From the NCBI GenBank assembly GCA_000999595.1, contig LCJH01000003.1, forward strand, positions 1-32,890: a stretch of DNA of 32,890 bases, given 5' to 3'. Positions 1-32,890 of this stretch are shown piece by piece. The notes under the pieces are model-generated. The model searched no databases. It was not told where the DNA came from and saw only the letters and a list, made by a program, of their open reading frames with translations. The position numbers and the translations under genes are program-made. How positions within the stretch are numbered: position 1 is the stretch's first letter; each line of letters begins with the position of its first letter. Source of the DNA: Microgenomates group bacterium GW2011_GWA2_44_7 (GTDB lineage: Bacteria; Patescibacteriota; Microgenomatia; GWA2-44-7).

Positions 1-127
1 GGTGGTACTAACCACTCACAAATTAAACTGGAAACCACCGCCGGATCATCCTTGGAGGAGAGACTTTAGGGGGTGACATTTCTATTTTGGAATGACAGGG
101 GCCAATTTAAAGCTGAGGGACAACTTA

Positions 128-808
128 TCAGAATGACAAAAGAAAACTAGCCAGTGCAAGTCGGATATTAACATTGGCAGCAATATGTTGCCTTGCCAGG
201 TTAACAGCCCTTATAAAAAGGGTAATCATTTTTTGTCGGTTGATATCTTTTGAAGAAAGAAGTTTCTGCTCGGCAATAAGTAATACCCGCGTAAGAAGAG
301 TCAATGTCTCCGGTTTTGAAAGCGTAATTTGATCGAGTTTGGCCAATCGTCGCTCCGGTGGGCTAAGTAAAAGATACTCCACCAAGTCAGAGTCCTGTTT
401 AAAATTAGCGTTCTCCGAAACCGTTGTCTTAGATCGAACTTGTACCTCCAAGCAACGAGAAGCCACTGTGGGTAAAAGAAAATCTTTATTAGGCGAGGTG
501 AGAATAATTCGCGTCGAGGGAAATGGCTCTTCCAGCGTTTTTAAAAGAGCATTTTGAGCCTCAAAAGTGGCTAGATTTGCCTCATATATAATGGCCAAAG
601 AGACGGAAGTCGCTAAAGGCTTGCGGGAAAGTTTGCTAACCATTTCCCTTACCTGGGCGATGGTTATCGATGGGGAAGGAACGATCATTTGCAGATCCGG
701 TTGACTCTCCAATCGATCAACCGCCACTCCAAGAAACTCCGAGGCCATTGCTTTTGCCGTCTGTCGTCTTTCTTCTTCGGTCGCACCGGTAATCAGGATG
801 GGAATCAT
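128..808 (-). CDS. holB: DNA polymerase III delta-prime-like clamp-loader subunit (HolB-type, AAA+)
   Basis: 226-aa ORF with NALLKTLEEP...IILTSPNKDFLLPTVASRC, the delta-prime/HolB signature (ALLKTLEEPP, LLPTIxSRC). Confidence 0.8.
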   Translation of the reverse strand: MIPILITGATEEERRQTAKAMASEFLGVAVDRLESQPDLQMIVPSPSITIAQVREMVSKLSRKPLATSVSLAIIYEANLATFEAQNALLKTLEEPFPSTRIILTSPNKDFLLPTVASRCLEVQVRSKTTVSENANFKQDSDLVEYLLLSPPERRLAKLDQITLSKPETLTLLTRVLLIAEQKLLSSKDINRQKMITLFIRAVNLARQHIAANVNIRLALASFLLSF

Positions 809-938
809 AATTTACAATATAAAGATTACTTGACGTGAGAGGCGAGACTCCTTTTCTCGCTTCTCATTTCTAACTTCTAAATTCCAGTTTGCCAGTCTCA
901 TTGCATTGTACCCAAAGCTTCTTTATTATGAAAGTTAA

Positions 939-2909
939 ATGCCTGCCCCATTTGACAAAACAATTCTCCTTGGCCCGGATCGTTTCAAGAAACAAAAAAG
1001 AGACGATAATGGCGATGAAATACCTCTGCCTGTTCCCGTTCCGGTTCTACCTGCCGAAGATCTTTTGGACCAACCGGTAGAAATTGTAGAAGGACCATCA
1101 GTGCCTACCCCCCCTAGCTCTATACCTGCCGTTGCCCCCAAAGAACCATTTGCCAATTTGGACATTACCGTCCCCGATATCGAAATCGGCAACGAGGTTG
1201 ATAAGCAACCGATAAGACCATCAAATTTTATAAGCCAACTCGTTTCCATGAACGCACTGTCAGAGGAACTCGCGCAGAAAATTCAGCTAGAGAGTGCCAC
1301 CACCGGTCGATCGATTGACGATATTATTACTGAAAAAAAATTAGTTGATCAAGAAACAATCACCAAAGCCAAAGCCGCCTTTTTTAATGTTCCTTTTATT
1401 AAACTCTCGGAAATCGGCATCTCGCCAGAAGCCTTGGCCGCCATTCCAAAAGCCTTGGCCGAAAGATATAAGTTAATTCCTTTTGATATTAAGAAAGACA
1501 AAAGAGAACTCTCGGTTGCCATGGCCAATCCCTTGGATCTCCCCGCCATTGAGTTCCTGGAAAAAAAAGTCGGGATGCGAGTCCGGCCATATACCGCCGT
1601 ACCGATAGAAGTCATCGATGCCATTGCCAATAATTACGCCCAAAACCTTTCCGCCGAGGTAACGGCTGCCTTAAGAGAGACGACTCCCCAAGAAACAAAA
1701 ACGATTGACATAAAACAACTGGGTGAGGTCATCAGAGAAGCCCCCATTGCCAAGATTGTCTCGACAATACTCGAGTACGCCATTAAATCGCGTGCTTCTG
1801 ACGTTCATATTGAACCTCAAACAGATAGAGTTCGGGTACGGTATCGGATTGACGGAATTCTGCATGAGAGACTGATTCTCCCTAAAAATGTCCACGAAGC
1901 CTTGGTCTCCAGAATCAAAATTCTCGCCGGCATGAAGATTGATGAAAAAAGATTGCCCCAAGACGGTAGATTTAACTTCCGTGCCGCCGGCGAAGAAGTC
2001 GATCTTCGAGTTTCCTCCCTACCTACGGTTCTGGGCGAAAAAATTGTTATGCGGCTGCTAAAAAAATCCGGTGGCGTGCCTACCTTGTCTGATCTGGGGA
2101 TAAGAGGAAAAGCCTTAAAGAATCTTGAAGATGCGATACTGCGTCCACACGGCATCATCCTTATCTGTGGACCGACGGGTTCCGGTAAAACGACCACTCT
2201 TTACGCTATCTTATCTAAAATAAACACGACCAGAGTCAATATCGTCACCCTGGAAGATCCGGTAGAATACCAAATCTTTGGAGTAAACCAGGTCCAGGTA
2301 AATCCAACCGCCGGTTTAAATTTTGCCTCCGGGTTAAGATCCTTTCTCCGACAAGATCCGAACATCATCATGGTAGGTGAGATAAGAGATACCGAGACAT
2401 CTGACTTGGCCATACAGGCCTCGCTTACCGGCCACCTCGTCTTCTCCACTCTTCATACCAACGATGCTTCAGGCGCCTTACCGCGGCTCCTTGATTTCGG
2501 TATGGAGCCATTTTTGTTGGCTTCATCCATGACCGCCATCGTCGCCCAGCGGGTAGTCCGAAAAATATGCACCAGCTGCAAAACAGAATATGATCCGCCC
2601 GACGAGGTCATTGAAAATGCTCATAAAGTTTTGGGGTCCCTGTATCCTTCCGGGAAATCATTTAAATTAATGAGGGGAACAGGGTGCGCCGAATGCAGCG
2701 ACTCCGGATATCAAGGTCGAGTAGGCATCTTCGAGGTCATTCCGGTTACCGAGGGTGTCGGGAAACTAATCCTGGAAAGGGCATCTGCGGGTGGCATTCA
2801 GGGAAAAGCCGTCGAAGAAGGATTAGTTACCATGAAGCAAGATGGGTACTTGAAGGTAATCGAAGGAATCACTACTATAGAAGAAGTACTAAGAGTCGCC
2901 CAAGAGTAA
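939..2909 (+). CDS. pilB: Type IV pilus assembly ATPase PilB/GspE
   Basis: 656 aa; Walker A GPTGSGKTTTLYAIL, VGEIRDTETSDLAIQASLTGHLVFSTLHTNDA, four-Cys zinc motif CTSCKTEY...GCAECSDSGY; N-terminal T2SSE-N domain. Confidence 0.96.
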   Translation: MPAPFDKTILLGPDRFKKQKRDDNGDEIPLPVPVPVLPAEDLLDQPVEIVEGPSVPTPPSSIPAVAPKEPFANLDITVPDIEIGNEVDKQPIRPSNFISQLVSMNALSEELAQKIQLESATTGRSIDDIITEKKLVDQETITKAKAAFFNVPFIKLSEIGISPEALAAIPKALAERYKLIPFDIKKDKRELSVAMANPLDLPAIEFLEKKVGMRVRPYTAVPIEVIDAIANNYAQNLSAEVTAALRETTPQETKTIDIKQLGEVIREAPIAKIVSTILEYAIKSRASDVHIEPQTDRVRVRYRIDGILHERLILPKNVHEALVSRIKILAGMKIDEKRLPQDGRFNFRAAGEEVDLRVSSLPTVLGEKIVMRLLKKSGGVPTLSDLGIRGKALKNLEDAILRPHGIILICGPTGSGKTTTLYAILSKINTTRVNIVTLEDPVEYQIFGVNQVQVNPTAGLNFASGLRSFLRQDPNIIMVGEIRDTETSDLAIQASLTGHLVFSTLHTNDASGALPRLLDFGMEPFLLASSMTAIVAQRVVRKICTSCKTEYDPPDEVIENAHKVLGSLYPSGKSFKLMRGTGCAECSDSGYQGRVGIFEVIPVTEGVGKLILERASAGGIQGKAVEEGLVTMKQDGYLKVIEGITTIEEVLRVAQE

Positions 2910-2943
2910 TTAAAATCGAATTTTTTAAATATTAAAACTGCCC

Positions 2944-3999
2944 ATGGAAATTAAACAGTTACTTTCGCAAGCCATCCAAAAGAGAGCCTCTGACCTTCAT
3001 TTAGTGACAGGGATCCACCCGACTTTAAGAATAGACGGAACACTTTTCTCTTTGACCGAGCACCCAATTCTGGATGGAGTTTTGATTGAAGGTTTAATAA
3101 AAGATGTCACCAATGATGAACAAAGAGAAATATTAACTGTTAATCGCGAACTGGATTTTTCCGTCGGCTTCGGAGACCAAGCGCGATTCAGGGTGAATGC
3201 GTACTATCAAAAAAGTTCCCTGGCGGCTTCGTTTAGATGGATCCCCACCGAAATCCCCTCCGTAGATTCCTTAGGCTTGCCGCCTATCTGCCATCAATTG
3301 GCTCAGCTTAGGCAAGGATTGATTCTTTTTACCGGACCAACCGGACATGGAAAATCAACATCGATGGCGTCAATTATCGCCGAAATACTTAACAACCGAG
3401 GCGTCCACGTCGTAACCATCGAGGACCCCGTCGAGTTTACCTTTATACACTCCAAAGGCATTGTCTCCCAAAGAGAAATGCACGGGGATACCCATTCATG
3501 GGCGGTTGCCTTAAGGTCGGTGCTTCGAGAAGATCCGGACGTTGTTTTGGTGGGAGAAATGCGTGATTATGAAACTATCTCCGCCACTTTAACCATTGCC
3601 GAAACCGGTCATTTGGTTTTTGCCACGCTTCATACAAACTCCGCCGCCCAGTCAGTTGACCGTATAGTCGATGTCTTTCCTGAGCAGCAACAAGCCCAAG
3701 TAAGAATGCAGTTATCCGGTACCCTGGAAGCAATAATTTCTCAAAGATTAATGCCTCAAATAAGCGGAAGGCGCACTTTGGCCTATGAAATTATGCTAGG
3801 CACAACAGCTATAAAAACTGTGGTCCGGGAAGGCAAGACTCATCTTATTGATAATATTATTCAAACCTCCTCTGAAGCGGGAATGGCCCCCTTGGAGGTT
3901 TCGCTCGCACAACTTATTCGTGACGGGAAAATTACATACGAGACCGGTCGGGAATTTGCCATCAGGCCAGATGAACTAACGCGCTTGGTCAACCGATAG
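2944..3999 (+). CDS. pilT: Twitching motility ATPase PilT
   Basis: 351 aa; SDLHLVTGIHPTLRIDG, GPTGHGKSTSMASII, REDPDVVLVGEMRDYETISATLTIAETGHLVFATLHTNSAAQSVDRIVDVFP. Confidence 0.96.
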   Translation: MEIKQLLSQAIQKRASDLHLVTGIHPTLRIDGTLFSLTEHPILDGVLIEGLIKDVTNDEQREILTVNRELDFSVGFGDQARFRVNAYYQKSSLAASFRWIPTEIPSVDSLGLPPICHQLAQLRQGLILFTGPTGHGKSTSMASIIAEILNNRGVHVVTIEDPVEFTFIHSKGIVSQREMHGDTHSWAVALRSVLREDPDVVLVGEMRDYETISATLTIAETGHLVFATLHTNSAAQSVDRIVDVFPEQQQAQVRMQLSGTLEAIISQRLMPQISGRRTLAYEIMLGTTAIKTVVREGKTHLIDNIIQTSSEAGMAPLEVSLAQLIRDGKITYETGREFAIRPDELTRLVNR

Positions 4000-4015
4000 T
4001 CTTCCCAACAAGGCT

Positions 4016-5227
4016 ATGACACGTTTTCGATATCAAGCAAGAGACACTAACGGCAAACTATATAAAGGTATTGTCGAGTCACAAGATAAGCATCAGGCTG
4101 CACGCATCCTCCGCGAGAAGGACCTTTATCCGGTCGGCTTAAAGGATGAAAGCGGAGGCCCTTTTCAAAAGGCGAATGAAGCCTTAACCAGAAGAGTCAA
4201 ATTCGGCGACTTAGTCCTCTTCACCCGACAATTATCAACCATGTTTACGGCCGGATTACAGTTAACGGACGCCCTGTCACTGTTGCGCCGCCAACTTTCT
4301 AGCCGTTTCGGCGAGGTAATCGCAGATTTACAAACATCGATCGAAGGCGGAAGCTCTTTATCAGACGCCATGGCCAAACATGGAGACGTCTTTACCTCTG
4401 TCTATATCGCCCTAGTAAAAACTGGCGAATCGTCAGGGCTTCTTGACGAAGTATTAACCCGTTTGGCCGATAATTTGGAGAAGGAGCAAGAATTTCGGTC
4501 AAAGGTAAAAGGGGCGATGATCTATCCCATGATCATCATTGTAGGCATGGTACTCGTAATTATTGTGATGATGGTCTTCGTTATTCCCAAAATGACACAG
4601 CTCTACCAAGATTTTGGCGCGACTTTGCCGATGCCAACCCAAATCTTAATTAACTTTTCAAACCTGATAAGTAACTTCTGGTGGCTATGGTTGCTGCTCT
4701 CCATGGGCTTTCTTTACGGCTATCAAGCCTATTACAAAACAAACACCGGCCGGCACCACCTGGATAGTTTCTACTTAAGATTGCCTATTTTGGGTGGTCT
4801 GAATAAGACCATGATTATGACGGAGTTTACTCGGACCATGAGTCTTCTTATTAGCGCCGGTGTTTCCATGATTGAGGCTTTGAATATTGTCGCTAAGGCA
4901 ATGGGAAACATCCTTTTTGAAGACGGGGTAAAATCGGCTTCTACCCAAGTGGAAAAGGGGTTCCCCCTCGCTTACGCTTTGGCTCAAACAGAAGTTTTTC
5001 CACCCATCGTCACGCAGATGGTTTCAGTGGGAGAGGAAACCGGGAAAGTTGGCGAAGTCCTGGGAAAATTATCGCGGTATTTTGAAAGTGAATCTGAAAA
5101 TTTAGTCAAGGGTCTGACCTCCGCCATTGAACCGCTGATTATTATTGTTTTAGGTGTCGGTGTCGCCTTTCTTGTAGTGGCAATTATTATGCCTATATAT
5201 AGCCTAACTTCACAGTTCAGTCCTTGA
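4016..5227 (+). CDS. pilC: Type IV pilus inner-membrane platform protein PilC/GspF
   Basis: 403 aa; two T2SSF domains (FTRQLSTMFTAGLQLTDAL; FTRTMSLLISAGVSMIEAL), VGEETGKVGEVLGKLSRYFE, C-terminal TM segment. Confidence 0.95.
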   Translation: MTRFRYQARDTNGKLYKGIVESQDKHQAARILREKDLYPVGLKDESGGPFQKANEALTRRVKFGDLVLFTRQLSTMFTAGLQLTDALSLLRRQLSSRFGEVIADLQTSIEGGSSLSDAMAKHGDVFTSVYIALVKTGESSGLLDEVLTRLADNLEKEQEFRSKVKGAMIYPMIIIVGMVLVIIVMMVFVIPKMTQLYQDFGATLPMPTQILINFSNLISNFWWLWLLLSMGFLYGYQAYYKTNTGRHHLDSFYLRLPILGGLNKTMIMTEFTRTMSLLISAGVSMIEALNIVAKAMGNILFEDGVKSASTQVEKGFPLAYALAQTEVFPPIVTQMVSVGEETGKVGEVLGKLSRYFESESENLVKGLTSAIEPLIIIVLGVGVAFLVVAIIMPIYSLTSQFSP

Positions 5228-5368
5228 TGTAATTACCGGCTGACACCCCTACGAGACATACGAGACCTCAATCATTCGCAAAAAATTCAGTGAAAGGTAC
5301 CAAGCAAAAAAAAGTAGACCAATCCCAGTTATTTAGCTTGCAAAATACGCCAAGTTTACCTAAAATGA

Positions 5369-7432
<2,064 letters not shown>

Positions 7433-7468
7433 TGAGATGATTTAAGAATTAAGAATTATGATTTAAGA

Positions 7469-9478
7469 ATGACTTTACAGACAATATTAATAACTAGCGG
7501 GGGAGCCGGAATCTTAGCCATCGTTTATTCTCTTTGGCAAGTAACGCGCATTATGGCGTTGCCGGCGGGCGATAAAAAGATGCAAGAAATTGCCGGCGCA
7601 ATCCTAGAAGGAGCCAACGCTTATCTTAAAAGGCAGTATATCGTCATCGCGGTGGTGGCAATTTTGGTTATGGCTATTCTCCTTTTTCTCTATAAAAGCC
7701 CCCTTGCCCCCATCTCTTTCTTAATTGGGGCTCTATTTTCGGCGGCTTCAGGAATCGTCGGGATGAGTGTTTCTGTCAGAACAAATGTCCGAACAACAGA
7801 AGCTGCCAAAAAGGGTTTGGGGCCGGCACTGGCCTTGGCTTTTAGCGGTGGCTCCATTACCGGACTGATGGTCGCAGGCTTGGCACTTCTATCGGTAAGC
7901 ATCGTGCTTCTTTTTATTCCGGGTGGCAATGAAAGACTGGCCGCTATGGGATTCGGAGCCTCACTTATATCTATCTTCGCCCGCATCGGCGGGGGAATCT
8001 TCACTAAGGCGGCTGACGTCGGGACCGATATGGTAGGAAAAATAGAAGCAGGCATCCCGGAAGACGATCCGCGAAACCCAGGCGTAATTGCCGACAATGT
8101 GGGCGATAACGTCGGTGACTGTGCCGGTATGGCGGCCGATCTATTTGAAACTTACGTGGTCACGATGGTGGCCGCCATTCTGTTGGGCAATCTTGTCCTG
8201 CCCCACTTCCCACTCGCCCAAGGCTTTCCCCTGATGATCGGTGCTTTTTCCATTGCTGCTTCAATTGTGGCCACATTCTTTGTGCGGTTAGGGAAATCCA
8301 ATAGCATTATGGGGGCTTTATATAAAGGACTTGGAGTGGCGGTTGTCTTGTCACTAATGGCTTTTTATCCTCTTACACAGATGTTGATGGCCGATAACCT
8401 AATTTATCCGTGGATAAGATTGTACTTAGCAAGTTTAATAGGGCTGGGAGTAACCGTAGCGATGGTTGCCATTACCGAATTTTACACTTCAAAACGCTAC
8501 GGCAGCGTCCAAACGATTGCCAAAGCCGGTGTCTCCGGCCACGGTACCAATATCATTGCCGGGCTGGCGGTTTCCATGAAATCAACGGCCATCCCGGTCA
8601 TCGTTATCTGTGCCGCTATCTTGGGAGCATATTCGCTGGCTAATCTCTACGGAGTGGCCATCGCCGCCGCCGCCATGCTCTCTCTAACCGGAATTGTCGT
8701 GGCCATTGACGCCTTCGGCCCCATTACCGACAACGCCGGTGGCATCGCCGAAATGGCAGGCCTACCGGAGAAAACCCGCGAAGTTACCGATGCCTTGGAT
8801 GCCGTCGGCAACACCACAAAAGCGGTAACCAAGGGCTATGCTATCGGCTCGGCCGCCTTGGCCGCTTTAGTCCTTTTTGGAGCCTATACCCAAGAAATTA
8901 GCACTAAGACAGGAAACGCTCTCAGTTTCTCTCTATCAGATCCTCTGGTCTTAGTCGGCTTATTTATCGGCGGAGCCATGCCCTACTTTTTTGGAGCGCT
9001 ACTGATGGAGTCCGTCGGTAAAGCCGCCGGCACGATAGTCGAAGAAATCAGAAGACAGTTCAGAGAAATAAAAGGTATCATGCAAGGCAAAGCCAAGCAA
9101 GAATACGGTAAGGCGGTGGAAATTGTGACCGGAGCCGCCATTAGACAAATGGTTATTCCCGCTCTGCTACCGGTGGTAATTCCGATTGTTGTCGGCTACA
9201 TTTTGGGTCCGGTCGCTCTGGGAGGAGTTCTCGTTGGTTCAATTGTTACCGGTCTATTTGTGGCCGTGAGCATGACCACCGGAGGCGCGGCCTGGGATAA
9301 CGCGAAAAAATATATCGAGGGCGGAAACCTAGGCGGAAAGGGGAGCCTGGCCCACCAAGCCGCCGTCACCGGAGACACCGTCGGTGATCCCTATAAAGAT
9401 ACCGCCGGCCCCGCAATAAACCCCATGATTAAAGTTGCCAACATCGTCGCCCTTTTGTTAACCGGTTTTATCGTCTAA
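7469..9478 (+). CDS. hppA: Membrane-bound proton-translocating pyrophosphatase, predicted K+-independent type
   Basis: 669 aa; [84 protein letters not shown] (Lys and Thr at the determinant positions) suggests K+-independence. Confidence 0.97.
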
Positions 9479-9483
9479 AAAAC

Positions 9484-10479
9484 ATGAAAGTACTAATCAC
9501 CCACGCCAACGGCTTCATGGGTAGCCACCTCATTGATCTTTTAATCACCAAAACAAATACAAAAATATATGGCTTGTTTTCCCCCAGAACTCCCACTCTC
9601 AAAAACTTTAAACATCTTAAGAACTTAAGTTCAAAAGTTACCCTGCGAGAGGCTTCTTGTCTGAACTCCCGCGCACTTCAGCAAGCGGTTAAAGAAATAA
9701 AACCGGACATCATCTACCATTTTGAGAGGTTTACCCGGCCGGGACATGCTTGGGACAAGCCAAAAGATGCCTACGATCTAAATGTTTCCGGAACCCAAAA
9801 CCTATTGGCCTCTCTGGGCGGAAATAATAAAATTCGCGTAATCATCGAGTCTTCTGCCTCAATATACGGAAATGTTTCCCAGGCAGACCTGCCGCTCAAA
9901 GAAACTTCTCCGTTTTATTTATCAGAAGTCTCAGGACCATATGAGTGGAGCGTCGCCGCTCAAGAAGCGGTTATTCGAAAATTTATCTTTGAACAAAAGT
10001 TAAATATTATAGTCGGTCGGTCCTTTAATATTGAGGGACCTCGTCGGCGGACAGGCTTTGCCACTTCGGATTTTGCTTATCAAATCGCCATGTTGGAATT
10101 CCTAAAAGATAAAAAATCAACCATTAAAGTCGGCAATTTGGCCGCCAGACGAGATTGGACCGACGTCCGAGATGCGGTCAAGGCTTATTATCTCCTTTCT
10201 CATAAGGGCAAGTCCGGTGAAGTATATAACGTCGGGTCCGGAGTCATTAAGTCAATCAATGATGTTCTAACCACACTACTCAGTTATTCAAACATCACCA
10301 ACTACCAGATTACCCAGGACCCAAAGCTTGGCCGCCCGGTAGATATCCCCATGCTCCAAGCAGACGATTCTAAACTAAAAAGTACCACCGGCTGGAAACC
10401 GACCATCGCTTTCGGTCAAATGATGGAAGATATTTTGGAGGATTGGCGAGAAAGGGTCAAAATAGCTGAATATGACTGA
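9484..10479 (+). CDS. Extended-SDR NAD-dependent epimerase/dehydratase-like protein with altered active-site motif
   Basis: 331 aa; [16 protein letters not shown] Rossmann motif, [55 protein letters not shown]. Confidence 0.85.
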
Positions 10480-11830
10480 AGAAAATCCAGGCAATCCCAT
10501 CGGCAAAGTCAACCAGGTAGAGATAACGGCAGAAATTGAGAAGTCGTTTTTGGACTATGCGATGTCGGTAATTGTCCAACGAGCCCTCCCCGATGTTCGA
10601 GACGGATTAAAGCCTGTCCATCGGCGAATTTTGTATGCCATGGAGCAGATGTCACTCCATCACAGCGGCAAATATACAAAATCGGCCAAGGTGGTCGGAG
10701 AAGTTTTGGGAAAGTATCATCCACACGGAGACATCCCCGTCTATGATGCTCTCGTCCGACTGGCTCAGGACTTCTCGATGCGCTACATGCTGGTGGATGG
10801 TCAAGGAAACTTTGGCTCGGTTGATGGTGACAGTCCCGCCGCCATGAGGTACACGGAGGTCAGATTAGCCGCAATTTCCGAGGAAATATTGGCCGATATA
10901 AATAAAGAAACTGTTGATACGACCGCAAACTTTGACAACACCCTAAATGAACCTACCTATCTGCCTTCAAAACTGCCGAATCTCTTACTTATGGGCTCAG
11001 AGGGTATCGCCGTCGGCTTGGCCACCAAAATTCCACCGCACAATTTAACCGAGGTTATAGACGCGGTCTCATATGCCATTGGGCACGGTAAGGCCATAAT
11101 CAATAAACACCAAGAGGAATCAACATCAACCGAAACTGTCAAAGATGTCTTTGACATCCCGAAAATAAGCTTTGAAGGCAAAGACACAAAAAAGCTGGAT
11201 TTAGTCACTCCGACAGAAGTAAGTTTTGAATCCGAGGCAACCGTGGACGACCTCGTTCAATTTATTAAGGGACCCGATTTCCCAACCGGAGGAGCCATTT
11301 ATGACGCCAATCAAATAAAGGAAGTTTATGCGACCGGCCGGGGCAGAATTGTCATGAGAGGCAAAGCAGAAATTGAAGAGGGTAAAGGAGGAAAGTCACA
11401 AATAATTATCTCGGAAATTCCATATCAGGTAAATAAAGCGGAAATGGTAGCCAGAATCGCCCAGCTGGTCAAAGATAAAAAAGTCGAAGGGATATCAGAT
11501 CTAAGAGACGAATCAGACCGAGAAGGCATCAGAGTAGTGGTAGAGTTAAAACGCGACGCCAGACCCAAATCTGTTTTAAACAACCTTTACAAACATACCG
11601 CTCTTCAGACAACATTCCCGGCAAACTTTGTCGCTCTGGTTGACCAGACACCCCAAACATTGACCCTAAAACAGATGATTGTGGAGTTTGTCAAACACCG
11701 ACAACAAGTAGTTGTCCGCCGGTCAATTTATGACTTAAAGCAAAACCGAGCCAGGGCCCGAACTTCAATCAGTAGCCATCTTGGATATGCAGCTAAGGCG
11801 TTTGGCCGCACTGGAAAGACAAAAAATTGA
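10472..11830 (+). CDS. gyrA: DNA gyrase subunit A, N-terminal part (frame lost after [15 protein letters not shown])
   Basis: [51 protein letters not shown]; diverges from GyrA after NRARAR into [22 protein letters not shown]. Confidence 0.9.
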
Positions 11831-13025
11831 AGACGAATATAAAGCGGTGATGAAGGTGATCGCCTTTTTAGAAGATCTACTTAAACATCCTGAAAAAATC
11901 TTGGTTGCAGTTGGCGACGAGCTCTCGGAACTGAAACAAAAATATGGCGATGAGCGCCGAACCAAAGTCTACAAATCTCCTATCGGCGAATTTTCCGAAG
12001 AAGATCTCGTCCCGCTTGAGGAAACAATCATCACCATCACCGGCACCGGTTATATCAAGCGGCAAAACCCTTCGGTTTTTAAGGCACAACATCGAGGGGG
12101 CAAGGGAGTGATGGGCATGGAAACCAAAGAAGAAGACGAAATTGCCCACCTGGTTGCGGGAACGACCCACGATGACCTTTTCTTTTTAACCTCCAAGGGT
12201 CGAATTTTTAAGGTAAAAACTTGGGAATTACCGGAAGGGAGCAGACAGTCAAAGGGTCAAGCCTTAGTAAATTTAATTAACACCGAGCAAGACGAAACGG
12301 TTCAATCGGTTTTGGCAATCAACCCTAAGCAACACGAAGGCCAGAAATATTTACTACTAGTAACCAGAAAAGGAACGGTTAAAAAGTCCGCTATTGCTGA
12401 TTATGAAAACATACGTACTTCGGGACTGATTGCGATTAAACTGGAAGCGGGTGACGAGCTGGTCTGGGCAAGGACAACTTCAGGCGAAGATGACATTCTC
12501 CTGGCAACCCATGAGGGCAAGTCAATCAAGTTTAAAGAAAAAGATGTCCGGCCAACCGGCAGAGATACGATGGGTGTAAGGGGAATCCTTTTGGGCAAAG
12601 AAGACTACGTTATCGGCATGGAGTCATTCCCACCAAAAATGACGGTGCCGGAGGATAAACGGAAGAAAGTTTTTAGAGACATTCTCGTGGTGATGGAGAA
12701 GGGAATCGGAAAAAGGACACCGATTGGCCAGTTCCCGGTTCAGAACCGAGGTGGCCAGGGGGTGAAAGTTGCTCAAGTAACGCCAAAGACAGGAAAGGTA
12801 GTTGCGCTGCAGATGGTCGATCAGACATATGATGAAGTCGTCTTAACAAGTAGAAACGCCCAAGTAATTAAGCTTCCTTTAAGGAATATTCCCGAGCTTT
12901 CGCGAGCCACCCAAGGGGTAATTTTAATGCGTTTCCAAAGTAAAGATGATAGCGTGGCGGCGGTAACCTGTCTTTTACGAGAAGGCGGGGAGGAAGAGAC
13001 AACGGAGACGGTGAAGAGTAAGTAG
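11781..13025 (+). CDS. gyrA: DNA gyrase subunit A, C-terminal part (other frame; homology begins ~11760)
   Basis: In frame from ~11760: [30 protein letters not shown]; GyrA-box-like QHRGGKG; beta-pinwheel repeats to 13025. Confidence 0.88.
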
Positions 13026-13151
13026 GATTAAAGATCTTAGGAATTAGGAGAACAGGATTACAGGATAACAGTCCAGGATTGTTTTTTGAAAAGAAGACAA
13101 CATCGGAGTAGGACAAGATCGTGTGTTTGAAAAACGAGTTAATTAGTATTT

Positions 13152-14191
13152 TGCGTTGGTAAAAGTGGACGATTATTCGGTAACAAAGACCTAACTTGGT
13201 ACGGGAGTTTTTTCCCATAAACTCCTGCAGTCTGGTAAAAGGTAGGGGTGGAGTGTAGAAGATGCAAATTAATTCGTTGGGGAAAGCACAGAAATGGTAC
13301 CCCAAGGTGGAAATGCTGTGTTTGTGGCAGAACCAGGTCCCGGGAGAAATCCAGATTGGCTTATGGTCTTATCAAAAAATACTTAATCGACGGTGACACC
13401 TGTCACCAGCTGGCCGGAACATATCGTGTCCACCCCGATACCGTAAGACGCAAAATATCCAGGGCGTTTAACCAGGCTCCGCCAATTCTGTCGCCTATTA
13501 TTCCTGAGCCATGCTGGCTAATTACTGACGCCACCCACTTTAAACACTGGGGCTGTTTATTTGTCACTAAGGCAACTGGAGTAAAGCACCCTCTGGCAGT
13601 TTCCTTCCACTACAAAGAGTGTTTTGAATCGGCAATTGAACACTTAAAACCACTGGGAAAGCTCGCCGTTACTGGATACACCACCGACGGCAAGAAGGGA
13701 TTGGTTTTAGCCCACAAAATGCTTTTTCCTGAAGCTCGCGGTCAACGGTGTTTAGTTCATATCCAAATGAGAGTGGGGACACTTCTGACTACCAGCCCCA
13801 AGCTCTTGGCCGGTCGGGAATTGGCGGAGTTAGTCAAACGGCTCCCAACGGTTAAAACTACCGTCGGAGCCCAACCTTTGGTGGGAAGCATTTAATATCT
13901 GGCAATACCGTCATCGGGAAACCCTAAATCAAAGAAGCCGATATGGCAAGCACTGGTGGTACACTCATCGGAATTTAAGATATGCCTGGAAACATGTAAT
14001 AAATGCCGCGGATCAACTCTTCGTTTTTATCTCCTATCCAAACTCCGTGTCCCACACTAATCATCTTGAGGGATTGTTTGGGCAACGAAAACCAGCACTT
14101 TACCGACATCGCGGTTTATCAAGAAGAAAGGTGGCCAATGCCCTTATGTGGACGTTTTATTTATTGTCTAAACGTTAAAATTACCAACGCA
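13152..14191 (+). mobile_element. Degenerate insertion sequence (IS256/IS1249-like transposase) with 11-bp perfect inverted ends
   Basis: TGCGTTGGTAA at 13152-13162 and its reverse complement TTACCAACGCA at 14181-14191 bracket the transposase. The match may extend outward as GTA(TTT/AAA)TGCGTTGGTAA. No clear target-site duplication. Confidence 0.75.
13248..14178 (+). pseudogene. IS256/IS1249-like DDE transposase interrupted by a frameshift near 13830-13880
   Basis: Frame 1 (13248-13895): C-x2-C...C-x2-C zinc finger, LITDATHFKHWG, YTTDGKKGL, GQRCLVHIQ. The +1 frame continues NLWWEAFNIWQYRHRETLNQ...NSVSHTNHLEGLFGQRKPALYRHRGLSRRKVANALMWTFYLLSKR*, which carries the expected catalytic Glu. Confidence 0.8.
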
Positions 14192-14212
14192 TTTTACGTA
14201 TTAAGCCAAAAA

Positions 14213-14722
14213 ATGAATTTTAAAAAAGTATTAATAGGCGCCGCATCGGGCATAGCTATGCTGGGAGCCATGGTCGTTCCGGCACTGGCGGCAGGAGGAT
14301 TTGATGCCAACGGCTACAACCTAACGGCGAGGCTCTTTAACGGCACCCTTCTGCAGTGGTGCACCAAAAAGGGCATCGACCAAGCGGTTTGTCCCTCTTA
14401 CGGATTTGGGTCAAATAACGATCGGATTGTGATGAAATGGAATGCCGAATGGGACAGAGGAAATGCTGAAGGTTGGGCACATCCGCCATATAATGCCTGG
14501 ACAGACAATGAATGGAATGGCAAGGTGTCCGGTGGATCAGGCGTTGTCTGGCATTACAAAATCGTTTGGGTCGGAGATGACCCTAGTTTGGTCCCAGATG
14601 GGGCTTATGGCATATGGGGCCAATTTGCGGTCATTATGGACCAAGGAACTGACCCAAGTAGCGGCCACACCTCGTTTGCACTTGGTAATCCAGCCGGCTA
14701 CGGCGCTTACTTTAGCCATTAA
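14213..14722 (+). CDS. Small secreted protein of unknown function
   Basis: From Met 14213: MNFKKVLIGAASGIAMLGAMVVPALAAGG (signal peptide with ALA cleavage site), then a Trp/Gly-rich domain. Upstream part of the track ORF overlaps the transposase and is rejected. Confidence 0.75.
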   Translation: MNFKKVLIGAASGIAMLGAMVVPALAAGGFDANGYNLTARLFNGTLLQWCTKKGIDQAVCPSYGFGSNNDRIVMKWNAEWDRGNAEGWAHPPYNAWTDNEWNGKVSGGSGVVWHYKIVWVGDDPSLVPDGAYGIWGQFAVIMDQGTDPSSGHTSFALGNPAGYGAYFSH

Positions 14723-14871
14723 GATATTGTTTGGTGAATCTGGTAGTTATCTGAACTTGCACCCTTGGTGGGGGCAGGTTTTTGTGGGCTATACTAGATA
14801 AGAGAGCTTCCGCCCTAATCCCTTCAACTTGCACTTGATTTAAGATTGAAATTTAAGTACCGTATCTCTAC

Positions 14872-15339
14872 ATGGACCCGAAGGACGACCCGAAAATAGT
14901 CGACGGCGAAATAGTGGCTGAAAGTTCCGCTTCCCCCTCCAATCAAAAGGCCGTCTCTGAAATGCTTAATCTTGAACAGTTGATTAAAACCACTCTCACT
15001 TCAATTGAAAAACTTAAGGACGAGCTAAAACTGCAAAGAGAGATGTTTGAAGATTCATTTAAAAACGATGAGACGTATATAGAGCACGACAAATTAGCCA
15101 AAGAGGCAGCCAGAATTCGGGCAGCCACCAAAAAACAACTTTTAAAACAACCTTCGGTGATGATTCTGGCGGAGAAGGTCAATGACCTTCGCCAGGGAAT
15201 TAAGGAAAATCAAGCTTTTCTCTCTGACTACCTCCAGCAATGGCAAAAACTTTCCAACGCCTCCGAAATCGAGACCGAAGACGGAAGAACGCTTCGGATT
15301 GTAGTCATTTCAAAGCTGGTCCCGGCCCCGACTGATTAA
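14872..15339 (+). CDS. Hypothetical coiled-coil protein
   Basis: 155-aa Lys/Glu-rich heptad-like sequence. Confidence 0.6.
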   Translation: MDPKDDPKIVDGEIVAESSASPSNQKAVSEMLNLEQLIKTTLTSIEKLKDELKLQREMFEDSFKNDETYIEHDKLAKEAARIRAATKKQLLKQPSVMILAEKVNDLRQGIKENQAFLSDYLQQWQKLSNASEIETEDGRTLRIVVISKLVPAPTD

Positions 15340-15356
15340 AGGGGCTGTATTTCTTC

Positions 15357-18300
15357 TTAAAGATTATTTGGAACGATGGTAACGCTGCTGGCTAGATGGT
15401 TACCGATATACATGCGACCAAGACTGAAGTTCTCCGCCATTCCAAACGGACTGTTAACAAACTGTTGACCGACTACCGCGTAGGTACTTGGGTCGACAAT
15501 CAGTAGTTGATTGTCATGTTCGGCAGCAATATAGATCTTTCCCGTTTGTTGACTAACTCGTATTTCACCACCATCGCCGGTATCACCCAAAACCGTTGAG
15601 GTTTTAAAGGTTACTCCGCTAGGGTCGGCACTCAGTACATAAAGCGTGCTGGGGATATCAAAATCAGAATCAAAAGCAACCATTGTATAGACTTCGTTAG
15701 TGGTAGGGTTTGCCTGGATGTAAAACGGTACACCACCGGTTGAGAAAGTTTGGATCAGTTGTCCGGGATTTGAGCTGATATCGAATATTTTGATGTTTTT
15801 ACCATCCCTGTTAGAAACGTAAAGCTGGTTCAGGTTGGGGTTGACAGCGACACCGAATGAGCCGGAATCTGTACTGAGACAGCCGACCAGGGTGTTGCTA
15901 ACAGCATCGATAACGGCAACTCGGCCGGGACCATAAAGGGCCACATAGACTCTTTTTGTGGCGTTATTCGCAACCATATTAGTCGGAGAACCTGCACATT
16001 GTATCGGCGATAACGGATCATCTAGCTTAATATCTTTTACTTTTAGCATTAACCGTGCGTCGATTACGGAAACAGTAGTGCCGCCGCTATTACCGACAAA
16101 GACTCTGTCGTTAACATAAACCACACCCCACGGCCGTAAACCAACTTTTATTGTTCTTATCGTCAGTTTTTGAATCTCATCCCAGATATCGACTCGACCT
16201 AGGTCAGCCGAAGCCACATACAGTCGGTTACGAAGAGTGTCTACCGCCATACCCTTAGGACGTACAACAGTAAATGGGGTGGGAGTAGGGGTCACGGTTG
16301 GCGTTGGTGTCGGAGTTACAGTAGGAGTTACCGTCGGTGTTGGTGTGGGTGTCAAGGTCGGGGTAGGCGTCACCGTTGGAGTCGGCGTCGGGGTAATAGT
16401 AGGCGTGGGAGTTGGTGTAGAGGAAGAACAGATAGCTAAATCCCTCCAATTACCACCGGGGTAATAGCCTGAGGACATTCCTGCTTTAAAACCAACTGAA
16501 ACAGAGGTACTGCTTCCTGTATCGATGGTTCGACTATATGTCTGCCAGACACCGCCGTTACCATTAGGATAAGAGCCGAATCCGTCGAATTTATTTACAT
16601 ATACCCAATTGAAGGGGCTGCTATCAAAGTCGAAGGCAGAATACGCCCCGAGTCTATAGGCAACTTCAGTCCAGTAATTCAGCCCCGGATCGCCCTTCAT
16701 GGAAACGGTGATACTGTAGGTACTTCCGGGAGAAATGCTGTAAGTTTTAACTCTCGCCGAAGAACCGGAACTATTCAAGTAGGCGTATAAGAAGCTTGGT
16801 GTACTCCAACTTGCAGGTGAACCCCATGGAGCATCCCAGGCACTATTCCAACTTGGCATAGAGCTCAGTGAATCATAAACCACACAATTCGGAGGCGGTG
16901 TCGGGGTGGGAGTAACCGTCGGCGTAGGTGTAGGGGTCACAGTCGGAGTTGGAGTAGGCGTGGGAGTAACGGTTGGTGTAGGGGTTGGTGTCGGAGTAGG
17001 TGTTTCCGTTGGGGTAGGAGTTGGAGTCTCGGTCGGTGTTGGAGTAGGTGTTTCAGTTGGAGTCGGCGTAGGTGTAACCGTGGGTGTCGGAGTTGGCGTC
17101 TCAGTGGGTGTAGGCGTAGGAGTCACCGTAGGTGTAGGCGTAGGTGTTTCCGTTGGGGTAGGAGTTGGAGTCTCGGTCGGTGTTGGAGTAGGAGTCACCG
17201 TAGGCGTAGGTGTAGGAGTTTCAGTTGGAGTCGGTGTAGGAGTCGGTGTAGGAGTTTCTGTAGGTGTAGGTGTGGGGGTCGGAGTAGGTGTAGGTGTAAT
17301 TGTGGGTGTAGGCGTGGGGGTAACGGTAGGTGTGGGAGTAGGCGTAATTGTCGGTGTTGGCGTCGGAGTTGGAGTCTCAGTCGGAGTAGGTGTAGGGGTA
17401 ATTGTTGGCGTGGGAGTAGGTGTCACCGTGGGCGTAGGGGTCGGGGTCACAGTCGGCGTGGGCGTTGGAGTTTCCGTCGGTGTGGGCGTCGGTGTCACAG
17501 TGGGTGTTGGTGTCGGTGTTTCTGTTGGTGTAGGGGTAGGAGTAACCGTCGGTGTTGGGGTGGGGGTTGGCGTCGGAGTTGGAGTTGGAGTCTCAGTGGG
17601 AGTAGGCGTAGGAGTAATTGTTGGAGTCGGTGTAATAGTAGGTGTTGGTGTTGGGGTTACCGTGGGGGTAGGCGTCGGGGTCGGAGTAGGTGTAGGTGTA
17701 ATTGTGGGTGTAGGCGTGGGAGTAGGAGTCTCTGTGGGCGTAGGGGTTGGGGTAGGTGTCGGAGTTGGGGTGGGTGTTTCCGTAGGAGTTGGTGTAGGCG
17801 TAACAATTGGGGTAGGAGTTGGAGTAACCGTCGGGGTTGGAGTCTCTGTGGGCGTGGGCGTTGGTGTAGGGGTTTCTGTTGGTGTAGGTGTGGGAGTTTC
17901 CGTTGGTGTGGACGTAGGGGTCGGTGTAGGAGTAATTGTCGGCGTCGGCGTTGGTGTTTCCGTAGGTGCAGGAGTAGGTGTTACCGTCGGAGTCGGTGTC
18001 GGTATCTCTGTCGGAGTCGGTGTCGGGGTGGGATCTACATCGTAACAGAAAGAAGCATGGCTAAGACCGGCATTCCCCGGGGCTTGCAGATTGTTGTCCC
18101 CGAATGCCTCAGCGTACTGGTAGATATTAGCGCTTGGTCCACCCTTGACGATAACGGCATCAACCCCGAAAGTTGAGAGCCAATCAAAAGACTTGTCCCC
18201 TTCATCGGCCGAGACATCACTCAGAGTCAGGTATTGAGTTGAACCATCGGCTAATAAGACGTCGTAAGTGCCATTGGCGACAGGATCCACCCGATACGCT

Positions 18301-18611
18301 TCTAAAAGATCCGGTCGGATATCACTACAGGATGGGTTACCGGGAGTGGGAGACGGGGTGACGGTAGGGGTTGGAGTAGCAGTCACGGTCGGAGTGGGTG
18401 TCGGTGTTTCCGTAGGTGTTGGTTTACTTGCCAACGCAAGGGATAGCTCAGGCGCAGGAGCTGGGGAAGGAATCGGTTCCTCTGTCCACGCAAACCCAGA
18501 TGGGCTCAGGGAAGATAGGGCGAGGGAGATTGTAAGTACTAGCGAGCGCAAACCAACGACCGCTTTTTCAAGCACGTGAGTTATTCTACACCGAAGTACT
18601 GGGAAAAACAA
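15357..18611 (-). CDS. Large secreted/surface protein: signal peptide, globular domain, long PT-rich linker, CBM-like domain, short PT linker, YVTN-type beta-propeller
   Basis: 1084 aa; N-terminal hydrophobic segment; [25 protein letters not shown]...LSHASFCYD; (TP)n with E/V/I interruptions; C-terminal [18 protein letters not shown]...[24 protein letters not shown] repeats. Confidence 0.9.
16906..18030. repeat. ~1.1-kb hexanucleotide-type tandem array (GGN GTN on +; ACN CCN on -) encoding the PT linker
   Basis: Uninterrupted GGNGTN hexamers with periodic TCN/TTN-type interruptions. Confidence 0.95.
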
Positions 18612-18752
18612 AGAGTTTCATAAATAGAAACCTTAAGGGGCTAGTGGAGGATAAACCCTTAATCCCTTGATATGCTTCGATACACTATCGGAAAATTTAG
18701 GTCTTGCGGAAAAATGTAAGCTAAGCAATAGGGGAGTGGTTATGACTACTTG

Positions 18753-18782
18753 TTGACACAAAAGTTTAAAACGATTTATTAT
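18753..18782 (+). promoter_or_regulatory. Sigma70-like promoter of leader module 1 (TTGACA-N18-TATTAT)
   Basis: TTGACA 18753-18758, TATTAT 18777-18782, 7 nt then ATG at 18790. Confidence 0.65.
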
Positions 18783-18789
18783 ACTTTTA

Positions 18790-18870
18790 ATGAATTCGGT
18801 GATTTTCCTTATTAGCCTTATTGCCCTCCTTGTCGGAGGCGAGGCTGATTTGGGAGAATCCTTTTTATAA
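18790..18870 (+). CDS. Putative leaderless 26-aa leader peptide 1: MNSVIFLISLIALLVGGEADLGESFL
   Basis: 27 codons including stop, beginning 7 nt after a -10 box and followed by an intrinsic terminator. Same layout and length as 20462-20542. Confidence 0.6.
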   Translation: MNSVIFLISLIALLVGGEADLGESFL

Positions 18871-18892
18871 TATAAAAAAATAATAGCAGAGG

Positions 18893-18917
18893 ACCTCCCA
18901 GAGATGGGAGGTTTTTT
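18893..18917 (+). terminator. Intrinsic terminator/attenuator of module 1
   Basis: ACCTCCCA-GAGA-TGGGAGGT followed by TTTTT. Confidence 0.75.
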
Positions 18918-18928
18918 AATGGATATAT

Positions 18929-19180
18929 ATGCAAGAAAACGGAAATCGTGAGGAAAAATATCCAACGACTCTTGATGGAGTCGAATTAAATTCTCTGTGG
19001 CAGGTAATTCAGTATCTACGTAGGCTGGAATATTTCAAGTTCCTTTCAACCGATGCCTTAGGAAAAATAGCGATCGGTTGGGTAGCAGACCCCGAACGAC
19101 GGCTTGACGGGGACGACGGAAGCGACCAAAGGAAAAAGGCGATGGCTTTACGAAGAGACAGTGGTGATGTATGCGGATAA
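18929..19180 (+). CDS. Hypothetical small protein
   Basis: 83-aa ORF (MQENGNREEKYPTTLDGVELNSLWQVIQYLRRLEYFKF...) immediately after the attenuator. The C-terminal third is ambiguous because the +1 frame is also open. Confidence 0.4.
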   Translation: MQENGNREEKYPTTLDGVELNSLWQVIQYLRRLEYFKFLSTDALGKIAIGWVADPERRLDGDDGSDQRKKAMALRRDSGDVCG

Positions 19181-19300
19181 TTTGTCCTAATTAAACAAAA
19201 TAATTGAACTAAGAAGGATGTGGAACAACGATCACAGTTACCAGACGAGGTGGCGGCGAGTGGGAATATTTTATCGTCCTTGGTAAGATAACAAAAGAAA

Positions 19301-20416
19301 ATGAAAACCCAACAATCTCAACCGAAAGAAAATGAAATGGACAGTAATATACTATCAGTCGCTAAAACACTTTTATGTTTTAGGACTGTAGCTGGGGCTA
19401 CAGATGAGTTTGAAGGGGCTTTTTCATATATAGAAAGGTGGGCTGCCACTCACGATTTCGACATCGAGCCGTTTACTTGCAATGGTATCCGATCTTGCCT
19501 TTTAAGCGGTTCCTCTAAAAAACTATTTGCTCCAGATATCATTCTGCATGGACATGTCGATGTTGTTCCGGCACATGATGAAATGTTTCAGCCAATGATT
19601 CTGGGAAATAAATTATATGGACGAGGAGCGGTCGACATGAAAGGAGCAATAGGAGCAATGATGGTTGCGCTTGAAAAGTTAAAACATACTAAACCTAAAA
19701 ATAAGATCGCACTATTAATAACAGGAGATGAAGAAACCGGAGGCCACAGTGGAACGGAATATATCTTAAAAACAATCAACCTGCGGCCAAAGTTGGTTAT
19801 AAGCGGAGAGCCGACAGAATTTAATATTTGCTATGCGACAAAAGGTATTATCGAAACAAAAGTTCACTTTTTAGGTAAATCCGCTCACGGAGCTCGTCCT
19901 TGGGAAGGGGTAAACGCCGTTGAGAAAGCCTCCGATTTTATTCAGAAACTTGTATCAAGATATCCTAATCCCATAGCGGCATCTTGGAAAACAACTATCA
20001 ATATCGGGATGATTTCCGGCGGTGATGCTTTTAATAAGGTACCCGGAGACTGTTATGTTGCACTAGATATAAGGTATGTGCCAGAAGAATCATCGGTCAA
20101 ACTTGTAAAAAACCTAAAAGCCCTCGGGGGAGATCGATGGGAGATGGTAAACAACGAAATTCCCCTAAATAGCGATCCGACCTCTAAGCCGATAAAATCC
20201 TTACAAGCCTTAGTCGGTAATCTGACAGGAAAGAAACCAATTCTTTATAAAGAACACTATGCTGCTGATTCCCGCTATTTTTCTAAAATTGGCATTCCGG
20301 CTGTTAACTTTGGGCCGAGCGGCGGCGGGATGCATACCGACGCGGAATGGGTTAGTTTAAAATCTCTTCAAGAATATTGCGATGTATTGGTTAAATTGGG
20401 CGACATTCATCTTTAA
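19301..20416 (+). CDS. M20-family metallopeptidase (ArgE/DapE/CPG2-like); start may be 19337
   Basis: HGHVDVVPAHDE, YGRGAVDMKGAIGAMM, LLITGDEETGG, SGEPTEF, MHTDAEWV. Confidence 0.93.
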   Translation: MKTQQSQPKENEMDSNILSVAKTLLCFRTVAGATDEFEGAFSYIERWAATHDFDIEPFTCNGIRSCLLSGSSKKLFAPDIILHGHVDVVPAHDEMFQPMILGNKLYGRGAVDMKGAIGAMMVALEKLKHTKPKNKIALLITGDEETGGHSGTEYILKTINLRPKLVISGEPTEFNICYATKGIIETKVHFLGKSAHGARPWEGVNAVEKASDFIQKLVSRYPNPIAASWKTTINIGMISGGDAFNKVPGDCYVALDIRYVPEESSVKLVKNLKALGGDRWEMVNNEIPLNSDPTSKPIKSLQALVGNLTGKKPILYKEHYAADSRYFSKIGIPAVNFGPSGGGMHTDAEWVSLKSLQEYCDVLVKLGDIHL

Positions 20417-20424
20417 GCGGAGCC

Positions 20425-20454
20425 TTGACAAAGATCACCCGTGACCAATAGAAT
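20425..20454 (+). promoter_or_regulatory. Sigma70-like promoter of leader module 2 (TTGACA-N18-TAGAAT)
   Basis: TTGACA 20425-20430, TAGAAT 20449-20454, 7 nt then ATG at 20462; same geometry as module 1. Confidence 0.65.
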
Positions 20455-20461
20455 AATCACA

Positions 20462-20542
20462 ATGAATTCCTGGTTCCTCTACATTACCCGCTTTATCCTC
20501 CCGATTATGGGTAGGAAAGCTGGTTTGGGAGGAGCGATATAA
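20462..20542 (+). CDS. Putative leaderless 26-aa leader peptide 2: MNSWFLYITRFILPIMGRKAGLGGAI
   Basis: Same length (81 nt), same ATGAATTC start and same promoter spacing as 18790-18870; followed by an antiterminator-capable stem and a terminator. Confidence 0.62.
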   Translation: MNSWFLYITRFILPIMGRKAGLGGAI

Positions 20543-20575
20543 AATAAACTAGAAAAAGAAAAAATCCTAAACCAG

Positions 20576-20604
20576 CCAACCCAAAAGGGTTGGTTTTTGT
20601 TTTT
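20576..20604 (+). terminator. Intrinsic terminator/attenuator of module 2
   Basis: CCAACCC-AAAA-GGGTTGG-TTTTTGTTTTT. Confidence 0.8.
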
Positions 20605-20712
20605 ATAAAGGATTTTTTCCGGATGGCTGGCGCTCAGTGATATCACCTAACAGCGTGTGGGAGCGGTGATATCAGCTGCCACAAAGCAGTATGGGCACCA
20701 GTCATCTGGACC

Positions 20713-20915
20713 TTCTCACCTCCCCCTCAACGGCGAGGGGGAAATTTACTAAGAAAGGAGGTGAGAAAATGGCCAGAAAGCTTTGGGCCCTTCGGGGCCC
20801 AAACGACCCGGATGACACCGGGTCGGACAGCGACCCTGACGGGTCGGGTTCCCGCGACGGGAACCCACCCGATTAGGGTTGCACGCAAGGGTTGGCAACC
20901 CGTCGACCCTTGCGT
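20713..20915 (+). other. Array of consecutive perfect stem-loops (structured RNA or DNA cassette)
   Basis: TTCTCACCTCC(20713)/GGAGGTGAGAA(20757); TCCCCCTC/GAGGGGGA; TTTGGGCCC-TTCG-GGGCCCAAA; CGACCCGG/CCGGGTCG; CGACCC-TGAC-GGGTCG; GGGTTCCC/GGGAACCC; ACGCAAGGG/CCCTTGCGT enclosing GGGTT-GGC-AACCC. Confidence 0.85.
20769..20876 (+). CDS. Putative 35-aa peptide MARKLWALRGPNDPDDTGSDSDPDGSGSRDGNPPD
   Basis: ATG 6 nt after a near-perfect SD (AAAGGAGGTGA); SD lies in an 11-bp stem. Confidence 0.5.
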   Translation: MARKLWALRGPNDPDDTGSDSDPDGSGSRDGNPPD

Positions 20916-20930
20916 AAATTTTAAAAAAGT

Positions 20931-21908
20931 ATGTCTCATCAACTCGTTAAATCACTTATCCAACCAAGGGGGATAGAGACAACCCCAAAGTTAAGGCGGC
21001 TACATCCAGTTGAAGCTTCTTTAAGGCTGCTTCTCCGTTCAAATAACCTGCTTTGCTGTGTCAGCCAAGAAACAAAAGATCAAATCAGAAAAACGATCAG
21101 AAATTGCTTTGTCTTTCAACAACCATTGACCGTAAATATTACGTTCGGGAGTTACAAAGGGAAAAATGTGCCTTCAAGAATCTACGCCAATTGGGCTGAG
21201 ATTCTAAATGTTAAATTCATGCTTGATACATTAATCAAGATTGCGGAAATATATCCCTTCGGTGTCGTTTTAGAATATGTCCTCCAAGATATTCTTTTAA
21301 CAGAACTTAACGATATAAGCTCCGACGACGTCAGTCGGTATATTGAATCATTCCAAGAAATTGTTAGTCTTTTTCAGCCGTCTTTAAGCAACATCGTTAC
21401 AATTAAAACAATTCGGTATGGAGATATCGTTGATCATCACGAATTTAAAAATAATATAAGCAAAGAAATTGAAAAGATAAAAACCGAATGGAAACTCTCC
21501 GAAAATCAAGAACTAGCCAAGGCCGCCATTGAGAGGGCGAAACGAAACCTGCAAAAAGTAAACCCTTCTGACGGTGAGATTATCGAATCAGCCATGTTCC
21601 ACACAGCATATGTCCGGACCTGCTTCACATTGGATTATTTCGAAACTAAAGAGAGAATTTTTTTGGTTCACCGAAAAACAATTTCTGGAAACAAACCGTT
21701 TATTCCTTATCGAAGTTTTCATTCGTCAGCGGTGCAATTCTGGGTAGGCGAAGGCGCCCTGGTCAAAAACGGTGTTCTCAAGCCAACAATTCTCAGTGGA
21801 AAACAACTTGGGGAGCATAACCCTTTATATTCGATAGAAAATGACGCCTTTGAAACAAGAAACCCCAACCTAAAATCTATCGCCGTCTATGAAAAAACTT
21901 CGAGTTGA
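20931..21908 (+). CDS. Uncharacterised protein; possible distant relative of the DIT1/PvcA isocyanide synthase fold
   Basis: 325 aa; ITFGSYKGKNVPSRIYANWAEILNVKFMLDTLIKIAEIYPFGVVLEYVLQDILLTELNDISSDDVSRYIESFQEIV resembles the PvcA-family order of elements. Weak match by eye. Confidence 0.6.
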   Translation: MSHQLVKSLIQPRGIETTPKLRRLHPVEASLRLLLRSNNLLCCVSQETKDQIRKTIRNCFVFQQPLTVNITFGSYKGKNVPSRIYANWAEILNVKFMLDTLIKIAEIYPFGVVLEYVLQDILLTELNDISSDDVSRYIESFQEIVSLFQPSLSNIVTIKTIRYGDIVDHHEFKNNISKEIEKIKTEWKLSENQELAKAAIERAKRNLQKVNPSDGEIIESAMFHTAYVRTCFTLDYFETKERIFLVHRKTISGNKPFIPYRSFHSSAVQFWVGEGALVKNGVLKPTILSGKQLGEHNPLYSIENDAFETRNPNLKSIAVYEKTSS

Positions 21909-22860
21909 GACCGAAACATTCCAGAGGCGTCTAGTTAGGATTCTAAAACCTCTTGGATATAGCGATAGAGAAGCCAGAGAAGTAGTGACTGAATTTATTA
22001 ATAACGAACTTATCGGTAAAAATCAGATCGGCCTAAAAGTTTTTAAACGATTAGTTGGATATAACAAAGAACAAGTAAAAACTCCAATTGAGGTGAGCAT
22101 CAATGGAAATATTGCGACGGTTGATGCCGGCGGAAGGTTTGCTCATAGCGTTGCACAAACCGTGATAAACATTTTGACAAAAAAAACAAATAAAATGGGT
22201 GTATGCATTGTAGGGATAAAAAACAACACATCCTTTTTGAAAGCTGGGTACCTTGTAAAGAGATTAGTGGACCTGGGATATATCGGCATCAGCTTTATGT
22301 ATGTTGATGTTCCATTTTCCTCACCAACAAAAATACGTAAGCCTTTGTTTGGAACAAACCCTATCGCCATCGGAATTCCCTGTGGTCAATTTCGACTTCT
22401 TTATGATTCAAGTACCACTGCCATCTCCGGCGGCAAAAAGAAGCAGATGGAAGAAGCTTCAATTTATAAATTACAGGAATCAATAGGGCTTAACAACGAA
22501 GGCAAATTGACTAATATTCTCAGCGAGACCATGTCCGTATTGCCCTTGGGAGGAGATAAGGGTTTCGGATTACTTTTGGCGATGGAAATGCTCGCCGGAT
22601 CGCTTCTCGGTTACCAAATCCAAAATAAAAATGGGAAGTATCATGCCGATAACGGTATCTTAACGATAGCAATAGATCCAAAGAAGTTTGGAAATGCCGG
22701 CATGTTCGAGCAAAGAAACGAACGACTTTTATCCCTTCTGAAAAAAGAGTCAAAGGGAAAACTCCACATTCCCGGTGATGATTATTCTGCCCTTAAAAGA
22801 AGTTCGAAATATATGTATGTTAGCAAAGATACTTTAGACGAAATACTGAAGATGGGGTAA
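21889..22860 (+). CDS. Malate/L-lactate dehydrogenase family (Ldh_2) oxidoreductase
   Basis: GRFAHSVAQTVINI, GIKNNTSFLKAGYLVKRLVDLGYIGISF, FGTNPIAIGIPC, LPLGGDKGFGLLLAMEMLAGSLLG; overlaps the preceding ORF by 20 nt. Confidence 0.82.
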   Translation: MKKLRVETETFQRRLVRILKPLGYSDREAREVVTEFINNELIGKNQIGLKVFKRLVGYNKEQVKTPIEVSINGNIATVDAGGRFAHSVAQTVINILTKKTNKMGVCIVGIKNNTSFLKAGYLVKRLVDLGYIGISFMYVDVPFSSPTKIRKPLFGTNPIAIGIPCGQFRLLYDSSTTAISGGKKKQMEEASIYKLQESIGLNNEGKLTNILSETMSVLPLGGDKGFGLLLAMEMLAGSLLGYQIQNKNGKYHADNGILTIAIDPKKFGNAGMFEQRNERLLSLLKKESKGKLHIPGDDYSALKRSSKYMYVSKDTLDEILKMG

Positions 22861-22930
22861 AATCGCATAAGGTAAATGAATTCAAAACATATGAACACTT
22901 TGACGAGCTTGGTCAGCTGAAAACATAAAC

Positions 22931-24256
22931 ATGAATAAAAGTTTTGAGGACTACAAAATTTTTCTCAGCCAGTACGTGGGTTTCAAAAGCATTTCGACTG
23001 ACCCTCAATTTAAGCCGGAAGTAAACAAAACCATTAACTGGCTGCAAACCCTACTTAAAAAAAACAAGTTCAAGGTTCAGCTATTAAAAGAAAAAGACGC
23101 CAACCCCTTGGCTTTTGGGACATTCACCGTTTCCCCCAAAGCCCAAACCGTCCTTGTCTATGGTCACTACGATGTTCAGCCGGCAAAGATCACCGATGGA
23201 TGGACCAGCGATCCCTTTACTCTTACAGAAACACAAGGCAGGCTTGTCGGTAGGGGAGTCGTCGACAACAAAGGCCAAAACCTGATCCACCTCCTTACCA
23301 TTTTCGAACTAATTAAAACCAAGAAGCTTAAATTCAACATTAAAATACTAATTGAAGGCGACGAGGAAACAGGAGCATCCAGCTGGCAGAATATCTTTAA
23401 AAGATATAAAAAACTTTTGAAGGCAGACTATGTTTTAGTCTCAGATGGGGAAATCGTCGGAACGAACCCTACCTTCGAAGCCTCTCTTCGAGGTGGTTTT
23501 AACCTAACCCTGCAATTCACCACGGCAAAGAACAATCTTCATTCCGGACTCGCCGGCGGGGCTGTCCCCAACGCTATCCATGAGTTATCCAAGTTTATCG
23601 CAAAGCTCTATAACGCTAAGAACCAAATTACTATTCCCGACTTTTACAAAGGTGTCGATCCCATAACCGATTTTCAAAGGAGAAATAATCGGGCCATATC
23701 GACCCCGGAAAAATCAAGGCAACTGGTAGGTACCAAAGTTCTTCTCCCTGAAGTAGGTCTGGATTTTTACACTCAAACCGGTCTGCGGCCAACGATTCAA
23801 GTTACCGGCTTTAAAGCCGGCTACATCGATGTCGGCTACGCCAATATTGTTCCGGCAACGGCCGAAGCGAGAATAAACTTCAGAATTGTTAAATCACAAA
23901 AACCCAAAGATATTTTAAAGGCCTTCCAGACTTATGTTAAGCGAAACACTCCCAAATATGTTGACTTCAAAATAAGTGTTCATGGCCCCCATAATCCCGT
24001 AAAGATTGATATCCAATCGCCCAAGGCCAAAGAAGTAAGGGCAATGCTAAAAACAGTATACGCAAAAGAGCCGATCATTAAATATGTCGGGGGAGCACTC
24101 CCGTTCGTCTCTAGCGCCAAAGAAATACTGGGAGTTGATGCGTTGTCGATCTCTCTTGGGAACGATGACTGCAACATGCACGGGGTAAATGAAAATTTCA
24201 AGGTTGATCTGGTTAAAAAGGGGCTTGCCTTCAGCCGGATGTTTTTCCAAAAGTAG
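22931..24256 (+). CDS. M20-family dipeptidase
   Basis: LVYGHYDVQPAKITDGWTSDPFTLTE, LVGRGVVDNKGQNLIHL, IKILIEGDEETGASSW, LRGGFNLTLQF, LHSGLAGGAVPNA. Confidence 0.95.
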   Translation: MNKSFEDYKIFLSQYVGFKSISTDPQFKPEVNKTINWLQTLLKKNKFKVQLLKEKDANPLAFGTFTVSPKAQTVLVYGHYDVQPAKITDGWTSDPFTLTETQGRLVGRGVVDNKGQNLIHLLTIFELIKTKKLKFNIKILIEGDEETGASSWQNIFKRYKKLLKADYVLVSDGEIVGTNPTFEASLRGGFNLTLQFTTAKNNLHSGLAGGAVPNAIHELSKFIAKLYNAKNQITIPDFYKGVDPITDFQRRNNRAISTPEKSRQLVGTKVLLPEVGLDFYTQTGLRPTIQVTGFKAGYIDVGYANIVPATAEARINFRIVKSQKPKDILKAFQTYVKRNTPKYVDFKISVHGPHNPVKIDIQSPKAKEVRAMLKTVYAKEPIIKYVGGALPFVSSAKEILGVDALSISLGNDDCNMHGVNENFKVDLVKKGLAFSRMFFQK

Positions 24257-24288
24257 CCAGTCGATAAGACTTCTTTTATAATAAAGTA

Positions 24289-25815
24289 GTGGTGATTCCG
24301 TCGATCAAAAGGATTTTATTTCTTGCGCTGACCTCGCCCTTTATTTTATTATTTCTTCCATCTTTCCTCCTCATCAAAGTAATCAGGGATGGTATAAGGG
24401 CAGTAAAAGAAAAGGGCTTCTTCAGTCTACCTGTATTGGGCGTTGCTGTTGAACTGGTCGTAATCTTTGGCTTTGTACTACCGCTCTGGGTCGGCGGTTA
24501 TTACGGCACCGCTTATTACCTGGGTTACCGCTATGGCTTTATTGAACAACAAGTCTCCATCGCCGGGACAGGATCGATGTACCCAACATTTCCAAAGGGC
24601 ACCGGCAAAACAATCAAGGAACAGTCAAAAGAAATTGTCGGTCACCCCGGCATGCTTCCTTATCCCAACGGCATTCCTTTTTGGGGAAGACGTTTCCTAA
24701 ACTATACCATCAGCCGTGGTGATATCGTTGAGTTTGAAAATAACAAAACAAAAGAGATTACCAAAAGAGATGACGGGCAAGAGGCTGGATTTGTAAAAAG
24801 GGTCATCGCCCTTCCCGGTGATCAGTTGGAAATAAGAGACGGGCTGGTTGTCCTTAACAACCAACCGTTAGATGAGCCCTATATCTCGCGCGCACGTTCC
24901 ACTTTTGGCGGAACGTATCTATCTGAATGTATAAAAGTCACTATTCCCCAGGGCAAGCTGTTTGTCATGGGCGACAACCGGAAGGGCAGCCTTGACTCAC
25001 GACACGAATTGCAACTGGTCGCTTATGACGATATCCACTTTGTGATCCCGCTTGCAAAACAAAAAGATAATTTGGACAAATACTGGAGAAATACCGGCGG
25101 TGATCTGAGCGACAGCGCCAAAATTAAATTAGATAAAGATGAATTTCTTAAGTTGCTAAACGCCAAAAGGAAAGAGGCCAAAGTACCGACTTTAAAATAT
25201 CAACCTAAGCTCGAAGACTCTGCTTTGCGGCGAGCAAAAGCCATTTTAAAATACGATGATTTTTCTTTCGACGCAACCAAGAGCGGTCTGACCATGGAGA
25301 AAGCTATGGAGCAAGCTGGTTATTTCAATATCGTCACCGGCGAATCGCCGATCCAAGGCTATTATGATGCTCAAGAATTAATTGAAAATCAGTTTGAATT
25401 TGCCGATTCAAAAAAATTTCTCTTAAATAGAGAATATCAAGATTTTGCCGTCGCCGAACTTGAAGGCCAAATAAATGGTTGCCCTACCCAAATAATTGTC
25501 CAACATCTTGCCGGCTATAAGCCGCCTGATTACAAAAAAGAAACGATCAACAACTGGAAGCAGGCCCTGCTTCGTCTAAGAGAAATTCAACCTGGGTGGC
25601 AAAGCCTAAAAGCATATCCCGGCTATTACGAACAACACAAAAAAGAAGTCGACCGAATAAGTGAGATCATAAGCATCCGAATCGAAAATATTGAAAAGAT
25701 AGTTAAGCGAATGGAAAAAAACGAGTGGCTTACTAAAGAAGAAATAGATTATACGTTCAAAGACGAATCCTTATCCAAGGAAGAAGGAGCACTTGCTGAC
25801 AAACTAAACAGTTAA
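24289..25815 (+). CDS. lepB: Signal peptidase I with C-terminal CAP/SCP-like domain
   Basis: GTGSMYPTF (catalytic Ser), GFVKRVIALPGDQLEIRDGLVVLNNQPLDEPYI (catalytic Lys), FVMGDNRKGSLDSR. C-terminal LLNAKRKEAKVPTLKYQPKLEDSALRRAKAI...GYFNIVTGESPI...FLLNREYQDFAVAELEG resembles CAP. Confidence 0.88.
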   Translation: MVIPSIKRILFLALTSPFILLFLPSFLLIKVIRDGIRAVKEKGFFSLPVLGVAVELVVIFGFVLPLWVGGYYGTAYYLGYRYGFIEQQVSIAGTGSMYPTFPKGTGKTIKEQSKEIVGHPGMLPYPNGIPFWGRRFLNYTISRGDIVEFENNKTKEITKRDDGQEAGFVKRVIALPGDQLEIRDGLVVLNNQPLDEPYISRARSTFGGTYLSECIKVTIPQGKLFVMGDNRKGSLDSRHELQLVAYDDIHFVIPLAKQKDNLDKYWRNTGGDLSDSAKIKLDKDEFLKLLNAKRKEAKVPTLKYQPKLEDSALRRAKAILKYDDFSFDATKSGLTMEKAMEQAGYFNIVTGESPIQGYYDAQELIENQFEFADSKKFLLNREYQDFAVAELEGQINGCPTQIIVQHLAGYKPPDYKKETINNWKQALLRLREIQPGWQSLKAYPGYYEQHKKEVDRISEIISIRIENIEKIVKRMEKNEWLTKEEIDYTFKDESLSKEEGALADKLNS

Positions 25816-25905
25816 GAATAAGAGATACCTCAAAAATTGTTGTCAATCTCACAGAATATATCTTATCTCCCAGTTATCATATAGTAGTACTCTTTCGTCC
25901 TGCCT

Positions 25906-26103
25906 ATGAATCTTCCTAACTTAAATAAACAGCAAAGAACCTTTTATATACACAAGATCGAATTGGACCGCAGATCGGGGGAGGACAGCGTATTTAACAG
26001 TAATCTTCTAAGTAGCCAGATTGCCCAAAACAATCCTGTTAGAGAAAAAAGGCAGACCTTTTTCGATCACCTGTTAATGGTTCTTTTCTCACGGACAGAG
26101 TAA
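25906..26103 (+). CDS. Hypothetical 65-aa protein
   Basis: Open frame only, no recognised motif. Confidence 0.35.
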   Translation: MNLPNLNKQQRTFYIHKIELDRRSGEDSVFNSNLLSSQIAQNNPVREKRQTFFDHLLMVLFSRTE

Positions 26104-26257
26104 AACTTGTCACATTTCACCGGACACCCAAGCTAAAGTGTGATTATTAATTTCACTGTGGATATCAATTTTCCTAAAGTATTACTTCCATTTAAAGAAG
26201 TGGAGAGTTATCAGCGAGAGTTCGAGCCACGAGCCCCTCCCTGAAGCATCAACATTC

Positions 26258-27292
26258 TTATTTATTACCGGAATGATATTGTTTATGGACCTCTTTAAGC
26301 TGTCGGTTGGTGACGTGGGTATATATTTGGGTAGTCGCTACGTTTTTGTGGCCAAGCATTTCTTGGACGCTTCGAAGATCAGCCCCTGCCTGTAATAGGT
26401 CCGTTGCAAACGAATGCCTTAAGCCATGGGGAGTAATTTTGATAGGAAGTTTGGCCTTTTTAACGTATTTTTCAACCAGCCGTTGAATACTTCGCGAAGT
26501 TAAGCGATGTTTCTCGCTTTCATTTACATCAAACGTCTTGATCACCTTCTCTATGTCTCCCTTTAGACCACGAAAATTAATAAAGAGTGGTGTCCATTGA
26601 TCTTTTCGCATCGCCAGATACCCCTCAAGCGACTGCGCCGCCCGGTCAGAAATAAAAACCACCCTAACTTTTCGTCCCTTCCCGATAATTCCAAACTCCC
26701 TCCGCTCGATATTAACCGTGTCTCTATTTAAAGAAACCAATTCACTCACCCGTAAGCCCGTGGAGAATAATAATTCAAGAATTGCCTTGTCCCTGGCGCC
26801 ATCAAGCGTCGAGGGTAGTGGTTGACTTAAGAGATGCTCCACTTGATCGCGATCTAAAAACTTTAGACTATGAGACTCCCCCCTGGGCAATTCTATTTTT
26901 TCGGGCGAAAGAACATTGTAATCATTTTTCGTTAACCATTTGAGAAACGCCCGGATGGCAATAACATAATAAGACTGAGTCACCCGAGACAAAGACCTAT
27001 TCTTAGAGTCCGTGTACTGAGCAAGATAGAGCCGATATTTTCTAATTGTCGGTAAGTTTATATCCTGAACCTTACAGCTCTCACCCTCGGACTTTATCAA
27101 CCAGTCCAAGAAGCGTCTCAGGTAATGGCGATAGTCCCGAATCGTTAAAGGTGACGCATTCTTCTCGACCAGAAGATAACCTAAAAAATCTTCAATTAAC
27201 ACGCCAATCGGACCGCCAAGCCGACCACCGGGTAGGGGAGTGGAACCCTGGTTTGACGGCTCATCGTGTTTGTCTGACGGATTAACTGACAT
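26258..27292 (-). CDS. xerD: XerC/D-type tyrosine recombinase
   Basis: LLFSTGLRVSELVSLNRD, GKGRKVRVVFI, TPHGLRHSFATDLLQAGADLRSVQEMLGHKNVATTQIYTHV. Confidence 0.93.
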   Translation of the reverse strand: MSVNPSDKHDEPSNQGSTPLPGGRLGGPIGVLIEDFLGYLLVEKNASPLTIRDYRHYLRRFLDWLIKSEGESCKVQDINLPTIRKYRLYLAQYTDSKNRSLSRVTQSYYVIAIRAFLKWLTKNDYNVLSPEKIELPRGESHSLKFLDRDQVEHLLSQPLPSTLDGARDKAILELLFSTGLRVSELVSLNRDTVNIERREFGIIGKGRKVRVVFISDRAAQSLEGYLAMRKDQWTPLFINFRGLKGDIEKVIKTFDVNESEKHRLTSRSIQRLVEKYVKKAKLPIKITPHGLRHSFATDLLQAGADLRSVQEMLGHKNVATTQIYTHVTNRQLKEVHKQYHSGNK

Positions 27293-27410
27293 AGGCTTAT
27301 AGTAGTTGTTGTTGCGAGATAAAATTTTAACTTATACCAAGAATACGACCATGGACATCGCCTGTCAATATTGTGCGACATTGTTATTTGGGATGTAGAC
27401 CCTTTTACTG

Positions 27411-27432
27411 AAAAACTCAGATCTGAGTTTTT
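27411..27432. promoter_or_regulatory. 22-bp perfect palindrome AAAAACTCAGATCTGAGTTTTT
   Basis: Exact self-complementarity; ends 4 nt before TATACT (27437-27442), which is 7 nt before the ATG at 27450. Confidence 0.75.
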
Positions 27433-27449
27433 GAAGTATACTTACACGA

Positions 27450-27794
27450 ATGGCCAAACAAAGGAACAAAAGGATTACCGTCCGCGCTATTCACGAGAGT
27501 TTCTTTCCAGAATATGATCAGTGGCACAGTCGCCTCACTCCGAGAATTATCGCTTGGCACTTGCATGTCGTGGAAGTTGTTTATCTCTGGGTAAAAGGAA
27601 AAAGAACTTACTGGAAACACAACCGCACCACCGGAACCTGTCGCCATCATGCCAAAACTGAATTTGGAGATCTGATGTGGCTCACAGCTGATATTGTTTG
27701 GATGGTAACAAAAATCGAACTGCCAATCGTTTCTCAAAAAGCTTTTCAAAGAATCTGGGACAAGATGGAAGAACGAAAACAGCTGACCTCGTAG
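27450..27794 (+). CDS. Hypothetical 114-aa protein
   Basis: Open frame with a leaderless-type promoter; Trp/His/basic-rich; no family recognised. Confidence 0.6.
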   Translation: MAKQRNKRITVRAIHESFFPEYDQWHSRLTPRIIAWHLHVVEVVYLWVKGKRTYWKHNRTTGTCRHHAKTEFGDLMWLTADIVWMVTKIELPIVSQKAFQRIWDKMEERKQLTS

Positions 27795-28298
27795 AATGCC
27801 CTAGGAAGGCTTTTTAACGACCGACCTTGACCTTTCTACATTCATCTTGCCAAAGAATGAAAGGGTCTGAGAAACGAGTGAAAATTCCGCAGGTGTTTCG
27901 GGAATTCTTCGGAAGTCAAAAAGTATGGCACCGCCCAAACTTAGGGAAGATCCCCAAGGAGACAGATCAAACAAAACCACCAGCAAAATGATTATTCAGA
28001 AATCTCACCACCTGGTTCAGACTTGGGCACTACTCTTTTTCCTAAAGCGCAACGTCGCAAAAGTATTATTGTGCGACCTTATATCAATCTCTTCCCTCCA
28101 ATTAGATCAGGTCCTACTGTTACCAAGCAACCATTTACAGAAGTAAAACTTTGGACCAGACACCAGCGGGGAGAGCGCTGCCGGTGTGCAAATTAATTTA
28201 GTATGTGTCAGGATTTTCTCTTATCTTCTCTCGTGCCTCACTGATCAACAGCAAGCGACAAGAGGGCTTCTCCGGGAACTTGGCAATGACTTATCCAC

Positions 28299-28446
28299 AG
28301 TAAAAAGTTCGTGAGCAAACTTTTCACTATAAACACTGGCCAGAACCTAGCTCTCGCACTCAAAAATTTGCGACCAAATTTTTGAGTGTAAACAGCGACT
28401 ATATCATTGTATATCACTCGAAAATTTGTGACAAAATTTTTGAGTG
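28299..28446. repeat. Three degenerate palindromic repeats with ~58-59-bp period
   Basis: AGTAAAAAGTTCGTGAGCAAACTTTTCACT; CACTCAAAAATTTGCGACCAAATTTTTGAGTG; CACTCGAAAATTTGTGACAAAATTTTTGAGTG; each followed by TRAACA-like sequence. Confidence 0.8.
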
Positions 28447-28767
28447 TGAACACATTAATGAAAATGAACCCAGCTTGGGACGCGAAAATGTACCGATATT
28501 GCTTGATATTCCGATCCTTTTGAAGCTATCTCTCATTACTTTTTAGGAGGAGAGTAAGCCCGGAAGAACTATTATTAAGTCGCCACCTTCCTGCTTGAGA
28601 TACTTAAACTAAAACTAAAAACATAAAACTCTAAAATTATTCACCGACCTATAACAAACCGTGAAAACAAACCATCTTTTGTCGTGAAAAAGAAGAATAA
28701 TTTATTATATATTATAGGCCTATAGCAAAATCTGCACCCCTCTCCCCTGTCCTTGGCAACACCTCGA

Positions 28768-29064
28768 TTATTTTGAATCCCTCTTTTTTTTATCTTCTTC
28801 TTGTCTTTGGCGAGCAAGTGTTTCAAGAAGTCTTCTTGTTGCCTCTTTCCATTCTTGAGGCTTGGCTTTGGGATTACCATACCCATCAAACTCAACGTCA
28901 TCGCCGTCATCTTCATCTCCACCCCCCCCGCCATACGCACGCACCCCTATGGCAGTCAGCCTCAAGAAAGCCGAACAAAGCCCAGCATACGGATCATCTA
29001 CTTCAGCCGGGCCAGTGTGGACGCCCAGCTCTCTCTTTTCGTGTTCACGAGAGAAACCTCCCAT
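28768..29064 (-). CDS. Hypothetical 98-aa acidic/Gly-rich protein
   Basis: SD-like GGGGAGG upstream; 6 nt after the stop of the upstream 29071-29841 ORF. Confidence 0.55.
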   Translation of the reverse strand: MGGFSREHEKRELGVHTGPAEVDDPYAGLCSAFLRLTAIGVRAYGGGGGDEDDGDDVEFDGYGNPKAKPQEWKEATRRLLETLARQRQEEDKKKRDSK

Positions 29065-29070
29065 GAGTAA

Positions 29071-29841
29071 TTAACCTCCCCAGCGAGTTGTGAGAAACAT
29101 GGTTATAAAAACGGCTCCTCCAACAGCTAAGTATTCCCAAATCGTCTGCCGAAAAAGCCTACCCGTTAGCTCATGCTGGGAAATCCCCAATAGTATATAA
29201 CCCATGGTGGTGAGAAATAAAGAACCAACTGTAACTGTAACCGGCCACAAAGAGAGACCCAGCGTTATTTCCCCTACCACCAAACTTAGGATTATGGAGT
29301 AGTAAATATATTTTCTTGGCACCGTCTCACTCACCTCTGAGGACCAAATACCTTGAAGATAAAGTGGCAAACTAACAAGCACCACCAAGATGGCGTTAGA
29401 CCACGGATATAAGCGAAATGAAAGAATGGTGTCATAGAGTAAAAAGAGGGTAAATAAGGTCAATACATAACCAACCGCCTGAGCCGCCCGAGCTAGGGCA
29501 ATCGTCCGGATTGAAGCCACGGTATAAATATTCGCCGTGAGCAACAAAGCATAAACCCCAACCCCATACAGGGTGATAATCGGTAGCCTTATCAGCCATT
29601 GCTCAGGAAGCAAAAAGTAAAAGAATCCAACCCCGAGCGTAAATGAAACCGGAAGGATAAGGGAAAGATAAGCAGCTTTGGTAAGCAGGCTTTCTCTCAA
29701 GGACCAAAAGCAAAGAAAAAAACTTATTAACCCAAGTATTAATACAAGAATGTTTTGATCGTAAAAATCGCTGACGGCCACGATAAACATGAAGATCGAC
29801 AAGACAACAGATACGAGAACAAACTTTTGCCGTTTACTCAT
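29071..29841 (-). CDS. Polytopic membrane protein of unknown function
   Basis: 256 aa with about eight hydrophobic segments. Confidence 0.7.
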   Translation of the reverse strand: MSKRQKFVLVSVVLSIFMFIVAVSDFYDQNILVLILGLISFFLCFWSLRESLLTKAAYLSLILPVSFTLGVGFFYFLLPEQWLIRLPIITLYGVGVYALLLTANIYTVASIRTIALARAAQAVGYVLTLFTLFLLYDTILSFRLYPWSNAILVVLVSLPLYLQGIWSSEVSETVPRKYIYYSIILSLVVGEITLGLSLWPVTVTVGSLFLTTMGYILLGISQHELTGRLFRQTIWEYLAVGGAVFITMFLTTRWGG

Positions 29842-29862
29842 AAATTAAAAAACTGCCCTTTT

Positions 29863-30621
29863 TTAAGCCAACACTTCGGTTAAAACATCTTTGGGAATAT
29901 CCATGTTTGCCCACACTTTTTGAACATCGTCTAAATTCTCAAGGTCGTCCAAAATCTTCATCACCCTTTTGGCCTCCGCCGGATCTTTAACCTCGATAAC
30001 AGTGGTGGGTCTTTGTGCAGGCTCAGCTGATCTGACGACAAAGCCATTTTCCGCTAGCGTCTTGCGGGCTGTCTCAAGTTGGGAAAGAGAAACATAAATC
30101 TCTAGACCGTCCTCTACCTCTTCGACATCATCCGCTCCGACCAGATCAATAATTTTTAAAATCTGGTCATCGATCGGATCACTTTTCTCCACCACGATAA
30201 AACCAACCTTATTAAATTGAAAAGACACCGCCCCTGGCCCGGCCAGTGATCCCCCGCTTTTGTCAAAAATATTTTTGACAACCTGGGCCGTCCTTTGTTT
30301 GTTATCGGTAACGGCTTCAACTAAGATTCCCACCCCAAAAGGTCCATAACCCTCATAAAGTACTTCTTCAAGGCTTATCCCGGAACCTGCTCCCCTACCT
30401 CGATCAACTGCCCGCTGGATATTGTCTTTGGGCATATTAATCTCCTTTGCTTTTTGAATAACCAAGCGGAGCTTAAAGTTTGATTGAGGGTCAGTAACCC
30501 CTCCACCCTCACGCACCGCGACGGTAATAGCGTTAGCCAGCTTTGTAAACTGCTGTCCTCGCTTCGCATCGTTGGATTCTTTCTGTCGACGGATCGTCGC
30601 CCACTTAGAATGTCCGGACAT
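29863..30621 (-). CDS. yebC: YebC/PmpR/TACO1 family protein
   Basis: MSGHSKWATIRRQKESNDAKRGQQFTKLANAITVAVREGG, NMPKDNIQRAVDRG, YEGYGPFGVGILVEAVTDNKQRTAQVVKNIF. Confidence 0.97.
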   Translation of the reverse strand: MSGHSKWATIRRQKESNDAKRGQQFTKLANAITVAVREGGGVTDPQSNFKLRLVIQKAKEINMPKDNIQRAVDRGRGAGSGISLEEVLYEGYGPFGVGILVEAVTDNKQRTAQVVKNIFDKSGGSLAGPGAVSFQFNKVGFIVVEKSDPIDDQILKIIDLVGADDVEEVEDGLEIYVSLSQLETARKTLAENGFVVRSAEPAQRPTTVIEVKDPAEAKRVMKILDDLENLDDVQKVWANMDIPKDVLTEVLA

Positions 30622-30717
30622 ATGCTAATTTTATCGCTACACAATAAAATAGAGCAAGAAGGAGAGAAAAGTCTCTTGACAAAGCGACTTTCCTGCCTAA
30701 TACTGACGAGAAGTTAC

Positions 30718-31509
30718 ATGTTAAGTAATATTACATCAGATATTGAGCAGTTGGGCAACCTGGCCACTTCTCAGGCACTTAAAGGAGATTGGGAAACCGC
30801 CATCAGGCTAAATAAACAGATAGTAAAATCTGATCAAAACAATATTGACGCCCTTAATCGACTCGGGCATGCATACACCGAGGTCGGCATGGTCACCGAA
30901 GCCGTAACCATCTATCGAAAGGTGTTAAGAGTCGACCCCTACAATAGTATCGCCAATAAAAATTTAAGAAGACTCAGAACGATTAAAGGCAAACTAAGAG
31001 GAAAAACAAAGACCGATAAATCAGCCGTTCAAACAATACGTGGTTCGTCCCTGGTAAATCTATTTTTAGAAGTACCCGGCAAAACCGCCACCGTTTCGCT
31101 TACCGAAATTGCTGAACCACGCACCCTCGCCTTGATTAACTGTGCTGACCGAATATATCTCAAACCCAAAAAACATCAGATAACACTAAACTCCGATGAC
31201 GGAACCTATTTAGGGAAGCTCCCAGACATTCTGGCCGCCCGTCTTATTAAACTAATAAAGGGTGGTAACCAATATGAAGCTTACGTGAAGGGTGTCACCG
31301 ATGAACAGATAAAAGTCTTCCTAAAAGAGGTAAAACGGGCGAAACGCTTGGTTAACGTTAATTCCTTTCCTATTGACGATCGAACTCTTTACGTCGCTTT
31401 TACTCCCCCGGATTTAGTCCATGGGGAGATGCCTGAATCTCGCACACTGGAAGACCAAGCAGAGGATGGATCAGAGGATGATGAATCCGGTAGCAATCGC
31501 GAAGACTAA
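30718..31509 (+). CDS. TPR-repeat protein
   Basis: From Met 30718: ALKGDWETAIRLNKQIVKSDQNNIDALNRLGHAYTEVGMVTEAVTIYRKVLRVDPYNSIANKNL. Upstream part of the track ORF is antisense to yebC. Confidence 0.8.
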   Translation: MLSNITSDIEQLGNLATSQALKGDWETAIRLNKQIVKSDQNNIDALNRLGHAYTEVGMVTEAVTIYRKVLRVDPYNSIANKNLRRLRTIKGKLRGKTKTDKSAVQTIRGSSLVNLFLEVPGKTATVSLTEIAEPRTLALINCADRIYLKPKKHQITLNSDDGTYLGKLPDILAARLIKLIKGGNQYEAYVKGVTDEQIKVFLKEVKRAKRLVNVNSFPIDDRTLYVAFTPPDLVHGEMPESRTLEDQAEDGSEDDESGSNRED

Positions 31510-31523
31510 GTCACACTCTGCGC

Positions 31524-32477
31524 TTACTGCCCGTAAAGTAGCCGCCAGTAGTCTTCCCCTAGATAAACCACAACATCCGCCCTCTCTGAATTCGAGTCCC
31601 CCGTCTGCCAAGAACACGAAAAAAGATGTTTAATCGCCTTTACTGTCTGCGATTGTTCTACCCGCTTTTCACCGCGAACAATACATCCGTCGATAACTTC
31701 ATTACCGGAAACTACCCTGACAACCTGTGCTCCTAAATTTTCAAACAACCTCGCCGCCTTTGTACCCAAACCCTGGCGATTAGTCTTATTTATCACGGTA
31801 ATCGTTAGTCGTTCTTCATCAATTGCCTTGTCAAACATATTTGTTCGCACCCACGAGTCCCATCTGTCACCTGCTAGAACCAAACTAACACTCCCGTCTA
31901 CATTATCTTTTGCTCTGATTAAATCTTCTGCAGAGAGATCTACGTTTCTTATATCAATTTTTTTAGCACCGTTGATCAACCACACAAAGCGAACAAGATC
32001 AAAAGTAGAAAAATTAGATTTAACATTCCCCAATACTAAATCAGCGAGAGAAGGAATCATCTGTCGTGGGGTTTTTTGATTGACCCAGGAAATTACTTGA
32101 ATACCAAACTCATTTTCGACAGATGAAATAACAAGTCTTCCTTGTTTTTTTTCCTGGCGATCCAGTTCGAAGACTCTATCAAAATAATAGTCTCCATAAC
32201 CGTTCGTCAGCGAAAGCATAAAATTTGACGGGAAGGAAATCAGAAGCACCTCCCGATTTTGAGGCTCGTAGCTAATAAGTCCGGCTGGACTTATTGAAAT
32301 TACTGTCAATCGACTCTTACCATCCCACTGACTATCCCTGGTGCCCCGAAAAAATAACATCAAGCCCGCCGAAAGAACAAGGAAAAATAAAGCATAAAAG
32401 ACCACTTTTACCGGCAGTTTACGTTTCGGATGGTTAGAAAAATTCACAAAATCCTTTGGGGAATCAGCCTTGCGCAT
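31524..32477 (-). CDS. Membrane-anchored LytR_C-domain protein
   Basis: N-terminal TM; C-terminal LTITVINKTNRQGLGTKAARLFENLGAQVVRVVSG...ERADVVVYLGEDY. Confidence 0.7.
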   Translation of the reverse strand: MRKADSPKDFVNFSNHPKRKLPVKVVFYALFFLVLSAGLMLFFRGTRDSQWDGKSRLTVISISPAGLISYEPQNREVLLISFPSNFMLSLTNGYGDYYFDRVFELDRQEKKQGRLVISSVENEFGIQVISWVNQKTPRQMIPSLADLVLGNVKSNFSTFDLVRFVWLINGAKKIDIRNVDLSAEDLIRAKDNVDGSVSLVLAGDRWDSWVRTNMFDKAIDEERLTITVINKTNRQGLGTKAARLFENLGAQVVRVVSGNEVIDGCIVRGEKRVEQSQTVKAIKHLFSCSWQTGDSNSERADVVVYLGEDYWRLLYGQ

Positions 32478-32498
32478 AGAATCGAAATAAACTTGAAA

Positions 32499-32774
32499 TT
32501 AGTGTCTGTCCTGCTCTTTTGAATCGGTACTTATGGTATCCGCTTGGGCTCTAATTGACTTTACGGTATCCGCAACAGTTGACCTGTCAACTCCGATTTC
32601 CTGCAAAATTCTGTGGATAATTGAAAGGGCTGCTTCAAATTCGGGCTGAATTACACTATTGGCTCCCAGTTCCTTTAACTGTCTTTTGTCACTCTCCCTA
32701 AAAGCTCGGGCGATAAGATAAGCAGATTTATTCGTACCCTGCGTAATTTTTATTATCCTTTCCTGATTTCTCAC
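32499..32774 (-). pseudogene. Truncated RCK/TrkA-N-type segment of a Kef-like cation antiporter
   Basis: AYLIARAFRESDKRQLKELGANSVIQPEFEAALSIIHRIL matches the C-terminal half of an RCK domain; N-terminal transporter part absent, in-frame stop upstream. Confidence 0.6.
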
Positions 32775-32890
32775 TACGCACGTCTTGATTTACCCACGCC
32801 CGTAAACGAGTTGCTTGATACATTGGAACTCGCCCGGGCGACACTCATGCTCCCGAACTACAAGCTCGGCACCGTTGCCATGCATTTTTC
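32772..32890 (+). CDS. Partial DnaQ-like 3'-5' exonuclease fragment running off the window
   Basis: Translation HYARLDLPTPVNELLDTLELARATLMLPNYKLGTVAMHF; DTLELAR...LPNYKLGTVA is a DnaQ exonuclease motif. Start not visible. Confidence 0.6.

Follow-up and report, generated by a model that had tools for sequence, protein, structure and literature searches.

A predicted translation-start hairpin in a small, hairpin-filled unit of a Microgenomates genome

In the genome of Microgenomates group bacterium GW2011_GWA2_44_7, the Shine-Dalgarno sequence (SD) of a 35-codon open reading frame forms part of a perfect inverted repeat, and the initial annotation read this arrangement as a possible on/off switch. 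The stretch of DNA analysed (32,890 nucleotides of contig LCJH01000003.1, hereafter the window) belongs to a 1.2-Mb, 100-contig assembly, of which about 1.15 Mb was read piecewise; all energies given are model values. In the best explanation, to which we give about an even chance, the SD hairpin sits at the translation start of a small gene that would be transcribed entirely into consecutive stable hairpins, as would roughly a dozen genes of this genome, and it represses statically while the ribosome loads from a toehold. Computation shows the stem and how rare it is, the excess of structure in the reading frame over what codon choice explains, and the existence of the other genes of this kind.

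The masked Shine-Dalgarno sequence

The stem at issue (hairpin B; this and the other features of the unit are on the + strand) has perfect 11-bp arms, TTCTCACCTCC (20713-20723) and GGAGGTGAGAA (20757-20767), and masks the 3' half of the SD. An inner 8-bp hairpin, TCCCCCTC-AACGGC-GAGGGGGA (20721-20742), has TCC 20721-20723 in common with the 11-bp arm. The initial annotation had located these arms, the inner hairpin and the ATG (20769) correctly, and the upstream strand, which it described as a mimic of the 16S anti-SD, indeed contains CACCTCC, identical to the anti-SD sequence. The extended SD itself, AGAAAGGAGGTGA (20752-20764), is a 13-nt perfect complement of the 16S tail of the own genome (GGATCACCTCCTTTCTA, found in L101) and ends 4 nt before the ATG. 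A 14-nt form, AAGAAAGGAGGTGA, is also present upstream of the genes for HU and for a 487-aa surface protein in the same genome, and related extended SDs precede many genes of sister genomes, including pilin-like and Hsp20-like ones (names from reading the sequences). Judged by sequence, the SD is therefore of a very strong and familiar kind, a recurring motif of the bacterial class. The label 'unusually strong' fits within this genome, where 430 of 682 longest-ORF starts have no SD match (88 when the best start nearby is used instead), but the SD is not unique, since the other two genes share the motif. The 13-nt match at good spacing indirectly supports translation from ATG 20769.

To gauge the rarity of the stem we used the 157 SD-ATG sites found in 780 kb of the own genome, for which an ORF of at least 30 codons was required. 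This site alone has a complementary perfect SD arm of more than 7 nt within 110 nt, the runner-up having 7 nt versus 11 nt here, and 200 shuffles of the upstream sequence gave an expectation of 0.005 sites with 11-nt arms per set of 157. The surrounding segment 20660-20900 has a minimum free energy (MFE) of -129.2 kcal/mol versus -86.9 ± 4.9 in dinucleotide shuffles (z = -8.6); in a scan of the first 780 kb of the genome, the fold of 20801-20950 ranked 4th of 15,454 windows, and about fifth when a later 372 kb was added, where the best window was about equal (z -7.0). Could the palindrome have arisen by chance next to a strong but ordinary SD? By simple arithmetic, inverted repeats of 11 bp with short loops are not rare in 33 kb. 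This reading is nevertheless very hard to credit: given an SD, 0.005 such sites are expected, and few stretches of the genome are as structured as the one that holds the site. In that its stem includes the SD beyond chance, the locus belongs to the general kind of SD-sequestering 5' UTR hairpins.

The folding model supports the sequestration that the initial annotation had proposed: some 13 kcal/mol are predicted to be needed to open 20752-20764, and almost all structures of the ensemble have GGUGA 20760-20764 paired. The idea of a true regulatory switch, be it a riboswitch, a thermometer or an attenuator under protein control, is that 20713-20742 would toggle access to the SD; it draws on the overlapping alternative stems that share TCC 20721-20723 and on the anti-SD mimicry of the upstream strand. 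The inner hairpin and the 11-bp arm do compete for this TCC, as had been noted, but the on/off switch deduced from it finds no support in the model. With the 11-bp helix forced, the model gives -47.4 kcal/mol versus -48.1 for the 8+8-bp arrangement, a gap of 0.7, and the two states exchange three base pairs only, TCC 20721-20723 with either partner; consequently neither state uncovers the 3' half of the SD: GGUGAGAA is paired whichever fold forms, and GGUGA is not freed. Refolding with temperature, for which the initial annotation had proposed probing, is not seen in the model: between 5 and 70 °C nearly all of the pairing of GGUGA persists in the ensemble, so that the opening in a physiological temperature range that would characterize an RNA thermometer is missing. 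A known sensor domain was likewise missing, as Rfam yielded no gathering-level match in the window and, in 20400-20960, only sub-threshold matches at chance level; the stem was also not found in relatives (see below). We therefore rate a switch as quite improbable. A search for tRNA or tmRNA identity yielded none. Elsewhere in the genome, a T-box-like leader (AAGGTGGTACCGC, then a terminator; L055 3050-3320, - strand) is followed by a five-codon ORF, MDDWK, the SD of which lies between the arms TTCCAGTC/GACTGGAA.

Static masking, by comparison, would still leave the ribosome a way in. The 5' half of the SD, AGAAAGGA (20752-20759), is mostly free in the model, with an opening cost of zero, and its pairing with the 16S tail amounts to -9.8 kcal/mol; the full 13-nt SD:16S duplex is worth -22.1 versus an opening cost of 13.2, a net -8.9 kcal/mol, and the 8-nt SD core alone a net -1.5 kcal/mol. 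Since the 13-nt duplex outweighs the opening cost and the toehold is free, a toehold route for the 30S subunit is energetically plausible. Provided that RNA over the leader, the ORF and the 3' end is transcribed, hairpin B would lower initiation statically, with no switching, the 30S subunit would load via single-stranded AGAAAGGA by pairing with the 16S tail, and the tail would then displace the upstream CACCTCC strand that is identical to the anti-SD. In these model terms AGAAAGGA is a plausible toehold for 16S pairing and 30S loading, and the free 5' half of the 13-nt SD amounts to a concrete, testable route onto a masked site.

The hairpin-packed unit and its surroundings

Just 3' of the stop codon of an M20 peptidase gene lies a sigma-70-like promoter candidate, TTGACA-18-TAGAAT (20425-20454), put forward on its consensus match (11/12). 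Given the position of this promoter, a 26-codon ORF, MNSWFLYITRFILPIMGRKAGLGGAI (20462-20542), has its ATG at the expected transcription start and may be leaderless. A hairpin with a T tract that resembles an intrinsic terminator (20574-20603) separates the promoter from the structured unit, and there was no promoter match between this hairpin and the 35-codon ORF.

The unit starts with hairpin A (20619-20709), in the MFE fold a CCGGATGGCTGG/CCAGTCATCTGG stem around two sub-hairpins, and continues with hairpin B and the 35-codon ORF, MARKLWALRGPNDPDDTGSDSDPDGSGSRDGNPPD (20769-20876; GC 0.68). Within the ORF lie hairpin C, TTTGGGCCC-TTCG-GGGCCCAAA (20782-20803; 9 bp, UUCG tetraloop), and hairpin D, CGACCCGG-ATGACA-CCGGGTCG (20804-20825; 8 bp); hairpin E (20830-20882; 25-nt arms, 76% complementary, with the core GGGTTCCCG-CGA-CGGGAACCC) extends across the stop codon, and hairpin F, ACGCAAGGGT/ACCCTTGCGT (20883-20915), follows the ORF and closely precedes the next gene. 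Hairpins A to F thus stand back to back from 20619 to 20915, covering the 5' UTR, the ORF and the region past the stop, and 20721-20866 holds four perfect stems of 8-9 bp. The inverted repeat at the SD that the initial annotation had picked out is confirmed; that the pattern runs on through the whole ORF had been missed. The structure of the ORF exceeds that of synonymous shuffles (z_syn -5.0; codon-order z -8.1). Outside the hairpin-rich stretch, the next gene (20931-21908, +) encodes a 325-aa protein of unknown family, has no obvious SD and has two paralogues elsewhere in the genome; the search of a collection of genome contigs returned no relatives of it.

Two other regions of the window may be mentioned. 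A GyrA-like gene is present as two overlapping ORFs (10472-11830 and 11781-13025, together 10472-13025), as if frameshifted, in reality or by assembly. In a 1084-aa ORF (15357-18611), a signal-like N-terminus is separated from a C-terminal domain by TPTPT-type repeats that occupy several hundred residues; the opposite strand carries a 379-codon frame of GVGV repeats.

Is the unit a gene at all? The 35-aa peptide is acidic and rich in Pro, Asp and Gly, has no signal peptide, hydrophobic or membrane segment by inspection, and yielded neither homologues nor domains; since other reading frames are also open in this stretch of 68% GC, the open ORF is weak coding evidence. The very strong fold, the peptide without homologues or domains and the several open frames could all be accommodated if the unit made a structured RNA of ~300 nt that does not code; the ORF, and possibly the SD as well, would then be incidental, and the SD/anti-SD mimic could act as a 16S decoy. 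We consider such an RNA unlikely: it has no Rfam family, chance is very unlikely to place 13 nt complementary to the 16S tail 4 nt before an ATG, the sequence recurs at the starts of HU and a surface-protein gene, and the other hairpin-saturated loci of the genome are clear protein genes, one of them with a Pfam GtrA domain.

Hairpin-saturated genes in the genome and its relatives

Many other extreme windows of the fold scan are protein genes that are likewise filled with hairpins, in the coding sequence and the leader alike. They include: L054 2554+ (91 aa; hairpin region 2401-2830), L073 1318- (160 aa; 836-1363), the distant paralogues L081 2765- and 1777- (162 and 197 aa; 1184-2867), L084 3169+ (322 aa; 3169-4137) and 7355- (at least 254 aa; 6591-7355), L068 6844- (297 aa; 5951-6844), L076 3452+ (153 aa, GtrA; 3452-3913) and 4892+ (59 aa; 4892-5071), and L132 5944+ (288 aa; 5600-6900). 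Besides the 35-codon unit there are at least 10 such genes; they have a GC of 0.56-0.70 and are mostly orphan. By inspection, most of the encoded proteins have an N-terminal signal peptide or membrane segment; the GtrA match was the only one that Pfam returned for seven members. Ordinary genes here have almost no folding beyond codon choice, and the hairpin-filled set contrasts with them: under permutation of synonymous codons its z_syn values are -4 to -13 versus -0.29 ± 1.36 in 260 ordinary genes. Clusters of at least 3 stems number 15 in 1.15 Mb of the own genome, and none occurred in shuffles. The strongest fold outlier of the scan (L057 9551-9700) is a long imperfect hairpin with GAAGTTGGA-like units on both arms, apparently an element of a different kind.

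The 35-codon unit belongs to this gene class by its coding structure beyond synonymous shuffles and its cluster of perfect stems; its membership rests on structure, as the peptide has no hydrophobic segment and hence lacks the export signal typical of most members, and the boundary of the class is not sharp because it was defined after the folds had been inspected. The SD varies widely in accessibility across the class (mean unpaired probability 0.01 to 0.66), so that masking is not a class rule and may be incidental. The most sensible reading of the SD hairpin is therefore that it belongs to a general hairpin saturation and that the long SD permits a degree of initiation; the dense structure would be kept for a reason at the RNA level, e.g. 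transcript stability or paced translation.

The stems might instead be imposed on the genes rather than selected in their messages. They would then be functionless products of template switching, by which quasi-palindromes become perfect, or of the insertion of palindromic elements into genes, and the masked SD would be a by-product; this is one of the options considered for the coding palindromes of nematomorph mitochondria (PMC6649704), and it would suit the near-even pairing registers (394/491/383) and the fact that the members are mostly orphan, GC-rich genes. Against it, the stems are confined to whole gene units with ordinary neighbours instead of being genome-wide, and the sense strand tends to fold better than the antisense strand: it does so in 9 of 11 loci (class CDS mean -3.8 versus -1.3 ± 4.2 in ordinary genes), which is a modest sign of RNA-level selection, the 35-codon ORF itself being reversed in this respect (-61.5 sense versus -64.9 antisense). 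Moreover, no sequence element was common to the hairpin loci, save for the leader of the L081 paralogues and short low-complexity stretches. We find a mutational origin doubtful, if less so than a non-coding RNA. The two L081 genes mentioned (27% aa identity) have leaders that are 75% identical (1796-1900 and 2781-2890) and in which GGCACATTAAATACCAGATGGCGTGTGCCGAGA and a second hairpin precede the SD. A viral origin of the class was considered and set aside: four member proteins had no relative in IMG/VR, and seven, the 35-aa peptide included, had no PHROG match.

The nearest relatives examined share only the class with this genome, and no other genome of its family was among them. The 11-bp stem pattern was absent from the 372 other genomes of the bacterial class that were searched, and blastn against 94 relatives gave short matches only, mostly over the SD and its surroundings, and no homologous locus. 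No stem clusters occurred in the scanned parts of two sister genomes (383 kb + 391 kb, 774 kb), and GtrA homologues from six sister genomes had z values of -0.3 to +1.6 over the same region versus -6.3 for the member here. There was no DNA similarity in phages and plasmids and no stem pattern in IMG/VR. Across 84,980 species the pattern was retrieved in 17 stretches, mostly repeat arrays in two Bacteroidales genomes, and only 2 of the 17 (Tissierellales, L200; Nitrospirae, L188) have a start codon right behind the stem; this is no more than a few chance matches would give. The two Bacteroidales genomes (stretches L189, L191, L193-L199, L201, L202, L204) contain many arrays of CGGAGGTGAGA-like units, which stand in both orientations and form hairpins. 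In genome G039, a sequence that matches the SD region is present in eight copies, each no more than some 100 bases away from a contig end (C2, C31, C36, C38, C50, C58, C65 and C66), which suggests a multi-copy repeat that was left unassembled.

Beyond the single locus, we propose more tentatively, as something possible and short of probable, that selection in this lineage has shaped the mRNAs of a whole class of genes into end-to-end hairpins. Most of these genes would encode small proteins that are exported or lie in the membrane, their translation would be started by extra-strong SDs, and the 35-codon unit would be the smallest of them; the literature searched yielded no description of such a class. 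If this is true, the class would be a test case for ribosome initiation and movement on structured mRNA in a small-genome lineage, and it would bear on why a cell keeps such messages, and on selection versus a mutational process that imposes palindromes on protein genes.

Comparison with known systems

SD-sequestering hairpins in 5' UTRs are familiar from translational riboswitches, RNA thermometers and ribosomal-protein leaders, in which an upstream strand pairs with the SD and initiation is lowered. The same pairing is predicted here by the model; unlike in those systems, there is no recognised sensor domain, Rfam match, thermal opening or SD-freeing fold, and the structure spans the whole ORF. 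Type I toxin mRNAs combine a small ORF with a strongly folded message and a masked SD, all of which the unit resembles (the masking by model), but the 35-aa peptide differs: Pro, Asp and Gly abound in it, it is acidic, and inspection reveals no membrane helix. Rickettsia palindromic elements are palindromes within bacterial protein genes that represent copies of one mobile element; the hairpin-filled genes are similar in location and differ in that their loci have no sequence in common, save for one paralogous pair and short low-complexity stretches.

These Rickettsia elements are mentioned in a study of the mitochondrial genes of Nematomorpha (PMC6649704), and when we searched the literature for coding mRNAs with such structure in the bacterial group studied here, the nematomorph case was the closest that we retrieved. 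There, conserved genes contain coding palindromes with long perfect repeats of up to 284 bp (PMC6649704). As in the nematomorph genes, inverted repeats lie inside coding sequence and coexist with a functional protein through the use of synonymous codons. The nematomorph repeats are long and kept identical, whereas perfect stems here measure 8-13 bp and longer ones are imperfect; the bacterial pattern consists of short stems (mostly 8-13 bp) placed back to back, in mostly orphan genes and in their UTRs too.

Follow-up and report, generated by a model that had tools for sequence, protein, structure and literature searches.

The window analysed here, a 32,890-nt stretch of the genome of a Microgenomates group bacterium, contains between an M20 peptidase gene (19301-20416) and a gene starting at 20931 what is predicted to be a compact transcription unit of its own, located at approximately 20618-20915 and composed of a leader, a perfect Shine-Dalgarno (SD) sequence that may be sequestered, a 35-codon ORF and a terminal hairpin. 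An intrinsic terminator on the + strand (GCCAACCC-AAAA-GGGTTGG-TTTTTG, about 20574-20600) stands between the peptidase gene and this unit, all features of which lie on the + strand as well. In the minimum-energy fold, the 5' leader (20618-20710) adopts a three-way junction with a closing stem CCGGATGGCTGG/CCAGTCATCTGG and the arms AGTGATATCACC../..GGTGATATCA and GCTGC/GCAGT. Sequence and fold then delineate a putative SD-sequestering structure at 20713-20767, in which TTCTCACCTCC (20713-20723) is exactly complementary to GGAGGTGAGAA (20757-20767). Because this complement lies just upstream, the perfect SD GAAAGGAGGTGA (20753-20764), which presents AAAGGAGGTGA ahead of the ATG at 20769, can be hidden, and part of the sequestering pairing is contested by an inner hairpin (20721-20742). 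The anti-SD and the alternative hairpins are present, and neither a ligand nor a conserved aptamer nor switching of a terminator was found with them. The SD is of the type found at highly expressed genes, and recurs before genes for pilins or pilin-like proteins, HU, Hsp20-like proteins and secreted proteins, both in this genome and in the class.

The ORF (20769-20876; GC3 0.75) encodes the peptide MARKLWALRGPNDPDDTGSDSDPDGSGSRDGNPPD* and is traversed by three hairpins: TTTGGGCCC-TTCG-GGGCCCAAA (20782-20803), CGACCCGG-ATGACA-CCGGGTCG (20804-20825), and a 53-nt hairpin (20830-20882) covering the C-terminal codons and the stop. A terminal hairpin, ACGCAAGGG..CCCTTGCGT with a nested GGGTT-GGC-AACCC (20883-20915), completes the unit. 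It occupies the place where terminator-type hairpins end several other units described below; it is followed by just AAATTTT and was not called in a terminator scan, while clear T runs follow the terminal hairpins of L057a, L049, L062b and L064a. The train of hairpins represents a very small protein-coding gene, the entire messenger of which is predicted to fold into adjacent hairpins.

Several other features of the neighborhood were recorded. Downstream, the product of 20931-21908 is an uncharacterized protein with a weak DIT1/PvcA (isonitrile synthase-like) match; two diverged paralogs of this gene exist elsewhere in the genome (L010, L011, L012). Behind it come genes for Ldh_2, for an M20 dipeptidase and for an S26 signal peptidase whose C-terminal part is YkwD-like. 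On the - strand, 15357-18611 is an ORF of 1084 aa that contains very long linkers of the type (T/E/V/I)PTPTP and gives one NHL repeat match; it is not a hairpin gene, and GC skew within it is 0.62 at 17001-18000.

The folding of this locus is exceptional. The 195 nt at 20721-20915 have a folding energy of -122.2 kcal/mol, where dinucleotide shuffles give -74.2 +/- 4.9 (z = -9.75; none of 200 shuffles as stable), and the three lowest 150-nt folding windows of the 32.9 kb fall here, at -87 compared with an average of -32 (sd 8.9). The initial annotation, which had described a hairpin train far denser and more perfect than its flanks, was therefore right to single out what is the most structured spot of the window. 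All six stems it listed are found, at 20721-20728/20735-20742, 20782-20790/20795-20803 (TTCG loop), 20804-20811/20818-20825, 20831-20836/20841-20846, 20846-20853/20859-20866 and 20883-20891/20907-20915. The fourth and fifth both exist, as two smaller hairpins (20831-20846 and 20846-20866) that form the alternative to the 53-nt hairpin; they share base 20846, however, and fuse in the minimum-energy fold. Hairpins do occur from 20721 onwards, but the structured stretch begins about 100 nt further upstream, at 20618, and the ORF with its perfect SD had been overlooked; that annotation was also not in a position to know of the similar-looking genes elsewhere in the genome.

That no recognized RNA family fits was substantiated by an Rfam scan, in which the window reached no gathering score; relaxed matches in 20400-20960 were weak and far under the cut-off, and six other hairpin loci returned one tRNA and nothing else. 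Upstream of the L047 ORF, the string GGGTGGTACCG is T-box-like, yet Rfam returned no T-box. Two of the identities first considered, a structured non-coding RNA and a mere 5' UTR switch, do not agree with hairpins that traverse a short coding sequence endowed with a strong ribosome-binding site, and that represent one case of a class of hairpin-built protein genes particular to this genome.

The unit is single-copy, with one BLAST match in its own genome, and no DNA homolog was detected in 374 genomes of the class, in phages or in plasmids, the only recurrent DNA matches being to the SD motif. The 35-aa peptide has no homolog in 137 relatives, Pfam, NCBIfam or PHROGs, and GTDB genomes yielded no ortholog of the downstream gene. 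A YebC scan for close relatives returned remote bacteria only; our comparisons reach the same class at nearest. In another genome of the class, an identical, mobile-element-like short repeat GTGTACTTTAACAAAAATTAACAGAGAAAGGAGGTGATAAAATC...GGGGTACACTTTA lies at many contig ends (L013-L017, G039); the repeats at the G039 contig ends have the SD motif alone in common with the unit.

The window unit does not stand alone. The genome is one fragmented metagenome-assembled genome (MAG; 100 contigs, 88% complete), Patescibacteria-like in size and gene content, of which about 780 kb (605 kb, then 174 kb) of 1.2 Mb, or ~65%, was sampled. Its extreme folding windows correspond to a few GC-rich genes in which consecutive perfect hairpins run across leader, coding sequence and trailer, and eleven further units of this kind, their ORFs ranging from 25 to more than 320 codons, were found in the sampled part. 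The smallest lies on contig C24 (2671; 25 aa, MDPRNFGDDPRITCLGDDPRGDDRG), followed by the window unit. Larger ones lie on C41 (3169-4137, 322 aa; 6591-7355, at least 243 aa), C34 (3452-3913, 153 aa; 4892-5071, 59 aa), C31 (836-1318, 160 aa), C26 (5951-6844, 297 aa), C12 (2554-2829, 91 aa), C47 (about 6996-7960, Pro/Thr-rich and with a frame break) and C39, which carries two paralogs with 27% identity (1184-1777 and 2277-2765). The 153-aa C34 protein belongs to the GtrA family (E 1.4e-12). Most of the hairpin genes encode orphan secreted or membrane proteins that matched no family, the majority having, as judged by eye, an N-terminal signal peptide or transmembrane segment, and beyond the C39 pair no significant similarity was found among them. 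None had a PHROG match of weight or occurred in viral contigs. The 322-aa protein has no homolog in 351 genomes of the class, a search of 380 genomes from the phylum found none for the L062 paralog family, and L054 gave a single marginal match (E 8e-4, 28% identity). AAA-type ATPase genes (GMRRTGKT / GVRRSGKT) adjoin hairpin genes on two contigs (L057 5511-6899, L122 5235-6413), and a near-identical dispersed repeat, ..CTCTGATTTACAGCTCG..GAGCGAAAAATCAGATTAGATTCGTTATACTCAA.., lies beside hairpin-rich stretches at L122 8230-8310 and L027 7850-7930.

Of the 572 ORFs that were compared with synonymous shuffles leaving protein and codon set unchanged (median -0.2 kcal per 100 nt, sd 2.7), most are neutral, and about ten hairpin genes stand apart in a tail of their own, at roughly -9 to -18 kcal per 100 nt relative to their shuffles; the window ORF lies 14.7 kcal per 100 nt under its own. 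Perfect coding hairpins, defined by at least 8 bp and a loop of 3-14, number 51 in twelve genes against 5.4 expected from synonymous-codon shuffles, and 3 against 0.31 in the window ORF. The members are not uniform: the 25-aa L047 member has a weak coding signal (z -1.9), the repeat-rich L122 member has 2 hairpins against 1.3 expected, and L062a is intermediate in this test. GC3 is 0.66-0.83 in the hairpin genes against 0.44 +/- 0.07 for the genome. When 120-nt windows with a GC-adjusted z < -4 were considered, 51 of 10,007 qualified in the first 605 kb, 46 of them inside hairpin units that together span 8 kb; in other genomes of the class only one of 12,678 did (40 stretches, 33 genomes). This excess of hairpins, in ORFs preceded by strong SDs, is confined to about a dozen units, over whose leader, coding sequence and trailer stem coverage reaches 40-70%, returning to the background level 50-150 nt beyond. 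Comparable hairpin-built genes were found neither in the sampled relatives nor, for CPR bacteria, in the open-licence literature.

Does this folding operate at the RNA or at the DNA level? When stems were scored symmetrically on both strands, mismatches on the sense strand were G.T in 67 cases and A.C in 24 (p = 3e-5); control genes gave 50:50, and composition predicts a ratio of about 1:1. The bias weakens to a non-significant 32:18 (p = 0.12) when only coding sequence is counted, and in the window unit mismatches are neutral (2:2). Stabilization over shuffles is stronger for the sense than for the antisense strand in 10 of 12 genes. The leaders of the C39 paralogs have kept a long hairpin, whose basal stem comprises 13 bp and whose apical stem has been rebuilt, and both sides have changed in a compensatory manner in 8 of 38 pairs. 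Since G.U is tolerated over A.C and paralogous leaders compensate, folding at the RNA level is favored. A common 5' leader with compensatory changes (GGCACATTAAATACCAGATGGCGTGTGCC + CGGCGCACGTCAG), observed at L062 1757-1990 and 2745-2990 (-), may be a small RNA regulatory element. Between the C39 paralogs, hairpin density is conserved and particular coding hairpins are not: no position-conserved coding hairpin was found, 40% of pairs being kept against 30-49% in slid controls. The hairpin register is independent of the codon register, so that protein sequence seems to be dictated by the hairpins, an outcome to which a mutational process could lead as well.

Such a process, in which heavy transcription would favor template switching at quasi-palindromes, so that imperfect inverted repeats of strongly transcribed, weakly constrained orphan genes would keep being perfected into functionless hairpins, is the chief competing explanation of the pattern as a whole, albeit an unlikely one in our view. 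Template switching is known to create and maintain perfect RNA-type stems (PMC8794818), and in yeast quasi-palindrome mutations were observed only under high transcription (PMC3820800). It stays a rival because individual coding hairpins, which ignore the codon register, are not conserved between paralogs. Nevertheless, it leaves unexplained the elevated GC3, the preference for G.U over A.C and the compensated leaders. RNase H deficiency as a driver was rejected, as genes for RNase HI and for RNase HII (partial, at a contig end) are present, and SbcD is also absent from most relatives, yet these have no hairpin genes. Quasi-palindrome template switching resembles the present case in making perfect stems, in coding DNA too and in a transcription-linked fashion, but has been described singly, site by site (PMC8794818, PMC8604942, PMC3820800), and is not known for hairpin trains spanning a gene and its UTRs.

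For the window unit alone, an isolated cis-regulatory leader is possible, although we deem it improbable, and it would not cover the class. The ORF would then encode a leader peptide and the hairpins would switch the operon from 20931 onwards by attenuation or SD sequestration. The short, Asp-rich peptide, the SD exactly complementary to an upstream segment, the alternative folds within 20830-20882 and a downstream gene that begins 15 nt past the last hairpin are all consistent with this scenario, and the short ORF, the predicted mutually exclusive folds and the potentially hidden SD of the window unit recall leader-peptide attenuators and SD-sequestering riboswitches. However, no clear T-tract follows 20915, no SD precedes 20931, and the paralogs of the downstream gene (L010-L012) have no hairpin unit. 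Furthermore, unlike such regulators, most members are full-size stand-alone genes with terminator hairpins of their own, several with an open SD, and the loci scanned gave no match to a regulatory Rfam family.

The hairpin-forming DNA element envisaged by the initial annotation, be it a MITE or a recombination or replication site, is very improbable, and an insertion-sequence end is likewise disfavored. Near-perfect palindromes and a XerC-like recombinase gene at 26258-27292 speak for it. Against it, the unit has one genomic copy, no terminal inverted repeats, no homologs and no phage or plasmid match; hairpin units coincide with ORFs plus their UTRs; and the sense-strand asymmetry, seen as G.U bias across the class, is joined by leader compensation in one paralog pair. 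Least credible of all is an artefact of assembly, binning or low complexity, for although the MAG is fragmented, homologs are lacking and some hairpin ORFs are Pro/Thr-rich, the units lie within contigs flanked by ordinary genes, their ORFs stay open for up to 322 codons with signal peptides, SDs and terminators, one encodes a GtrA protein, and the Pro/Thr-rich ORF at 15357-18611 was not flagged for hairpins.

Comparison with known systems is instructive. In positive-strand RNA viruses, genome-scale ordered RNA structure (GORS) likewise spreads folding through coding sequence beyond codon-shuffle expectation, as we find at gene scale; here, in contrast, about a dozen bacterial genes of high GC3, on chromosomal contigs with cellular genes and with neither viral genes nor an RNA genome, carry short, near-perfect local hairpins. 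Rickettsia palindromic elements also place palindromic DNA within bacterial ORFs, but are dispersed copies of one repeat, as are MITEs, whereas the window unit is single-copy and sequence-unrelated hairpins fill the gene. Hairpins within coding sequence also occur as mitochondrial byp (translational bypassing) elements, but these are hopped over; in hairpin genes the frame stays open through the hairpins, whose residues form the protein.

We propose that these loci are hairpin genes, each a single transcription unit folded nearly throughout, from leader to trailer, into local, near-perfect hairpins, and that the trait is kept because a folded mRNA is beneficial, a reading to which we assign a probability of roughly one half. 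The messages would be kept folded as whole molecules, most likely because this protects them from nucleases and prolongs their life. Their local domains could be melted one at a time by the ribosome, and initiation would be governed by the folded leader and, in the window unit, by the hidden SD. The perfect stems themselves likely arose from DNA template switching at imperfect inverted repeats. More tentatively, this lineage may have evolved a separate class of hairpin mRNAs, for which folding would be the selected trait and protein sequence subordinate to it; GC-rich transcripts for orphan secreted, membrane and micro-proteins would thereby gain persistence, protection and possibly export.

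In the usual view, protein and codon constraints shape coding sequence, and RNA structure plays a minor, local part; about a dozen genes of this bacterium went the opposite way. Synonymous-shuffle folding outliers with high GC3 provide a signature with which other genomes can be searched. Should the folding be selected, hairpin genes would stand for a new type of bacterial message design; should it be mutational, they would be a remarkable natural example of entire proteins shaped, and orphan genes created, by template switching.
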